DNA of 64,000 bases, from contig NZ_JAHKRN010000033.1 in the NCBI RefSeq assembly GCF_019396385.1, forward strand, positions 1-64,000. Reading direction: 5' to 3'. Positions 1 to 64,000 of the stretch are shown in pieces. The notes below the pieces were generated by a model. It was given only the letters and a program-made list of their open reading frames with translations, did no database searches and was not told where the DNA came from. Each line of letters begins with the position of its first letter. Positions within the stretch are counted from its first letter, which is position 1. This DNA is from Nonomuraea harbinensis (lineage in GTDB: Bacteria > Actinomycetota > Actinomycetes > Streptosporangiales > Streptosporangiaceae). The position numbers and the translations under genes are program-made.

Positions 1-3000
1 CGAGCAGCCCCCCAGCCCCCCTCCCCCCGCTCCCCCAGCCCGCCCACCCCGGCGACCGGCCCACCTCCGGGCCCCACCGGCAGACGTCCCCCCACCCCCA
101 CTGCACGGTCCACCGCAGAACCAGCCGGCGGACGCTCCCCCGCCGCGCCACCGCCAGGACTCACCGGCGGACGCTCGTCCCCCGCTGCGGCTGCCTGGTC
201 CCCCGCCGAACCGAGCGACGGACGTTCCCCTGCCGCCGGACCACTCCCGGAACCTGTGGGGGGATGCTGGCCGACTTGGGCTGGGCGGTGCTTCGGCGCT
301 GGGCGGTTGTGTGCGTGGACTACCGCGAGGCGTTCGTGGACTACCGCTTCCCGCAGGGGGTCGCCCGCTGCCAGGCCGAGGGCGGCTCGGAGCCGGTCGA
401 GTGCGTCGTCCGGGTGGCCGGTGCGGAGGTCGGCGGTGGCGCGTACCAGGGCGATGGAGAACAGGGCGCCGATGTCGCCTTCCGCCACGGCGGGGCGCAT
501 CGCCAGGTCAAGCTCGGCCGAGGCCTCGTCGCAGCGGCCCAGCTCAACCAGGCAGGCGGCGCGCATCGTACGGGCGGCGGCCACGCGTTCGGGGGCCGCG
601 AACGCCTCGGCGGCCGTCCCGAAGTCCTGGGTGGCCTGTTCCATCCCGGCGCCGGTGAATCCGATCACGCCGAGGTGGTAGCGCACGGCGGCGACCCCGT
701 CCCGGTGGCCGAGCTGGTTGTAGGCGCGCTCGGCCCGCTCGAACGCCCGCCTGGCCCCGGACACGTCGGCGCGGGAGAGACGGCGGCGGGCGATGTGGTA
801 CCACTCGTCGGCGGCCTCGCGCCGCTGGCCGCGCCGCCGGACCACGTCCACGATGGCGGCCTCGCACGCCGCCGCGTGGTCGGCGTGCCCGAGCTCGTAC
901 AGCAGCACCGCGTGCCCGTCCAGCGCCTGGCAGGCGTCGTCCCACTTGCCGATGGCCTCCAGCTCGGACGCGCAGGTGCTGATCAGCTCGGCCGCGGCGG
1001 GCAGGTGGCCCAGCTCGGCGCCGGCCCGCGCGCCCGGGATGAGCGCGCGCGCGGCCCGCTCGGCGTCGCCGCGGGTCAGGTGCAGCTCGCGGGCGCGGCC
1101 CGCACGTTCCAGCGCCTCCGCCCGGTCACCCGCGTCGAGGTACGCCGCGGCGGCCTTTTCCTGGTACGTGGCCTCGTCCGCGTGCAGGCCCGCTTCCCGG
1201 CACAGTTCGGCGGCCCGCCGGTAGCAGGCGGCGGCCCGGCGTGGCTCCCCTGCCCGGGCGCAGGCGTTCCCCATGGCGGCCCGCTGAGCCGCCTCCTCCC
1301 GAGGGTGTCCGAGGGCTCCGTAGCCGTCGGCGGCGTGTTCGAACGCCCGTAACGCGGCCTCCCAGGCGCCGAGTTCCTCGTGCTCGTTCCCGATCCTGGA
1401 GTACGTGTCGGCCGCCTGGACCGGTTCACCCGCCTCGGCGAAGGCCCTTCCGGCCCGCTCCAGCAGTTCGATCGCCATTCTCCGGCGCCCACGTCCGGCC
1501 AGGCCCGTTGCGGCCCTCACCAGATACGTCGCGGCGCGTACCTTCTTGCTTTCGTCGCCGGGCCCTTCCTCCGCGGCTCTCCCGCCGATCCCGGTAGCGC
1601 GACCGGGATCGGCGCTGTCGCCTGTTCCGGCCACGTCCCCGCTTCTGGCGGCGACGTAAGTGGGTCCGGCGACGACGTCGGCGGGACCGGCAGTGGCATT
1701 GGCGGGGCCGGTGACGACGTCGGGGGTTCCGGCGGTGACATCGGCTGGGCTGGCGACGTTCCAGGAACCGGCGCCGCCGCCGAACCCGAATACGGCGCCA
1801 TCGTCGGTCCGGGAAACGCCTCCGGCTCCAGCGACGTGGGCAGTAGCAGTGGTGTCGACGGAACTGTCGCTGTCGTCCGTTCTGGCGACGCCCTCGGTTC
1901 CGGCGGAGATGTCGGCGGTACCGGCAACATCGGTGGTTGTGCTGGTACCAGTGGTGGCTCGTGACCGCGATGCGCCCGGGGTGTTGGTCTGGCCGCCGGT
2001 TCGGGAGTCTCTGGGCGCCCTGGCGTGGCGTTCGCCGAGGCGGAGCAGGTCTCGGGTGGTTTCCTCGTCGTCGCAGACCATGGCGAGCCGGGTCGCTGCC
2101 TCGGCCAGCGGCTTGTCCGGCGTCCCTGACAGGGCGCTGAGCGCCAGGCGGAGCAGCGAGGTGAGCTCGGGATCGCCGCCGGGCACGTTCCCGGCGAGTT
2201 CCAGCGCCTCGACCAGGTCCTGCTCGTCGCCTCGTACGGTGAACCGCACCAGCAACCCCTTGACCAGCGCAAGCGGTACGGGCGACGCTCCCGCCCCCGT
2301 GGGCGGCGGTGCTTCGGGGGTGCGTGGCCGAGGCGACGGCTCTCGCGCCGCACTCGCCGGGGTGCCTTGCGCCGAAGGCAAGCCGCCGAACGGGTCCCTC
2401 GGAGTCACAGTCTGCGATGTGGGTGATGCGCCCGGCGGCGGTACCGCTGAGGGAGGGCCGGACGGAGGCGCGGTGGTTCCGGTGGCGAGGTAGGCCAGCT
2501 CTGCGGCTTTGCGAGCCGCCTGAACGGCAGCATCCAGGTCCGCGATCTGACGGGCCACCTGAACGGCACCCCCCGCGTCGGCGGAGCTGCGAGCCTTCTG
2601 GATCGAACCATCCCAGTCCGCAGGGCGCCCGGTCGTCTGCACCGTCACGTCCGGCTCGGCGGGTTCGCGTACCTCCCGAGCCGCAGGATCCCAGTCCGCA
2701 GGGCGCTCGACCGCCTCCACGGCGTCCCAATCGGCGGGTCGGCGTCCCGCCGGGGCCGCAGCGTCCCAATCGGCGGGCTGGTGTCCTACCAGGGCCTCAG
2801 CGTCCCAATCCGCAGGGCGCCCGGTCGTCTGCACCGCCTCGTCCCAGGCGGCCGGCCGGCGTCCCGCCAGGGCCTCAGCGTCCCAATCCGCAGGGCGCCC
2901 GGCGGCCTGCACCGTCACGTCCGGCTCGGCGGGTTCGCGTACCTGCTGGGCTGCGGCGGCGAGGGTGGCGCGGTGGCGTAGTACGTCGGAGAGGACTGTG

Positions 3001-4583
3001 TGCGCTTCCGCCTGGAAGCGCGGGTCCGTATCCGCCGCGAGTGCCTTCCGGAGGGTTGTCACGGCCTCGGTGGCGGTGTGCGCGGTGAGGTCCAGGCGCA
3101 GGGCCTGGCCGAGCAGGAGAAGGGCTCGGGGGCGCTGGGGGTGGCGGCCTGGGCAGGCTGTGACGGCGGCACGGGCGGCGGTGATGGCGGTGCGGGCGTC
3201 TCCTGTTCGTGTGGCGCGGTGGAGGAGGGCCCCGGCCAGGCCGGTGAGGAACGCGGGCCGTTCCGGATGTCCCTCCGGTGCGCGTACCACCGCCTGCCGC
3301 AGGGTCTGTACGGCGATCTCCAGGTCCGCCAGGTCGCCGCTCCCCCGGTAGCGCCGCCAGTGGCGGCGGCCGAGCAGGTCGAGCCGGGTGGCCGCGTCGT
3401 CCAGCCTGGCGGCGGCGTTCCCCAGCTCCGATGGTCCCGAATCCTCCGGCCAGGCGCCGGCGTGACCATACGGACCTGGAAGGCCCTCAGGCTGGGTCGC
3501 GGAACGGTCCGGTCCCGGGGCGGTTTCCGGGGCATCCAGCGGGTCCGGGGATGCGGGGTCGTGCGGATGGGATGCGGGATGGGCGGGAGGCACCGGGTGG
3601 GTCGGCGGGGTGGCCGGAGCGGGGGGTAGGGCGGCGAGCATGTCGCGGCCGGCTTCGAGGGAGCGGAGGTCGCCCGTGACCACGTACCACTCCACCAGGG
3701 CCGTGCCGTAGCGGGACAGGACCGCCGGGTGGGCGCCGGCCTCGTGCCAGTGGTCGAGGCAGGCCTGGCCCACCCGCAGCAGCGCCAGCAGGTCGGCGTC
3801 GGCGCAGGACGCGGCGGCACGGGTGGACGCCAGGAAGAGGAGGTCCAGGAGCGCCGCGGAGCGTTCCGCTCCCGGAGCGCGGCCGGCGGCCACGAGGTAC
3901 GCCCTGATCAGGGGGGTGTCGCCGGGCAGCGCGTGCCCGAGCGCCGCCGCCAGGTCCGTCACGTGGCCTGGGCCGGCGAGCGCGGCCCGGAACAGGGCGT
4001 GCACCGCGTCGTCGAGCGCGCCGCCGTCGCCGGCCGTCCGGTACAGCCGCACCAGGCCGTTGCCCAGGATGGCCAGCGCCTCGGCGGCCCAGGCGGGTGC
4101 GGGCATGTCAAGGGCCTGCTCCAGCAGCACCTGCCCGAGCCGGTCGCACACCTCCGCCGTGGGCGTGGCGAGCGCGCGGCGGAGTATGGCGTGCAGGAGC
4201 AGCCCCACGTGCGGGTACGCGTCCACGTCCACGTGGCGGAAGACCTGCTCCGCCAGCTCCGCCCAGGTCTCGGCGGTGGCGGCGGCGGGGACGTGCGTCC
4301 CGCGCAGCCGTTCCGGCAGCCCGTCGGGGTCGAGTACGGCGACGGCGGCGAAGAACACGCCGGCCACGGCCGCCTCGCCGTCCTCCTCGGGGGCGAGCCG
4401 GTAGCGGGCCAGGTGGAGCACCCCGGCGAGCCGCCAGACGGCGGCGTCGCGTGGCCCGCCGTCGCAGGCCAGCATGGCGTCCTCGGCGTCGTCCAGCGCC
4501 GCGTCGTCCAGCACCAGCCGGGGGTCCGCCGCCCGCTCGAACTCCTCGATTCGGGCAGCGAGCACCCTGGCCGGATCTTTCAT
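1..4583 (-). CDS. Large tetratricopeptide-repeat protein, C-terminus cut by window edge
   Basis: One uninterrupted minus-strand frame runs from an ATG at 4583 to the window edge, about 1,527 codons with no stop, so the C-terminus is missing. Residues 1 to about 330 are Ala/Leu-rich helical repeats. A Pro/His/Asp-rich linker follows, then TPR-like helices, then a repeat block containing RPADWD units, then Thr/Val/Asp-rich low-complexity sequence. The last ~480 residues are clear TPRs, with Ala-Leu-Glu helices and motifs such as AADTYSRIGNEHEELGAW. No enzymatic domain is visible in the part seen. In actinomycetes such proteins often carry a CHAT peptidase or NB-ARC domain at the far end, but that is only known of relatives. 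No good ribosome site precedes the ATG. Two linker regions have skewed, repetitive composition. The TPR assignment is firm; the function is unknown. Confidence 0.75.
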   Translation of the reverse strand, partial: MKDPARVLAARIEEFERAADPRLVLDDAALDDAEDAMLACDGGPRDAAVWRLAGVLHLARYRLAPEEDGEAAVAGVFFAAVAVLDPDGLPERLRGTHVPAAATAETWAELAEQVFRHVDVDAYPHVGLLLHAILRRALATPTAEVCDRLGQVLLEQALDMPAPAWAAEALAILGNGLVRLYRTAGDGGALDDAVHALFRAALAGPGHVTDLAAALGHALPGDTPLIRAYLVAAGRAPGAERSAALLDLLFLASTRAAASCADADLLALLRVGQACLDHWHEAGAHPAVLSRYGTALVEWYVVTGDLRSLEAGRDMLAALPPAPATPPTHPVPPAHPASHPHDPASPDPLDAPETAPGPDRSATQPEGLPGPYGHAGAWPEDSGPSELGNAAARLDDAATRLDLLGRRHWRRYRGSGDLADLEIAVQTLRQAVVRAPEGHPERPAFLTGLAGALLHRATRTGDARTAITAARAAVTACPGRHPQRPRALLLLGQALRLDLTAHTATEAVTTLRKALAADTDPRFQAEAHTVLSDVLRHRATLAAAAQQVREPAEPDVTVQAAGRPADWDAEALAGRRPAAWDEAVQTTGRPADWDAEALVGHQPADWDAAAPAGRRPADWDAVEAVERPADWDPAAREVREPAEPDVTVQTTGRPADWDGSIQKARSSADAGGAVQVARQIADLDAAVQAARKAAELAYLATGTTAPPSGPPSAVPPPGASPTSQTVTPRDPFGGLPSAQGTPASAAREPSPRPRTPEAPPPTGAGASPVPLALVKGLLVRFTVRGDEQDLVEALELAGNVPGGDPELTSLLRLALSALSGTPDKPLAEAATRLAMVCDDEETTRDLLRLGERHARAPRDSRTGGQTNTPGASRSRATTGTSTTTDVAGTADISAGTEGVARTDDSDSSVDTTATAHVAGAGGVSRTDDGAVFGFGGGAGSWNVASPADVTAGTPDVVTGPANATAGPADVVAGPTYVAARSGDVAGTGDSADPGRATGIGGRAAEEGPGDESKKVRAATYLVRAATGLAGRGRRRMAIELLERAGRAFAEAGEPVQAADTYSRIGNEHEELGAWEAALRAFEHAADGYGALGHPREEAAQRAAMGNACARAGEPRRAAACYRRAAELCREAGLHADEATYQEKAAAAYLDAGDRAEALERAGRARELHLTRGDAERAARALIPGARAGAELGHLPAAAELISTCASELEAIGKWDDACQALDGHAVLLYELGHADHAAACEAAIVDVVRRRGQRREAADEWYHIARRRLSRADVSGARRAFERAERAYNQLGHRDGVAAVRYHLGVIGFTGAGMEQATQDFGTAAEAFAAPERVAAARTMRAACLVELGRCDEASAELDLAMRPAVAEGDIGALFSIALVRATADLRTGHPDDALDRLRAALGLAAGDPLREAVVHERLAVVHAHNRPAPKHRPAQVGQHPPTGSGSGPAAGERPSLGSAGDQAAAAGDERPPVSPGGGAAGERPPAGSAVDRAVGVGGRLPVGPGGGPVAGVGGLGERGEGGWGAA
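2611..2945 (-). repeat. Degenerate tandem repeats encoding RPADWD units
   Basis: Inside the large TPR gene a 65-bp block at 2611-2675 recurs almost exactly at 2881-2945. Shorter units built on the same core lie between them. In protein terms the block gives at least six copies of a unit centred on RPADWD or RPAAWD, alternating with Glu-Ala-Leu or Val-Gln-Thr spacers. The near identity of the DNA copies suggests recent duplication or recombination within the gene. Confidence 0.75.
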
Positions 4584-4746
4584 GGGGCCTAGGCTCTCAT
4601 CAGCCCGTCCTTCACGTACAGCACCGTTCCGGACGAACCGCCGCGAGCCTGGCCGATGGGGCGAACGCCGCGAACGAGGTCAACATCTCGTACAGGCCCC
4701 GGCGTGCCCGGGTGAGTGCCGGGCGCGCCGGGGTAGGTGCCTGGGC

Positions 4747-5151
4747 ATGCTCTATGGCAAGGAACACGTCCGGCGCTACCGCGAGACCGGCGGCGCCGAA
4801 GGACACGACTGGAACGGCACCACGACCCTCCTGCTCACCACGAAGGGCCGCAAATCCGGCGAGCCGTACACCACCCCGCTCATCTACCAGCCGCACGGCG
4901 ACGACTTCGTGGTGGTCGCCTCCAAGGGCGGCGACCCGTCGCACCCCGACTGGTACAAGAACCTGGCCGCCGACCCCGAGGTCGAGGTGCAGGTCAGGAG
5001 CGACCGGTTCAAGGCGCGTGCCCGCACCGCCACCGATGAGGAGCGGCCGGAGCTGTGGCGGCTGATGACCGCCACGTGGCCCGACTACGACGAGTACACC
5101 AAGAAGACCGACCGCAAGATCCCGGTGGTGGTCCTGGAGCCCCAGCGCTGA
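4747..5151 (+). CDS. Deazaflavin (F420)-dependent nitroreductase-family protein
   Basis: A 134-residue protein of the DUF385/Ddn split-barrel family, whose members use reduced F420 to reduce quinones, nitro compounds or other electrophiles. Family marks are the N-terminal Tyr-Arg-Glu-Thr-Gly-Gly segment, the LLLTTKGRKSGEPYTTPLIY strand pair that contacts the cofactor phosphates, and SKGGDPSHPDWYKNL. Length is typical. The ATG at 4747 is chosen because the family begins just before this tract; longer upstream reading is not conserved-looking. It ends directly against the convergent Nramp gene with no spacer. Substrate unknown. Confidence 0.85.
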   Translation: MLYGKEHVRRYRETGGAEGHDWNGTTTLLLTTKGRKSGEPYTTPLIYQPHGDDFVVVASKGGDPSHPDWYKNLAADPEVEVQVRSDRFKARARTATDEERPELWRLMTATWPDYDEYTKKTDRKIPVVVLEPQR

Positions 5152-6630
5152 TCAGAACGTCACCAGCGGCTCCCCGACGAAGTCCGCGATGAAGTTCACG
5201 AAGAAGAACCCGAAGAACAGGAAGTTGAGCACCAGGATGACGTGGTGCCACCAGCGCGCCCGCGCCGGCTTGGGCAGCTTGCTGTTGAGATACATGAGCA
5301 TGAACGGGTAGATCAGCGCGCCGAGGTTCGACATGTTCGCCGACCACTCCACCAGCGCCACCGGCAGTGACAGGTGGATGACGACGGCGATCACGATCAG
5401 CAGCACGATCATGAACGGGTAGTAGAAGCGCCGCGGGTCGCCCTCGATGAGCCTGCGCAGCCTGGGGCTGGTGGCATGGGCGGCGTCGGTGGTGACCCGT
5501 ACCATCGCCTCGAAGATGCCCAGCTGCGTGCTGAACAGGATGAGCACGCCCAGGATCAGCGCGAGGACGAACATCGCCTGCCCGTACTCGTCCCCGAGCG
5601 CGGCGGCGACGAAGGTCGGCACGGTCGCCCGGGTGGGTTGCTGTCCCGACAGGTTGACCGCGTGCGCCATGAGGATCGTCGGCAGGAGCATGCCGAGCAT
5701 GGCGCCGACGAAGAACACGCCCCACATGTCGACCATGATCAGCCGGTACCACCGCCGCCACAGCCCGCGGTTGCGCTCGTCGTCGGGGAAGGTGACGCCG
5801 CTGGCCAGGATCTCCTGCCGGCCGCCGCGCAGGCCGGCGATGTAACCGGCGCGGTGGCCCATGCCGTAGCCCTTGTCGCGGTAGTGGCCCATCACGTACC
5901 AGTTCAGTCCGGAGGCCAGGGCGGTGAAGCCGGCCAGGCCGCCGAGCTGGGTGGCGGTGATCCCGGCGGGCGGCGCGGCCGGGGTGAAGAAGCCCCTGAT
6001 GCCCTCCCACCACAGCTCCCACGGCACCACGAACAGGTCGATGAGCAGCAGGGCGACCAGGATGGAGCCGACCATGATCCAGTTGGCCAGCTCCAGGGCG
6101 CGGCTGACCCGCCGGGCCGCCGCGGTGATCAGGAAGACCAGCACGAGCAGCGCGATGGCCCACAGCCGGGGCTCCTCGGCCCCGGCGGGCGGGATGTCGC
6201 CGTGGACGAGCGCGTACACGCCCTGCCCCGCGGAGGCGGCCCAGCCGCCGGCGATGAACGCGAAGATGACGATGAACACCGACAGCGGGACCCACAGCTT
6301 CCAGCCCGGCGGCACCCTCCCCCAGCCGACCACCGGGGTCTCGCCGGTGGCCGTCACGTAGCGGGCGCACTCGACGTTGTAGAAGGTCTGGAGCACGGCC
6401 GAGACCAGGATGACCCAGCCGACGCCGACGAAGCCGTACTGACCGACGCTGAGCGGGCCGAGCAGCCATTCGCCGCTGCCGATGGAGATGCCGAGGGCGA
6501 TCAGGCTGGGCCCCACGGCGAACTTGAACAGCTCTACCTTGCCGATCCGGGGGACCTTGAAGACCTCCTCCGGCGTCGGCAGATCGGTGACTTCGAGGTC
6601 CGGGCGGCTGACTCCGAGGGGATGCGTCAT
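5152..6630 (-). CDS. Nramp-family membrane transporter, noncanonical metal motif
   Basis: A 492-residue polytopic membrane protein with about eleven hydrophobic segments and overall Nramp (SLC11/MntH) order. The start at 6630 is preceded by GGCAGGAGGCAGAG, a strong ribosome site; an in-frame upstream extension lacks one. The first helix has ISIGSGEW where MntH-type Nramps have a DPGN metal-binding motif, so the usual Asp and Asn ligands are Gly and Glu. The helix that normally carries the Met-Pro-His motif reads STQLGIFEAM. Family membership is supported by fold-level pattern, but transport of Mn or Fe cannot be assumed; a divergent Nramp subgroup with another substrate is likely. It is a single gene, convergent with the reductase and upstream of the glgM terminus. 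Confidence 0.75.
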   Translation of the reverse strand: MTHPLGVSRPDLEVTDLPTPEEVFKVPRIGKVELFKFAVGPSLIALGISIGSGEWLLGPLSVGQYGFVGVGWVILVSAVLQTFYNVECARYVTATGETPVVGWGRVPPGWKLWVPLSVFIVIFAFIAGGWAASAGQGVYALVHGDIPPAGAEEPRLWAIALLVLVFLITAAARRVSRALELANWIMVGSILVALLLIDLFVVPWELWWEGIRGFFTPAAPPAGITATQLGGLAGFTALASGLNWYVMGHYRDKGYGMGHRAGYIAGLRGGRQEILASGVTFPDDERNRGLWRRWYRLIMVDMWGVFFVGAMLGMLLPTILMAHAVNLSGQQPTRATVPTFVAAALGDEYGQAMFVLALILGVLILFSTQLGIFEAMVRVTTDAAHATSPRLRRLIEGDPRRFYYPFMIVLLIVIAVVIHLSLPVALVEWSANMSNLGALIYPFMLMYLNSKLPKPARARWWHHVILVLNFLFFGFFFVNFIADFVGEPLVTF

Positions 6631-6696
6631 CTCTGCCTCCTGCCGTTCAGGGTGATCCCGTACGGCGGGCAGGACAAGGCCCAAATGAGACCTACG

Positions 6697-7866
6697 TCAC
6701 ATAAGTGACGCGTACAGCTCCATCGTGCGGCGGGCGATCGCGGGCCAGGAGAAGTGTTCGACGGCCCGCGCCCGTCCGGCCAGCCCCATCGCGCGGGCCC
6801 GCGCCGGGTCCTCCAGCAGCGTGTTCACCCGCCCGGCGAGGTCGGCGGCGAACCGCTCGGGGTCGTGCGGAGTGCCGTCGGGGCCCTGGCCGATCGGTAC
6901 GAGCAGGCCCGTCTCACCGTCGGCGACCACCTCGGGGATGCCGCCGGTGGCCGTCGCGACCACGGCGGTCTCGCAGGCCATGGCCTCCAGGTTGACGATG
7001 CCCATCGGCTCGTAGACCGACGGGCAGACGAACACCGAGGCGTGCGTGAGCAGCTGGATCACCTCGGGCCTGGGCAGCATCTCGGAGATCCAGAACACGC
7101 CCTTGCGGTCGAGGCCGCGCACCAGCCCGGCCACCTCGGCGGCGATCTCCGGCGTGTCAGGCGCGCCCGCGCAGAGCACGAGCTGCGCGTCGGGGGCGAA
7201 GGACCGCGCCGCGTGCAGGAGGTGGACCAGGCCTTTCTGGCGGGTGATCCGGCCGACGAAGATGACGTACGGTCGATCGCGGTCGATGCCGTACTTTTTC
7301 AGGATCTGGTGGTCCTGGTCCGGGGCGTACTCGGCGGTGTCGATGCCGTTGTGGATCACGCTCACCTTGGCCGGGTCGAGCTGCGGGTAGGCGGCCAGCA
7401 CGTCGCGGCGCATGCCGGCCGACACCGAGACCACCGCGTCGGCGGCCTCCAGTGCGGTGCGCTCGGCCCACGAGGAGATCGCGTAGCCGCCGCCCAGCTG
7501 CTCGGCCTTCCACGGGCGCAGCGGCTCCAGGCTGTGCGTGGTGACCACGTGCGGGATGCCGTGGAGGAGCTTGGCGGCGTGCCCGGCGAAGTTGGCGTAC
7601 CAGGTGTGCGAATGGACCAGGTCGGCGCCCTCGCAGGCCGCGGCGATCTCCAGGTCGACGCCGAGCACCTGGAGCGCGGCGTTCGCGCCGGCCAGCCCGG
7701 CGGGCGTCCGGTAGGCCGACACCCCGGGCTCCTCCCTGGCGGCGCCGAAGCACCGCACCCGCACGTCGGCGAGCTCCCGCAGCTCGCGGGAGAGGTACTC
7801 CATGTGCACGCCCGCGCCGCCGTAGACCTCCGGCGGGTATTCGCGGCTGAGCAGATCCACTCGCAT
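6697..7866 (-). CDS. glgM: Alpha-maltose-1-phosphate synthase / glycogen synthase (GT4)
   Basis: A 389-residue GT4 glycosyltransferase starting MRVDLLSREYPPEVYGGAGVH, the signature start of the actinobacterial GlgA/GlgM group. The Rossmann halves carry FVGRITRQKGL at the nucleotide-sugar site and the E-x7-E pattern in SVYEPMGIVNLEAMAC. In mycobacteria this enzyme makes maltose-1-phosphate from ADP-glucose and glucose-1-phosphate for the GlgE pathway, and it sits divergently beside glgC, exactly as here. glgM and glgA are often given interchangeably; the neighbourhood favours glgM. Confidence 0.9.
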   Translation of the reverse strand: MRVDLLSREYPPEVYGGAGVHMEYLSRELRELADVRVRCFGAAREEPGVSAYRTPAGLAGANAALQVLGVDLEIAAACEGADLVHSHTWYANFAGHAAKLLHGIPHVVTTHSLEPLRPWKAEQLGGGYAISSWAERTALEAADAVVSVSAGMRRDVLAAYPQLDPAKVSVIHNGIDTAEYAPDQDHQILKKYGIDRDRPYVIFVGRITRQKGLVHLLHAARSFAPDAQLVLCAGAPDTPEIAAEVAGLVRGLDRKGVFWISEMLPRPEVIQLLTHASVFVCPSVYEPMGIVNLEAMACETAVVATATGGIPEVVADGETGLLVPIGQGPDGTPHDPERFAADLAGRVNTLLEDPARARAMGLAGRARAVEHFSWPAIARRTMELYASLM

Positions 7867-8036
7867 GACTCGACTTTACGAGGAATCGCGGGCGTCCGGA
7901 CACGGTGACAGGCGCCCGAGCGGGAAACAACCGGTGCGCTGATGGCGGCACATAGAGGGATCACTCCGGACACCTCGGGAGAGGGCCGGACAGAGTTACG
8001 TCGATAGATGCGCCGATTGGGGGTAGCGTCCTGGAC
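7867..8036. promoter_or_regulatory. Divergent promoter region glgM/glgC
   Basis: 170 bp separate the divergent start codons of the two glycogen genes, so promoters for both must lie here. I see no strong inverted repeat and no clear ribosome site close to the glgC ATG. Confidence 0.5.
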
Positions 8037-9272
8037 ATGAGGTCCCGGAAGGTGCTTGCGGTCGTGCTGGCGGGTGGAGAGGGAAAGAGGCTGATGCCTC
8101 TCACGGCGGACCGGGCGAAACCGGCTGTGCCGTTCGGCGGGATGTATCGGCTGATCGACTTCGTGCTGTCCAACCTGGCCAACGGCGGCTACCTGAAGAT
8201 CGTCGTGCTGACCCAGTACAAGAACCACAGCCTGGACCGCCACATCTCCCGCACCTGGCGGCTCTCGGCCATGCTGGGCAACTACGTCACCCCGGTGCCC
8301 GCGCAGCAGCGGCTCGGGCCGCGCTGGTTCTCGGGGTCGGCCGACGCCCTCTTCCAGAACCTCAACCTGATCTACGACGAGATGCCCGAGCACGTGATCG
8401 TGTTCGGCGCCGACCACATCTACCGGATGGATCCCCGGCAGATGGTCGAGCAGCACGAGCAGTCGGGCGCCGACGTGACCGTGGCGGCGATCCGCCAGCC
8501 GCTGTCGCTGGCCGACCAGTTCGGCGTGATCGAGACCGACCCGCAGGGCAAGCGCATCGTGGCCTTCCGCGAGAAGCCCAAGGACGCGGTGGGGCTGGCC
8601 GACTCCCCCGACGAGGTCTACGCCTCGATGGGCAACTACGTGTTCAAGACGCAGGCGATGATCGACGCGCTGCGCGAGGACGCGCTCGACCCGACCAGCA
8701 GACACGACCTGGGCGGCAACATCATCCCGATGATGGTCAAGTCGGGCGGGGCCGACGTCTACGACTTCGCCCACAACATGGTGCCGGGCTCCACCGAGCG
8801 CGACCGCGGCTACTGGCGCGACGTCGGCACGCTCGACGCCTACTACGAGGCCCACATGGACCTCATCTCGGCCCACCCGATCTTCAACCTCTACAACGAC
8901 AAGTGGCCCATCCACACCGGTCACGACCCGCTGCCGCCGGCCAAGTTCGTGCACAACGACGGCGACCGGGTCGGGCGCGCCCTGGAGTCGCTGGTCTCCC
9001 CCGGCGTGATCGTCTCGGGCGGCACGGCCGTCCGGTCGATCCTGTCGCCCAAGGTCGTCCTCCACTCCCACTCGCTGGTGGAGGACTCGGTGCTGATGGA
9101 GAACGTCAAGGTCGGCCGGGGCGCGATCGTCCGCAAGGCCATCATCGACAAGAACGTCGTCATCCCCGACGGCGCCCGCATCGGCTTCGACCTGGAGTAC
9201 GACCGCACCCGCTTCGCCCTGACCCGGAGCGGCGTGGTCGTGATCGGCAAGAACGAGATCGTCGACCGCTGA
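8037..9272 (+). CDS. glgC: Glucose-1-phosphate adenylyltransferase
   Basis: A 411-residue ADP-glucose pyrophosphorylase that makes ADP-glucose from ATP and glucose-1-phosphate, the committed step of glycogen synthesis. The nucleotidyltransferase motif [14 protein letters not shown] is at residues 9-22, followed by the AKPAVPFGG substrate segment, the catalytic-loop [10 protein letters not shown] and a C-terminal left-handed beta-helix. Full length for bacterial GlgC (about 400-430). It diverges from glgM, which consumes its product. Confidence 0.95.
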
Positions 9273-9295
9273 GAGCGTTCGCCTAGAGTGGGCGG

Positions 9296-9595
9296 GTGCA
9301 TCCTGATCTCCGCCGGTCCCTGGTCCAAGAGCTGAGCGAGTCGGAGCGGCCGCGGCGTTACTGGCGCGGCGACGACGAGCGCGGCGGGGTGTGGCTGTTC
9401 GAGAGCGTCGAGGGCGACGGCGAACACTGGGCGATCCGGCAGGCGGAGATCGACGGGGCGCGGCGGCTGCGCCGCTACTGGTGGCGCCACCCGCAGGACG
9501 AGCACGGGTTCCTCACCGACCAGCCGCTCGACATCTGGGACCTGACCGAGATCGACGGGGCCGCGTTCGAGGCCGTCTGGGCCGCCGGCGAGTGA
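9296..9595 (+). CDS. Small conserved-type hypothetical protein
   Basis: A 99-residue acidic, aromatic-rich protein (several Trp and Asp/Glu) from a GTG start 23 bp after glgC, on the same strand and possibly co-transcribed. It is predicted soluble with no signal peptide and no recognised domain. Codon usage matches its neighbours, so it is probably a real gene. Function unknown. Confidence 0.6.
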   Translation: MHPDLRRSLVQELSESERPRRYWRGDDERGGVWLFESVEGDGEHWAIRQAEIDGARRLRRYWWRHPQDEHGFLTDQPLDIWDLTEIDGAAFEAVWAAGE

Positions 9596-9631
9596 CCCGC
9601 GCCGGGTCCGGCCGGTGGGCGTGGTCCCTGG

Positions 9632-10087
9632 TCACCCGCTACCGTCCCAGGTCGGCGGGGTGAGCATGGTGTCGATGCGGCGCAGCTCGTCGCGGTGCAG
9701 GGCGCTCAGCAGGGCCAGGACCCGCTCCCCCTCGGCGGTCAGCAGCACGCGGACCGCCCGGCCGTCGTCGGGGTGGGCGCTCCGGCGTACGAGGCCCTGC
9801 CGCTGGGCGCGGCTGACCAGCTCGACCACGCTGTGGTGACGCAGGAGCAGCCGTTCGGCCAGCTCCCGCACGGTCGCCCAGTCACGGCCGGGGAACCCTT
9901 TCAGCGCCAGCATGAGCTGATACTGCTGGGGGGCGAGGCCGGCGGCGCGCACCGCGTCCTCGCTGAACCGCAGGTAGCTGCGGATCCCGAAACGGAACCG
10001 GGCGAGCGCCTCGAAATCCTGCTTCGACAGCGGCTCGCTCTCCGCCGCCGCCTCCCGAATCCCCCCGTAACCATCCATAGGATCCAT
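9632..10087 (-). CDS. MarR-family transcriptional regulator
   Basis: A 151-residue winged-helix protein. The MarR core runs through QYQLMLALKGFPG, the recognition region VRELAERLLLRHHSVVELVSRA and the wing RSAHPDDGRAVRVLLT, then a C-terminal dimerisation helix. An in-frame upstream ATG at 10114 would put a 13-bp palindrome inside the coding region, so the start at 10087 is preferred, and this start may be leaderless. It diverges from the DUF3040 gene, which is the likeliest co-regulated neighbour. The ligand is unknown; MarR proteins commonly sense phenolics or oxidants. Confidence 0.85.
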   Translation of the reverse strand: MDPMDGYGGIREAAAESEPLSKQDFEALARFRFGIRSYLRFSEDAVRAAGLAPQQYQLMLALKGFPGRDWATVRELAERLLLRHHSVVELVSRAQRQGLVRRSAHPDDGRAVRVLLTAEGERVLALLSALHRDELRRIDTMLTPPTWDGSG

Positions 10088-10092
10088 TTTAT

Positions 10093-10105
10093 ATCGTGCT
10101 ACGAT
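10093..10105. promoter_or_regulatory. Probable MarR operator palindrome
   Basis: ATCGT-GCT-ACGAT is a perfect inverted repeat six bases upstream of the preferred MarR start and between the two divergent genes. The position fits autorepression; binding is inferred. Confidence 0.55.
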
Positions 10106-10169
10106 GTAAATCATTCAGGTGGGATACGAGATGAGATCGCACCTGGCGCGAGCGCCCAGGAGGTGTGTC

Positions 10170-10448
10170 GTGCTCGACGACCGCGAACGCGACGAGTTGC
10201 GTAGGATCCAGCGCCGGCTGCGCGACGAGGATCCGGGTTTCACCGAGTCCTTCCACAGTGACGCGCGGCACCTGCCCCGGCGAGCGCCCGACCTGTCCAG
10301 ACGGACCTACACGGTCCTGCTCGTCATCAGCTCCACGTCCTGCCTGATCATGATGGCGGCCGGGTCGCCGTTCATCGCCCTGCTGTTCGCCGGGCTGGCC
10401 GCGTGGGTCTGGTACGCACGCGCCCACCCCTACGAGGACGACCAGTGA
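10170..10448 (+). CDS. DUF3040 small membrane protein
   Basis: A 92-residue protein from a GTG at 10170, preceded by AGGAGG at 10158-10163 with a six-base spacer, which decides the start against longer in-frame readings. The N-terminus (LDDRERDELRRIQRRL, then a DPGF segment) is the DUF3040 pattern: a short cytosolic helix followed by two membrane helices (about residues 49-68 and 71-83). This family is common and uncharacterised in Actinobacteria. Confidence 0.8.
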   Translation: MLDDRERDELRRIQRRLRDEDPGFTESFHSDARHLPRRAPDLSRRTYTVLLVISSTSCLIMMAAGSPFIALLFAGLAAWVWYARAHPYEDDQ

Positions 10449-10555
10449 CGACCGCGGACCTCGGCGCATGAGGATTTGAGGTCTTCGGCATCACTCGGTG
10501 TTGTAGTACGTTGGCGGTGATTTCCTTTCATCCGCCTTTTCTGGGGGTCCGCTTG

Positions 10556-11050
10556 ATGCGGTCGCGCCACGTCATGGTGGCTGCAACGCTCCTTCTCTCC
10601 GCCGCCTGCATGAATGACAGCTCTCCCACTCGGCCACAGCCGACCCAGGCCGCCGTCGATTCCGTCACCACGGCACCGTGCGAGTTCCGGGCCGTCAAGG
10701 GCGAACCGCCATCCTGGGCCCGGACGGGATTCACCCCCGGCGTGGAAATGCATTATGCCTCCAGCAGCCGCGGTGACATGCTCGCCATCCTTTTCGGCTA
10801 TCCGCTTTACAGCCCACCGCTGCCGGACCGGGGCAACAAAATTCTGTGGCGTTCCAGAGCGCCGCTGATTCCGTCCGAGCCGTTGCGCATCGAGGCCCGG
10901 CTGAACGGCGTGGGCGCGCCGACGCGCATCACCGTCGAGGGCGGCCCCGGGCCTTCTGCGGTCGACCTGCCGAGCCCCGGATGCTGGCGCCTGGACCTCG
11001 CGTGGAGCTCTCACACGGACTCCATCGACCTGGAGTTCGTCAGTCGATGA
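10556..11050 (+). CDS. Putative lipoprotein
   Basis: A 164-residue secreted protein: MRSRH, a hydrophobic stretch, and the lipobox LLSAAC with the lipid-accepting Cys near residue 18. The mature part is Pro-rich, with segments such as GFTPGVEMHYASSS, and three Cys in total. No known domain recognised. A GGGGGT tract lies about 8 bases before the ATG. The last 11 bp overlap the convergent end of the 11040-11420 gene. Confidence 0.65.
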   Translation: MRSRHVMVAATLLLSAACMNDSSPTRPQPTQAAVDSVTTAPCEFRAVKGEPPSWARTGFTPGVEMHYASSSRGDMLAILFGYPLYSPPLPDRGNKILWRSRAPLIPSEPLRIEARLNGVGAPTRITVEGGPGPSAVDLPSPGCWRLDLAWSSHTDSIDLEFVSR

Positions 11051-11420
11051 CCGGCTCCCCCGCCGCCGCGTCGAACAGCACCGTCCGCCAGTCCCCGACA
11101 TTGGCGAAAACGGCGCCGCGGGTCCGGACACCGAACCGGCGGGTGACCCGCGCGGCCTTGATGTGCGCCGGGATCCTCCCCATCTGGTAAACCTGGCCGA
11201 GGTTGTGGAAGAGGGTGACGCTCAGCACCCTGCGTGCCGCCACGTCCGTACGGGTCGCGATGAAGACGAGCCCTTCGAGCCGCGGCGTGATGCGCGCCGA
11301 GATCCAGGCGTGCGCGATCCGGAAGGCGAGCAGCCGCCACAGCCCGCCACAGTCGAACCTGGTCACGACGACGACGCCACCGTCTGGATCCGGGGCACAG
11401 CGCCCGGCGGCGGCGGCCAC
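11040..11420 (-). CDS. Unknown protein, last gene of the mau-like operon
   Basis: A 126-residue basic, probably soluble or peripheral protein with a run ARITPRLEGLVFIATRTDVAA and several Arg-rich stretches. The GTG at 11420 overlaps the stop of the MauF-like gene as TAGTG, the usual sign of translational coupling; a second GTG at 11366 is an alternative start. I do not recognise a family. Its fixed place at the end of a redox-maturation operon suggests it serves that system. Confidence 0.55.
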   Translation of the reverse strand: MAAAAGRCAPDPDGGVVVVTRFDCGGLWRLLAFRIAHAWISARITPRLEGLVFIATRTDVAARRVLSVTLFHNLGQVYQMGRIPAHIKAARVTRRFGVRTRGAVFANVGDWRTVLFDAAAGEPVID

Positions 11421-12058
11421 TACACGATCTGGAGCAAACCCAGGCATATCAGCACTACTCCGCTCAAGGCCCGTACAGTACGGATGAACACCCGCTCTCC
11501 GCCCAGGAACGCCCGGCCGGGAACGTGGTTGAGTGCCGTCCCGATCACCGTCCCCGCCACCGAGCCGATCACCATCCCGACCAGGAACACCGGTGCCGCC
11601 ATGGGGTTGAGCAGCACCGTGACCACGAGCGCGCCCCAGATGAGCGACGTGGTCTTCTGCGTGGTGAACAGCAGACCGAGGTCGACGCCCCAGAGCACAC
11701 CGCGCCAGCCGGGCCGGAGCGCCCGCGCGTAGTCCTGGGGCACCTGCCGCATCACGTGCGGAGTGCGGTTCAGCACGTCCGCGACGCCCACCCCGACCAG
11801 CAGCGTGCCCGCCGCCACCTCGCGCCACCGGAGCGGGAGCACGCTCCCGAGCCCTTCCGCCACGACGGCGGCCAGCAGCGCGATGACCGTTCCGCCCACC
11901 ACGAGGCCCACGGAGTAGCCCGCGATGAAGCGGCGTGCTGCGCCAGGCGACCGCCTGGACAATGGACCGGCCACGCCGACCATCGAGCGGCCTCAAGGGC
12001 TCCAGTACTGCAGGACGAAGCCGGCCAGGGCCAGTGCCACGATCGCCGGGACGTCCAT
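11420..12058 (-). CDS. MauF/CcdA-like membrane protein with an in-frame UGA at a Cys position
   Basis: Read through one UGA, this frame gives a 212-residue protein with about six membrane helices. It starts with an ATG at 12058 that overlaps the stop of the redoxin gene (TGATG). Codons 1-21 are MDVPAIVALALAGFVLQYWSP, one membrane helix ending Trp-Ser-Pro. Codon 22 (11995-11993) is TGA, then Gly-Arg-Ser-Met and the remaining helices in the same frame. MauF/CcdA-type thiol transporters carry Ser-Pro-Cys at this place, so UGA sits where the functional Cys belongs. Read conventionally, the gene would be a 21-codon peptide plus a separate ORF from the ATG at 11983, without its first helix. Options are selenocysteine, a one-base nonsense change (UGC to UGA), or a sequence error. 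Confidence 0.6.
11943..11992 (-). promoter_or_regulatory. Hairpins just after the in-frame UGA (possible SECIS)
   Basis: In the mRNA sense, bases +1 to +24 after the UGA can form a stem GGCCGCUCG with loop AUGGU. Bases +35 to +50 form a perfect CCAGGC-GGUC-GCCUGG hairpin. The GGUC loop resembles the apical loop of the E. coli fdhF SECIS, but it lies about 40 nt from the UGA, slightly beyond the usual bacterial range of about 16-37. In DNA this GC-rich, hairpins are common, so this is suggestive only. Confidence 0.3.
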
Positions 12059-12645
12059 CAGACGAGGTCCTTTCCCGGCGCGACGCTCACGCCGCCCGCT
12101 GCGCCGGAGGGGTCGTCGAGGGAGGCGATCCAGCTCGACAGGGCGTTGAAGGAGCTGAACACCACAGCGGACCGCACGACCCCCTCGGGGGAGAGCGCCA
12201 CCGCCGCCGGGCTCATGCCGACGCCGAGCGCCGACATGCTGAATTGTCCTGAGACGTCCACATAGCCGGGCAGGTCAGCCAGCCCGTACTGCGCCACGAA
12301 CTCCCTGCCCGAGGCGGCCGACGCGCACGACACCACGACGCCGACGAGGTCCACGCCCGAGGAGGCGAAGAAGCCACGCGCCTCGGGAGCCAGTTCCTGG
12401 CACGCCCCGCAGGTCGTACTGAGGACGAGGAGCACGCCCGGCGGCCGGGCGAGCCCGTCGGGGAACTCGATGACCGTCGCGCCGAGCTTGGCGTCGGGCA
12501 GCGGCTGCACGGACTCGGGGCGCCTCGTCCCGCCGCCCGCGGACGACTCGGAGATCCGCGCGTTGAGCTCGCCCAGCATCGCGAAGAGGATCACGACCGC
12601 CAGGCTGAGCAGCACGAGCAGGGTGACCATCAGTGCCGTGATCAT
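12058..12645 (-). CDS. TlpA/MauD-like membrane-anchored redoxin
   Basis: A 195-residue thioredoxin-fold protein with an N-terminal membrane anchor (about residues 3-25) and an extracytoplasmic domain. The active site is LSTTCGACQEL, a Cys-Gly-Ala-Cys motif near residue 80, and a cis-Pro is visible in the GMSPAAV segment. MauD-type proteins form or isomerise disulfides during maturation of the Cys-rich light chain of methylamine dehydrogenase. Its ATG overlaps the MauE-like stop and its own stop overlaps the MauF-like start, so the three should be co-translated. Confidence 0.8.
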   Translation of the reverse strand: MITALMVTLLVLLSLAVVILFAMLGELNARISESSAGGGTRRPESVQPLPDAKLGATVIEFPDGLARPPGVLLVLSTTCGACQELAPEARGFFASSGVDLVGVVVSCASAASGREFVAQYGLADLPGYVDVSGQFSMSALGVGMSPAAVALSPEGVVRSAVVFSSFNALSSWIASLDDPSGAAGGVSVAPGKDLV

Positions 12646-13166
12646 GTTTCGGTCCGTTCGCGCGCCATGGTCCCTCTCACGAAGACGATCAGATGGCGGC
12701 GGTTCGCCCAGACGGGGACGAACATCGCCGTGTTCAGCGCGAGCAGCAGGACAGCCTGATCGTAGGCGGTCTCACGCAGCGCCGGCACCAAGGCCCAGGC
12801 CAGGATCGCGGCGCCGGCCAGCACGTTCCAGGCCCCGAACGACCGCGAACCGCTCCGGCCGAAACAGCCGCAGGGCAGTGAGCTCGCCCGCAGCCGTCCC
12901 AGGACCCCCACCACCGCGAATCCCGTTCCCAGCAGGGCCGCCAGCAGCAAGGTGAGCAGGTGCTCCTGGCCGAACACGGCCAGGACGGCCAGCGCGATCT
13001 CCGCGGCGGCGACCGCCCGGACCAGGGCCACAGGCGGCGGTCTCCGTGCGCCGGTCAGCTCACCGAGAGCCTCGGCCAGACCGTGCGGGCTGACCAGCTT
13101 GCCGGCGCCCGAGCTGAGCAGGGCCGCTGCGAGCAGCGCGCTGAGGACGGCAGGCAGCACCCCCAT
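12642..13166 (-). CDS. MauE/DoxX-like redox-associated membrane protein
   Basis: A 174-residue protein with four membrane helices. The Ser-Ser-Leu-Pro-Cys-Gly-Cys-Phe-Gly segment between helices is characteristic of MauE-family proteins, the membrane partner of MauD in moving reducing or oxidising equivalents. Helix 1 has SGAGKL, matching the DoxX/MauE start. It overlaps the redoxin gene by 4 bp. Confidence 0.8.
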   Translation of the reverse strand: MGVLPAVLSALLAAALLSSGAGKLVSPHGLAEALGELTGARRPPPVALVRAVAAAEIALAVLAVFGQEHLLTLLLAALLGTGFAVVGVLGRLRASSLPCGCFGRSGSRSFGAWNVLAGAAILAWALVPALRETAYDQAVLLLALNTAMFVPVWANRRHLIVFVRGTMARERTET

Positions 13167-13172
13167 CGCCGG

Positions 13173-13457
13173 CTACGACCGGAGCCCGGCCGCGGTCAGC
13201 CCTTCGCCCACGGCCACCTTGCGGAGGTGGACCACGTGGTCCTCCCCGTAGACGGCGACGGGCGCGGTCGAGTAGCGGGCGCCCTTCTCCCCGGTCAGCT
13301 GAACGGCCGTATCGACCTTGATCTGCTTGGTACGGAAATGAATGGCGATGACGTCGACAGGCTTCTCGTCCTCGATGCGCGCGCAGACCGCCACGTTCAC
13401 CGAGCCTTCGTTCTCGAAGATGTAGGCGTAGCCGTGATTCGTCGGGGTGATCGACAT
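13173..13457 (-). CDS. Small unknown protein in mau-like operon
   Basis: A 94-residue soluble, beta-rich protein starting MSITPTNHGYAYIFENEG, with GGAGG seven bases upstream. One Cys; no signal peptide, no membrane segment and no recognised family. Six bases separate its stop from the MauE-like start. By position it could be a chaperone or accessory factor for the Cys-rich peptide encoded just upstream. Confidence 0.65.
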   Translation of the reverse strand: MSITPTNHGYAYIFENEGSVNVAVCARIEDEKPVDVIAIHFRTKQIKVDTAVQLTGEKGARYSTAPVAVYGEDHVVHLRKVAVGEGLTAAGLRS

Positions 13458-13486
13458 TGCGGGCCTCCGGATCGTCCGTCCGTTGC

Positions 13487-13783
13487 TCAGGGATAGCAGC
13501 TGATGGAGGCCCTTCCGGAGGCCTCACAGCATTGACAGAAGGACGCCCCCGAATAGCAGCCCCAAATGTAGTACGCGTTGTTCGCGCACGTGCTGTAGGG
13601 GAAGGTCGGGCAGTAGACCAGGCGGCAGCACAGGTATTCACAGATGGCCTGTGCGGAAGCGGGCCGCGCCTGAGTGGCGACGGTCGTGGCAGCGGCCAGC
13701 GCGCTGGCGCCCATGGCCCGGGTGAAGAAGCGACGAGTCAACCGGCGGTTGCGCTGCGGGGGCTCATGAACTGCCACGGCCAC
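13487..13783 (-). CDS. Tat-exported Cys-rich MauA-like peptide
   Basis: A 98-residue precursor. The Tat signal has RRLTRRFF, a hydrophobic Ala/Thr-rich core and a likely cleavage after ASAQA. The roughly 50-residue mature part has ten Cys, arranged with CEYLCC, YIWGC and FCQCC. This resembles the core of the methylamine dehydrogenase light chain (CDYW, SWVASC, RDCCG) but is much shorter. The Trp that becomes part of the tryptophan tryptophylquinone cofactor is Leu here, and the C-terminal partner is absent, so TTQ cannot form. A second in-frame GTG at 13777 has the better spacing to GGAG. It is the first gene of the operon and presumably the substrate of the redox proteins that follow. No dehydrogenase heavy chain is nearby. 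Confidence 0.65.
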   Translation of the reverse strand: MAVAVHEPPQRNRRLTRRFFTRAMGASALAAATTVATQARPASAQAICEYLCCRLVYCPTFPYSTCANNAYYIWGCYSGASFCQCCEASGRASISCYP

Positions 13784-13973
13784 TCCATCAGAGTCGATCG
13801 TTTTGAATTGATCTCTTCAGGAGAGTACAACATCATTCACCCATCAACAAGAATACCTTTTTGGAGGAGTCGGACTTTCTGTGTCAACGTAAAATACCTA
13901 TTAAGGTCAGGCTGCGACGACCTTCAGGAATTCGATTCCCGCTCTTCTTCGGCCGGACAGCGGCCTCGCCAGC
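13784..13973. promoter_or_regulatory. AT-rich leader/promoter of the mau-like operon
   Basis: The stretch around 13800-13910 is conspicuously AT-richer than anything near it, with poly-T, poly-A and TATTAAGG-like tracts. It should hold the promoter of the minus-strand mau-like operon. No gene seen here. It lies immediately outside the left repeat of the biosynthetic island. Confidence 0.5.
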
Positions 13974-14016
13974 TGATCGGTCCGGGCACCAGCGGTTTCA
14001 CGGCGAGCCGGGCTCG
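13974..14016 (+). repeat. Left 43-bp direct repeat flanking the NRPS island (attL-like)
   Basis: This 43-bp segment matches 34599-34641 at 38 positions. The right-hand 28 bp differ at only one base. Read on the minus strand it encodes Glu-Pro-Gly-Ser-Pro-stop, the same C-terminal residues as the intact mscS gene at the other end. It looks like a displaced copy of that gene's 3' end. It lies 24 bp beyond the stop of the outermost cluster gene. Confidence 0.65.
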
Positions 14017-14040
14017 ACGACCGCGCGACGAGGATCTGCG

Positions 14041-14769
14041 TCAACCGGCGAGGCGGTGGCGGGCGAGCGCGTCGTAGAACGGCTGGTGGTGCTCGGCGAC
14101 GCGGCGCAGGTGCTCGTTCGTGTCGGGCGTCTCACGTCGCTCGGGCGCCTTCCCGGCCACCAGCCCGCTGCTCTCGGCCACCTCCGCGTGCCACTGGTCG
14201 GTGCGCCGCCAGTTGTCCCGTCGACCGGGTTCCCAGCGCATCGCCTCGGGCTTGAAGTCGAGCCCGACCCGCTCGCAGTACGCCCGGACCGTCGGCTCCG
14301 GATCGGCCACGAGGTCGTCGCCGTCGATCACCAGCGGGATCTCGCCGGTGGCCGACCGCACGGCGTCGAAGATGGTGTGCAGGTACTCGAAGCCGTACTC
14401 GTCCAGGGTGGCCCCGGGGTTCATGGCGTAGTGCGAGGAGATCGCGGCCCGCGGCTCCCGGATCATGAACGTGTTGACGACGTCGCTGAACAGGCGCTCG
14501 TCCTCGAGCAGCGGCGTGTAGGTGTAGTCGGAGGTCTCCTTGGCGAACACCCGGCGCTCGCCGGCGCTGACGTCGAGCATCAGGTCGAGCATCTCGATCG
14601 GCGAGGTGACCCGCCTGCCCGCGAACTCGACGTGGCCGTCCGCCTGGAGGTACGAGAACGGCTCGTGGGCCACCTCCAGATCGCCGCGCTCGATCATGAC
14701 GCGCAGGAACGCCGTGGATCGCGATCGAGGCACGGCCCACAGCAGGATGGGCTTGCGCGCGGCGCTCAT
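14041..14769 (-). CDS. PAPS-dependent sulfotransferase
   Basis: A 242-residue sulfotransferase of the small-molecule type. The PAPS 5'-phosphosulfate loop is AVPRSRSTAFLRVM near residues 12-25, and the 3'-phosphate site is the MIREPRAAISSHYAMNPG segment. The start at 14769 overlaps the aldo/keto reductase stop as ATGA, indicating coupling. Cluster genes cysD and cysNC would provide its PAPS donor. The acceptor is unknown; an alcohol made by the adjacent reductase is a natural candidate. The sulfate could be a final decoration or a leaving group for ring closure. Confidence 0.85.
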   Translation of the reverse strand: MSAARKPILLWAVPRSRSTAFLRVMIERGDLEVAHEPFSYLQADGHVEFAGRRVTSPIEMLDLMLDVSAGERRVFAKETSDYTYTPLLEDERLFSDVVNTFMIREPRAAISSHYAMNPGATLDEYGFEYLHTIFDAVRSATGEIPLVIDGDDLVADPEPTVRAYCERVGLDFKPEAMRWEPGRRDNWRRTDQWHAEVAESSGLVAGKAPERRETPDTNEHLRRVAEHHQPFYDALARHRLAG

Positions 14770-15749
14770 TGCGACCACTCCGTGGGCCGGCGGTCCCAGC
14801 GGAACCCGCGCAGCCGCGCCATCAGCTCCTCGCTCAGCGGTTCGGCGTCGCTGGTGGCGATGTTGGCGCGTACGTGCGTGAGTTTGCGCATGCCGGGGAT
14901 GACGGTGGCGACGTCGGGGTTCTGGAGGATGAAGCGGAGCGCGAGTTCGGGCATGGTCATGTCCTCGGGCACGATCCGCGCCAGCCGTTCGGCGCGCTCC
15001 ACGCTCGGGACGAGGTTCTCGGGGACGAAGTACGTGTTGCGCCAGTCGCCCTCGGGCCAGCGGGAGTCGCGGGTGAGGGTGCCGGTGAGGGTGCCCTCGT
15101 CGAAGGGCACCCGGGCGATCACCGCGACGTCCAGCTCACGGCACGCCGGGAACAGCTCGTCCTCGGGGGCCTGGTCGAAGATGTTGTAGATGACCTGCAC
15201 CGTGTCGATCAGCCCGGTGCGCAGGGTCTCCAGGACGTTCCAGGGCTCCCAGCGGTTGACGCTGATCCCGACGCCTCTGATGAGCCCGCGTTCCTTCATC
15301 TCGATGATCGCGTCCTGCCAGGCCGCGTCGTGCGCCCAGGCGTCCTCCCAGACGTGGAACTGGAACAGGTCGACGGACGGGGTGCCCAGCCCTTCGAGGC
15401 TGCGGTGCAGGTACTCCCACAGGTGATCAGGCGGGTAGACCTCGGACAGTTTGGAGTCGCGGGTGGACGGCCAGGCGCGGTCCATGGGCGGCGGCTTGGT
15501 GGCCAGATGGAGGCGGCGTTCCGGGTGCCGTTCGACCAGCCGCCCGAGCATCCTCTCGCTGTGTCCCCGGCCGTAGATCCAGGCGGTGTCGAAGAACGTG
15601 CACCCGAGCCGGACGGCCTCGTCCAGCGCGGTGTCGCCGGTCCGGTCGTCGGCGCCCGTCCAGCCGCCCTCGCCGCCCGCTATCCCCCACATCCCGTAGC
15701 CGACCTCGCTGACCTTCCAGCCGAGCCGGCCGAATCGACGCTCACGCAT
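14766..15749 (-). CDS. Aldo/keto reductase
   Basis: A 327-residue NAD(P)H-dependent TIM-barrel reductase. The catalytic tetrad is visible: Asp in FFDTAWIYG, Tyr in the same segment, Lys in LATKPP, and His in LFQFHVWED. Length is standard for the subgroup. It lies between the ArgG-like gene (39 bp upstream) and the sulfotransferase (4-bp overlap), so the three form one minus-strand operon. It may reduce the aldehyde released by the NRPS reductase domain; this is inference. Confidence 0.85.
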   Translation of the reverse strand: MRERRFGRLGWKVSEVGYGMWGIAGGEGGWTGADDRTGDTALDEAVRLGCTFFDTAWIYGRGHSERMLGRLVERHPERRLHLATKPPPMDRAWPSTRDSKLSEVYPPDHLWEYLHRSLEGLGTPSVDLFQFHVWEDAWAHDAAWQDAIIEMKERGLIRGVGISVNRWEPWNVLETLRTGLIDTVQVIYNIFDQAPEDELFPACRELDVAVIARVPFDEGTLTGTLTRDSRWPEGDWRNTYFVPENLVPSVERAERLARIVPEDMTMPELALRFILQNPDVATVIPGMRKLTHVRANIATSDAEPLSEELMARLRGFRWDRRPTEWSQ

Positions 15750-15788
15750 CGCCTGCTCCTTCCTTGTCTGTAAGCCTTCTCTTGCCGT

Positions 15789-16934
15789 CTAGCTCCAGCG
15801 GTTCCCGCCGGAGCCGAACCGGGTCTGCCGCACCACGGGGCCGGCGACCTTCATCCGCTCGACCCGGACGACGCCCCGGTGGACGGACAGGGTCACGCTG
15901 CCGTCGATCTCGCCGACGAGCCGGTCGATCGCCTCCCGCGCCGCCCGCGCGGCGGGTTCGAGCCACCGCGCCTCGTACATCGCCGAGCCCAGGACGGCGG
16001 ACAGCCGGTCGTAGAGCTCGCGGCTCGCCCCGTCGAGGCTCGCCTGCAGGACGCGGGTCCACGCGCGGTCGAGCAGTTCCAGGCCGGGCGCCTCGTAGAC
16101 GCCCCGGCAGACCGTGCCGATGATGCGCCGCTCGACCACGTCGCGCAGCCATACCCCGTGCCGCGCGCCGAGGTCGTTGGCGCGCTTCATCCACTCGACC
16201 GGGTCGGGCCCGCTCCCGTCGAGGTCGGCGACCCGTCCTTCGCGGAAGAGGACCGTGACGGTCTCGGGCTCGGCCGTGGCCTGCTCGGGCCACGCGCTCC
16301 ACCGGGGGTCGAGCCGGGTGACCGGCGTTTCGAGGTCCTCCAGCTCCGCCGACTCGTGCGAGACGCCGGCGAGGCTGGCATCGGTGGACCGTCCGGCGCC
16401 GCTGCCCGGGTCGAGGATCAGCCCGTGCTCGGCGACGGCCGCGAGCATGGTCTCGCGGTCGGGGAACCGTTCGAGCGCCCGCGGATCCGTCCACGGCTCG
16501 ACGACCGGCAGGTCCGGCGCGACGTGGGCGCCGTAACGAGCGAAGCGGCGCTGGTCGTTGCCCCCGCCGACACAGCCGTGCGCGAGTGCCCGGCATCCGT
16601 CGGCCCGCATCAGCGGCGCGAGCCCGCTGACGAGCACGAAGCGCGCCGCGCCGGTCGTGTTCCAGTAGCCGCCGTCGTGGCGGGCGCGGTACCGCAGGAG
16701 ATCCGACGCCACGGCGGCGATGGACGGCCGTAGATCCACGACCACGGATTCGTCCCCGAATCGTCGCACCGAAGAAGCGAGCGCGTCCAACTCCGGGGGA
16801 TCCGCCTGGCCGATGTCGGCGATATAGTGCCTCGCCGGCGTCGGCAGTTCACGAAGCCAGACCCCGACGGCCAGGGAGGAAAGTCCTCCCGATTGGAATA
16901 ATCCGACAGGTGCGTTGTCGCCGGTTTGCCGCAC
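15789..16934 (-). CDS. Argininosuccinate-synthase-like ligase
   Basis: A 381-residue ArgG-superfamily protein. The PP-loop is QSGGLSSLAVGVWL rather than the housekeeping SGGLDTS; the nucleotide segment ADIGQ and the substrate loop AHGCVGGGNDQRRF are conserved, and STDASLAGVSHESAELED matches the ArgG SIDRNLWGRSIE region. ArgG joins citrulline and aspartate via an AMP-ester. The altered PP-loop and lack of an ArgH partner suggest a dedicated biosynthetic ligase that adds Asp, or another amine, to a carbonyl or ureido group of a pathway intermediate. It is the first gene of the left minus-strand operon. Confidence 0.8.
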   Translation of the reverse strand: MRQTGDNAPVGLFQSGGLSSLAVGVWLRELPTPARHYIADIGQADPPELDALASSVRRFGDESVVVDLRPSIAAVASDLLRYRARHDGGYWNTTGAARFVLVSGLAPLMRADGCRALAHGCVGGGNDQRRFARYGAHVAPDLPVVEPWTDPRALERFPDRETMLAAVAEHGLILDPGSGAGRSTDASLAGVSHESAELEDLETPVTRLDPRWSAWPEQATAEPETVTVLFREGRVADLDGSGPDPVEWMKRANDLGARHGVWLRDVVERRIIGTVCRGVYEAPGLELLDRAWTRVLQASLDGASRELYDRLSAVLGSAMYEARWLEPAARAAREAIDRLVGEIDGSVTLSVHRGVVRVERMKVAGPVVRQTRFGSGGNRWS

Positions 16935-17473
16935 GACTCCCCCTTACGTCGACAGATGGGGCGCGATGCCGGCGCTGAATGGGCCGACCGTCACCGACCC
17001 TACCCATGGATTCGGGACCTTCACGTCCGGAGCGCCCGGGATCGCGGACGTGAACTGTCCGGCCCTTGTCGATTTTCAGCGCCGTCGAGGCGTTCTGCTG
17101 CGGCTCGCTTCCGGCCTCATTCTTCGGGCCGGGATGTGCGCTTACCTGGTCATTGACAGACGACGATCATTTCGCGCCCGTCCGCTGATCATTTTTCGCT
17201 CTTCGGCAGATTGTCACAAAACAGCGCGTCCGCAGATTGGCGCGCGCCGCCTCGGGTAACGCCGAATATGCTCTTCGCGACTTCCCCCAGGCCGTGCCTG
17301 TCCGGCGTGCCCGGCGCCGCACGGCGTCCGGCCGGCCCGGCTGTCGCTCCACACCGATTTCAGTCCGCGGCACATTTTCGTTCCCGCAGGCCATACCGCC
17401 TCGCACACCGGCTTCCTGGCCCGCGCCGGCGACACCCGGGTTGCGCATCCCGGTCTCATGTTCCAAGATGTGA
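16935..17473. promoter_or_regulatory. Intergenic region between divergent cluster operons
   Basis: No convincing gene in this part of an 870-bp gap between the ArgG-like and NRPS genes. Base composition is lower in GC than its surroundings around 17130-17220, where TTGACAGAC and related AT-rich tracts could form promoters. GATCATTT occurs twice within about 26 bp (near 17166 and 17187). Confidence 0.45.
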
Positions 17474-17503
17474 GTAACTTGTAATCCAACTGATATCGGT
17501 TAC
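17474..17503. promoter_or_regulatory. 30-bp operator, site 1 (NRPS promoter)
   Basis: Arms GTAACT and GGTTAC are spaced so that the site spans exactly 30 bp, the same geometry as sites at 30080-30109 and 31421-31450. It contains TGATATCG, also found in site 3. It lies 50 bp before a ribosome site and 304 bp before the first NRPS start. Confidence 0.7.
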
Positions 17504-17553
17504 TTCGGTTCGAACGTGCGGCACTCCAGTCGTCTGACGAAAGGAGGAAACAC

Positions 17554-17589
17554 GTGGTCAGCGCACGCCCGAAGGCGCCACCCGCTTGA
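17554..17589 (+). CDS. Tiny leader ORF before the NRPS
   Basis: GTG followed by ten sense codons (MVSARPKAPPA) and TGA, preceded by AAAGGAGG with a six-base spacer. This is the strongest ribosome site in the region, stronger than that of the NRPS itself. It sits between the operator and the NRPS start. The TGA overlaps an in-frame TTG (17586) from which the NRPS frame is also open. It may act as a leader peptide or translational relay; no attenuation codon run is seen. Confidence 0.4.
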   Translation: MVSARPKAPPA

Positions 17590-17807
17590 TCGGCCGGGCT
17601 CGCGATATCCGGCGGGCCGCTCATGCCCGCGGGCAATTCTGTGGATTTCCGGCGCCCGTACCCGGCCGCCGAAAACTCCGAATCTCACCAGAACCCTCGC
17701 CATGCCTGCCGAAGGACCGGTTTCCGCTGTCCGGAAACCACAAATCCGAATGGTCACCGATCTGCCTGGCACGACGATCTGTTGCCGTCGAGAACATCGG
17801 GAGCACG

Positions 17808-20800
17808 ATGACACGCCAACCGCATGAGAATCCAGACGAACACCATCTGGCCGCCATTCACTTATTCCTTGGGCCGCACCACGATTTCCCCCGGCGGAGC
17901 ACCGTCCTCGATCTGTTCCACGCACAAAAGGAGAACGCTCCGGACCGTCCCGCGATCCGCTATCGGGACATCACGGTGAGCTATGCCGACCTCGACGCCT
18001 GGGCCAATGTGACGGCCAATCGACTGATCAGCGGCGGTGTCCGGGCCGGACAATTGATACCCGTGTTGATAGCGGACGGGCCCGAATTCCCGATCTCGCT
18101 CTTCGGGGTGATGAAGACAGGATCGGCGTTCGTACCGCTTGATCCGGCCTGGCCGGTCGACCGTCTCCGCGCGATCGTGGCCGAGTTGTCGCCGCCCGTC
18201 GTCGTGGTGTCTCCGGCGACCGCGGGCATCATCGGCGAACTGGAGCAGGCCCTCCCGACGGTGATCGTCGACTGCGCGGAGCCGCCCGGTCCGGCCGACC
18301 GGAAACCGCCGCCGGCCGGCCGCGCGCCGGGGCCGGAAGACCTGATCTACGGGTTCTACACCTCCGGCTCGACCGGCGCGCCCAAGTGCGCGCTCAACCA
18401 CCACCGCGGCCTGGTCAACAGGCTGACCACGATGTCGCGCCGGTTCGGTGACGGGGCCGAACACGTGACGCTGCAGAACAGCCGGTCCACGTTCGACTCC
18501 TCGATGTGGCAGGTGCTGTGGCCGCTGGTGTCGGGCGGGCAGGTCGTGCTGCCGCACCGCGACGGCATCCTCGACCTTGAGGAGACGGCCACGGCCATCG
18601 GCCGCTACGGCGTCACGATGACCGACTTCGTGCCGTCCGTGCTGGAGGCGTTCGTGTCGCTGCTGGAGGTGCGCGAGGACCTGCGTGAGGCGACGTCGAG
18701 CCTGCGGCGCATGCTGATCGGCGGGGAGGCGGCGGGCGCCGGCGTGGTGCACCGGCTGCGCGCGCTGCTGCCGGGGCTGGAGGTCACCAACACGTTCGGG
18801 CCGACGGAGTGCTCGATCGGGTCGGTGTTCCACGACGTCACGGACGCCGACGCCGACCGGATCCCCCTCGGGCGGCCCATCGACAACACCGCCGCGATCC
18901 TGCTCGACGACGACCTCAAGCCCGTCCCGGTGAACACTCCCGGCGAGATGTATCTCGGCGGCGAGTGCGTCGGAGCGGGCTACCTCAACGATCCCGAGCG
19001 CACCGCGCGGGTGCTCGTGGCCAACCCGTTCCCCCAGATCCCGGGTGGGAAGCTCTATCGGACCGGCGATCTGGCACGGGTCGACGAGGACGGCCTGATG
19101 TACTTCATCGGCCGGCGCGACGAACAGGTGAAGCTCGGCGGGGTGCGCGTCGAGCTGGGCGATGTCGCCTCGGCCGTGGCCGACCATCCGCTCGTGGGCA
19201 ACGCGGTGGCGATCGTGCTCGGCGAGGCGCCCGAGTCCACGCTCGTCTGCTGCGTCACGCCGCGCTCGCCGGACGACCCGCCGTCGCCGGAGCTGCTTCG
19301 CGGGTACGCGGCGGAGAAGCTGCCGGCCGAGCAGGTGCCGCACCGGATCGTGGTGCTCGACGCGCTCCCCCTCAACCACAACGGGAAAGCGGACCGCAAG
19401 GCGCTGGCCGCCCTCATCGTGGCCCAGACGGCGACGCAGGAGGGCCCGGCGGAGCCTGTCGAGCCGCCGGCCGACCCGATGGAGGAGCTGGTCTGCTCGG
19501 CCTGGCGCGACGTGCTCGACCGGGAGCAGGTCTCGGTGGTCGTGCCGTTCTCCGACTACGGGGGCACCTCGCTGCTCGCCTACCGGCTCACCGCCGCGAT
19601 CAGCGAACGGCTGGGGAGGCCGGTGCCGCCCCGGGACCTGCTCGTCGCCTCGACCGTACGCGCGCAGGCGGCGCGGCTCACCCAGGGCGTCGACGACGAC
19701 TGCGCCGAGCTCGCCTACATCAGGCACGACCTGGCCTGGAGCCCGCCGCAGACTCTGCTGCTCACGGGCGCGACCGGCTTCGTCGGGGCACACGTCCTGG
19801 CCGAGCTGCTGACGCGCTCCAACGCCGGGCTGATCTGCCTGGTGCGGTGCGCCGACCCCGCCGACGGCGCCCGGCGGCTGACCGAGGTCCTCGAACAGTA
19901 CGGGCTGACGTCCGCCTGGCAGCTGCTGCCCACGGCGCTCAAGACCGGACGGGTCGAGGTGATCCCCAGCGACCTGGGCAGCGAGCTGCTCGGCCTGCCG
20001 CAGCGGCGGTTCGACGCGATCGCCTCCACGGTGTCCGGCGTCGTCAACGCCGCGGGCGCGGTGAACTTCCTGTCCGGCTATCTGGACCACCGCCCCGCCA
20101 ACGTGCTCGGCGTACAGGAGATCATCAAACTCGCCTCGGGCGGCGCGCGCGTGCACACCCTGTCGACCTTGAGCATCTTCCCGCCCGCCGGGCCGGGCGC
20201 GCCGCCCGTCACCGAGGACCGGCTCCCGGCGACGGAGGAGGTCGCCGCGGACGGCTACAACCGATCGAAGTACGTCGCCGAGTCCCTGCTCGCCGACGCG
20301 CACCGGCAGGGCGTCAGATCCGTGGTGTACCGCCTCGGCGAGGTCTGGCCGCACCGCGCGACCGGCGTGGCCAACCCGGACTCGCTGGCGCACAACCTGT
20401 TGTACGCGTGCGCGCGCACCGGATGCGTGTTCCCGACCGGGGCCGAGATCGACGTGACGCCCGTCGACGTGGTCGCCGAGTTCGTGGCCCGCGCGGCGAC
20501 CGGCGACATCGAGGTGCCCGACGGCGCCATGCACGTGCTGTGGCCGGCCCGGCTGCGCTTCGCCGAGGCGTTCGGCGTGCTCGCCGAACGGTGCGCGCTC
20601 GACCGGGTCGGCTACCCCCGGTTCCGCGACCGCCTGGAGGCCATCGCGGAGACCGACGAGCGGCTCGCCGGGCTGCTCCTGCTGCTGCCGCCTCCGGTCG
20701 CCGACCAGGACGCGGCACCGGCCGAGTTCGACCGGATGTTCACCGACGGCTCCCGGCACTTCGACACCCGGCGGTTCAGCCGCCACGCGACCTCGCTGGC

Positions 20801-20888
20801 CAGGCCGGAGACGGACGGGCTCAGGACGCTCGACCGCTACCTCGGTGAACTGACCGGCATTCACGCCTTCGTACCACAAGAAAGGTGA
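17808..20888 (+). CDS. NRPS: adenylation-thiolation-reductase
   Basis: A 1,026-residue protein. The A domain (about 35-545) has [11 protein letters not shown] near 181, FDSSMWQ with the conserved amino-binding Asp, NTFGPTEC and YRTGDLA. The T domain (about 555-625) has [11 protein letters not shown] with the phosphopantetheine Ser. The reductase domain (about 645-1010) has [10 protein letters not shown] for NAD(P)H and the YNRSK catalytic pair. Such A-T-R proteins load one amino acid and release it as an aldehyde or alcohol. There is no condensation domain. The ATG at 17808 follows GGGAG; the frame is open 74 codons further upstream but that stretch is not domain-like. The substrate is not predicted: the D-S-x-x-W start of the specificity code matches none I can assign. 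Confidence 0.9.
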
Positions 20889-20893
20889 GCGTC

Positions 20894-21070
20894 ATGGAAG
20901 AGAGATTCGTCGTGGTGATCAACCACGAGGAGCAGTACTCGATCTGGCCCGCGGGCCGGGAGATTCCGGCCGGCTGGACCGAGGCCGGTACGGAGGGAAG
21001 CAAGAGCGACTGCCTTGCACACATCGCGCGGGTGTGGACCGACCTGCGCCCGATGAGCGTGCGACGGTGA
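20894..21070 (+). CDS. MbtH-like protein
   Basis: A 58-residue MbtH-family chaperone: [19 protein letters not shown], then a conserved Trp near the C-terminus in [10 protein letters not shown]. MbtH proteins bind and activate NRPS adenylation domains. The ATG at 20894 is supported by GAAAGG; a GTG at 20885 overlapping the NRPS stop would add three residues. It is encoded between the two NRPS genes and probably serves one or both A domains. Confidence 0.95.
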
Positions 21071-21087
21071 AGGAGGAGAACGAGATC

Positions 21088-24000
21088 ATGTCCACACCCG
21101 ACAAGCGTGACGCAGCCGACATCAGACGCGCCCTGCTGGAGAGGAAGGTCCGCCAGCGCGTGGCGGAGAAGGCCGAGCGGGAGCGGATCGTCCCCGTCCC
21201 GCGTACGGGCAAGATGGCCATCGCCGAGCAGCAGCGGTTCCTGTGGTTCCTGCACCAGATGGTCGCGGGCGCACCGGTGTACAACGTGCCGTTCGCGATG
21301 CGCCTGCGCGGCCCGCTCGACGTGCCCGCCCTCTCCAAGGCGCTGCGCGGCATCGTCACGCGGCACGAGAGCCTGCGCACCCGGTTCGGCGACGAGCACG
21401 GCGTGCCCTTCCAGACGGTCGATCCGCCGCCCGAGACGTGGGACCTGCCGGTGACCGACGGGACCGAGGAGTCCGTCCAGGACTGGATCGACGGGCAGGT
21501 GCGCGAGGAGTTCGACCTGCGCAACCACCCGCCGTACAGGTTCGCCCTGCTGCGGCTGGGCCCCGAGGAGCATGTGCTGTCCATCGTCTGGCATCACATC
21601 GTCATCGACGGATGGTCCTCGCGGCAGTTCGCCGAGGAGCTGACGGCCCGCTACACCGATCCGGACGGCTCGGAGTTCCCCGAGCTGACCCTCCAGCCCG
21701 CCGACTTCGCGGCCTGGCAGCGGCTCTGGCTGCTCAGCGACGGACCGGCCAAGCAGATCGACTACTGGCACTCCGCGGTGGACGGGATGGAACCGCTGGA
21801 GTGGCGCACCGACCGGCAGCGCCCGTCGGCGCCCACCGGGGCCGGCCGCATCCACGAGACCCGCCTGCCCGACGACCTGGCGCGGAAGATCCGCGACATG
21901 GCCCAGGCCGAGGGGGTCTCCCTGCTCGCCCTGACGATGGCCGGGTACCAGGTGCTGCTGAACCGCTACACCGGTCAGCAGGACATCGCGCTCGGGTCGG
22001 TACTCTCCGGGCGGACCCGCTCGGAAGTCGAGCCCATGATGGGGTTCTTCGCCAACACGGTGGTGGTCCGCGGGAACCTGGAGGGCGATCCGGTGTTCCG
22101 CGACCTGGTGCACGCCGCCAACGACAACATCCTGGAAGCGATGGCCAACCAGGACGTGCCGTTCGGCCGCCTGGTGGAGGAGCTCAAGCCGGAGCGGCTG
22201 CCGGGGCGGAACCCGCTGGTCGCCCACCTGTTCACGCTGCTGCCCGAGCCGATGATCGCGCGCTGGCGGCTGCCCGGCGTCGAGGTCGAGATGCTGACCC
22301 CGCAGCCGGAGACGACCCGGTTCGACATCACGTTCCAGATCAACGACCTGCCGGACGGCGGCCTGGGCGTGTGGATCGAGTACTCCTCCGAGCTGTTCGA
22401 CCACGAGCGCATCGAGCAGCTGGTGGAGCATTTCAGCACGGTCATGGCCGACGCGCTGTCCCGGCCGGACGCCCGGGCGAGCTCGCTGGACATCATGCCC
22501 GACAGCGAGTACCTGCGCGTGCTCACCGCGTGGAACCCCGAGCCCGGTGAGCGCGACGAGCGCCTGCTGCACGAGCTGTTCGCGGCGCGCGTGGCCGAGG
22601 CGCCCGACGCGGTCGCGATGCGTTTCGCGGGCGAGGACCTGACCTACGCGCAGCTGGACGAGCGGTCCAGCAGGCTGGCGCACGCGCTGGTCGAGGAGTT
22701 CAAGGTGACGCCGGGGCGCGTGGTCGGCGTGCTGCTCGAACGCGGCTTCGACCTGCCGGCCGCCGAACTCGGCGTGCTCAAGGCGGGCGGCGCGTGGCTG
22801 CCGCTCGACCCGCAGTACCCGGCGGAGCGGCTGGCCTACCAGCTCGGCGACGCCGACGTGGCCGCGGTGGTGACGACGTCGGATCTCGCCGACCGCCTGC
22901 CCGCTGAGGTGGAACGGATCCTGCTGGACTCCGACACGCTCGACGGACGGCCGGTTTCGCCGCCTTCCGTGCAGGTGGCGCAGGAGGACACGGCGTACGT
23001 CATCTACACCTCGGGCTCGACCGGCACCCCCAAGGGGGTCATGGTCCCCCACCGGGCGGTGGTGAACTTCTGCACCACCTTCCAGCGGATGTTCTCGGTG
23101 ACGCCGGACGACCGGATCCTGCAGTTCTCCAACCCCGCCTTCGACGTGAGCGTGTCGGACGTGTTCTCGACGCTGACCGCCGGCGGGACCATCGTGGGCG
23201 CGCCGCGCTCCGAACTGCTCGACCCGGAGGCGCTGCAGGGGCTGCTGGCCCGCGAGCGGGTGACGATGGTGGACATCCCGCCCGCGGTCCTGGGGCTGCT
23301 CGACCCGTCCGAGCTGGACGACCTGCGGGTGTGCTTCATCGGCATGGAGCCGTTCGGCCCCGACCTGGTCAACCGGTGGAGCAAGCCGGGACGGGAGTTC
23401 CACAACGGCTACGGGCCGACCGAGGTCACCGTGACGTGCGTGGACTACCTGTGCCCGCCGGAGCCGCTGGAAGGGACGCCGCCCATCGGGCGGGCGATGG
23501 CCAACCAGCGGGCCTACGTCCTGGACAAGGGCCTGCGGCCGGTGCCGGTCGGCGTGCCCGGGGAGCTCTACATGGCGGGCGCCGGGCTGGCCGTCGGCTA
23601 CCTCGGCCGGCCCGACCAGACCGCCGAGAAGTTCCTGCCCGACCCGTTCGCCACCACCCCGGGCGAGCGCATGTACGCCACCGGCGACCTGGTGCGCTGG
23701 AACGGTGACGGCAACCTGGAGTTCCTGGGCCGGGTCGACCGCCAGGTGAAGCTGCGCGGGCTGCGCGTGGAGCTGGGCGAGATCGAGCACGCCATCGAGA
23801 GCTTCGACGGCGTGCGGCAGTGCGTCGTGACCGTACGCGACGCGGGCACGCCCTCGGCCTGGCTGGCCGCGTACGTGGTCGGCGACGTCGAGCCGGACGA
23901 GCTGCGCGAGTTCCTGAGCGGGCGGCTGCCGCTGCACATGGTGCCCACCGACTACGTGCGGCTGGACCAGCTCCCGCTGACCTCGACCGGGAAGGTGGAC

Positions 24001-24381
24001 CACGGGAAGCTGCCCGACCCCCGCCCCGACGGCGGCGCCGGTCAGGCCGAGCTGACCACCGAGACGCAGCGCAGGGTGGCCGAGATCTGGCAGAGCCTGC
24101 TGAGCCTCGACCCCGGCAGCGTCGGCGCGCAGGACAACTTCTTCCTGCTCGGCGGCAACTCCCTGCAGGTGACCCAGATGATCTCCCGGGTGCGCGACGC
24201 CTTCCAGGTGACGCTCGACCCGCGGCGGCTGTTCAGCTACCCGCTGCTCAGCCAGTTCGCCGCCCAGATCGACGACGCGCAGCACGCGCTGCTCGGCGAG
24301 GACGAGGTGGCGAAGCTGGAGGCGCAGGTCGCCGATCTGCCCGAAGAGGAGGTCGATCGGCTGCTGAAGGAGTCGAGCTGA
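21088..24381 (+). CDS. NRPS: condensation-adenylation-thiolation
   Basis: A 1,097-residue protein. The C domain (about 30-450) has the catalytic HHIVIDG near residue 170. The A domain (about 490-960) has YTSGSTGTPKG near 640, FDVSVSD, NGYGPTEVT and YATGDLVRW. The T domain (about 985-1055) has FLLGGNSLQVTQM near 1022. There is no terminal thioesterase; the next gene supplies one and overlaps by TGATG. The N-terminus has a charged helix RRALLERKVRQRV that recalls an NRPS linker or docking helix. Since the other NRPS ends in a reductase, the acyl donor for this C domain is not obvious. The ATG is preceded by AGGAGG 11 bases upstream. Confidence 0.92.
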   Translation: MSTPDKRDAADIRRALLERKVRQRVAEKAERERIVPVPRTGKMAIAEQQRFLWFLHQMVAGAPVYNVPFAMRLRGPLDVPALSKALRGIVTRHESLRTRFGDEHGVPFQTVDPPPETWDLPVTDGTEESVQDWIDGQVREEFDLRNHPPYRFALLRLGPEEHVLSIVWHHIVIDGWSSRQFAEELTARYTDPDGSEFPELTLQPADFAAWQRLWLLSDGPAKQIDYWHSAVDGMEPLEWRTDRQRPSAPTGAGRIHETRLPDDLARKIRDMAQAEGVSLLALTMAGYQVLLNRYTGQQDIALGSVLSGRTRSEVEPMMGFFANTVVVRGNLEGDPVFRDLVHAANDNILEAMANQDVPFGRLVEELKPERLPGRNPLVAHLFTLLPEPMIARWRLPGVEVEMLTPQPETTRFDITFQINDLPDGGLGVWIEYSSELFDHERIEQLVEHFSTVMADALSRPDARASSLDIMPDSEYLRVLTAWNPEPGERDERLLHELFAARVAEAPDAVAMRFAGEDLTYAQLDERSSRLAHALVEEFKVTPGRVVGVLLERGFDLPAAELGVLKAGGAWLPLDPQYPAERLAYQLGDADVAAVVTTSDLADRLPAEVERILLDSDTLDGRPVSPPSVQVAQEDTAYVIYTSGSTGTPKGVMVPHRAVVNFCTTFQRMFSVTPDDRILQFSNPAFDVSVSDVFSTLTAGGTIVGAPRSELLDPEALQGLLARERVTMVDIPPAVLGLLDPSELDDLRVCFIGMEPFGPDLVNRWSKPGREFHNGYGPTEVTVTCVDYLCPPEPLEGTPPIGRAMANQRAYVLDKGLRPVPVGVPGELYMAGAGLAVGYLGRPDQTAEKFLPDPFATTPGERMYATGDLVRWNGDGNLEFLGRVDRQVKLRGLRVELGEIEHAIESFDGVRQCVVTVRDAGTPSAWLAAYVVGDVEPDELREFLSGRLPLHMVPTDYVRLDQLPLTSTGKVDHGKLPDPRPDGGAGQAELTTETQRRVAEIWQSLLSLDPGSVGAQDNFFLLGGNSLQVTQMISRVRDAFQVTLDPRRLFSYPLLSQFAAQIDDAQHALLGEDEVAKLEAQVADLPEEEVDRLLKESS

Positions 24382-25205
24382 TGGCCGGGTCGCACCCCTC
24401 CGCCCTGGCGGAGAAACGGCGCGCGCTGCTGGACCTGCGGCTGCGGCGCCGGCGGGAGGAGGCCCTCGCCCAGCAGGAGGCCGCGCCGCCGGAAGGGTGG
24501 CCGCGGCCCTCCGGCCGGCGGACGGTGTCCCCGCTCGTGCCGCTCGGCCCGGCGGGCACGGAGCCGCCGCTGTTCCTGGTGCACGCGGCCGGCGGATCGG
24601 TGGCCCCCTACGTCGCGCTGGCCGGGCTCCTGGGCGACGACCGCCAGGTCTGCGCCCTGGAGGACCCCGGCCTGCACGGCGGCGCGATCGGGGAACGCTC
24701 GCTCGCGGACCTCGCGGCCACCTATCTGGCCGCGGTCCGCGAGGCCCGGCCCGACGGGCCGCTGCACGTGGGCGGCTGGTCGGTCGGCGGCGCGGTGGCG
24801 CTGGAGATGGCACGCCAGGACGGCGACGTCGCGCTGACGTTCGTGCTCGACACCGCCGTCCCGGACGCGCCGTCCCGTCCCGGCGACGACGAGCTGAGCG
24901 CGTGGTTCGCCTCCGACGTCGCGGCCATGGGCGCCGAACCGGGCGAGGCCGAGCTGGCCGAGCGGTTCCCGGTGTTCGCCGCGAACGTGCGCGCGCTCCT
25001 GACGTTCCGTCCGTCGCGGGTGGACAGCCGGGTCGTGCTGCTGTGCGCCGAGAAGTCCGAGAGCGAGAAGCTCAGCCGGTGGCGGCCCTACGCCGACGAG
25101 ATCCAGGTGGTGCCGGGCGACCACTACACCATGCTCCGACCCCCACACATCGAGGCGCTGGCGGAAGCCATGCGCCACAGATTGAGCGAGGTGAGTGTCC
25201 GATGA
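24381..25205 (+). CDS. Thioesterase (alpha/beta hydrolase)
   Basis: A 274-residue discrete TE. The nucleophile is in GGWSVGGAV near residue 131, the acid in LDTAV and the His in GDHYTML; the oxyanion region is LFLVHAAGGSV. The first 45 residues are a charged helix (EKRRALLDLRLRRRREEA) like the start of the C-A-T NRPS, possibly a docking segment. Coupled to the NRPS by TGATG, so it most likely releases the peptide from the preceding T domain rather than acting as a general editing TE. Confidence 0.88.
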   Translation: MAGSHPSALAEKRRALLDLRLRRRREEALAQQEAAPPEGWPRPSGRRTVSPLVPLGPAGTEPPLFLVHAAGGSVAPYVALAGLLGDDRQVCALEDPGLHGGAIGERSLADLAATYLAAVREARPDGPLHVGGWSVGGAVALEMARQDGDVALTFVLDTAVPDAPSRPGDDELSAWFASDVAAMGAEPGEAELAERFPVFAANVRALLTFRPSRVDSRVVLLCAEKSESEKLSRWRPYADEIQVVPGDHYTMLRPPHIEALAEAMRHRLSEVSVR

Positions 25206-26338
25206 TCCCGGCCTTCACGCCGGAACAGGACAACTTCCGGGAAGAAGTCTGCAAGCTCCTGTGCGAGGACGAGGTGCGCGCGGAGATCGCGCAGTCCCGG
25301 CGGACGCCGTACGGGCAGGAGACCGGCCTGCTCGACGTGCATCGGCGGCTGGGCAAGCTCGGCTGGCTCGCGATCAACTGGCCCGAGCGCTACGGCGGAG
25401 CGGACGCCACGATCGTGGAGAAGGCGATCCTCACCGAGGAGATGATCCGCCACGGCGTGCCCGACAACGTGCACTCGCTGGGCGTCGACATCGTCGGGAA
25501 CGCCATCCACCTGTTCGGCACCGAGGAGCAGAAGGAGCGGTTCCTGCCGGGACTCGCACGCGGCGAGATCACGGCCAACGTGCTCTTCAGCGAGCCGGAC
25601 ATCGGGTCCGACCTGGCGTCACTGACCACGCGCGCCGAACCCGACGGCGACGGCTGGCGCCTGCACGGCCGGAAGATCTACAACATGAAGGCGCAGCACA
25701 GTGACTTCGCGCTGTGCGCGGCCCGCACGTCGACCGGGCCGGTGAACTTCGCCGGCATCACGCTGTTCCTGGTGCCGCTGCAGTCCATGGGCGTGGTCAT
25801 CGAGCCGGTGTGGAACCTGTCCGAGGAACGCTTCGACCTAGTGACGCTCGACGGGATCCGGATCGGGCCCGAGGACGTGCTCGGCGAGGCCGACGACGGC
25901 TGGCAGGTGCTGGGCAAGGTGCTCCCGCTGGAGCGCACCGGGCTCGACCACTCCGCCAAGGCGGAACGCACGCTGGCCGCGCTGCGCGAGCACGCCCCCC
26001 CGGGGTGCGAGCAGCGGCTCGTCGAACTGGACACGCGGGTGCGCGCGGCCCGGCTCCTGGCCTGGCGGTGCGTGGCCAACCTGCACGAGGGCCGGCCCGA
26101 CGAGGTCCACTCGGCGACCGCGAAATGGTACACGTCGGAGACGGCCAAGGAGGTGTCGGTGGCGGCGGTCGAGATCCTCGGGCCGCGGGCGCTGCTGGAC
26201 GCACGCGATCCCGACGCGATCGCCGACGGCGTCCTGGACGCCGCGTTCCGGGAGGCGCCGGGGCTCACGCTCGCCCAGGGTTCCTCGGAGATCATGCTCT
26301 TCTTCGTCGCCACATCGAAACTGGGGTTGCCGTCATGA
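25202..26338 (+). CDS. Acyl-CoA dehydrogenase-type flavoprotein, large subunit
   Basis: A 378-residue ACAD-fold protein with the FAD segment LFSEPDIGSDLASL and N- and C-terminal helical domains. At the position of the MCAD-type catalytic Glu the sequence reads LAQGSSEI, i.e. Gln, so the base must be elsewhere (perhaps the Glu of LPLERTG) or the reaction is unusual. The ATGA overlap with the TE and with the following ACAD gene indicates a co-translated pair. Such pairs form heteromers that desaturate carrier- or CoA-bound acyl groups. Confidence 0.85.
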   Translation: MIPAFTPEQDNFREEVCKLLCEDEVRAEIAQSRRTPYGQETGLLDVHRRLGKLGWLAINWPERYGGADATIVEKAILTEEMIRHGVPDNVHSLGVDIVGNAIHLFGTEEQKERFLPGLARGEITANVLFSEPDIGSDLASLTTRAEPDGDGWRLHGRKIYNMKAQHSDFALCAARTSTGPVNFAGITLFLVPLQSMGVVIEPVWNLSEERFDLVTLDGIRIGPEDVLGEADDGWQVLGKVLPLERTGLDHSAKAERTLAALREHAPPGCEQRLVELDTRVRAARLLAWRCVANLHEGRPDEVHSATAKWYTSETAKEVSVAAVEILGPRALLDARDPDAIADGVLDAAFREAPGLTLAQGSSEIMLFFVATSKLGLPS

Positions 26339-27270
26339 CCACGATGATCGCCGACTTCTTCGACGAGGAACTGGCCCCGCTGGTACGGCGGATGGCCGAC
26401 CGGCCGCGCGCGGAGGGCTGGGACGACGACGACAGCCGGGAGACCCGCGCGATGGTGTGGCAGGGGCTGGCCGAGCTCGGCGCGCTCGACGCGTCCGGCC
26501 CCGACGCCGTGCGGCTGGCCGAGCTCCTCGGGTCCGTGCTGTACCAGGGCCCGCTGCTCGACACGCTCACCGCGCGGGAACTGCTCGGGGACGACCACAT
26601 CGGCCGGTCCCCGGTGGCGCTGGCGGTGGCGGACGAGCCGCTGTCCGAGCAGGACGGCGTGGTCTCCGCGCGGCGGACCTTCGTCGGGTTCGCCGCGGAG
26701 GTGGACCACTTCCTCCTGGGCGGCGCCGGACCGCGCCTGGCGCTCGTGCCCGCCGGCCATCCCGCCATCACGACGCGCCGGTACGAGGAGACGGGCCGGG
26801 GCGAGGCGTACGAGGTCGTCTTCGACGGCGCCCCCGTGACCGCGTGGGCCGACCCCACCCGGTGGGAGGCGGCGCTGGCCCGCGCACGGGTCCGCCAGGC
26901 CGCGTACCTGGTGGGTCTGGCCCAGGCGGCGCTCGACCACGCCGTCGGCTACGCGAAGACCCGCCGCCAGTTCGGCCAGCCCATCGGCAAGTTCCAGGGC
27001 CTGGCGTTCCGGCTGGCCGAGCTGTCGATGCACATCGACGCGACGCGCCTGCTGGTGCACGACCGCGACGCGGCGGCGCACGCGGCGGCCGACCTCGCGG
27101 CGGCGTCGGACCTGGCCCGCACCGTCACGACGCGGACCATGCAGGTCCACGGCGCCGCGGGCATGCGGTCCGACGACGACGCCCAGCTGTACTACCGGCG
27201 GGCCGCGGCCGAATCGGTCCGCCTCGGCACACCGGACCAGTTGCGACGCGAAAGCCGGGAGACGCGATGA
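26335..27270 (+). CDS. Acyl-CoA dehydrogenase-type flavoprotein, small subunit
   Basis: A 311-residue ACAD-like protein, shorter than the usual ~380. The N-terminal half is reduced and degenerate, but the C-terminal helical bundle is well conserved (YAKTRRQFGQPIGKFQ, then VHGAAGMRSDDDAQLYYRRA, which provide FAD contacts across the dimer). No catalytic Glu is apparent. It resembles the beta partner of heterotetrameric FadE enzymes and overlaps the large subunit by 4 bp. Confidence 0.82.
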   Translation: MTTMIADFFDEELAPLVRRMADRPRAEGWDDDDSRETRAMVWQGLAELGALDASGPDAVRLAELLGSVLYQGPLLDTLTARELLGDDHIGRSPVALAVADEPLSEQDGVVSARRTFVGFAAEVDHFLLGGAGPRLALVPAGHPAITTRRYEETGRGEAYEVVFDGAPVTAWADPTRWEAALARARVRQAAYLVGLAQAALDHAVGYAKTRRQFGQPIGKFQGLAFRLAELSMHIDATRLLVHDRDAAAHAAADLAAASDLARTVTTRTMQVHGAAGMRSDDDAQLYYRRAAAESVRLGTPDQLRRESRETR

Positions 27271-27300
27271 CGATCGTCGTGGCGCAGGAAGAGGAAACCA

Positions 27301-28668
27301 ATGGACCTGGTGATACAGAAGTACGGCGGAACATCACTGGGTGACGCGGGCAAGATCCGTCGCGTGGCGCGGCGCATCGCCGCCGCGGACGGGTCCGTGG
27401 TCGCCGTGGTCTCCGCGATGGGCCGCACCACCAACTCCATGATCGAGCTGGCCCGGGACCTCACCGACACGCCGCACGCCCGGGAGCTGGACCTCCTGCT
27501 CAGTACCGGTGAACAGGCCTCCGCCGCCGCGCTCGCCATAGCGCTGCACGAGCTGGGCGTGCCCGCCCGCTCGTTCAGCGCGCACGACTGCGGCATCATC
27601 ACCGACGGAGTGCACGGCCGCGCGCGTATCGTCAACGTCGATCCCGTACGCATCCGCGAATGCGTCCAGGACGGCCACGTCCCCGTCGTCTCCGGCTTCC
27701 AGGGCCTGTCCGCCGACAACGGCGAGCTCACCACCCTGAGCCGGGGCGGCTCCGACACCACCGCCGTCGCCCTGGCGGCGGCGTTACGGGCCAGGGTGTG
27801 CGAGATCTTCACCGACGTCGAAGGCGTGTTCACCGCCGACCCGCGACACGTCGCCGACGCCCGCAAGGTGGACCGCCTCTTCTACGAGGACATGGCCGAA
27901 CTGGCCGCCTGCGGCGCCACGGTGCTCGCGCATCCCAGCGTGGAGTACGCCGGCGCCCATCGCGTTCCCGTGCACGTCCGGTCCAGCACGACCGAGGCCG
28001 CCGGCACCTGGGTGACCGGCTTCCGCTCGGCCGCCCCGCTCGACGGGGAGCGGTTCACCGCCGTCGGCGTGGCGCACCGGACCGGTCAGCTCCGCTGCCG
28101 GCTCGACGGGGTCGACCCCGGCGCCCTGACCACGATCGCCGCCGCGCTGGCCGATCCGATGCCGCCGGTGGACATGCTCGGCCAGCCGGCCGCCGACGCC
28201 TCCGCCGGTTCGCTGGGGTTCATCGTGAACGCCGCCGACCGGGACAAGGTGGACGAGGCGCTCGCCGGCCTGCGCGCGGCCGACGCCTTCACCGGATGCC
28301 ACTGGTCCGGCCCCATGGCGAAGGTGTCGCTGGTGGGCTGCGGTTTCTGTGCCCACCATCCGCAGGTGCGGCTCCTCGTGGACGCGCTCAAGGCCCGCGG
28401 CGTCACCGTGACGGACGTGATCGTCCGCGCCCGGCGCATCTCCATCACCTGCGCCGAGCACGACGTGCTCAACGCCGTGACGCATCTCCACCGCATGTTC
28501 CTCGGCCCCGGCACGCTCGCGGACGCCCATCCGCACGGCGGTCGCCGCCACGCGGAGCACCGCGCCCACGCGCCGGGACCGCAGCGGAGACATCCGGACC
28601 CGCAGTCGACAGAAGCAGAGGGGATACGCCATGAAGGAAGCATCGGCGCGCACGGCCGGAAGGGATGA
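27301..28668 (+). CDS. Aspartokinase (cluster copy)
   Basis: A 455-residue aspartate kinase that makes aspartyl-4-phosphate. N-terminal KYGGTSLGD is the ATP/Asp motif; LSTGEQASAAALA and SRGGSDTTAVALA follow, with two C-terminal ACT-type regions. The last ~35 residues are Pro/His/Arg-rich and unlike the family. A BGC-encoded aspartokinase, probably with altered feedback control, would raise aspartate-family precursors (aspartate semialdehyde, homoserine, diaminobutyrate, threonine). No homoserine dehydrogenase or Asd is in the cluster, so later steps would use host enzymes. It overlaps the MFS gene by 38 bp. Confidence 0.9.
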   Translation: MDLVIQKYGGTSLGDAGKIRRVARRIAAADGSVVAVVSAMGRTTNSMIELARDLTDTPHARELDLLLSTGEQASAAALAIALHELGVPARSFSAHDCGIITDGVHGRARIVNVDPVRIRECVQDGHVPVVSGFQGLSADNGELTTLSRGGSDTTAVALAAALRARVCEIFTDVEGVFTADPRHVADARKVDRLFYEDMAELAACGATVLAHPSVEYAGAHRVPVHVRSSTTEAAGTWVTGFRSAAPLDGERFTAVGVAHRTGQLRCRLDGVDPGALTTIAAALADPMPPVDMLGQPAADASAGSLGFIVNAADRDKVDEALAGLRAADAFTGCHWSGPMAKVSLVGCGFCAHHPQVRLLVDALKARGVTVTDVIVRARRISITCAEHDVLNAVTHLHRMFLGPGTLADAHPHGGRRHAEHRAHAPGPQRRHPDPQSTEAEGIRHEGSIGAHGRKG

Positions 28669-30061
28669 GAGCACCTTCCGGTCCCGGCATCTCTGGCAGC
28701 TCACGGTCATCTGCGGCACCCAGTTCCTGGTCGCCCTCGACTATTCGATCATCAATGTCGCGGCTCCGAGCATCCGCGAATCCATGGACTTCTCCTCCGG
28801 TGGAGGCGTCGCGTGGGTTCTTTCCGCCTATCCGCTCGCCTTCTGCGGCTTCCTCCTTCTCGGGGGGAGGATCGCCGATCTGTACGGAAGAAAGCGGGTG
28901 TTCATCTGGAGCCTGGCCGGATTCCTGCTCGCCTCGCTGCTGGCGGGCCTCGCCTGGTCGCCGGCGGCTCTCATCGCGGGCCGCGCCCTGCAGGGGGTCG
29001 CCGCCGCGTTCATCGCTCCGGCGGGTCTGGGGCTGCTCCAGGCGGCCATCCCGGAAGGACCGCCACGGGAGCGCGCCCTCGGCATCTACGGGTCGGCGCT
29101 GTCGGCGGGATTCGTCTCGGGCATGGTCCTCGGGGGCGTCCTCACCGAGTTCGCCGGATGGAGGTCCGTCTTCCTGATCAACGTGCCCATCGTCGTGGCG
29201 TTCGGCCTGCTGGCCAGAGCGCATCTTGAGGAGAGCCGGGACAGGCACGCGTCGCGCCACCTCGACCTCACCGGCGTCGTCCTGGCGACCGTGGGCATGG
29301 TCGCGTTCGTGTTCGCCCTCACCGAAGGGGAGAAGTACGGCTGGTCGTCGGTCCCGATCCTCGCCTGCGCGGCGGTCGCGGTGCCGGCCGTCGCCCTCTT
29401 CGTCTGGGTGGAGTCCCGCAAGGACAACGCCCTCGTGCCGATCTCCATCTTCCGCACGGCCGCCATCGGCGCGGCCAACCTGGTCAATGTCCTGCTGATC
29501 TGCTCCTACGGGGGAATGCTCTTCGTCCTCACGCTCTATCTGCAGACGCATCTCGGTCTGGGCGCGCTCCAGACCGGCCTCACGTTCGCGGTCTCGGGCG
29601 CGATCGCCATCGTCGTCGGAATCTACGCGGGCAGGTACGTCGAGCGCTTCGGGCTCTACCGGGTCCTCCTGTGCGGGATCGTCATCGAGACGGCCGGCAT
29701 TCTCATCATGGTGGGCCTGCCGGAAGGCTACGGGTTCGCCCTCGTCCTGATCGGCACCTCCGTGAACGCGTTCGGCCACATCATCGCCCTGGTCACGACG
29801 AGTATCGCCGGCACGAACGGCGCCGAGGAGGGGCGGCGGGCCACGGCCGGCGCGCTGCTCAACGTCTCCCAGCAGCTGGGACTGGCCGTGGGGGTGGGAG
29901 TCGTCACCTCGGTGGCGGCCCACTTCGCCGCGGCCTCCGGCGGAGCCGTCGACGGCTGGCGCTGGGCGCTCTGGTGCTCGGTCGTCTTCGCGGTGGGGGC
30001 GATCGTCGCGACCGTCCTTCTCCGGAAGCGTTTCCAGGGGGAGGCCACGGCTCCGGCCTGA
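28631..30061 (+). CDS. MFS exporter (DHA2, 14-helix type)
   Basis: A 476-residue MFS drug/H+ antiporter with about 14 hydrophobic segments. The helix 2-3 motif GGRIADLYGRKRVF and the motif C-like segment GSALSAGFVSGMVLGG in helix 5 mark drug exporters of the EmrB/QacA group. It starts inside the aspartokinase 3' end, so it is part of the same operon and is the likely efflux pump for the cluster product. Confidence 0.9.
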   Translation: MKEASARTAGRDESTFRSRHLWQLTVICGTQFLVALDYSIINVAAPSIRESMDFSSGGGVAWVLSAYPLAFCGFLLLGGRIADLYGRKRVFIWSLAGFLLASLLAGLAWSPAALIAGRALQGVAAAFIAPAGLGLLQAAIPEGPPRERALGIYGSALSAGFVSGMVLGGVLTEFAGWRSVFLINVPIVVAFGLLARAHLEESRDRHASRHLDLTGVVLATVGMVAFVFALTEGEKYGWSSVPILACAAVAVPAVALFVWVESRKDNALVPISIFRTAAIGAANLVNVLLICSYGGMLFVLTLYLQTHLGLGALQTGLTFAVSGAIAIVVGIYAGRYVERFGLYRVLLCGIVIETAGILIMVGLPEGYGFALVLIGTSVNAFGHIIALVTTSIAGTNGAEEGRRATAGALLNVSQQLGLAVGVGVVTSVAAHFAAASGGAVDGWRWALWCSVVFAVGAIVATVLLRKRFQGEATAPA

Positions 30062-30079
30062 CGCCTAGCCAAGGGCCGC

Positions 30080-30109
30080 GTAACCATTTAAACTAGACGT
30101 AATGGTTAC
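30080..30109. promoter_or_regulatory. 30-bp operator, site 2 (regulator start)
   Basis: Perfect 9-bp arms GTAACCATT and AATGGTTAC separated by 12 bp. The right arm contains the ATG of the CGNR regulator. Binding here would block its own expression. No ribosome site lies between, so the transcript may be leaderless. Confidence 0.75.
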
Positions 30110-30704
30110 TCTAGCTATCAAGGCCCAGTCTCCCTGGCAGGACGCCCACTTCGTCGGCGGCCACCCGGTCCTGGACCTCACGAACACCGTCTTCGACCGC
30201 AACCACCCGGCGGAGGACGGCGAGCTGCTGAACACGCCCTCGGACGTCCTGACGTGGTGCGCTTCCGCCGGGCTGTTCGAGGAGACGCCGCCCTTGCCGG
30301 AGGCGTCCGCCAAGGATCTCGTACCCGAGGTCCAGTCCGTCCGGGAACAGGCGTGGGCCGTGTTCAGCGCGATCGCGCGCGGCGAGGCGGCGCCGGCCGG
30401 GCCCTTCGGCGCGCTTCTCGAACGGGCCGGAAAGGGCGTGGGAGCCGACCAGGTGCAGCGGATCGACGCCGCGCTCGACCGGTTCACCGCGGACTGGACG
30501 GCGCCGGGAGCGATTCCGGCCGTCCTGTCGCTGCTGGCGGTCCACGCGGTGTTCACCCTTCCGTCCGGCCGCGTCAGGGCCTGCGGGAGGTGCGGCTGGC
30601 TGTTCCTGGATTCCTCGCGGGGCGGACGCCGCCGCTGGTGCAACATGAGCATCTGCGGGAACCGGGAGAAGGCGCGCCGCCACCGTCAGGGCCGGACGCC
30701 CTGA
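30102..30704 (+). CDS. CGNR zinc-finger (ABATE-type) regulator
   Basis: A 200-residue protein with an N-terminal stress-induced/ABATE domain (starting around GGHPVLDLTNT) and a C-terminal CGNR zinc finger: CGRCGWLFLD, then WCNMSICGNREKARRH, four Cys placed to bind zinc. The family is predicted or shown to be DNA-binding. The start codon lies within the 30-bp palindrome described at 30080. It is the only regulator gene in the cluster, and the three shared sites make it the likely pathway controller. Confidence 0.85.
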   Translation: MVTLAIKAQSPWQDAHFVGGHPVLDLTNTVFDRNHPAEDGELLNTPSDVLTWCASAGLFEETPPLPEASAKDLVPEVQSVREQAWAVFSAIARGEAAPAGPFGALLERAGKGVGADQVQRIDAALDRFTADWTAPGAIPAVLSLLAVHAVFTLPSGRVRACGRCGWLFLDSSRGGRRRWCNMSICGNREKARRHRQGRTP

Positions 30705-30724
30705 CCGGCGCGCCTTCCCAGGGA

Positions 30725-31315
30725 TCAGGTGAGCTGCCGCCGCATGATCGGCCGGTCCTTGCGCGGGCGAGCCACCTCGGAGAACCCGGCCTTGAGGAAG
30801 GCGCTGGCTATCCCCGTCATCGCCGTGTCCGAGCCCGCGCGTTTCCCCTCGGGAGGCTCGACCGGATACCCCTCGGCGGTCGAGTAACCCTCGGACGCCG
30901 CGTACGCGCAGACGGCTTCGAGGATGCCCGGCAGCAGCCCGGAGCCACGATGCTTCTTGTGGACGAAGACGCACGCGAGCGCGCAGACCGGCTCGTCGTC
31001 GACGCTCGACAGGAGCGGCGAGCGTTCGAGCCTCGGGAACGCGGAGCGCGGCCCGAGTGAGCACCACGCCACCGGCGCGCCGTCGTCGTAGACGATGACG
31101 CCCGGCACCGGTTTCCGCTGGGCGAGACGGCTCATGGCCTTCTTGTTCCCTTCGCCCTTTCCTTCCGTCCACTCCGCGATGGAGAGCCGCCAGTGCATGC
31201 ACCAGCACCCCCGGGCGCCTCCGTTGGCGCCGAGAACCGTCTCGAAGTCGTTCCAGGTCTTCTTGGACAGCTCTTCGACGGTCAAAGAGCCGTTCCGCTT
31301 GCCACGAGCGTTCAT
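30725..31315 (-). CDS. GNAT-family acetyltransferase
   Basis: A 196-residue GNAT protein. It has the GCWCMHWRL segment and the acetyl-CoA loop VHKKHRGSGLLPGIL, followed by the C-terminal GIASAFLKAGFSEVARP. The ATG at 31315 gives the usual family length; the frame is open upstream but not conserved-looking. It is oriented convergently to the regulator and divergently from cysD, sharing operator site 3. Possible self-resistance or tailoring by N-acetylation. Confidence 0.8.
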   Translation of the reverse strand: MNARGKRNGSLTVEELSKKTWNDFETVLGANGGARGCWCMHWRLSIAEWTEGKGEGNKKAMSRLAQRKPVPGVIVYDDGAPVAWCSLGPRSAFPRLERSPLLSSVDDEPVCALACVFVHKKHRGSGLLPGILEAVCAYAASEGYSTAEGYPVEPPEGKRAGSDTAMTGIASAFLKAGFSEVARPRKDRPIMRRQLT

Positions 31316-31420
31316 CCGCCACACCGCCGATCTGGTTGTTCGTAGCGTTTCCGGCCGCGCGTCCTGGGAAGTTGATGACCTCTCCTCCGCTCGGCCGGTC
31401 CGGGTCTTGCGTGAGACCGA

Positions 31421-31450
31421 GTAACCCGATATCACCTATTTATAGGTTAC
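31421..31450. promoter_or_regulatory. 30-bp operator, site 3 (GNAT/cysD)
   Basis: Arms GTAACC and GGTTAC span 30 bp between the divergent GNAT and cysD genes, 62 bp upstream of the cysD ATG. The interior is AT-rich and includes CGATATCA, the reverse of the TGATATCG in site 1, and CCTATTTATAGG, itself a small palindrome. Confidence 0.72.
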
Positions 31451-31511
31451 TATAGACACGTACGGCCGCGAAGACGGTCTATCTGGCACAGCGACGACGG
31501 AGGGTCTGCAC

Positions 31512-32402
31512 ATGGCCGGAGAAGACGTCCTGGACATGCTCGAAGCCGAGGCGATCCATGTGCTGCGCGAGGTCGCCGGCGCGTTCCGCCGCCCGGTGCT
31601 GCTGTACTCGATCGGCAAGGACTCCTCGGTGCTGCTGCACCTGGCGATGAAGGCGTTCGCGCCGGGCCGGATGCCGTTCCCCGTGGTGCACGTCGACACC
31701 GGCTGGAAATTCCGCGAGATGATCGCCTTCCGGGACGAGACGGCCGAGCGGCTGGGGCTCGACCTGCGGGTGCACACCAACCCCGAGGGAGCCACGCCGT
31801 TCACCCACGGCGCTCACGAGTACACGCGGATCATGAAGACCGTCACGCTGCGCCGGGCGCTCGACGACGGCGGGTTCGACGCCGCGATCGGCGGCGCGCG
31901 ACGCGACGAGGAGCGGTCACGGGCCAAGGAGAGGATCTTCTCGCTGCGTGAGCCCGGTCATCGCTGGGAGCCGCGCTCGCAGCGTCCGGAGTTCTGGTGG
32001 CGGGCGAACACCGAGCTGGCGGAGGGCCAGACGATGCGGGTGTTCCCCCTGTCGAACTGGACGGAGCTGGACGTCTGGCGCTACATCAAGCGAGAGGACA
32101 TCCCCGTGGTGCCGCTGTACTTCACCGCACCCCGCCCGGTCGTCGAGCGGAACGGCTCGTTGATCATGGTGGACGACGAGCGCTTACCGCTGGAGCCCGG
32201 CGAAGAGCCGCGACTGCGCCACGTACGGTTCCGCACACTCGGCTGCTACCCGCTGTCCGCGGCGGTCGAGTCGAAGGCGGCGACCGTCGACGAGGTCATC
32301 GACGAGATGAGACGCGACCGCAGGTCCGAACGCGCCGGCCGGCTCATCGACGGTGAGGGCGGCACCTCCATCGAGAGCAAGAAGTCGGAGGGATACTTCT
32401 GA
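31512..32402 (+). CDS. cysD: Sulfate adenylyltransferase small subunit
   Basis: A 296-residue PP-loop enzyme of the ATP sulfurylase pair. Motifs: [15 protein letters not shown] (PP-loop), [27 protein letters not shown], and the C-terminal [10 protein letters not shown]. With CysN it makes APS from sulfate and ATP. The stop overlaps the cysNC start as TGATG. Its place in the cluster, under operator site 3, points to dedicated PAPS supply for the sulfotransferase rather than to cysteine synthesis, since no reductase genes accompany it. Confidence 0.95.
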
Positions 32403-34246
32403 TGATCTCCATGCTTCGAGTGGTCGCGTGCGGCTCGGTCGACGACGGCAAGTCCACCCTCATCGGCCGGCTGCTCGCCGGCACCGGCGGCGCCACCGAC
32501 GACCAGCTCGACTACGCGCGGCGGACCAGGCGCGGCGGTTCCACGATCGCGGCGGGCGCGGTGGACTACTCACTGCTGACCGACGGGCTGGAGGCGGAGC
32601 ACGAGCAGGGCATCACCATCGACGTCGCCCACCGTTTCCTGGACCTGCCGTCCGGGCGCCGGGTGATCATCGCCGACGCGCCGGGACACGAGCAGTACAC
32701 CCGCAACATGGCGGTCGCGGCGTCCACCGCGGACGTCGCCGTGTTACTCGTCGACGCCACCAAGGGGGTCCGCGAGCAGACCCACAGACACCTGGCGATC
32801 TGCGCGTTGATGGGTGTGCGGGCGGTCATCGCGGTGGCGAACAAGCTCGACGCGGTGGACTACGACCAGGCGGTGTTCGAGAAGCTCGCGAGCGAGGTCC
32901 TGGCGGCGGCGAACGGCCTCGACATGGCGGCGAGCGTGATCCCGGCCAGCGCCGTCCAGGGCGACAACGTGGTCGAGCCCTCGCCGAACCTGCCCTGGTA
33001 CGACGGGCCGACGCTGCTCGGCGCGCTGTCGGAGTGGGAGCCGGCCGAGGGGTCGCGGGCGGACGACGCCGGCGGCTACCGGCTGCCCGTCCAGTACGTG
33101 ATCCGGGCGGACGACTTCCGCGGTTTCGCGGGCACGGTGATCGGCGCCCCCGTCCGGCGGGGCGACGCCGTCGCGGTCGCCGGCAGCGGGGTCGCGTCCA
33201 GGATCGACCGGCTGATCGGCCCCGGCGGCGGCGACCTCGACCAGGCCGCCCCCGGCACCCCGGTGACGGTGACGCTGGCCGACGACGTCGACGTCCGGCG
33301 CGGGGACCTGCTGACCACGCCGGAAGCCCTGGGCGACGGACTGTCCCCGGCCACGGCGTACTCCGCCACCCTGATCTGGACCGCCGAGGAGCCGCTGCGG
33401 CACGGCCGCTCCTATCTGATGCTGGCCGGGCCGCGGACCGTGCCCGCCACGGTCACGGCCGTGCGCGGCCGGATGGAGGTGGTGTCCGGCAAGCGGCTCG
33501 CCGCGCGCACCCTCGGCCTCAACGACATCGGCACGGTCGAGCTGGCCACCGACACCCCTCTCTGCCTGGACGGTTACCAGGAGTGCCGGGACACCGGCAG
33601 CTTCCTGCTCGTGGACCGGGTCAGCAAGGAGACGGTGGCGGCCGGCATGGTCCGGCACGCGCTGCGGCGCGGCCGCAACGTCGTCCGGCAGACCTTCACC
33701 GTCGACCGCGACGCCAGGCAGGAGCTGAAGGGGCAGCGGGCCAAGGTGCTGTGGCTGACCGGGCTGCCGGGGTCCGGGAAGTCGACCATCGCCAACGCGC
33801 TGGAGCGGCGGCTCCACGCCATGGGGCTGCACACGTACGTGCTCGACGGCGACAACGTCCGCAGCGGACTCAACAGAGACCTCGGGTTCACCCCGGGAGA
33901 CCGGGCGGAGAACGTGCGCCGGGTCGCCGAGCTGACCCGCATCCTGCTGGACGCCGGGCTGATCGTGATCGTCGCGCTGGTCTCGCCCTTCCGGACGGAC
34001 CGGGCGGCGGCGCGGAGCCTGTTCCCGCCGGGCGACTTCGCCGAGGTCTGGGTGGACACCCCGCCCGAGGTGTGCGCGAGCCGGGACCCGAAGGGCCTGT
34101 ACGCCCAGGCGAAGGCCGGCAGGCTGCCCAACATGACCGGCCTCGGCCAGGCCTACGAACCGCCGGAGCACCCTGACCTGGTGGTCGACGGCTCCGGATC
34201 GCCCGACGAGGTGGCGGAGAAGCTGGCCGGACTGCTGCAGGGTTAA
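32402..34246 (+). CDS. cysNC: Bifunctional sulfate adenylyltransferase large subunit / APS kinase
   Basis: A 614-residue fusion. The CysN GTPase (about 1-430) has GSVDDGKSTLIGR, DAPGHEQYTRNM and NKLD. APS kinase (about 440-614) has LTGLPGSGKSTIA and DGDNVRSGLNRDLGF. CysN drives ATP sulfurylase with GTP; the kinase converts APS to PAPS. Together with CysD this is a complete sulfate-to-PAPS route. It is the last gene of the island before the tRNA and right repeat. Confidence 0.95.
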   Translation: MISMLRVVACGSVDDGKSTLIGRLLAGTGGATDDQLDYARRTRRGGSTIAAGAVDYSLLTDGLEAEHEQGITIDVAHRFLDLPSGRRVIIADAPGHEQYTRNMAVAASTADVAVLLVDATKGVREQTHRHLAICALMGVRAVIAVANKLDAVDYDQAVFEKLASEVLAAANGLDMAASVIPASAVQGDNVVEPSPNLPWYDGPTLLGALSEWEPAEGSRADDAGGYRLPVQYVIRADDFRGFAGTVIGAPVRRGDAVAVAGSGVASRIDRLIGPGGGDLDQAAPGTPVTVTLADDVDVRRGDLLTTPEALGDGLSPATAYSATLIWTAEEPLRHGRSYLMLAGPRTVPATVTAVRGRMEVVSGKRLAARTLGLNDIGTVELATDTPLCLDGYQECRDTGSFLLVDRVSKETVAAGMVRHALRRGRNVVRQTFTVDRDARQELKGQRAKVLWLTGLPGSGKSTIANALERRLHAMGLHTYVLDGDNVRSGLNRDLGFTPGDRAENVRRVAELTRILLDAGLIVIVALVSPFRTDRAAARSLFPPGDFAEVWVDTPPEVCASRDPKGLYAQAKAGRLPNMTGLGQAYEPPEHPDLVVDGSGSPDEVAEKLAGLLQG

Positions 34247-34371
34247 GAGAGGTGGGCCCCGGGCCGGGCTGGCGTGGGCCGTGCCCGGGGCGGAGGGCCG
34301 TGTCCGGCCGGGGGTCGCCACTCCCGCCGGTCCAGATCAGTGCCCGCGGCCCTCTTCTTTCAGGGCCGGTG

Positions 34372-34446
34372 TCCGAGTGGCAGGATTCGAACCTGCGACG
34401 CTCCTGCTCCCAAGGCAGGCGGGCTGCCAAGCTGCCCCACACTCGG
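34372..34446 (-). tRNA. tRNA-Pro (anticodon TGG)
   Basis: Minus-strand cloverleaf of 75 nt: acceptor CCGAGTG pairs with CACTCGG, anticodon stem CCTGC/GCAGG with loop CTTGGGA (anticodon TGG), T arm GCAGG-TTCGAAT-CCTGC, discriminator A, and no encoded CCA. It lies between cysNC and the right repeat. Confidence 0.93.
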
Positions 34447-34598
34447 GTGGTGAAGAACCGCCTGTGAACCCCGGCGGCCGGGTCGGGTCAGCCGGATGCC
34501 GGGCAGGCGCCGGGAGACGGGGCAAGCGGTTCGCGCTTCAGGCCGGTCACTGCTCGCCCCCTTTCTCCTCGGTCTTGACGCTGTCAACGCTAGACCGA

Positions 34599-34641
34599 TG
34601 ATCGGCCGGAGCGCCAGCGGTTTTACGGCGAGCCGGGCTCG
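34599..34641 (+). repeat. Right 43-bp direct repeat (attR-like) at the mscS 3' end
   Basis: Matches 13974-14016 at 38 of 43 positions, in the same orientation. It includes the last codons and stop of mscS (Glu-Pro-Gly-Ser-Pro, TAA) plus about 24 bp downstream. This is the expected layout where an element has integrated at a gene's 3' end and restored it. Confidence 0.65.
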
Positions 34642-35705
34642 CCGGGCCAGGGGACGCCCGCCCGGGTCTCGGGCGACTCGACGCGGAAGCGGGGCATGGC
34701 CTCGGGATGGTTCTCGCGCACGTACGTGATGAGCTGCTCGCGCACGTCGCACTTGAGGTCCCACGCGGAGGCCGAGTCCGCGGCGCTCATCAGCGCGCGC
34801 AGCTCGACCAGGCCGTTCAGCTGGATGTCGGTGACCTGGAGGGTCCAGTCCTTCTGGTCCCACAGCGGGTTGGTCTGCAGGTAGCGGTAGAGCTCCTCAC
34901 GCAGCTTCTCGACCGGCACCGACCAGTCGACGCGCAGGTAGACGACGGCGAGGACCCGGCTGCCGTGCCGGGTCCAGTTCTCGAACGGGTTCTGCGTGAA
35001 GTAGGAGACAGGCAGGACCAGGCGCCGCTCGTCCCACAGCCGCACCACGACGTAGGTGAGCGTGAGCTCCTCGATCCTGCCCCATTCCTCCTGCACCACG
35101 ACGACGTCGTCCAGGCGCAGCGCGTCGCTGAAGGCGAGCTGCAGCCCGGCGAGCATGTTGCCGAGCGTCGGCTGGGCGGCGATGCCGACGACCGCGCCGG
35201 CGATGCCCGCGGACGCGAGCAGACCCGCGCCCAGCGCCCGCACCTGCGGGAAGGTGAACAGCATCGCGCCGAACGCGATCACCACGACGGTCGCGGTGGC
35301 GACCCGGCGCACCAGCGTGATCTGCGTCTTGATGCGGCGGGCCCGCCGGTTGCGCTCCCCCTCCACGAGGTCCAGGCGCTCCAGGGCGACGTCCGTGAAC
35401 GCGTACGTCGCCTGGATGATCAGCCAGGTCGCCGCGCCGATGATGAGCAGCGTGACGACCCGCTCGACGGACTCGCCGAACGCCCGCTGCTGCGGCTCAG
35501 GGCCGATCATCAGCGGATAGAACATGATGTTGAACGTCATCAGCAGGACGGTCGTCACCACCGGCCAGTGGCAGTGCTTGACCAGGCGGCTGCTGAAGGT
35601 CCACTTGCGCCCGACCCTGAGGAGCACCTGCCGGGTCAGCTCCAGGACGATGACCGCCCCGATCATCGCGCCGGCCAGGTTCAGCCAGGCGCTGGAGAAC
35701 TGCAC
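34623..35705 (-). CDS. MscS-family mechanosensitive channel
   Basis: A 360-residue MscS-like channel: N-terminal membrane helices (about 8-30, 50-70, 85-105), then a helix-rich pore segment GLLASAGIAGAVVGIAAQPTLGNMLAG. The beta domain follows (DDVVVVQEEWGRIEELTLTY) and a C-terminal alpha/beta domain. It protects cells from hypo-osmotic shock. The 3' end coincides with the right island repeat. Separate from nrdB (20 bp) but same strand. Confidence 0.88.
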   Translation of the reverse strand: MQFSSAWLNLAGAMIGAVIVLELTRQVLLRVGRKWTFSSRLVKHCHWPVVTTVLLMTFNIMFYPLMIGPEPQQRAFGESVERVVTLLIIGAATWLIIQATYAFTDVALERLDLVEGERNRRARRIKTQITLVRRVATATVVVIAFGAMLFTFPQVRALGAGLLASAGIAGAVVGIAAQPTLGNMLAGLQLAFSDALRLDDVVVVQEEWGRIEELTLTYVVVRLWDERRLVLPVSYFTQNPFENWTRHGSRVLAVVYLRVDWSVPVEKLREELYRYLQTNPLWDQKDWTLQVTDIQLNGLVELRALMSAADSASAWDLKCDVREQLITYVRENHPEAMPRFRVESPETRAGVPWPGEPGSP

Positions 35706-35725
35706 GTGAGCGACCCCCCGAAGAT

Positions 35726-36721
35726 TCAGAAGTTCTCGTCAAAACTCACATTGCCCTCAACCGCCACCTGATAAGCGGACACCCGGCGTTCGAAGAAGTT
35801 GGCCAGCTCCTGCACGTCCTGGAGCTCCATGAAGGCGAACGGGTTCTCGGTGCCGTAGCGGCGGGGCATGCCCAGCCTGACCAGCCGCTGGTCGGCGACG
35901 TACTCCAGGTAGGCGCGCATCTGCTCGGCGGACATCCCGGGCATGCCGTCGCCGCACAGGTCACGGGCGAAGGCCAGCTCGGCGGCGACCGCCTCCTCCA
36001 GCATGCGGCCGACCTGCTCGCCCAGCTCCTCGTCGAACAGCTCGGGCTCCTCGGCGCGGACGGTGTCGACGACGCTGAACGCGAACTCCATGTGCATGGA
36101 CTCGTCGCGGAACACCCAGTTCGTCCCGGTGGCCAGCCCGCTGAGCAGGCCGCGGGAGCGGAACCAGTACACGTACGCGAAGGCGCCGTAGAAGAACAGG
36201 CCCTCGATGCAGGCGGCGAAGCAGATGAGGTTGAGCAGGAACCGCCGCCGGTCGCCCGCGTTCTCCAGACTCCGCAGGTCGCCGATGGAGTCGATCCACC
36301 GGAAGCAGAACTCGGCCTTGTCGCGGATCGACGGGATGTGCTCGATCGCGGCGAACGCCTTGACCCGCTCGTCCGGGTCGGGCAGGTAGGTGTCGAGCAG
36401 CGTCAGGTAGAACTGCACGTGCACCGCCTCCTCGAACAGCTGCCTGCTCAGGTAGAGCCGGGCCTCGGGGGCGTTGACGTGCTGGTAGAGGTTGAGCACC
36501 AGGTTGTTGGCGACGATCGAGTCACCGGTGGCGAAGAACGCGACCAGCCGGTTGATCAGGTGCCGTTCCTGGGCGGTCATCCTGGCCAGGTCGGCCACGT
36601 CGGAGTGCAGGTCGACCTCCTCCACCGTCCAGGTGTTGCGGATGGCGGCCCGGTAGCGCTCGTAGAAGTCCGGGTAGCGCATCGGGCGCAGGGTGAGGTC
36701 CATTCCGGGATCGAGAAGCAT
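35726..36721 (-). CDS. nrdB: Ribonucleotide reductase class Ia, beta subunit
   Basis: A 331-residue diiron protein. Metal ligands and radical site are visible: Asp in ATGDSIV; Glu and His in EEAVHVQFY, with the radical Tyr four residues after the His; Glu in IEGLFFYG; and Glu/His in DESMHMEF. It ends NVSFDENF, the usual acidic tail that docks to alpha. It supplies the tyrosyl radical for NrdA. 12 bp downstream of nrdA, in one operon under a cobalamin riboswitch. Confidence 0.93.
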   Translation of the reverse strand: MLLDPGMDLTLRPMRYPDFYERYRAAIRNTWTVEEVDLHSDVADLARMTAQERHLINRLVAFFATGDSIVANNLVLNLYQHVNAPEARLYLSRQLFEEAVHVQFYLTLLDTYLPDPDERVKAFAAIEHIPSIRDKAEFCFRWIDSIGDLRSLENAGDRRRFLLNLICFAACIEGLFFYGAFAYVYWFRSRGLLSGLATGTNWVFRDESMHMEFAFSVVDTVRAEEPELFDEELGEQVGRMLEEAVAAELAFARDLCGDGMPGMSAEQMRAYLEYVADQRLVRLGMPRRYGTENPFAFMELQDVQELANFFERRVSAYQVAVEGNVSFDENF

Positions 36722-36733
36722 GAGGGGATCTCC

Positions 36734-38899
36734 TTACTGGCAGGCTTCGCAGACGTCGGGGTTCTCCAGCGAGCAGGCCACCTGCTCGACGGCGGCGGCC
36801 GGCTGGACGGTGGTCTGCGCGATGCGGGTGGCCGGGCGGGAACGCAGGTAGTAGGTGGTCTTCAGGCCCTGCTTCCACGCGTAGGCGTACATCGACGAGA
36901 GCTTGCCGATGGTGGGGGCGGCCATGAACAGGTTGAGCGACTGGCCCTGGTCGACGTACGGCTGGCGGGCGGCGGCCAGGTCGATGAGCGCCTTCTGCGG
37001 CAGCTCCCAGGCGGTGCGGTAGAGCAGCTTGAGGTCGTCGGGGATGCCCGGCAGGTGCTGCACGGACCCGTCGGCGCGCTTCAGCCCGTCGCGCGTCGCC
37101 TGCGTCCACAGCCCGCGTTCCCGCAGGTCGGCCACCAGATAGCGGTTGACCTGGAGGAACTCGCCGGACAGCGTCTCGCGCTTGAACACGTTGGACACCT
37201 GCGGCTCGATGCACTCGTAGCAGCCGGCGATGGACGCGATGGTGGCCGTCGGCGCGATGGCGATCATGAGCGAGTTGCGCAGCCCGGTGGCGGCGATCTT
37301 CTCGCGGAGCGCGTCCCAGCGCGGCGAGGCGGCGGCGGCGTAGTGGTCGGGGTGCAGCACGCCCGCCGCGGCGCGGGTGTCGTCGTACGAGGGATGCCGC
37401 CCGCGTTCGGCGGCCAGGTCGGCCGAGGTGTCGTAGGCCGCCAGCGCGATCTCCTCGGCGATGCGGGTGGACAGCTCCAGCGCCCGCGGCGAGTCGAACG
37501 GGAGGCGGAGCGCGAAGAACACGTCGGCCAGCCCCATCACGCCGAGCCCGATCGGCCGCCAGCGCCGGTTGGCCGCCCCGGCCTCGGGCGTCGGGTAGAA
37601 GCCGAGGTCGATGGTGCGGTCGAGGAAGCGCACGGCCGTCCGGACGGTGGCGCGCAGCCGCTCCCAGTCGAGGCCGTCGCGCCCGTCCAGGTGGGCGGCG
37701 AGGTTGACCGAGCCGAGGTTGCACACCGCGGTCTCGGCGTCGCTGGTGACCTCCAGGATCTCGGTGCACAGGTTGGACAGGTGGATGACGTTCTCCGGCC
37801 GGGCGGTCTGGTTGGAGGTGCGGTTGGCCGTGTCCTTGAACGTCATCCAGCCGTTGCCGGTCTGCGCGAGCGTCCGCATCATCCGCCCGTACAGGGTCCT
37901 GGCCGGGATCCGCCGGGTGTGCCGGCCCTCGGCCTCGTAGGCCCGGTAGGCGCGGGTGAACGCCTCGCCGTGCAGGTCGGGCAGGTCGGGGACGTCCTTG
38001 GGGTCGAACAGCGACCAGTCCTCACCGGCCTCGACGCGGCGCATGAACTCGTCCGGCACCCAGTTGGCCAGGTTGAGGTTGTGGGTGCGGCGGGTGTCCT
38101 CTCCGGTGTTGTCGCGCAGCTCCAGGAACTCCTCGATGTCGGCGTGCCAGGTCTCCAGGTAGACGCAGGCCGCGCCCTTGCGCCGGCCGCCCTGGTTGAC
38201 CGCCGCTACCGAGGCGTCGAGGGTGCGCAGCCACGGCACGATGCCGTTGGAGTGGCCGTTGGTGCCCCGGATGAGCGAGCCGCGCGAGCGGACCCGGGTC
38301 CACGAGATGCCGATGCCGCCCGCGTACTTCGACAGCCGGGCGACCTGCGCGTACCGGTCGTAGATCGCCTCCAGCTCGTCGCGCGGCGAGTCGAGCAGGA
38401 AGCACGACGAGAGCTGCGGGCGGCGCGCGCCCGCGTTGAACAGGGTCGGCGAGCTGGGCAGGTAGGACAGCGTCGCCATCAGCCGGTAGAGCTCGGCGGC
38501 CTCCGCGACGGTCTCCGACAGCCCGCAGGCGACCCGCAGGAAGAAGTGCTGGGGCCGCTCCAGCACGGTCCGGGTGACCGGGTGGCGCAGCAGGTAGCGG
38601 TCGTAGACGGTGCGCAGCCCGAAGTACTCGAACCGCTCGTCGGCGGCGTCCGAGACGAGCGCGTCCAGCTCGGCGGCGTGCGCGGCGACGAACTCCGCCA
38701 GGCCGTCCTGGATCAGCCCCGCCGCGTGGGTGGCGGCGATCGAGCCGGAGAACGAACGCACCCCGTGCGCGGCCGCCTCGTCGGCGATCTCCTCGGCGAG
38801 CAGCCCGGCGGCCACCCGCGAGTTCGCCGGGTCGGCGATCACCCGGGCCGCGGCCTCCTCGATGGCCAGGCGCCGATCACCCTCGACGATCTGTGTCAC
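36734..38899 (-). CDS. nrdA: Ribonucleotide reductase class Ia, alpha subunit
   Basis: A 721-residue large subunit. Family segments include SSCFLLDSPRDELEAIYD, KYAGGIGISWTRVRSRG, NLCTEI with the active-site Cys, and a C-terminal CEACQ redox pair. It reduces ribonucleotides using the NrdB radical. The N-terminus is short and no clear ATP-cone is seen, so overall activity control may be lacking. The GTG at 38899 follows GAGGAGAG. In streptomycetes the B12-dependent NrdJ is primary and nrdAB is repressed by B12; the riboswitch here implies the same. Confidence 0.93.
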   Translation of the reverse strand: MTQIVEGDRRLAIEEAAARVIADPANSRVAAGLLAEEIADEAAAHGVRSFSGSIAATHAAGLIQDGLAEFVAAHAAELDALVSDAADERFEYFGLRTVYDRYLLRHPVTRTVLERPQHFFLRVACGLSETVAEAAELYRLMATLSYLPSSPTLFNAGARRPQLSSCFLLDSPRDELEAIYDRYAQVARLSKYAGGIGISWTRVRSRGSLIRGTNGHSNGIVPWLRTLDASVAAVNQGGRRKGAACVYLETWHADIEEFLELRDNTGEDTRRTHNLNLANWVPDEFMRRVEAGEDWSLFDPKDVPDLPDLHGEAFTRAYRAYEAEGRHTRRIPARTLYGRMMRTLAQTGNGWMTFKDTANRTSNQTARPENVIHLSNLCTEILEVTSDAETAVCNLGSVNLAAHLDGRDGLDWERLRATVRTAVRFLDRTIDLGFYPTPEAGAANRRWRPIGLGVMGLADVFFALRLPFDSPRALELSTRIAEEIALAAYDTSADLAAERGRHPSYDDTRAAAGVLHPDHYAAAASPRWDALREKIAATGLRNSLMIAIAPTATIASIAGCYECIEPQVSNVFKRETLSGEFLQVNRYLVADLRERGLWTQATRDGLKRADGSVQHLPGIPDDLKLLYRTAWELPQKALIDLAAARQPYVDQGQSLNLFMAAPTIGKLSSMYAYAWKQGLKTTYYLRSRPATRIAQTTVQPAAAVEQVACSLENPDVCEACQ

Positions 38900-38974
38900 G
38901 TGCTCTCTCCTCGCGAGCTCATCCCCGTGAGGGCGCGCGAGAGCACGGCGGCGCACGCCGCTAGGCCCCCGGGC

Positions 38975-39185
38975 CCTCCCTCGAGGCCCTGGACATGGTC
39001 CATCGCCGGCAGGTCTTCGGGCTCGCGGGCGTCTCGCACTCTCCTACTGGCCGTCGCTTCCCGGATCTCTCCAGTGCTCGTTGACGGCGGTCGTTCCCGC
39101 TCACCGCTGCGGGGCAGCCCCGGAATCGCACCGGGTTCCCTTTTGCTCCGCCCCGGGCGGGGGCGAACCGGCGAACGATCGAGAT
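38975..39185 (-). promoter_or_regulatory. Cobalamin riboswitch upstream of nrdAB
   Basis: On the minus strand the leader carries the B12-element core: GGTGCGATTCCGGGGCTG followed by CCCCGCAGCGGTGAGC, and further down AGCCCGAAGACCTGCCGGC. The boundaries are approximate. It occupies most of the 320-bp gap between the Bug-type gene and nrdA, and would switch nrdAB off when B12 is available for a class II enzyme. Confidence 0.88.
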
Positions 39186-39219
39186 CCTACATCTAGTGGC
39201 TGCTTTCGCAACCGCCACA

Positions 39220-40137
39220 TCATGTTGTGCCCTTGCCGCTTTCGAGGAGGCCGAGATCGCGGAGCACGGCCTTGGTGCGGCGGACCTCGGAGACGACCCA
39301 GGCGGCGAAGCGGTCGCCGGCCAGCGGGATCGGCATCCAGTCGCCCTCCCGGCAGGTACGCTGCCAGCCGGGCGAGCCGGTCACCTCCTCGCACATGCCG
39401 ATGGCCGCCTCGCGGCTCTCCTGCGGCATGCCGCCGGGACCGACGGCGGCGCACCAGCTCGCGAAGTCCACCCGGACCCCGAGCTCCAGCAGGCTGGGCG
39501 CGTCCAGCCCGGGGAACCGCTCGGCACAGGACACGGCCAGCACCCGGACCCGGCCCCGGTCGATGTACGGGCGCCAGCCGGCGAGCGGGCCCGTCGCGGC
39601 GACGGCGCGGCCGGCGAGCAGCGCGGTGGCGACCTCGGAGATGCCGGGGTAGCCGGTGTAGTCCACCTGCCGGGTGTCGGCGCCGAGCCCGCGCGCGATG
39701 AGCCCGAACAGCAGGTGGTCGGGGGCGCCCTGCGGCCCGCCGGCGAGCGGGGTGCCCGTGGGGTCGGCGCGCAGGCGGGCGCCGAACGCGTCGAAGGTGG
39801 CCGGACCCGAGTCCCGCGGCACCAGCACCACCTCGACCTCGCCGGCCAGCCGGGCCAGCGGGGTGGTGCCGTGCAGGGGCGACTCGGCCGCGTTCAGCTC
39901 GGCGGCGGCGAGCGCGGGCAGCCCGGTGATGGTGATCGTGGTGACCGGCCCGGCCCCGCCGACCGGGTAGCCGGCCCCGCGGGCCATCTGGGTGAACGCC
40001 TCGGCGACGCGGCTCCAGCGCTCGCCGCCGCCGAGGATCTCGTACGCGCCCGGCGCGCGTCCGGCGTGACGGTCACCGCAGCCGGCCAGGCAGGCGGCCA
40101 CTCCCAGGCCTGTCACGAGGAACCGCCTGCGCCGCAT
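39220..40137 (-). CDS. Bug/TctC-type substrate-binding lipoprotein
   Basis: A 305-residue extracytoplasmic binding protein with N-terminal MRRRRF, a hydrophobic segment and the lipobox CLAGC. It has the Bug-family layout: a GG-rich N-terminal domain, VPRDSGPATFDAF, GVRVDFASWCAAVGPGGMP. Family members bind carboxylates for tripartite tricarboxylate transporters. No membrane TctA/B genes lie nearby, so this is an orphan binder. The final residues are Ser/Gly/Thr-rich. Confidence 0.75.
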   Translation of the reverse strand: MRRRRFLVTGLGVAACLAGCGDRHAGRAPGAYEILGGGERWSRVAEAFTQMARGAGYPVGGAGPVTTITITGLPALAAAELNAAESPLHGTTPLARLAGEVEVVLVPRDSGPATFDAFGARLRADPTGTPLAGGPQGAPDHLLFGLIARGLGADTRQVDYTGYPGISEVATALLAGRAVAATGPLAGWRPYIDRGRVRVLAVSCAERFPGLDAPSLLELGVRVDFASWCAAVGPGGMPQESREAAIGMCEEVTGSPGWQRTCREGDWMPIPLAGDRFAAWVVSEVRRTKAVLRDLGLLESGKGTT

Positions 40138-40212
40138 GACCCGCCTCCCCCGAAGTGTCCACTTCAGGTTATTTACAGATCACGCAGAGTTACACATGCC
40201 GGATATCACCTA

Positions 40213-40935
40213 CTAAGGTTTCCAAGCCATCCCGGCCAGCAGCGGCAGCCGTGTGGCGCCGACCAGGCGTGGCCGGTCGGGCCGCCACTCGTGGGCCTGC
40301 ACCAGACCGGGCTCGATCATGACGAAGTCACCGAAGAACGCCTGGATCTCCTCCGGTCCCCGGCCGGTGCCGCCCGCCGGGGCGTCGCCCGACGAGGTGG
40401 CGTGCGCGATGGCCAGGTGGCTGCCCGGCGCCAGCGCCTCCCGCAGGAGGGCGACCACGGCGTGCGGGTTCATGCTGTCGGGCACGAAGTGGAGCACCGA
40501 CACCAGCAGCACCCCGACCGGCCTGGCCGGGTCGAGGAAGCCGGCGGCGCCGTCCAGCATCCGCGCGGGGTCGAGCAGGTCGGCCTCCACGAAGACGGCC
40601 CCGGCCTGCTCCTCCAGCAGTTCGCGGCCGTGCGCGGCCACCACCGGGTCGTGGTCGACGTAGACGACCCTGGCGTCCGGGACCACCTCGTGCACGTTGC
40701 CCTGGGTGGGCAGGCCGCTGCCCACGTCCAGGAACTGGGTGACGCCCTGCGCGGCGGCGTAGCGGACCGCACGCTGGAGGAACTCCCTGGCGGCCCGCGC
40801 CTGCGGCACCGCCTCCGGTATCAGGTCCGCCAGCCGGTCCAGGGCCTCGCGGTCGACCGCGAAGTTGTCCTTGCCGCCGAGCAGGTAGTCGTACATTCGG
40901 GCGAGATTGGGAGTGTCGGGGTCGGACTGGGGCAC
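40213..40935 (-). CDS. SAM-dependent methyltransferase (DUF574 family)
   Basis: A 240-residue Rossmann protein of the actinobacterial PF04672 family, recognised by NLARMYDYLLGGKDNFAVDR at the N-terminus, FLDVGSGLPTQGNVHEV at the SAM site and the acidic strand VVYVDHDPVV. These enzymes are abundant in actinomycetes and mostly uncharacterised. Monocistronic. Confidence 0.88.
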   Translation of the reverse strand: MPQSDPDTPNLARMYDYLLGGKDNFAVDREALDRLADLIPEAVPQARAAREFLQRAVRYAAAQGVTQFLDVGSGLPTQGNVHEVVPDARVVYVDHDPVVAAHGRELLEEQAGAVFVEADLLDPARMLDGAAGFLDPARPVGVLLVSVLHFVPDSMNPHAVVALLREALAPGSHLAIAHATSSGDAPAGGTGRGPEEIQAFFGDFVMIEPGLVQAHEWRPDRPRLVGATRLPLLAGMAWKP

Positions 40936-41032
40936 ATTTTCGACCCTAGGCGCTCCCCTCCCGGGGCGACACCGGCCGGATTCCGACTATGACCCAGCCG
41001 AACGGTAAGGGTTTGCTAACCCCCTCTTGCCG

Positions 41033-42853
<1,821 letters not shown>

Positions 42854-42862
42854 CCGAGTCTC

Positions 42863-43150
42863 CTATCCGTAGACGATCCGGCGCAGTTGCCGCAGCGACA
42901 GCTCGGGCGCCGCCACCCGGCGGGCCCTCAGCTCGGCGGCGATCCTGGGAAAGATCTCATCGTTGGTGAAGCCACGGGCCTGCAACTCCCCGTGGCGACG
43001 CCGGACGAACTCCTCCGAGGGCTCGGAGAAGTACGACAGCACGTCGGCCACCACGCGCGCCGCCTCGCCGGGCCCGAGCGGGCTCGTCCGGGTGAGGTGG
43101 ACGATGAGGTCCTCGTAGGGATGCCGCGCCGTAGACACAGACGAGGACAT
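42863..43150 (-). CDS. Small hypothetical protein upstream of glmS
   Basis: A 95-residue helical protein, starting MSSSVSTARHPYEDL, with EEFVRRRHGELQARGFTNDEIF and Arg-rich helices. Probably soluble; no known function. It is 9 bp before glmS and likely co-transcribed with it. An ATG at 43171 is an in-frame alternative, but it would sit close to the palindrome. Confidence 0.65.
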   Translation of the reverse strand: MSSSVSTARHPYEDLIVHLTRTSPLGPGEAARVVADVLSYFSEPSEEFVRRRHGELQARGFTNDEIFPRIAAELRARRVAAPELSLRQLRRIVYG

Positions 43151-43180
43151 TACGCAGATGGAACGAGACACGCCAACATC

Positions 43181-43198
43181 CTGCCCGATATCGGGCAG
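43181..43198. promoter_or_regulatory. 18-bp perfect palindrome upstream of the glmS operon
   Basis: CTGCCCGATATCGGGCAG is fully self-complementary. It lies in the 170-bp gap between the divergent glmS operon and amidase genes, about 30 bp before the minus-strand start, so an operator is more likely than a terminator. Confidence 0.5.
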
Positions 43199-43320
43199 AA
43201 ATCAGCTCCGGCGAGGGCTCGGCTTCTCCCAATCAGGTGTGCGGCTTTAGGTAGATCCCATGCGGGCGCGGGAATGGTGACGCACAGTGTTCGCGTCGTA
43301 CCGTCGCGTGGAGGTCCGTC

Positions 43321-45948
43321 ATGCTGTTGCAGGTCGCCGTCGCCGCCGCCGTCCTGGCCGGCCAGCCGGGGGGACGCCAGGACGACTTCGCCTCGGCGGC
43401 CAGGGAGTACGGGGTGCCGGTCAGCGTGCTCCTGGGCGTGTCGTACCTGCAGTCGCGCTGGGACGCGCACGCGGGCGAGCCCTCCACGGCGGGCGGTTAC
43501 GGCCCCATGCACCTGCTGGACCCCGCGCTCATCACGGGCGCCGGTCCCCGCTCCGGCGGCCGGCCGCACGGCCCCCTCCCCCGCGCCGCCGCGCCGGGCC
43601 ACCAGCACGGCGACGCCCGCGGCGACTCCGCCCGCCCCCGCCCGCACCTGGATCCCCCGGGCAAACCTGCCGCACTGTCCGGCGCCCTGACGGCGGGCCC
43701 GGCGGAAGGCAAGGGGACGACACCCCACGAGACCACCCGGCCGGCATCCGGCTCCCAGCGAGCGACCTCGAAAGAGGCGGCGCGGACCGGAAGCGGCGAT
43801 CGGCGAGAGGCGGCGCCGCCCGGAAGCGGCGATCGGAGGGAGGCGGCGCGCCCTGGAAGCGGCGATCGGGGCGCGGCCCGCGGCGAGGGGGCGCGGTCCG
43901 GAAGCGGCGATCGGGGAGTGACCTCGGGAGAGTCGGCCTCGTCCGGAGGCGACTGGGGGGCGACTCTCGGGGAGGCGGCGCGGTTGACGGGGGTCAGCGT
44001 CGAGCGGCTGCGGAGGGACGCCGCCGCGAACATCCGGGCCGGCGCCGCCCTGCTCGCGTCCTACCAGGGCGTGCCCAGCGCCGACCCGGCCCGCTGGCAC
44101 GCCGCGGTCGCCCGCTACTCGGGCTCGCGCGCGTTCGCCGACGAGGTGCTGCGGGTGATCCGCGACGGCGCGGCCCGACGGGCGGACGACGGCTCCCTGG
44201 TCCGGCTGCCCGCGCACCCCGCGCTCCGCTCCCCCGTCCGCCCGCCCGCTCCGGGGGAGGGGGCCGAGTGCCCGCCGTCGCTGGAGTGCCGGTGGATGCC
44301 CGCCGCGTACGCCAGGACCGGCGAGCAGGACTACGGCAACCACGACCGCATGAGCCGCCCCCGCCGTATCGACTACATCGTCATCCACGACACCGAGGGC
44401 CCCTTCCGGGGCATCCCACGCCTGATCCGCGACCCGGAGTACGTGAGCTGGCACTACACGATCCGCTCCCGCGACGGCCAGATCGCCCAGCACGTGAAGA
44501 CCCGCGACATCGCCTGGCACGCCGGCAACTGGGACGTCAACACCCGCTCGGTCGGCATCGAGCACGAGGGCTACCTGGCCAGGGGCGGCACCTGGTACAC
44601 CGAGGCCATGTACCGCGCGTCGGCCCGGCTGGTCCGCCACCTGGCCGCCGAGCACGACATCCCGCTCGACCGGGCGCACATCCTGGGCCACGACAACGTC
44701 CCCGGCACCACCCCGGACACCCTCGCGACCATGCACGAGGACCCCGGCCCCTACTGGGACTGGGCCCACTACTTCGACCTGCTCGACGCCCCCTTCGACA
44801 AGCGCCCCCGGCGACTCGACCCCCTGAGGAAGGCAGCCACCGACGAGCCCGCCACCTCGTACGGCGAAGAACCAGACCACCCCGACACGACCAGTCCCTC
44901 CCACGCCCAGCCTCCGGCGGCCCCAGCCATACGCGACCACACCACCACAGACCTGCCCATGCACCACACCGCCGCGGACCCGGCCGCGCACGACGGAACC
45001 GCCACGGACCCTGCCACGCACCACCACACCCCTGCGGATCCGGCCGCACATGACCAGACCACCGCGGACCCTGCCACGCACCACCACACCCCTGCAGACC
45101 TAGCCGCGCATGACCGGACCGCCGCGGATCCGGCCGCGCGTGATCAGACCGCCGCCGACACCATCGGGCTTGATCAGCTCGCGGAGGACGCGGTCGTGCG
45201 CGGTCAGAGCGGCCCGGTCGTGCGTGACCAGACCTCCATGCGCGACCAGACCGCCGCAAGCTCGGTCATGCGTGATGGGGTCGGGTTCGGCAGGGTTGTG
45301 CGGGAACGGCCCGGGCGTGGGGGATCCGTCCTGATCCTGCCGGAGTACGACGAGCACCGGCCGCGTTTCACCGGCTGCAAGAGCGCCAAGCCCGACCGGC
45401 CGTGCCCGCCGCACGGCGCGTCCGCGGTGTGGCTGCACACGGCGCCCCGCCACGACGCGCCGCTGGTGGACGACATCGGCAAGCGCGTCGGCGAGCCCAG
45501 CACGTACAGCGTCTACGACCACAGCGCCCGCGCCTCCGCCGGGCAGCGGTTCGCGGTGGCCGGGCGGCGCGGCGACTGGACGGCCATCTGGTATCTCGGC
45601 CGCCGTGCCTGGTTCCACGACCCGCACGAGCACCCGACCGCCGTCCGCGCCCGCGGCCCCGTGGTGGTCCCGCGCAACCCGGACGTCAAGGTGTACGGGC
45701 GCGCCTACCCGGAGAAGTCGGCCTATCGCGGCACGGGTGTCGCCTACCAGCCTCATGTCGCGCTCCCGTACCGGATCGGCCCCGGCGAGGCGTACACGGT
45801 CGGCGACACCCTGACCGGTTCGTACCATGCGGCCGGATACAAGCCCGCGAGCCACGTCACCGTGAGGGGCAGGCAGCGCTACCACCAGATCCAGCTCGGC
45901 CACCGCGTCGCGTTCGTCAAGGCGGAGGACGTCCGCCTCGTCCGCTGA
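43321..45948 (+). CDS. Secreted N-acetylmuramoyl-L-alanine amidase (PGRP/Amidase_2) with repeats
   Basis: An 875-residue protein with a short hydrophobic N-terminus. A first segment (about 20-55) recalls a lysozyme-like or transglycosylase helical start (VLLGVSYLQSRWDAH) but is interrupted. Gly/Ser/Asp/Arg repeats follow (about 140-215). Then comes the Amidase_2 zinc domain (about 350-500): IVIHDTEG with the first His, SWHYTI, and HILGHDNVPGTTPD with the second His. Next is a His/Asp/Thr/Ala repeat region (about 535-635), and a C-terminal region with SH3-like sequence and three Cys. GGAGG precedes the ATG. Probably cell-wall hydrolysis in growth or development. Confidence 0.85.
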   Translation: MLLQVAVAAAVLAGQPGGRQDDFASAAREYGVPVSVLLGVSYLQSRWDAHAGEPSTAGGYGPMHLLDPALITGAGPRSGGRPHGPLPRAAAPGHQHGDARGDSARPRPHLDPPGKPAALSGALTAGPAEGKGTTPHETTRPASGSQRATSKEAARTGSGDRREAAPPGSGDRREAARPGSGDRGAARGEGARSGSGDRGVTSGESASSGGDWGATLGEAARLTGVSVERLRRDAAANIRAGAALLASYQGVPSADPARWHAAVARYSGSRAFADEVLRVIRDGAARRADDGSLVRLPAHPALRSPVRPPAPGEGAECPPSLECRWMPAAYARTGEQDYGNHDRMSRPRRIDYIVIHDTEGPFRGIPRLIRDPEYVSWHYTIRSRDGQIAQHVKTRDIAWHAGNWDVNTRSVGIEHEGYLARGGTWYTEAMYRASARLVRHLAAEHDIPLDRAHILGHDNVPGTTPDTLATMHEDPGPYWDWAHYFDLLDAPFDKRPRRLDPLRKAATDEPATSYGEEPDHPDTTSPSHAQPPAAPAIRDHTTTDLPMHHTAADPAAHDGTATDPATHHHTPADPAAHDQTTADPATHHHTPADLAAHDRTAADPAARDQTAADTIGLDQLAEDAVVRGQSGPVVRDQTSMRDQTAASSVMRDGVGFGRVVRERPGRGGSVLILPEYDEHRPRFTGCKSAKPDRPCPPHGASAVWLHTAPRHDAPLVDDIGKRVGEPSTYSVYDHSARASAGQRFAVAGRRGDWTAIWYLGRRAWFHDPHEHPTAVRARGPVVVPRNPDVKVYGRAYPEKSAYRGTGVAYQPHVALPYRIGPGEAYTVGDTLTGSYHAAGYKPASHVTVRGRQRYHQIQLGHRVAFVKAEDVRLVR

Positions 45949-46034
45949 TTTTCGCCCCGGGAGCTGCTCCATGGACACGGGCACTCCCGGAAAGCGATAT
46001 GGTTTTCTTCGTAACCGGCTGGCGCCGGAGACAC

Positions 46035-46106
46035 GCGGAAGTGGCTCAGGGGTAGAGCATCACCTTGCCAAGGTGAGGGTCGCGGGTTCGAATCCCGTCT
46101 TCCGCT
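46035..46106 (+). tRNA. tRNA-Gly (anticodon GCC), copy 1
   Basis: 72-nt cloverleaf with acceptor GCGGAAG/CTTCCGC, anticodon stem TCACC/GGTGA and loop TTGCCAA, T loop TTCGAAT. Identical in sequence to the copy at 46244. Confidence 0.96.
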
Positions 46107-46121
46107 CGGAGTTCAACTCCT

Positions 46122-46192
46122 GGTGGAGTGGCCGAGAGGCGAGGCAGCGGCCTGCAAAGCCGTCTACACGGGTTCAAATCCCGTCTCCACCT
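46122..46192 (+). tRNA. tRNA-Cys (anticodon GCA)
   Basis: 71-nt cloverleaf with acceptor GGTGGAG/CTCCACC, anticodon loop CTGCAAA and T loop TTCAAAT. Lies 15 bp after tRNA-Gly. Confidence 0.96.
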
Positions 46193-46203
46193 CGGCAGAT
46201 TCG

Positions 46204-46223
46204 GCGGATCTCACGAGATCCGC
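46204..46223 (+). terminator. Hairpin between tRNA-Cys and second tRNA-Gly
   Basis: GCGGATCT-CACG-AGATCCGC is a perfect 8-bp stem with a 4-base loop and no U-run. It may be a processing or attenuation hairpin rather than a full terminator. Confidence 0.4.
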
Positions 46224-46243
46224 TAAGGTAAGAGCAGTGCCAT

Positions 46244-46315
46244 GCGGAAGTGGCTCAGGGGTAGAGCATCACCTTGCCAAGGTGAGGGTCGCGGGTTCGA
46301 ATCCCGTCTTCCGCT
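46244..46315 (+). tRNA. tRNA-Gly (anticodon GCC), copy 2
   Basis: 72-nt exact duplicate of the copy at 46035-46106. Confidence 0.96.
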
Positions 46316-46334
46316 CTGAGTGACAACTCAATAC

Positions 46335-46406
46335 GGACGATTAGCTCAGCGGGAGAGCGCTTCCCTGACACGGAAGAGGTCACTGGTTCAATCCCAGTAT
46401 CGTCCA
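46335..46406 (+). tRNA. tRNA-Val (anticodon GAC)
   Basis: 72-nt cloverleaf with acceptor GGACGAT/ATCGTCC, anticodon stem CTTCC/GGAAG and loop CTGACAC, T loop TTCAATC. Last of the tRNA cluster. Confidence 0.95.
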
Positions 46407-46412
46407 CCCCAC

Positions 46413-46451
46413 AAAGCCCCAGATTCTGGCACCCGCCAGGTCTGGGGCTTT
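46413..46451 (+). terminator. Rho-independent terminator of the tRNA cluster
   Basis: An 11-bp perfect stem AAAGCCCCAGA / TCTGGGGCTTT with a short loop, ending in T residues, seven bases after tRNA-Val. Confidence 0.85.
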
Positions 46452-46621
46452 CTCGTTGCACCGGGCCAGGGCGAATCATCGAGCGGTCTTGACCTCAAGG
46501 GCATCCATCATCACGCTCTGTTTACCATTTGGCCGCTTCTGCGCAGATTATGTCACGCTGCGTGCATATAGCCACTCCGAGCGGGTAGCGCGCTGACATT
46601 GGCTCCTCGGAGGGGGAAACC

Positions 46622-47443
46622 GTGGACATCAACATAGGCCAGGGCATATCCGATGCCTGGCGAATGATCGCGACATTCGTACCAAGACTCATCGCGTTCC
46701 TGGTCATACTCATCATCGGCTGGATCGTGGCGAAGCTGCTGGAGAAGGTCGTCGACAAGGTTCTGGAGCGGGTCGGGTTCGACCGGGCCGTCCAGCGCAG
46801 TGGCGTGCAGAGGTGGCTGGAGCGCAGCCAGTACGACGCGAGCAGCCTGCTCGCCAGGATCGTCTTCTATGCGATCATCCTGGTCACCCTGCAGATCGCG
46901 TTCAGCGTGTTCGGGCCGAACCCGATCTCCGCGCTGCTGAACGCCGTGGTGGCGTGGCTGCCCATGGCGATCGTGGCCATCGTGATCATCGTGGTGGCCG
47001 GAGCGATCGCGAAGGCCGTCGGCGACATCATCAGGGGCGCGCTCGGCGGGCTGTCCTACGGCCGCCTGCTGGCCGTGGCCGCGGAAGTGTTCATCTGGGC
47101 GCTGGGTATCATCGCCGCGCTCAACCAGATCGGCGTGGCCACGGCGGTCACCACCCCGGTCCTGATCGCGGCGCTCGCCACAGTGGGCGCGATCGCGGCC
47201 ATCGGCGTCGGCGGCGGGCTCGTGCGGCCCATGCAGCAGCGGTGGGAGCGCTGGCTCAGCCGGATCGAGGAGGAGGCGCCGCAGGCCAGGGCGCACGCGG
47301 AGGCGTACCAGCAGGGGCGTGAGCACGCCCGTGCCATGACGCCCGAGGAGATGGCCGAGCGCGGCACGTCGGAGCAGCGGATCACGCCGCAGACCGGCAC
47401 CGGGACGGTCGGCTCCACCCGGCCGGACATCCGGGAGCCCTGA
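46622..47443 (+). CDS. CmpX/MscS-related membrane protein
   Basis: A 273-residue protein with four or five hydrophobic helices, including MIATFVPRLIAFLVILIIGW, the conserved TM-helix repeat of CmpX and small-channel-like proteins, then a charged C-terminal helix. It has the repeated DxxL-xxxxF amphipathic pattern of that family but lacks the MscS beta domain. CmpX in pseudomonads affects membrane stress signalling; the role here is unknown. The start codon GTG is preceded by GGAGGGGGAAACC. Confidence 0.75.
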   Translation: MDINIGQGISDAWRMIATFVPRLIAFLVILIIGWIVAKLLEKVVDKVLERVGFDRAVQRSGVQRWLERSQYDASSLLARIVFYAIILVTLQIAFSVFGPNPISALLNAVVAWLPMAIVAIVIIVVAGAIAKAVGDIIRGALGGLSYGRLLAVAAEVFIWALGIIAALNQIGVATAVTTPVLIAALATVGAIAAIGVGGGLVRPMQQRWERWLSRIEEEAPQARAHAEAYQQGREHARAMTPEEMAERGTSEQRITPQTGTGTVGSTRPDIREP

Positions 47444-47651
47444 CTCCCGCCGCCCTCCGGGACGATGCGGGGGCGGCCGGGCCGACTCGGCCCGGCCGCG
47501 ACCCCGCGTTCACCGGGGGCCGTGCTGGTCATAGGCGACGGACCCGCACCCGAAGGCTGAACGAGCTCATGGCAGAGGCGAGCGGGCGGTTCGAGATCCC
47601 GCCCACCGACCCCTCCGCATCACCAACAGGCGGAAAGGAGGTCTGGACGCT

Positions 47652-47735
47652 GTGACACGGCGCCGACCCTGGGCAGGGGAAAAGCAGAGCGAGCGCTTCC
47701 TGAGAGGTGGGTCAGATGTCCGAGCCCCAGCCTGA
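47652..47735 (+). CDS. Possible small ORF in a 272-bp gap
   Basis: A GTG start preceded by AAAGGAGG (47634-47641) opens a 27-codon Arg-rich frame ending at TGA and overlapping the start of the next gene. The ribosome site is strong but the peptide has no recognisable feature. Otherwise the 47444-47715 gap seems empty. Confidence 0.3.
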   Translation: MTRRRPWAGEKQSERFLRGGSDVRAPA

Positions 47736-47985
47736 CGTGGTTTCTTCAGAAGAACGAACTCATGCGCTCGAGGCCGAGCTGAACGCTCTCAGGGCCCGGG
47801 CCGACAAAGTCGACCAGCAGCTCCAGGCGTTGGCGGAGGCGAGTCTGGCCCTGGCCCGCGGCCTGGAGAGCCCGCCGGTGGAGGAGCCCGGGCAGCCGCA
47901 TGCGGAGCGGGCCGCACGACTCGCCCACGAGCTGCTGCTCGCGGCCGGCCTGGGCCGGAGGGGGAGCGAGGGCAGCGAGGGGTAG
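47716..47985 (+). CDS. Small coiled-coil hypothetical protein
   Basis: An 89-residue acidic protein; residues 12-50 form a heptad-type coiled coil (LEAELNALRARADKVDQQLQ). No membrane segment. It precedes the PRPP synthetase gene by 33 bp on the same strand. Function unknown. Confidence 0.6.
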   Translation: MSEPQPDVVSSEERTHALEAELNALRARADKVDQQLQALAEASLALARGLESPPVEEPGQPHAERAARLAHELLLAAGLGRRGSEGSEG

Positions 47986-48018
47986 GCGCCCCGCCAGGAG
48001 CGGAGGTGGACCACACCG

Positions 48019-48954
48019 ATGACACTGCAGATCGTGGCGGGAACGGCCAACCACGCGCTGGCCGGCTCCGTGGCCGGGATTCTCGGCATCGCGCCGGTCT
48101 CCGCGGCGGTGGAGCGATTTCCGGACGGAGAGCTCCGGCCCGTCGTGGGCGGGATGCGGGGTGCGGACGTCTATCTGGTTCAACCCACGAGCCCGCCGGT
48201 CAACGAACACGTGATGGAGTCGCTGTTGCTGATCGACGCCTGCCGTCGGGCGGGCGCGGCGCAGATCACCGCGGTCATGCCGTACTTCGGATACGCCCGT
48301 CAGGACCGTCGTGGCCGGTCCGGGCAGGCGATCGGAATCCGCGTCGTCGCGGACGCGCTCGCGTCGGCCGGGATGCGGCGTCTGATCGTGACGGATCCGC
48401 ACACGACCGCGCTGGAGGCGATCTGCGCTGTTCCGGTGGAGATGCTGACGGCCGTGCCGTCCCTCGCCCGCGTGCTGGGTGAGCAGGTGCCGGACGAGGC
48501 CGTGGTGGTGGCGCCTGATCTCGGCGCGGTCAAGCTGGCGGAGCATTACGGCGCTCTGCTGTCGTGTCCTGTGGCGGTGGTGCGCAAGACCAGGCTGAGC
48601 GGGACACGTGTGGTCGCCGAGGAACTGGTGGGGGATGTACGGGATCGTCCGGTGGTCATCGTCGACGACATGATCAGTACGGGCGGCACCATCGAGGCTG
48701 CCGCGGAGGTGGTGGCCGGCCACGGTGCCGCGCCGGAGATCGTGGTGGTGGCGACGCACGGGTTGTTCGTGGCATCGGCGGCCGAGCGCCTCAACCGTGG
48801 CATGATCCGGCGGATCCTGGTCACCGACACCGTCGCGCAGCGGCCCGACTCGGGGATGCCGCTTGATGTGTGCTCGGTGGCGCCGCTCCTGGCCGATGCC
48901 ATCGGGCGCCTGTACCGGAACGAGCCGCTGGACCAGCTGCCGGCGCGGGCATGA
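48019..48954 (+). CDS. Ribose-phosphate pyrophosphokinase paralog
   Basis: A 311-residue PRPP synthetase. It has ERFPDGELRP, the flexible loop PYFGYARQDRR, DPHTTALEAI in place of the usual DLHAxQIQGFF, and the PRPP-binding VVIVDDMISTGGTI. It makes PRPP from ribose-5-phosphate and ATP. The altered ATP region, and the absence of glmU or 50S-L25 neighbours, suggest a secondary isozyme rather than the housekeeping Prs. Ends before the convergent small gene at 48971. Confidence 0.88.
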   Translation: MTLQIVAGTANHALAGSVAGILGIAPVSAAVERFPDGELRPVVGGMRGADVYLVQPTSPPVNEHVMESLLLIDACRRAGAAQITAVMPYFGYARQDRRGRSGQAIGIRVVADALASAGMRRLIVTDPHTTALEAICAVPVEMLTAVPSLARVLGEQVPDEAVVVAPDLGAVKLAEHYGALLSCPVAVVRKTRLSGTRVVAEELVGDVRDRPVVIVDDMISTGGTIEAAAEVVAGHGAAPEIVVVATHGLFVASAAERLNRGMIRRILVTDTVAQRPDSGMPLDVCSVAPLLADAIGRLYRNEPLDQLPARA

Positions 48955-48970
48955 CGGGCCCGCGGACGGC

Positions 48971-49300
48971 CTAGGCGGGGAGGTCGCCGGTGAGGAAGCC
49001 GTGCCGGTGGGCGAGCCAGCACGCGGCCGTCAGGCGGAGCGCCGGAGGGTCGGGCAGGCCGTCGTAGAACCAGCCCCACTCGCGCAGTCCGTCCAGGAAG
49101 CCCAGCACGTAGTCGCCCAGGATCTCGGGGTCGAGCGGGATCGTGTCCCGCAGGATCGCGGCGTGCTGGTCCACCGCGGCGACCAGCGCGGGGTCGGTGG
49201 CCATCCTGGCGAGCTGGTCCTGGCCCAGCTCCCCCATCACCCACTGCAGGGGCGCAGCCGCCCACCCATCCTCGAAATGCACCTTTAAACCATAAACCAC
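48971..49300 (-). CDS. Small protein at the end of the pca operon
   Basis: A 109-residue acidic, Trp-rich, helical protein that begins 12 bp after the pcaDC stop on the same strand, so it is probably the last gene of that operon. The pattern VAAVDQHAAILRDT and a Gly-Trp/Phe C-terminal part recall the DUF6401 family seen in actinomycetes, but I hold this assignment with low confidence. Catalytic residues are not apparent. Confidence 0.55.
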   Translation of the reverse strand: MVYGLKVHFEDGWAAAPLQWVMGELGQDQLARMATDPALVAAVDQHAAILRDTIPLDPEILGDYVLGFLDGLREWGWFYDGLPDPPALRLTAACWLAHRHGFLTGDLPA

Positions 49301-49312
49301 CCCAAAACCCTT

Positions 49313-50446
49313 TTACCCTTCGGCGTCGATGTCCGCGAGCGTGCGCTGCGCCACCGCGAAGGCCGAGTTGGCCGCCGGGACCCCGCAGTAGACGGCGGTC
49401 TGCAGCAGCACCTCCTTGATCTCCTCGCGGGTGAGACCGTTCCGCAGAGCCGCCCGTACGTGCATCGCGAGCTCTTCCATGTGACCGCGCGCCACCAGCG
49501 CGGTGAGCGTGGCGACGCTGCGGGCGCGCCGGTCGAGGCCGGGACGGTTCCAGATCTCGTCCCAGGCGTAGCGGGTGATGAGATCCTGGAAGTCGCGGGT
49601 GAAGTCGGTGATGGCGGCGTTGGCCCGGTCGACGTGCGCGCCGCCGAGCACCTCGCGCCGGGTCCGCATCCCGTCGGCCCGGCTCTCCCCCGCGGCCTTG
49701 CCCGCGCCCGCCGGCCAGGTGTCGGAGAGGTGGCGCAGGATCGCGGCCGTCGCCGGGACCGGACGCTGGACGGTCGCCAGGTGCGAGGCCGCCGGGATGG
49801 CCGCGAGCAGGGCGCCCGGGATGCCGGTGGTCAGGGTGAGCGCGTGCTCCAGCGGCGTCGCCGGGTCGTCGGCCCCCGCTATGATCAGCGCGGGCGCGGC
49901 GATCTCCGGCAGCCCGGTCCTCAGGTCGTAACCGGCCAGCGCCTCGCAGCAGGCGGCGTAGGACTCGTCGTCGACCTGGCCGAGCATGTCGATGACCCAG
50001 CCTCCGTCGTACCCGTCGGTGAACCAGCGTGAGGCCAGCACGGGCCCGAGCGACCGCACGCCCGCGTTCCGTACCTGTGCCGCCCGCTCCCGCCAGGGGC
50101 CCGGCTCGCCGAACCTGGCGGACGAGCAGCACATGATCAGGCTCCGCACCCGCTCCGGCGCCCTGAGCGCGGCGGTCGCGGCGACCGCGCCGCCGACCGA
50201 GATCCCGCCGATGGCGAAGTACGGCTCGTCCACGAGGTCGAGCACGGCCAGGGCCAGGTCGTCGAGTGTGAACCCGCCGGCCGCGGGCGAGCCGCCGTGC
50301 CCCGGCAGGTCGTACCGGAGCACCCGCCACCGGTCGGTCAGCGCCGGCAGCTGCGGCTTCCAGACGTCCAGGGTGGTGCCCAGCGACGGGCCGAGCACGA
50401 GCAGCGGCCCGCCGGCGGGGCCGTCGACGCGATGATGGAGCTTCAC
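49313..50446 (-). CDS. pcaDC: Fused 3-oxoadipate enol-lactonase / 4-carboxymuconolactone decarboxylase
   Basis: A 377-residue fusion. The N-terminal alpha/beta hydrolase (about 1-245) has GGISVGGAVAA with the nucleophilic Ser; the C-terminal AhpD-fold decarboxylase (about 260-377) has RARSVATLTALVARGHMEELAMHV. It carries out two consecutive steps of the protocatechuate branch. The GTG at 50446 overlaps the pcaB stop (GTGA). PcaD-PcaC fusions are usual in actinomycetes. Confidence 0.93.
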   Translation of the reverse strand: MKLHHRVDGPAGGPLLVLGPSLGTTLDVWKPQLPALTDRWRVLRYDLPGHGGSPAAGGFTLDDLALAVLDLVDEPYFAIGGISVGGAVAATAALRAPERVRSLIMCCSSARFGEPGPWRERAAQVRNAGVRSLGPVLASRWFTDGYDGGWVIDMLGQVDDESYAACCEALAGYDLRTGLPEIAAPALIIAGADDPATPLEHALTLTTGIPGALLAAIPAASHLATVQRPVPATAAILRHLSDTWPAGAGKAAGESRADGMRTRREVLGGAHVDRANAAITDFTRDFQDLITRYAWDEIWNRPGLDRRARSVATLTALVARGHMEELAMHVRAALRNGLTREEIKEVLLQTAVYCGVPAANSAFAVAQRTLADIDAEG

Positions 50447-52044
50447 TGGTGTCCTTCTCTGTCTCGGTACGCGGCCAGGACTCGGTCGGTGAGGGCCGGG
50501 GCCGCGCCCAGGTAGCCGGACGGGTCCAGCAGGTCGGCGGGGGCGTCGAGGGGGCCGTCCCGGCGGAGCGTCCCGGTGAGCGCGTCCCGGCCGAGGTGGG
50601 CGGCCAGGCGTTCGGAGACGATGCGGCCGCCGGTGAGCCCGGCGTTGGCGCGCATCTGGCCCGGGAAGACCTGGAGGCCGGCGGTCAGTTCCGCGGCGGT
50701 CTCCGCGGCGCCGCCGGTCAGCCGCAGGCACTCGCGGAGCGGGCTCCACTCGGCCTGCCAGGCGCCCGCCGCGCGTTCGTGCTCCCCCACCTGGGCCAGC
50801 GCCTGCGCGTAGACGGGGACCTGGAGCGAGGCGGCGCGGATCAGGACGGACAGGGCGGGGTTGCGCTTGTGCGGCATGGCGGACGAGCCGCCCGGTGACG
50901 CCTCGGCCACCTCGCCGACCTCGGTCTGCGACATGAGCACGACGTCGGCGGCGATCTTGCCGAGCGCCGTCGACACCCCGGCCAGCGCCGCGCCCAGGTC
51001 GGCGACGACCGACCGTTCGGCGTGCCACGGGATCTCGGGCGCGACCAGCCCGGTCTCCTGGGCGAACAACTCGACGACGCGCAGGGCCCGTTCCCCTGCC
51101 GAAGGCGGGTGTCCACCGACGCCAGAGGCCGCCCGCCCTTCACGCGTACGACCTTCGCCGGGCTGGTGTGGAGTGGGAGAGGGTGTCTCTGCGGCTCCCG
51201 CTCCTTCGGGAGACTGGGCGCTCGTGGGAGGGCCTTCGGCGGCTTCGGTGAGGGCGGAGAGGGTGCCGGCGGCGCCGCCGAGCTGGGCGGGGAGGGGGAC
51301 GGCCGCCAGGCGGTCGCGGGCGCGCAGGACGCCTGCCAGCCAGGTGGCCGCCTTCAGGCCGAAGGTGGTGGGGACGGCCTGCTGGCCCAGCGTGCGGGCG
51401 GCCATCACCGTGGTGCGGTGCCGCTCCGCCAGGCCGGCCAGGGACGCCGCGACGGCGTCGAGGTCGGCGAGGATGGCTTCGGACGCCCGGCGGGCGACCA
51501 GCATCGCGGCGGTGTCCAGGATGTCCTGGCTGGTGGCGCCCAGGTGCACATGGGAGGCCGCCGCGGCGGCGGCCACGCGCAGGTCGGACACCAGCGGCAC
51601 GACGGGGTTGGCCGACCGGCGGGCGCGTCGGGCCAGGGCGGGCACGTCCACGTCCAGCTCCGCCGCCGCGCGGCCGATCAGCGCCGCCGCCTCCTCCGGC
51701 ACCAGGCCCGCCCGCGCCTGCGCTCGGGTCAAGGCCGCCTCGGCGTCCAGCATCGCCCGTACCCAGGCCTGGTCGGACGTCAGCTCCTCGACGCGGACGC
51801 CCGCACGCACCGGCGCCAGAAGCCCGCTATCGAGCGCCCCGGAACCCTCTCCGGAGCCGCCCGCGACGGCGGCGGTCCCCCAGGAGGCGGCACCAGAACC
51901 CCCGGACGCGCCCGCTGCCGCACCGCCGGAACCTCCGGAAGCGGCGCCAGAACCTCGGGACGCGCCCGCTGCCGCGCCACCGGAGCCCCCGGAGGGAGCG
52001 CCGGAACCCCCCGACGCGCTGTCGGGGGTGTCGTCAGAAGTCAA
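50443..52044 (-). CDS. pcaB: 3-carboxy-cis,cis-muconate cycloisomerase with low-complexity insertions
   Basis: A 533-residue fumarase/aspartase-superfamily enzyme. HLGATSQDILDTA, TLGQQAVPTTFGLK and SSAMPHKRNP are the three family signatures. It is longer than the usual ~450 because of an N-terminal Gly/Ser/Ala repeat (about residues 8-68, units like SGGSGGAAAGA) and a Pro/Glu/Gly-rich insert near residues 275-325 before ALRVVELFAQETGL. The TTG at 52044, inside the pcaG 3' end, is taken as start because it follows GGGGAG. The catalytic core looks intact. Confidence 0.88.
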   Translation of the reverse strand: MTSDDTPDSASGGSGAPSGGSGGAAAGASRGSGAASGGSGGAAAGASGGSGAASWGTAAVAGGSGEGSGALDSGLLAPVRAGVRVEELTSDQAWVRAMLDAEAALTRAQARAGLVPEEAAALIGRAAAELDVDVPALARRARRSANPVVPLVSDLRVAAAAAASHVHLGATSQDILDTAAMLVARRASEAILADLDAVAASLAGLAERHRTTVMAARTLGQQAVPTTFGLKAATWLAGVLRARDRLAAVPLPAQLGGAAGTLSALTEAAEGPPTSAQSPEGAGAAETPSPTPHQPGEGRTREGRAASGVGGHPPSAGERALRVVELFAQETGLVAPEIPWHAERSVVADLGAALAGVSTALGKIAADVVLMSQTEVGEVAEASPGGSSAMPHKRNPALSVLIRAASLQVPVYAQALAQVGEHERAAGAWQAEWSPLRECLRLTGGAAETAAELTAGLQVFPGQMRANAGLTGGRIVSERLAAHLGRDALTGTLRRDGPLDAPADLLDPSGYLGAAPALTDRVLAAYRDREGHQ

Positions 52045-52525
52045 GGAACACCGTCTCCCCTTCGCCCTGCAGGCGTACGTCGAACTCGTAGGTGTCCCCC
52101 TTCCCCGTCGCGAGGAGTGTCGCACGCCTGGCCGGGTCGAGTCCGTCCAGCAGCGGGTCAGGAAGGTCCTCCAGGTACACGCGGGTCAGGACGGAGCGCA
52201 GCAGGCCGCGGGCGAAGATCTGCAAGGAGAGGTACGGCCCGGAGGGACGGATGGTTCGAAAGCGGTAGCGGCCGTCGGGATCGGTGGCGCAGCGGCCGAA
52301 TCCGGACACGCCGCCGTCGCCGCGGCGGAGCGCGCCCCGGTCGCCGGTGCGGCCGAGCCACAGCTCCAGCAGCGCGTCAGGGACCGGCTCGCCGGCGCCG
52401 TCCCAGACGCGGCCGGTGAGCGTGATCGCCTCCGGGTGCCGCTCGGGGACGAGCTCCCAGTCGTGCTCGTACGGGAGCGCGTGCGCGAAGAAGGGGCCGA
52501 CGGTCTGCGAGGGGGTCGCGGGCAT
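52034..52525 (-). CDS. pcaG: Protocatechuate 3,4-dioxygenase alpha subunit
   Basis: A 163-residue subunit. The N-terminus TPSQTVGPFFAHALPY is the PcaG signature, and the beta-sandwich has DPDGRYRFRTIRPSGPY. The alpha subunit lacks the iron ligands, which PcaH provides. The ATG overlaps the pcaH stop (TGATG). Confidence 0.93.
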   Translation of the reverse strand: MPATPSQTVGPFFAHALPYEHDWELVPERHPEAITLTGRVWDGAGEPVPDALLELWLGRTGDRGALRRGDGGVSGFGRCATDPDGRYRFRTIRPSGPYLSLQIFARGLLRSVLTRVYLEDLPDPLLDGLDPARRATLLATGKGDTYEFDVRLQGEGETVFLDF

Positions 52526-53190
52526 CAGGACTCCATGGGGGTACGGCCGAGGACGACGTCGAAGGTGTAGCCGAGCGCCCACTCGGGCTGGGTGACGTCG
52601 TGCGCGTACGAGGACACGAGCCGCTGGCGGGCCGCCTCGTCCGGGATGGACTGCATGATCGGGTCGAACGGCATGAGCGGGTCGCCGGGGAAGTACATCT
52701 GGGTGACGAGCCGCTGGGTGAAGGCGGTGCCGAACACCGAGAAGTGGATGTGGGCGGGCCGCCAGGCGTTCGGGTGGTTGCGCCACGGGTACGCGCCCGG
52801 CTTGATCGTGACGAACCGGTAGCGGCCCTCGTCGTCGGTGAGGCAGCGGCCGGCGCCGGTGAAGTTCGGGTCGAGCGGCGCCGGGTGCTGGTCGCCCGCG
52901 TGCGCGTACCGTCCGGCGGAGTTGGCCTGCCAGACCTCCACGAGCGTGCCGCGGACCGGGCGTCCGCCGTCGTCCAGGATGCGGCCGGTGACGATGATCC
53001 GCTCACCGATCGGCTCGCCGGCGTGCTGCCGGGTCAGGTCGGCGTCCAGGGAGCCGACCTCGTCGTGCCCGAAGACGGGGCTGCTCAGCTCGATCGCGTC
53101 GGGGTCGGCCTTGAACGCCACCGGGGGCCGCGACGGGGCGCGCAGCACGGTGCTCTGGTAGCCGGGATACAGGTAGGGCGGATGAGTCAT
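52525..53190 (-). CDS. pcaH: Protocatechuate 3,4-dioxygenase beta subunit
   Basis: A 221-residue iron-binding subunit that opens the ring of protocatechuate. Iron-site residues lie in the NSAGRYAH segment, in FVTIKPGAYPWRNHPNAWRP (Tyr) and in AHIHFSVFG (His pair). The start at 53190 follows GAAGGACAG. 14 bp after pobA. Confidence 0.95.
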   Translation of the reverse strand: MTHPPYLYPGYQSTVLRAPSRPPVAFKADPDAIELSSPVFGHDEVGSLDADLTRQHAGEPIGERIIVTGRILDDGGRPVRGTLVEVWQANSAGRYAHAGDQHPAPLDPNFTGAGRCLTDDEGRYRFVTIKPGAYPWRNHPNAWRPAHIHFSVFGTAFTQRLVTQMYFPGDPLMPFDPIMQSIPDEAARQRLVSSYAHDVTQPEWALGYTFDVVLGRTPMES

Positions 53191-53204
53191 GGTCTGTCCT
53201 TCGG

Positions 53205-54362
53205 TCACCATTCGTAGCCGACGTAGTTCTCCGCCAAGGTGGTCGCCGCCGCCTCGGACGAGGTCACGTAGTCCAGGTAGGAGAGCTGCAGCCGCCGCCC
53301 GTAGGCGTCGTCGGAGTCGAACGTGTGCAGCAGCGTCGTCATCCACCAGGAGAAGTGCTGGGCCCGCCAGACCCGCTTGAGGCAGGCGGCGGAGTAGCCG
53401 TCGAGCAGTTCGGCCGAGCCGTCCTCGAAGTACGCCGCCAGCGCCTCGGTCAGCACGCGCACGTCGGCGACGGCCAGGTTGAGGCCCTTGGCGCCGGTGG
53501 GCGGCACGATGTGGGCGGCGTCGCCGGCCAGGTAGAGCCTGCCGTACTGCATGGGCTCCACGACGAAGGAGCGCATCGGCGTGACGCCCTTCTCCACGAT
53601 CTCGCCGGTGGTGAGGGTGAAGCCGGGCACGGTCTCCAGGCGGGCCTTCAGCTCGTCCCAGACGCGCCCATCGGGCCAGTCTTCGACGTCGGCGTCCGGC
53701 GGCACCTGCAGATAGAAGCGGCTCACCGTGGGCGAGCGCATGCTGTGCAGGGCGAAGCCGCGCTCGTTGCGCGCGTAGATGAGTTCCTCGGACGAGGGCG
53801 CGACGTTGGCGAGGATGCCGAGCCAGGCGAACGGGTACTCGCGCTCGTACGCGGTCAGCACGCCCTCGGGCACGGCCGGTCTGGACACGCCGTGGAAGCC
53901 GTCGCAGCCGGCGATCACGTCGCAGTCGAGCCGCTCGCCGCCGAAGGTCAGGTAGGGCCGGTCCTCCAGGGAGTGCAGCGCCACGTCCTCGACCTCGAAC
54001 CGGATGTCGCCGCCCGCCTCCAGCCTGGCGGCGATGAGGTCCTTGACCACTTCCTGCTGCCCGTACACGGTGATGGCCCGGCCGGGCACCAGCTTCTCGA
54101 ACGGGACGCGGTGTCCCGCGCCGCCGTACCTGAGCTCGATGCCGTGGTGCGGCAGCCCCTCCCGGAGCATCCGCCCGCCGACGCCCGCCTCGACGAGCGT
54201 GTCCACCGTGCCCTGCTCCAGCACCCCGGCGCGGACGCGCCGCTCGACGTAGTCGCGGCTACGCCTCTCCAGCACCACCGAGGAGATGCCGCGCAGGTGG
54301 AGCAGGTGAGACAGGAGCAGGCCGGCGGGGCCGGCTCCGATGATCCCTACCTGAGTCCGCAT
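53205..54362 (-). CDS. pobA: 4-hydroxybenzoate 3-monooxygenase
   Basis: A 385-residue class A flavoprotein hydroxylase. GIIGAGPAGLLLSHLLHLRG binds FAD; the DG motif is CDVIAGCDGFHGVSR; GRLYLAGDAAHIVPPTGAKG is the second FAD motif. It converts 4-hydroxybenzoate to protocatechuate. First gene of the pca operon, with the promoter facing the IclR gene. Confidence 0.95.
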   Translation of the reverse strand: MRTQVGIIGAGPAGLLLSHLLHLRGISSVVLERRSRDYVERRVRAGVLEQGTVDTLVEAGVGGRMLREGLPHHGIELRYGGAGHRVPFEKLVPGRAITVYGQQEVVKDLIAARLEAGGDIRFEVEDVALHSLEDRPYLTFGGERLDCDVIAGCDGFHGVSRPAVPEGVLTAYEREYPFAWLGILANVAPSSEELIYARNERGFALHSMRSPTVSRFYLQVPPDADVEDWPDGRVWDELKARLETVPGFTLTTGEIVEKGVTPMRSFVVEPMQYGRLYLAGDAAHIVPPTGAKGLNLAVADVRVLTEALAAYFEDGSAELLDGYSAACLKRVWRAQHFSWWMTTLLHTFDSDDAYGRRLQLSYLDYVTSSEAAATTLAENYVGYEW

Positions 54363-54405
54363 GCGGAAAGCATCCTGCCTTCCCGCCCCGCGGATCGAGG
54401 GGGCG

Positions 54406-54422
54406 CTTCCACTGAGCGGAAG
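54406..54422. promoter_or_regulatory. Probable IclR operator between pobA and the regulator
   Basis: CTTCC-N7-GGAAG lies in the 80-bp divergent gap, 21 bp before the regulator start. IclR proteins usually bind such short palindromes; inferred. Confidence 0.5.
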
Positions 54423-54442
54423 AATCCTGCGAGGATGGGCGC

Positions 54443-55198
54443 ATGGCAGGTGGAGCACGGGAGCCGGGCAGGAGCGTGACGTCCAAGGTCCTGGCGATCC
54501 TCGGCGCGTTCGACGCCGCGCACCCGCGGCTGACGCTCACCGAGGTGGCGGCGCGCAGCGGGGTGCCGCTGACGACGGCGCACCGGCTGGTGGGCGAGCT
54601 GGAGCGGTGGCAGGCGCTCGGCCGCGGCCCCGACGGGCGGCTGAGCGTGGGGCTGCGGCTGTGGGAGCTGGGGCAGCTCGCGCCCGGCCGGCTGCAGGAC
54701 CTGGCGCACCCGTGGCTGCAGGAGGTGTTCGCCGGCACCGGCGAGAACGTCCACCTGGCCGTCCGCGAGGGCCTGGAGGTGCTGTACGTCGACAAGGTGT
54801 ACGGGCGGCGGGCGGTGCCGATCGTGTCCAGGGCGGGCGGGCGGCTGCCGATGCACCCGACCGGGGTGGGCAAGGCGCTGCTGGCCTACGAGCCCGACTG
54901 GTTCGTCCGCGCCTATCTGGCGCGCGAGCTGGAGCGGCCCACCCCGCACACCATCACCGAGCCGGGCCGGCTGGCCCGCGAGCTGTCCACGGTCCGCGCC
55001 CAGGGATACGCGCTCACGTACGAGGAGATGACCTTGGGCTCCTGCTCGGCCGCCGCCCCGGTGCTGGTGGAGGGCCGGGCCATCGCCGCGCTGGGCATCG
55101 TGCTGGCCTCCCGCCGGGCCCGCGAGCTGCCGCGCCTGGTCGACATCCTGCGCACGGCGGCGGGGGGCATCGCCGAGTCGTACTCCGCCGCCGCCTGA
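54443..55198 (+). CDS. IclR-family regulator of the pca operon
   Basis: A 251-residue regulator. The winged helix (about 10-75) has LTEVAARSGVPLTTAHRLVGEL; the C-terminal ligand domain has GRLPMHPTGVGKALLAY. Divergent from pobA, as in PcaR/PobR-type regulation by an aromatic or beta-ketoadipate. Confidence 0.9.
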   Translation: MAGGAREPGRSVTSKVLAILGAFDAAHPRLTLTEVAARSGVPLTTAHRLVGELERWQALGRGPDGRLSVGLRLWELGQLAPGRLQDLAHPWLQEVFAGTGENVHLAVREGLEVLYVDKVYGRRAVPIVSRAGGRLPMHPTGVGKALLAYEPDWFVRAYLARELERPTPHTITEPGRLARELSTVRAQGYALTYEEMTLGSCSAAAPVLVEGRAIAALGIVLASRRARELPRLVDILRTAAGGIAESYSAAA

Positions 55199-55226
55199 AC
55201 CCGCAGGTGGGGGGTAGTAGCCCGGC

Positions 55227-56069
55227 ATGCGCATTCTGATGTCGGGAGCGGGCGGGGCGCTGGGCAGGGCGACCGTGCCCGCCCTGGTCAAGGCGGGTCA
55301 CGAGGTCCGCGCGCTGGGCCGGGGACCTGGTGAAGGCGGCGACTCCCGGTGGTTCCCCGGCGAGCGGGTGAAGGACGCCGTGCGCGGCTGCGACGCCGTC
55401 CTGCTCCTGCCTGAGCGGCGCGCGGACCCGGCGGCCGCTCGCGCGCTGGTGGCCGCCGCGTGCGGGGCGGGCGTGCCGCACCTGCTGCGGGTGGCGGCGC
55501 CGGCGACCGGACGGGAGCGCCGGCGCCGGGAGGACGCCGAACGCGTCGTCAGGAGCAGCGGCCTGGGCTGGACCCTCGTCCGCCACAGCCACCTGCACCA
55601 GTCGCTGGACCTGCTGCTGCGGCAGTGGGCCGCCTCTCCCGTGCTCCCGGTGGACCCGTCGCTGCCCTGGCAGCCGGTGGACGCCCGGGAGGTGGCCGGC
55701 TACCTGACGGGGCTGCTGGCGGGCGAGCCGCGCCGGGCGGCGCTCGCGTACGGCGGCCCGGAGGTGCTCAGCACCTCCGAGCTGGTCAGGACCTGGCTCA
55801 GGGCGCGCGGGCTGCGCCGTCTGTGCCCGCGGGTGCGCTATCCCGGCAAGGCGGCGGCCGAGCAGCGGGCGGGCTGGCTGATGGTCAGGAACGCCCCGCT
55901 GGGCACGCTCGGGTGGCGGGAGTGGCTGACGCCGGCGGCCGAGCTGTCGGACGACTTCGCCGAGGAGCACACCGCGTCGCCGACCAGCCCGGCGAACCAG
56001 CCGGAGCGCGATCCGGATGTGCGGGTGTACGGCGGCGACGAGGGTTACCAGCGGCAGACCCGGGCGTAG
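55227..56069 (+). CDS. NmrA/SDR-like NAD(P)-binding protein
   Basis: A 280-residue atypical SDR. It starts MRILMSGAGGALGRATVP (nucleotide loop), then has a helical-Rossmann core with VRHSHLHQSLDLLL, but no catalytic Tyr-x-x-x-Lys is clear. Often such proteins are redox sensors or epimerase-like. Same strand as, and 28 bp after, the IclR gene. Confidence 0.75.
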   Translation: MRILMSGAGGALGRATVPALVKAGHEVRALGRGPGEGGDSRWFPGERVKDAVRGCDAVLLLPERRADPAAARALVAAACGAGVPHLLRVAAPATGRERRRREDAERVVRSSGLGWTLVRHSHLHQSLDLLLRQWAASPVLPVDPSLPWQPVDAREVAGYLTGLLAGEPRRAALAYGGPEVLSTSELVRTWLRARGLRRLCPRVRYPGKAAAEQRAGWLMVRNAPLGTLGWREWLTPAAELSDDFAEEHTASPTSPANQPERDPDVRVYGGDEGYQRQTRA

Positions 56070-56118
56070 TATGCCGTTTTGCTGGGGTTTCTCCTAACCT
56101 GTACGGTCCCTTCCGTTA

Positions 56119-56139
56119 CACTGAACACCTTGTTCAGTG
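56119..56139. promoter_or_regulatory. Operator palindrome of the XRE-cupin gene
   Basis: CACTGAACA-CCT-TGTTCAGTG is a perfect 9-bp inverted repeat just upstream of the regulator's ATG and overlapping an alternative GTG at 56137, which supports the ATG as start. Confidence 0.7.
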
Positions 56140-56157
56140 CCGCCGACCGAGGGTTCG

Positions 56158-56733
56158 ATGACGGAGCCAGAGACCGCCCGCCTGGGTGCGCGCATCCGGA
56201 CGTACCGGAACATGCGCCGCATGACCGTGCGCGGACTGGCCGTCGAGGCGAAGGCGAGCCCGAGCTTCATCAGCCAGCTTGAGCGCGGCCGGACCAGCGC
56301 CAGCATCGGCATGCTCAGGCGGATCGCCACGGCGCTCGGCCTGACCGTGGCCGACCTGTTCAGCGAGGAGGACGAGATCGGGCACCGCGTGGTGCGCCGC
56401 CCGTCGCGTCCCGAGTTACGCACCGCCCCCGGCACCCGCAAGTACCTGATCTCCCAGCGTCCTCTCCAGAACGTGGAGGTGTACGCGGGCGAGTTCGACC
56501 CCGGTGCCTCCACCGGGGACGAGCCGTACTCCCACGGCGAGTCGCAGGAGATCCTCCTCGTGCTCCACGGCCGGATCACCGTGTGGCTCGGCCCGTCGGG
56601 CTCTGCCTCCCCGCACGTGCTCGGGCCGGGTGACAGCGTGGAGTACCGGACCTCGGTGCCGCACCGCGTGGCCAACGAGGGCGACCAGCCGGCCGAGGTC
56701 ATCTGGGTGATCAGCCCGCCCACCCCGGCCTGA
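56158..56733 (+). CDS. XRE-cupin transcriptional regulator
   Basis: A 191-residue protein with an N-terminal HTH (LAVEAKASPSFISQLERGRTS) and a C-terminal cupin (residues ~115-190: HGESQEILLVLHGRITVWLG). Members commonly control amine or amino-acid oxidation. 77 bp before a PuuB-like oxidase on the same strand, which it may regulate (PuuR analogue). Confidence 0.9.
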   Translation: MTEPETARLGARIRTYRNMRRMTVRGLAVEAKASPSFISQLERGRTSASIGMLRRIATALGLTVADLFSEEDEIGHRVVRRPSRPELRTAPGTRKYLISQRPLQNVEVYAGEFDPGASTGDEPYSHGESQEILLVLHGRITVWLGPSGSASPHVLGPGDSVEYRTSVPHRVANEGDQPAEVIWVISPPTPA

Positions 56734-56810
56734 GCACCCGGATCACCGACGGGGCGCCCGGCTCCGTTCCTCTCTTCCCCACTAGCCTGACATGGAAGGC
56801 GGTTTCAGAC

Positions 56811-58226
56811 GTGAATGGGATCCCGCTGACGGGGGACTTCGCCAACGGCGGGGTCTCGTTCTGGTACCGGCAGGCCGGACTGCCGGCGCGCCGGGCGCCG
56901 CTGCCCGGCCCGCGCGTGTACGACGTGGCGATCGTGGGCGGCGGTTACACCGGCCTGTGGACGGCCTACTACCTGAAGAAGGCCCAGCCTGACCTGCGGA
57001 TCGCCGTGCTGGAGAAGGAGTTCGCCGGGTTCGGCGCGTCCGGCCGCAACGGGGGCTGGCTGTCGGCGGAGTTCGCCGGGTCGCGCAAGCGGCACGCCAG
57101 GGCGCGCGGCCGCCAGGCCATGATCGACCTGCAGCACGCCATGTTCCGCGCGGTGGACGAGGTCATCGACGTGGCCCGTGAGGAGGGCATCGACGCCGAC
57201 GTCCACAAGGGCGGGCTGGTGCACGCCGCCACCAACCCGGCGCAGCGCCGCCGCCTCCGCGCCGAGGTCGCCGACCTGCGCACGTGGGGGTACGGCGAGG
57301 ACGACATGCGCCTGATGGACCGCGACGAGATGGGCGAGCGGCTGCACGTGGCCGGCGCCATCGAGGGCGCCTACTCGCCGCACTGCGCCCGCATCCAGCC
57401 GGCCAAGCTGGCGATCGGGCTGGCCCGCGCCGCCGAGGCGCTGGGCGTGGACATCTTCGAGAGCACCACGGTGACCGAGATCCGCCCGCGCGAGGCGGGC
57501 CGGGCGTCGGCCGTCACCACGCGCGGCACGGTCACGGCCGAGTACGTGATCCGCGCGACGGAGGGCTTCACCGCCAGCCTGACGGGCCAGCACCGGCAGT
57601 GGCTGCCGATGAACAGCTCGATGATCGTCACCGAGCCGCTGCCCGCCGAGATGTGGAAGCACATCGGCTGGTCGGGCAACGAACTGCTCGGCGACCAGGC
57701 GCACGGCTACATCTACGCGCAGCGCACGGCCGACGACCGGATCGCCATCGGCGGGCGGGGCGTGCCCTACCGGTACGGGTCGCGTACCGACGTCTGGGGG
57801 GCCACGCAGGCGCAGACGGTCGCGTCGCTCTGGCGGATGCTCGTCAAGTTGTTCCCGGCCACCGCCGACGCGCGGGTGCAGCACGCGTGGTGCGGCGTGC
57901 TCGGGGTGCCGCGCGACTGGTGCTCGACGGTGCACCTGGACCACGAGACGGGGCTCGGCTGGGCGGGCGGCTACGTCGGCAGCGGCGTGACCACCACCAA
58001 CCTGGCCGGGCGCACGCTGCGCGACCTGGTGCTGCGGCGCGACACCGAGCTGACGTCGCTGCCGTGGGTGGGCCGCCAGGTGCGGCAGTGGGAGCCGGAG
58101 CCGCTGCGCTGGATCGGCGTGCAGCTGATCTACGCCCTCTACAGGGCCGCCGACCGGAGCGAGAACGACCACGGCACCACCACCTCGCCCTACGCCCGCA
58201 TCGCCGACCTGATCTCCGGCCGCTAA
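56811..58226 (+). CDS. FAD-dependent amine oxidase (PuuB-like)
   Basis: A 471-residue DAO-family flavoprotein. The FAD site is VAIVGGGYTGLWTAYYL with GFGASGRNGGW; RATEGFTASL lies in the middle; the C-terminal FAD region is GLGWAGGYVGSGVTTTNLAG. It resembles gamma-glutamylputrescine oxidase. No puuA or puuC is nearby. The start is a GTG at 56811. The 3' end overlaps the convergent polymerase gene by 4 bp. Confidence 0.85.
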   Translation: MNGIPLTGDFANGGVSFWYRQAGLPARRAPLPGPRVYDVAIVGGGYTGLWTAYYLKKAQPDLRIAVLEKEFAGFGASGRNGGWLSAEFAGSRKRHARARGRQAMIDLQHAMFRAVDEVIDVAREEGIDADVHKGGLVHAATNPAQRRRLRAEVADLRTWGYGEDDMRLMDRDEMGERLHVAGAIEGAYSPHCARIQPAKLAIGLARAAEALGVDIFESTTVTEIRPREAGRASAVTTRGTVTAEYVIRATEGFTASLTGQHRQWLPMNSSMIVTEPLPAEMWKHIGWSGNELLGDQAHGYIYAQRTADDRIAIGGRGVPYRYGSRTDVWGATQAQTVASLWRMLVKLFPATADARVQHAWCGVLGVPRDWCSTVHLDHETGLGWAGGYVGSGVTTTNLAGRTLRDLVLRRDTELTSLPWVGRQVRQWEPEPLRWIGVQLIYALYRAADRSENDHGTTTSPYARIADLISGR

Positions 58227-59404
58227 CTCCAGGGGTCGTAGTCGACCTCCAGCGGCTCCTGCGGCGGGCGCTCCGCCTCGGGGACGTGCTGGAGGTTGAC
58301 GCGAATCCGGTACCACACACTGCTGCGCCCGCGCATGCCGTCGACCAGCACGTCGGCGGGCTCCAGCCGGGCGGCGACGCCGGGGTGGCGGGCCTTCCAG
58401 CGTTCGAGGCCGGCCAGCGCCTCGTCCTTGTGCTGGGCCTTGGCGATCTCGATGACGGGTCTGGTCTGCCGCCTGCGGCCGGTGCCCTTGGGCGGCTTGG
58501 CCGGCGGGCCGAGCTCCTCGGCGAGCGCGAGCAGGCCGTCGAGGGAGCCGGGGTGCAGGTCCATGTCCTCCCACGGGTCGCCCGACTCGGCCAGCCGGGC
58601 GGGAACGGTGTCGACGGTGAACGCCTCCGGCCGGCAGCCCGGCACCTCGTCCCAGGTGAGCGGGGTGGAGACGCGGGCGTCGGGGACGGCGCGCACCGAG
58701 TAGGCGGAGGCGACGGTGCGGTCGTAGGCGTTCTGGTTGAAGTCGACGAACACGCCGTGGCGCTCCTCCTTCCACCACCGGCTGGTGGCCAGGTCGGGGG
58801 CGCGCCGCTCGACCTCGCGGGCCACGGTCTCGGCCGCCTTGCGCACCTGGGCGAACGGCCAACGCCGGTCGATGCGGGCGTAGACGTGGAAGCCGCGCGA
58901 GCCGGACGTCTTGGGCCAGGCGGTCAGGCCGTGGTCGGCGAGCACCTCGCGGGCCACCTGGGCGGTGCGCAGCACGTCGTCCCACTCGACGCCGGGCACC
59001 GGGTCGAGGTCGATGCGCAACTCGTCGGGGTGGGCCAGGTCGTCGGCGCGCACGGGGTGCGGGTTGAGGTCGACGCACCCGAGGTTGACCACCCAGGCGA
59101 GCTGGGCCAGATCGGTGCAGACGACCTCCTCGGCGCTCAGCCCTGACCGGTATTTCAGCTCGGCCACCTCGATCCAGCCGGGCCGCTTGGCGGGGGCGCG
59201 CTTCTGGAAGAACGGCTCCTCCTCCACGCCGCGCACGAACCGCTTGAGCACCATCGGCCGCCCGTGGACGCCGCGCAGCGCCGCCTCGCCCACGGCCTGG
59301 TAGTAACGCACCAGGTCGAGCTTGGTGTGGCCGGTGCGGGGAAAGATCACCTTGTCGGGGCTGGTGATGCGGACTTCGCGGCCGGCGACCTCGATGTCAG
59401 ACAT
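58223..59404 (-). CDS. LigD-type polymerase domain protein (NHEJ)
   Basis: A 393-residue stand-alone archaeo-eukaryotic primase-type polymerase. PDKVIFPRTGHTKLDLVRYY starts the fold; the metal-binding ELRIDLDPVPG and KTSGSRGFHVY follow. In bacterial end-joining the enzyme fills gaps with ribonucleotides together with Ku and LigD ligase. No ku or ligase is visible here. Confidence 0.88.
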   Translation of the reverse strand: MSDIEVAGREVRITSPDKVIFPRTGHTKLDLVRYYQAVGEAALRGVHGRPMVLKRFVRGVEEEPFFQKRAPAKRPGWIEVAELKYRSGLSAEEVVCTDLAQLAWVVNLGCVDLNPHPVRADDLAHPDELRIDLDPVPGVEWDDVLRTAQVAREVLADHGLTAWPKTSGSRGFHVYARIDRRWPFAQVRKAAETVAREVERRAPDLATSRWWKEERHGVFVDFNQNAYDRTVASAYSVRAVPDARVSTPLTWDEVPGCRPEAFTVDTVPARLAESGDPWEDMDLHPGSLDGLLALAEELGPPAKPPKGTGRRRQTRPVIEIAKAQHKDEALAGLERWKARHPGVAARLEPADVLVDGMRGRSSVWYRIRVNLQHVPEAERPPQEPLEVDYDPWS

Positions 59405-59535
59405 GTGGTCACGATACGCGCACCCCCCGACATCCCCACGGCACCGGCACGACGCGCTTCCGGACAAGGAGACGCTGTCCCGGCCCGATCGGCGCGGGCT
59501 GGACGGGGTGCGTGCCGTTCCGGCTGGGGCAGGTT

Positions 59536-62500
59536 CTATGACCGGAGGTCCGCTCGTTCGATGGCGGACTGCCACTGGTCGTGGCTGTGCTGCTCCCAGT
59601 ACGGCAGGCCCAGCCGCTGGTGCGCGGCGATCGCGGCCCGCGCGTGCTCCGCCGCCTCCTCCGTACGGCCGAGCCGGAGCGCGAGCTGGGCCAGCGCGTC
59701 GCGGACCGAGCCGAAGACGGCGCTGCCCGAGCCCATCACCACGAGCTGGTCGGCGATGGGCAGCAGCCGGGCGTAGAGGTCGCCGGGCGAGGGGGTGCCG
59801 AGCCTGGCGGCGACCAGGCCCCACACCGGCCACAGGAAGTCGGCCGACCAGTCTTCCCGCAGGGTGCCGCCCCATCGGGCGAGCAGCTCGCGGGCCAGGG
59901 CCTCACGGCCGTTCTCCAGGGCGGCCAGGATCGCGACGGGGCGTACCGGCGCCATCAGCGCGGGCTCGGCGGCGGCGACCAGCTCGTCCACCAGCCCGGC
60001 GGCCTCGCCCCGCGCGCGCCCGCACAGGTAGCGGGCGATGAGGCGGCGCGCGTCCAGGCCCCACAGGCTGGCGCCGTAGCGGGGCGCGGGGAAGCGTTCC
60101 AGCAGCGACTCGGCCTCCGCCCAGCGGGCGCGCAGCATGAGCCCGCCCGTCTGCGCCACCCGGACCATCGCCTCCAGCTCGGGCCTGCGCAGCTCGCGCA
60201 GGAGCTGCTCGCAGCGGGACAGCTCGTGCTCCCACTCGGCGAGGTCGCCGGCGCGCAGCAGGCACGACATGCGGATGGCGCGGGCGACCAGCCTCTCCTC
60301 GCGGCGCAGGCACGGGATGGCGAGCAGCTCGTCGACGGCGCGCAGCCGCTCGTGGTTGCGTCCCGGTACGAACGCGGCCAGGAGGTAATTGTTCAGCGTC
60401 CTGGCCAGCAGGGCGGGGTCGCCGGTGGCGCGGGCCAGCTCGACCGCCTCGGCGGCCCGGCGCTCCCCTTCCGCGCGGCGCGGCCCGTAGTGCAGCTCGA
60501 CGCCGAGCGTGCCGAGCAGGGCCGCCCTGTCGTGGTCGCCGAGCGGGCCGGCGAGCAGGTTCTCCAGCACGTCGGCCAGGTCGTCGTCGACGAACCCGTA
60601 CGGCCGCCAGTTCCACACGGCGGGTGCGCCGAACGCCGTCACCGCCGGCACCAGCGCCGCCCGGTCGCCGATCCGCTGCGCCTGCGCGATGGCCTCGGCC
60701 AGGTCGCGGAACGCGCCCTCGGCGTCGCCGACCGCACGCCTGGCCTGGCCCAGGCCGGTGAGCGTGCGGCAGCGGGCGGCCGAGTCGCCGGGCGGCAGGT
60801 GGGCCAGCGCCAGCTCCCACAGCGCGACGGCCTCCTGGTAACCGTGCCGCCCGGCTGCCTGGCGCGCGGCCTCGGTGGCGTACGCGACAGCCTTCCCGGC
60901 GGGAGCCAGCGGAGCGGCGGCGGCGAAGTGCGCCGCGAGCACCGCGGGATCGGGACCCGCGCTCCGCCCACCGAGATCCCCACCCCACGCCCGCTCCGCC
61001 GACCGGCCCCCGGCATCGGCGCCCGACACCCGTTCGAGGTGTTCGGCGGCGCGGAGGTGGAGGCGGGCGCGGTCGAGGCGGGTGAGGCCGGTGTCGAGGG
61101 CCTCGCGGACCAGGGCGTGGGAGAAGCGGTAGCCGGTGGCCGACTCGGTGATCAGGCCGGTGGCGAGGGCGGGCTCCAGAGTGGTCATGACGTCCTCGAC
61201 CGGACGGCCGGCGAGGGCGGACAGCAGGTCCACGTCCGCCTCGCGGCCCGCCACCGCGGCGGCTTTGAGCAGGTCCTGGGTGGGGCCGGGCAGCCTGGCC
61301 AGGCGGCGGCCGATGACGTCGCGGGCGCCGGGCGGCACCCGGTCGCGCTCGCTCTCCGGCAGCCGGAGCAGCTCCTCCAGGTAGAACGGGTTCCCGCCGG
61401 ACCGGTCGAGCAGCGCCACCGGGTCGGCGCGCACGTCCCGCTGCCGCAGGTAGGCGCGTACCTCGTCGGCGCCGAAGGGGACGAGCGGCAGCCGCAGCCC
61501 TTCTCTCGACAGCGCGCCCAGCGTCTCGCCGAGCCGCTCCCGCTGCTCGTCCGGCCGGAGCGTGACGATCGCCAGGGTGGCGGTACGGGGCAGCTCGGCG
61601 GAGACGTACTCCAGGAGCTTCAGCGACGAGGCGTCGGCCCAGTGGAGATCCTCCAGCACCAGCAGGGTCGGCTCCTCGCCCAGGTAAGCCAGGACGTCGT
61701 CGTACAGGTCGAACAGCTCGGCGTGCGGCCGCGCGGGCAGCACCCCCGCCTGGCGCCAGGGCCAGAACGCGGGCGCGCCGCCCTCGTCGGGGCACCGTCC
61801 CCAGACGACCCGGAACCCTCGGGACCCGGCGACGTCGGCGGCGGCGCGGGCCAGGCTCGTCTTCCCGATGCCCGCCTCGCCGCTCACGATGACCAGCCCG
61901 CCACGCCCTCCCCTGGCCTCGGCGAGCCGCTCCTCCAGCGCCCGCACCTCTCTCTCCCGCCCGACCAGCCTTTCGCGTCCGCCCTCCCGATGCCGCGCCA
62001 CCCCGGCCGCCGCACCCGGCTGCGGCCCCGCCTCGGTCGCCGAAGGGGCCTCCAGCTCGGGCGACTGGGTGAGGACAGCCTGTTCCAGACGCCTGAGCGC
62101 CGGTCCCGGCTCGATGCCGAGCTCGTCCGACAGCAGCGCGCGCACCCGGCGCAGGGCGGACAGCGCCTCGGCCTGCCGCCCCGCCCGGTAGAGGGCCAGC
62201 ACCAGCAGCGACCACGCCCGCTCCCGGTACGGGCCGGCCGAGACCAGCTCCTCCAGCTCGGGCACGCTCGCCTCGCCGAGCTCCAGCCGGGCGGCGAGCC
62301 GGTCCTCGACCACACCCGAGCGCAGCTCCGACAGCCGCGCCGCCTCCGCCCCGGCGAACCCCAGCCCGGGGAACTCCGCCAGCGGCTCCCCGCGCCACAG
62401 CCCGAGCGCGCGGTCCAGCACGCCCGCCGCCTCGGCGGGCCGCCCCGCCGCCAGCAGCCGGCGCCCGTCGGCCGCCCACGCGGCGAACCGGCCCGCGTCG

Positions 62501-62817
62501 GTCTGGGCCGGCGTGATGTCCAGCAGGTAGCCGGGCTCGCGGGTGAGCAGCAGGCGCGGCGGGGTGCGCGGCCGGCGGCCGGGCTCCAGCACCCGCCGCA
62601 GGTGGGAGACGTACGCCTGGAGGGTGGCCGTCGCCTTGGCCGGAGCCTCGCCCGCCCACAGCTCCTCGACGAGCCGGTCCAGCGAGACCGGGCGGCCGGG
62701 GCTGAGCGCGAGCATGGCGAGCACGGCCCGCTGCTTGCGGGTGCCGGGGTCCAGCCGCGCCCCCGAGTCGTCGGCCACCTCCAGGGGGCCGAGCAGTCGC
62801 ACGTCCACGAACCCCAA
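59536..62817 (-). CDS. AfsR/SARP-family regulator with ATPase and TPR
   Basis: A 1,093-residue regulator. The N-terminal OmpR-type DNA-binding domain (about 1-95) starts DVRLLGPLEV. The BTAD (about 100-250) has LVLALYRAGRQAEALSALRRVR. Then an AAA/STAND ATPase with SGEAGIGKTSLA near residue 315 and LLVLEDLHWADASSLKLL, followed by TPR-like helices. Such proteins activate secondary metabolism or stress genes. It diverges from the flavoenzyme at 62852, which may be its target; it is 25 kb from the NRPS island, so a role there is not implied. Confidence 0.9.
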   Translation of the reverse strand: MGFVDVRLLGPLEVADDSGARLDPGTRKQRAVLAMLALSPGRPVSLDRLVEELWAGEAPAKATATLQAYVSHLRRVLEPGRRPRTPPRLLLTREPGYLLDITPAQTDAGRFAAWAADGRRLLAAGRPAEAAGVLDRALGLWRGEPLAEFPGLGFAGAEAARLSELRSGVVEDRLAARLELGEASVPELEELVSAGPYRERAWSLLVLALYRAGRQAEALSALRRVRALLSDELGIEPGPALRRLEQAVLTQSPELEAPSATEAGPQPGAAAGVARHREGGRERLVGREREVRALEERLAEARGGRGGLVIVSGEAGIGKTSLARAAADVAGSRGFRVVWGRCPDEGGAPAFWPWRQAGVLPARPHAELFDLYDDVLAYLGEEPTLLVLEDLHWADASSLKLLEYVSAELPRTATLAIVTLRPDEQRERLGETLGALSREGLRLPLVPFGADEVRAYLRQRDVRADPVALLDRSGGNPFYLEELLRLPESERDRVPPGARDVIGRRLARLPGPTQDLLKAAAVAGREADVDLLSALAGRPVEDVMTTLEPALATGLITESATGYRFSHALVREALDTGLTRLDRARLHLRAAEHLERVSGADAGGRSAERAWGGDLGGRSAGPDPAVLAAHFAAAAPLAPAGKAVAYATEAARQAAGRHGYQEAVALWELALAHLPPGDSAARCRTLTGLGQARRAVGDAEGAFRDLAEAIAQAQRIGDRAALVPAVTAFGAPAVWNWRPYGFVDDDLADVLENLLAGPLGDHDRAALLGTLGVELHYGPRRAEGERRAAEAVELARATGDPALLARTLNNYLLAAFVPGRNHERLRAVDELLAIPCLRREERLVARAIRMSCLLRAGDLAEWEHELSRCEQLLRELRRPELEAMVRVAQTGGLMLRARWAEAESLLERFPAPRYGASLWGLDARRLIARYLCGRARGEAAGLVDELVAAAEPALMAPVRPVAILAALENGREALARELLARWGGTLREDWSADFLWPVWGLVAARLGTPSPGDLYARLLPIADQLVVMGSGSAVFGSVRDALAQLALRLGRTEEAAEHARAAIAAHQRLGLPYWEQHSHDQWQSAIERADLRS

Positions 62818-62851
62818 GTCAACCCCAAGTCAGCCGCAAACAGGAAAACGC

Positions 62852-64000
62852 ATGCTTGTCCCCATGAACGAGCTGAAGAACATGATCAAGGGCAGGCTGT
62901 GGCTCCCGGGTGACGCGGGGTTCGACGAGGCTCGTACGCCGTGGAACCTGTCGGTGGACCAGCCGGTCGCGGCGGTCGTGGAAGCGGCGGGCGCCGACGA
63001 CGTCGCGGCGACGGTCGGCCACGCCGCGCTGCACGGGCTCACCGTGACCACCCAGGCGAGCGGGCACGGCGCGGTGACGGCCGAGGGCGTGGTCCTGCTG
63101 CGCACCCACCTGATGGACACCGTCGAGATCGCGGACGGCGTCGCGCGGGTCGGCGCGGGCGCGAAGTGGGGCCAGGTGCTGTCCGCGGCCGGGCCGCTCG
63201 GGCTGACCGGCGTCGCGGGCAGCTCCCCGGTGGTGAGCGTGACCGGGTACACGCTGGGCGGCGGGCTGGGCTGGTTCAGCAGGAAGTACGGGTTCGCGTC
63301 CGCGAGCGTGCTGGCCGCCGACGTGGTGGACGCCACCGGGGCGCGGGTGCGGGTGACCGCCGAGTCGGACCCGGAGCTGTTCTGGGCGCTGCGCGGGGGC
63401 GGCGGCGACTTCGCGGTGGTGACCGGGCTGGAGTTCGCGCTGAGCCCGGCGCCCGTCCTGTACGGCGGGCGGATGATGTGGCCGGCCGAGCGGGCGCCCG
63501 AGGTGCTGGCGGCCTTCCGCGAGGTCACGGCCGGCGCGCCCGAGGAGCTGACGGTCTGGTTCGACCTGCTGAAGTTCCCCGGAGCCCCGGGGCTCGTCGC
63601 GGTGGACTGCACGTACCTGGGCGAGGACCCCGGTGAGCTGCTGCGCCCGTTCGACGCGGTCGGCGGCGCGATCGGCGACACCAGGGCGGTGCTGCCCGTC
63701 GCCGACCTCGGCTCGATCTGCGCCGAGCCGACCGACCCCACCCCGTCGGCCGGGCGGGTGGAGCTGCTGACCGGGCTGGACGACGCGGTGGCGGCCGCGC
63801 TGCTCGCGGACCCGATCGATCCGCTCTTCAGCGTCCAGGTGCGGCACCTGGGCGGCGCCCTGACCCGCCCCTCGGGCGGCGCGGCCGGCGAGCTGACCGA
63901 GCCGTACCTGCTGTACATGGTGGGCCCGGCCATGCCCGGCACCGCCGAGCGGATGGACGTCCTGTCGAAGGCCCTGGTGCCGCACACGAGCGGGCGCAAG
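62852..64000 (+). CDS. Berberine-bridge-type FAD oxidoreductase, 3' end cut by window
   Basis: 383 codons open to the window edge. PCMH-type FAD domain: ASGHGA carries the His expected to bind FAD covalently; GYTLGGGLGWFSRKYGFAS lacks the second Cys seen in bicovalent enzymes; the substrate-binding domain follows to the edge. The ATG at 62852 follows AGGAA. The last ~80 residues are probably missing. Divergent from the SARP gene. Confidence 0.85.
   Translation, partial: MLVPMNELKNMIKGRLWLPGDAGFDEARTPWNLSVDQPVAAVVEAAGADDVAATVGHAALHGLTVTTQASGHGAVTAEGVVLLRTHLMDTVEIADGVARVGAGAKWGQVLSAAGPLGLTGVAGSSPVVSVTGYTLGGGLGWFSRKYGFASASVLAADVVDATGARVRVTAESDPELFWALRGGGGDFAVVTGLEFALSPAPVLYGGRMMWPAERAPEVLAAFREVTAGAPEELTVWFDLLKFPGAPGLVAVDCTYLGEDPGELLRPFDAVGGAIGDTRAVLPVADLGSICAEPTDPTPSAGRVELLTGLDDAVAAALLADPIDPLFSVQVRHLGGALTRPSGGAAGELTEPYLLYMVGPAMPGTAERMDVLSKALVPHTSGRK

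Follow-up and report, generated by a model that had tools for sequence, protein, structure and literature searches.

Introduction

Membrane proteins of the CcdA/DsbD type carry two redox cysteines, placed in two membrane helices. MauE and MauD are described as necessary for the maturation of methylamine dehydrogenase, and MauE has been linked, speculatively, to disulfides (PMC7794033). For selenoproteins, Table 1 of a review of May 2026 catalogues 119 families (PMC13188914), among them TsoB, a rhodanese/DsbD fusion-like selenoprotein (NF045694). The window analysed here is a stretch of 64,000 nucleotides from Nonomuraea harbinensis (contig NZ_JAHKRN010000033.1, positions 1 to 64,000). An original prediction, made from the letters of this stretch, had described a MauF/CcdA-like gene with an in-frame UGA at the expected Cys of a Ser-Pro-Cys-Gly motif and had proposed it as a candidate selenoprotein gene. 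In this study, we report on this gene, its relatives, the selenocysteine (Sec) machinery of the genomes that carry it, and its neighbours.

Materials and methods

Sites homologous to the UGA were tallied as follows. The TGA sites comprised 29 from the first locus set, six further ones (L119, L121-L125), 16 distinct type C sites, and three in fragments (L043, L068, and L132). The TGC sites comprised three from the first locus set and two further ones (L118 and L120). Type C sites were counted by distinct 75-nt sequence; L070, L136, and L137 were repeats of others. L020 and L089 represent one genome and were counted once, and L126 completes a gene that is fragmented in G757. In three more matches the site was unreadable: L045, L141, and G203:C12 (L156).

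A bacterial SECIS (bSECIS) model was coded from the parts of PMC13188914 that describe it: a loop of 3-9 nt with G followed by G/U, located 16-37 nt from the UGA, and a dG of -7.5 or lower. The model was applied to 49 of the 54 TGA sites; L043, L068, L132, L121, and L122 were left out.

Results

The UGA gene of the window

The features of the locus are listed in Table 1. On the minus strand, the frame starts with the ATG at 12058-12056, runs through 21 codons ending in Trp-Ser-Pro, crosses the TGA at 11995-11993, continues with Gly-Arg-Ser-Met, and ends with the TAG at 11422-11420. Reading the window sequence thus bore out what had been claimed for the gene itself, namely a frame that stays open before and after the UGA, with these flanking residues. 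The claimed couplings were found as well: one base is common to the ATG and the stop codon of the redoxin gene (TGATG), and the downstream open reading frame (ORF) overlaps the end of the UGA gene by 28 nt. A 135-aa ORF occupies the equivalent place in L089. The type A gene is present as a single copy in its own genome (type A query, E 0.001; 9.39 Mb in 140 contigs).

Table 1. Features of the UGA gene locus in the window.
Feature	Position	Strand	Remarks
Downstream ORF	11040..11447	minus	ATG at 11447, end at 11040
Sec-containing membrane protein gene (predicted)	11420..12058	minus	212 residues with the UGA read through; ATG 12058 to TAG 11420
GGUC-loop hairpin of the original prediction	11943..11958	minus	
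SECIS-like structure	11949..11992	minus	44 nt with dG -24.2, directly 3' of the UGA; one U bulged; GUG in the apical loop, at 18 nt from the UGA
Core hairpin within the SECIS-like structure	11985-11960	minus	dG -13.1
UGA, codon 22, putatively read as Sec	11993..11995	minus	TGA or Cys kept in relatives
MauD-like redoxin	12058..12645	minus	membrane anchor and CGAC motif; TIGR02661 22.1 bits, well below the cut-off of 188.6; PF08534 14.2, under cut-off
MauE family membrane protein	12642..13166	minus	CGC motif; PF07291 59.6 bits, cut-off 27
Small conserved protein	13173..13457	minus	cluster c4, 8 members in 7 loci or gene copies; no Pfam/NCBIfam match
Cys-rich protein, candidate client	13487..13783	minus	10 Cys in 98 aa, twin-arginine-like start; cluster c1, 18 members; no Pfam match

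In types A and B, frame 0 had the lowest pN/pS of the three frames, both before and after the UGA. The frame-0 values were 0.24 before and 0.31 after the UGA in type B, and 0.79 and 0.49, respectively, in type A. Because a TGA with an intact frame on either side recurs in relatives down to approximately 22-25 % identity, the UGA is more than a chance event; it is real and widely conserved.

TGA or Cys at the homologous site

A search of 297 genomes of the family gave 16 matches from 15 genomes, and all 16, together with L020, had TGA at the site and a helix encoded upstream of it. N. thailandensis keeps the same TGA at a protein identity of 90 %. Wider searches, whose samples overlap, matched 34 of 345 genomes of the order, 14 of 241 of the class, and 10 of 396 of the phylum. 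Altogether, 59 sites were readable, of which 54 had TGA (three in contig-end fragments) and five had TGC (Cys); none of the 59 had TAA, TAG, or another residue. The column that the original prediction had proposed to align in homologs therefore holds TGA or Cys and nothing else. That homologs might begin at the ATG at 11983 and never have the first helix had been named as a possible objection; the relatives keep both the first helix and the TGA.

Four or more subfamilies could be distinguished by motif (SPUGRSM, SFUGLSF, GS[TV]USxNSA, and SPUGESML). In type D, TWSPxGxSML and PxGER are common to the TGA and TGC forms, and one TGA form (G847) and two TGC forms (G750 and G822) all fall within family f89. 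L108 (TGA) and L110 (TGC) each lie directly behind homologous Cys-rich ORFs. Among 139 database proteins, a single one, P0141, carries a motif of the Ser-Pro-Cys-Gly type within its 60 N-terminal residues, with Cys at that place. In the Cys relatives L110 and L111, approximately 450 codons follow the site, twice the usual length, and a further domain seems to be fused.

Some matches were reassigned. L069-L074 had been considered MauE cross-hits; reading upstream gave TGA at the same place, and they were placed in type C. L045 (G604) had been considered spurious and proved to be a type C-like fragment without the N-terminal part. L141 (G252:C26), a type C relative in which the N-terminal motif is absent in frame, adjoins a tRNA-SeC gene and may be a degraded copy.

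Hairpins downstream of the UGA

The strict bSECIS model was passed by 40 of the 49 TGA sites and failed by nine, against 8.7 passes expected from synonymous shuffles. Pass counts were 23/29 in the first locus set (expected: 5.7 by synonymous shuffling, 2.8 by sampling other windows within these genes), 15/16 in type C (2.3 expected), and 2/4 in L151-L154 (0.7 expected). No Cys site passed (0/5; 0/3 and 0/2 in the two sets). Site by site, the synonymous shuffles were weak, with p below 0.05 at 8 of 29 TGA sites. The loops seen were GGUCG, GGUCU, GUC, GUU, GUG, GGU, GGG, and CGUGCA. On the 3' side of the type B hairpin, AGA is kept in 9/9, although AGA accounts for 2.3 % of 10,330 Arg codons.

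At the window locus, the strict unbulged model gave a dG of -5.4 and failed; the locus passes only with a one-base bulge, a bulged U being needed there and at L089. L103 scored -7.3, L105 requires a bulged stem to pass, and L100 and L102 had no SECIS-like hairpin with bulged stems also allowed. When the whole region was folded at the window, stability was not above that of shuffles (z -0.48). The GGUC-loop hairpin noted originally does exist, but it is probably not the SECIS core, its loop lying 40 nt from the UGA versus the usual 16-37 nt. The structure that starts right after the UGA is the better SECIS candidate.

Sec machinery and its linkage to the UGA genes

The genome of N. harbinensis has two SelA, two SelB, SelD, and tRNA-SeC, so that the search for selA, selB, selC, and selD suggested with the original prediction found all four, both SelB matches being below the NCBIfam curated cut-off in the six-frame search. 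C78 and C86 each hold SelA and an adjacent SelB; tRNA-SeC is located at C86:193039, and SelD in C86. The C78 pair (L113) accompanies a formate dehydrogenase, and the C86 pair (L112) accompanies tRNA-SeC, SelD, and a type C gene. The formate dehydrogenase (NF041513, 1483.8 bits) reads ENQARI*HSS with TGA at the asterisk, followed by a GGUCU-loop hairpin (GUCCCC-GGUCU-GGGGAC); this Sec-type enzyme is an internal control for Sec decoding in this genome. The type C gene (C86:195182-195676, minus; L135, L112) is a second UGA gene of the superfamily, with the motif SGSV*SLNSA. It lies approximately 2 kb from tRNA-SeC, and its hairpin passes the strict model (dG -10.3).

In the order, a tRNA-Sec match (E 1e-7) was found in 24/24 genomes with type A/B genes versus 237/345 overall, and SelA in 23/24 versus 213/345 (Fisher 8e-5 and 1e-4, respectively, uncorrected for kinship). 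All ten genomes with only type C had a tRNA-Sec match at E 1e-7. SelA was present in 33 of the 34 order genomes with type A/B or only type C. The exception, G116 (L091; a draft, 92 % complete), has the TGA gene, but its tRNA-Sec match is weak and SelA was not matched. Outside the order, the five TGA genomes tested (G407, G333, G410, G413, and G297) all had SelA and a tRNA-SeC with anticodon TCA. The three Cys genomes tested (those of L109-L111, out of five) had neither SelA nor tRNA-SeC; the best tRNA-Sec match was a tRNA-Ser in two scanned, and the third match was under the cut-off. Close UGC relatives combined with a genome lacking sel genes had been named as grounds against a selenoprotein; here the own genome has the sel genes, and the tested UGC relatives sit in genomes that gave neither SelA nor tRNA-SeC.

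Several genes of types B, C, and D adjoin SelB, SelD, SelA, or tRNA-SeC. In L090, selA and tRNA-SeC are on one strand, and after them come selD, selB, mauE, the mauD-like gene, the Cys-rich gene, and the UGA gene on the opposite strand. tRNA-SeC lies within the stretch of 7/29 first loci (L090, L092, L093, L095, L096, L097, and L103), of 7/15 type C loci (L112, L136-L148, and L155; one of the seven is the degraded L141), and of 0/6 further TGA loci (L151-L154, L157, and L158), some stretches having been cut wider because a nearby tRNA was already known. None was found in the stretches examined around type A loci, the window's included. In two genomes, a UGA gene has two tRNA-SeC genes a few kb away at most: L093 (4956-5049 and 6196-6290) and L103 (4888-4982 and 10065-10160).

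Predicted fold and kinship with CcdA/DsbD

The AlphaFold2 model, built with 107 sequences, had a pLDDT of 90.4 and a pTM of 0.84. It predicts a break in the first helix at residues 19-20, immediately ahead of Sec22, and a second break at 130-138, with T132 and T133. The position of Sec22, after Ser-Pro at the first-helix break, presumably corresponds to that of the first redox Cys in CcdA/DsbD. In the A4 alignment (33 rows), the invariant columns were C/U22, G23, S25, R104, Q105, G124, G128, and T133; a second conserved redox Cys is absent from these rows, where the second break carries Thr.

The top PDB match of the model in Foldseek was CcdA (5vkv, E 0.097, prob 0.75). The VIA-align fold search gave mixed transporter rows, with no CcdA among the best 50, and profile searches of solved structures gave chance hits only. 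The window protein had no match to the PF02683 or PF13386 profiles at E 1. Three of the 33 A4 members matched DsbD_TM under the cut-off (best 1.3e-5); L106 reached 25.0 bits against a cut-off of 27.1 over residues 4-176, Sec included. L151 passed DsbD_2 (26.2 bits, cut-off 24.9) over residues 45-186, after its Sec. Accordingly, of the MauF/CcdA-like assignment, the placement of the UGA at the Cys column stands, and the CcdA/DsbD profile holds for divergent relatives only and not for the window protein.

Gene neighbourhood

MauE and a MauD-like redoxin stand beside most of the type A, B, and D genes examined, and MauE beside some type C genes. The sel genes are frequent neighbours of type C genes, whose surroundings yielded no Cys-rich partner. 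The Cys-rich neighbour in the window is probably Tat-exported. The neighbours examined included no gene recognized as methylamine dehydrogenase. The possibility that the Cys-rich protein is the light chain of that enzyme (TIGR02659) was considered and rejected, as there was no whole-length match: the ORF of L108 reached 25.5 of 196.85 bits over residues 11-55 only, that of L110 14.6, and those of L090, L103, and the window had no match. A small protein (approximately 90-100 aa, no family match) like that at 13173-13457 also occurs near L085, L086, L087, L091, and L116, and accompanies type A loci.

Discussion

We propose, with a probability of about 0.92, that the window gene encodes a selenoprotein whose UGA codon 22 is read as Sec by the SelA, SelB, SelC, and SelD of its own genome. 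This reading rests on the conserved UGA, the Sec/Cys exchange, the machinery, the bSECIS counts, the conservation of the frame, and the linkage to sel genes. The relatives in many other actinobacteria appear to be Sec-containing as well.

Regarding function, Sec22 is predicted to be the single redox chalcogen in the membrane, located after the first-helix break in Ser-Pro-Sec-Gly. It could exchange electrons with the CGAC motif of the neighbouring MauD-like redoxin, and perhaps also with the CGC motif of MauE, in a relay that would make or correct the disulfides of the co-encoded exported Cys-rich protein. We give even chances to such a thiol-relay function, in which the redox activity, the partners, the client, and the direction of electron flow are inferred from the gene neighbourhood and from the role of MauE and MauD described in PMC7794033. 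A Sec protein that is no thiol relay is a possibility to be taken seriously, if a somewhat doubtful one: a membrane partner of transporter or chaperone-like type, in which selenium, sulfur, or a metal is bound by Sec, would agree with the single conserved chalcogen residue, a weak profile match to SfLAP, middling fold matches to unrelated transporters, and the type C genes, which often keep company with sel genes and showed no Cys-rich partner. The regular presence of MauE and the MauD-like redoxin, the replacement of Sec by Cys in relatives, and the DsbD-type profile matches of L106, L108, and L151 speak against it.

It is very improbable that the UGA actually terminates a short, coupled leader peptide and that translation restarts at the ATG at 11983. 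Type A has this ATG three codons past the UGA, and type A database entries begin at the Met there (MxGVAGP). However, an ATG right behind the TGA is absent from types B and C, which are nevertheless conserved through the site, and the Cys relatives are open through it with an unchanged motif. The leader would, moreover, have to end in TGA at 54/54 non-Cys sites, when TGA makes up 253/398 of the stops among the ORFs picked in these loci. Stop usage alone is thus insufficient to explain a TGA at every site, although the sites share ancestry. A decaying gene with a fresh nonsense mutation, or with a sequencing error, for which the degraded appearance of L141 might be quoted, is virtually discounted by the same TGA in N. 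thailandensis, in many genera, and in several families, with purifying selection on both sides.

Taking the UGA as a Sec codon, we assign the gene to a new family of selenoproteins, namely a Sec version of the CcdA/DsbD-like membrane proteins. Its absence from print rests on full-text searches and on Table 1 of PMC13188914: nothing like the UGA gene family stands among the 119 families of that table, the terms searched in PMC9312934 gave no match, and the full-text searches returned no paper on a selenoprotein with MauF and, among the titles listed, none on this family. None of the 33 A4 members matched the NCBIfam (June 2026) selenoprotein models at E 0.01.

The family would add a broad selenoprotein superfamily to the actinobacteria, in which case formate dehydrogenase would not be the only reason for these bacteria to retain the Sec machinery and even to hold it in duplicate. 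Sec would then sit in a thiol-relay protein embedded in the membrane, and the family, in the genomes sampled, has Sec far more often than Cys (54/59 readable sites); many database proteins would be missing the first helix together with the active-site residue. Pairs of Sec and Cys forms allow a direct test of what is gained by Sec. More broadly, the odds seem balanced that the loci represent an actinobacterial selenium-dependent system for the maturation of exported Cys-rich proteins. It would consist of a Sec CcdA-like relay, MauE, and a MauD-like redoxin, carried in several lineages with its own selD, selB, selA, and tRNA-SeC. Its at least four subfamilies, mostly Sec, would be unannotated or cut short, and they would rank among the commoner selenoproteins of actinobacteria.

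Compared with known systems, the window family differs from the CcdA/DsbD transmembrane domain (PF02683 and PF13386) in having Sec instead of Cys and no conserved second redox Cys; it is alike in size, in its predicted polytopic membrane fold, and in the putative redox residue after Ser-Pro at the first-helix break. TsoB is likewise a catalogued selenoprotein named after DsbD, but it has two Sec (UxxxxU) and a rhodanese part, and its model is among the NCBIfam selenoprotein models that the A4 members do not match. For MauF, no match or model came up in the Pfam or NCBIfam searches. Unlike the MauE/MauD/MauF set, the locus has no methylamine dehydrogenase recognized among the neighbours examined, no light chain by profile in its Cys-rich protein, and no MauF profile match; like that set, it joins MauE (PF07291) and a weakly MauD-like redoxin to a Cys-rich protein that is probably exported.
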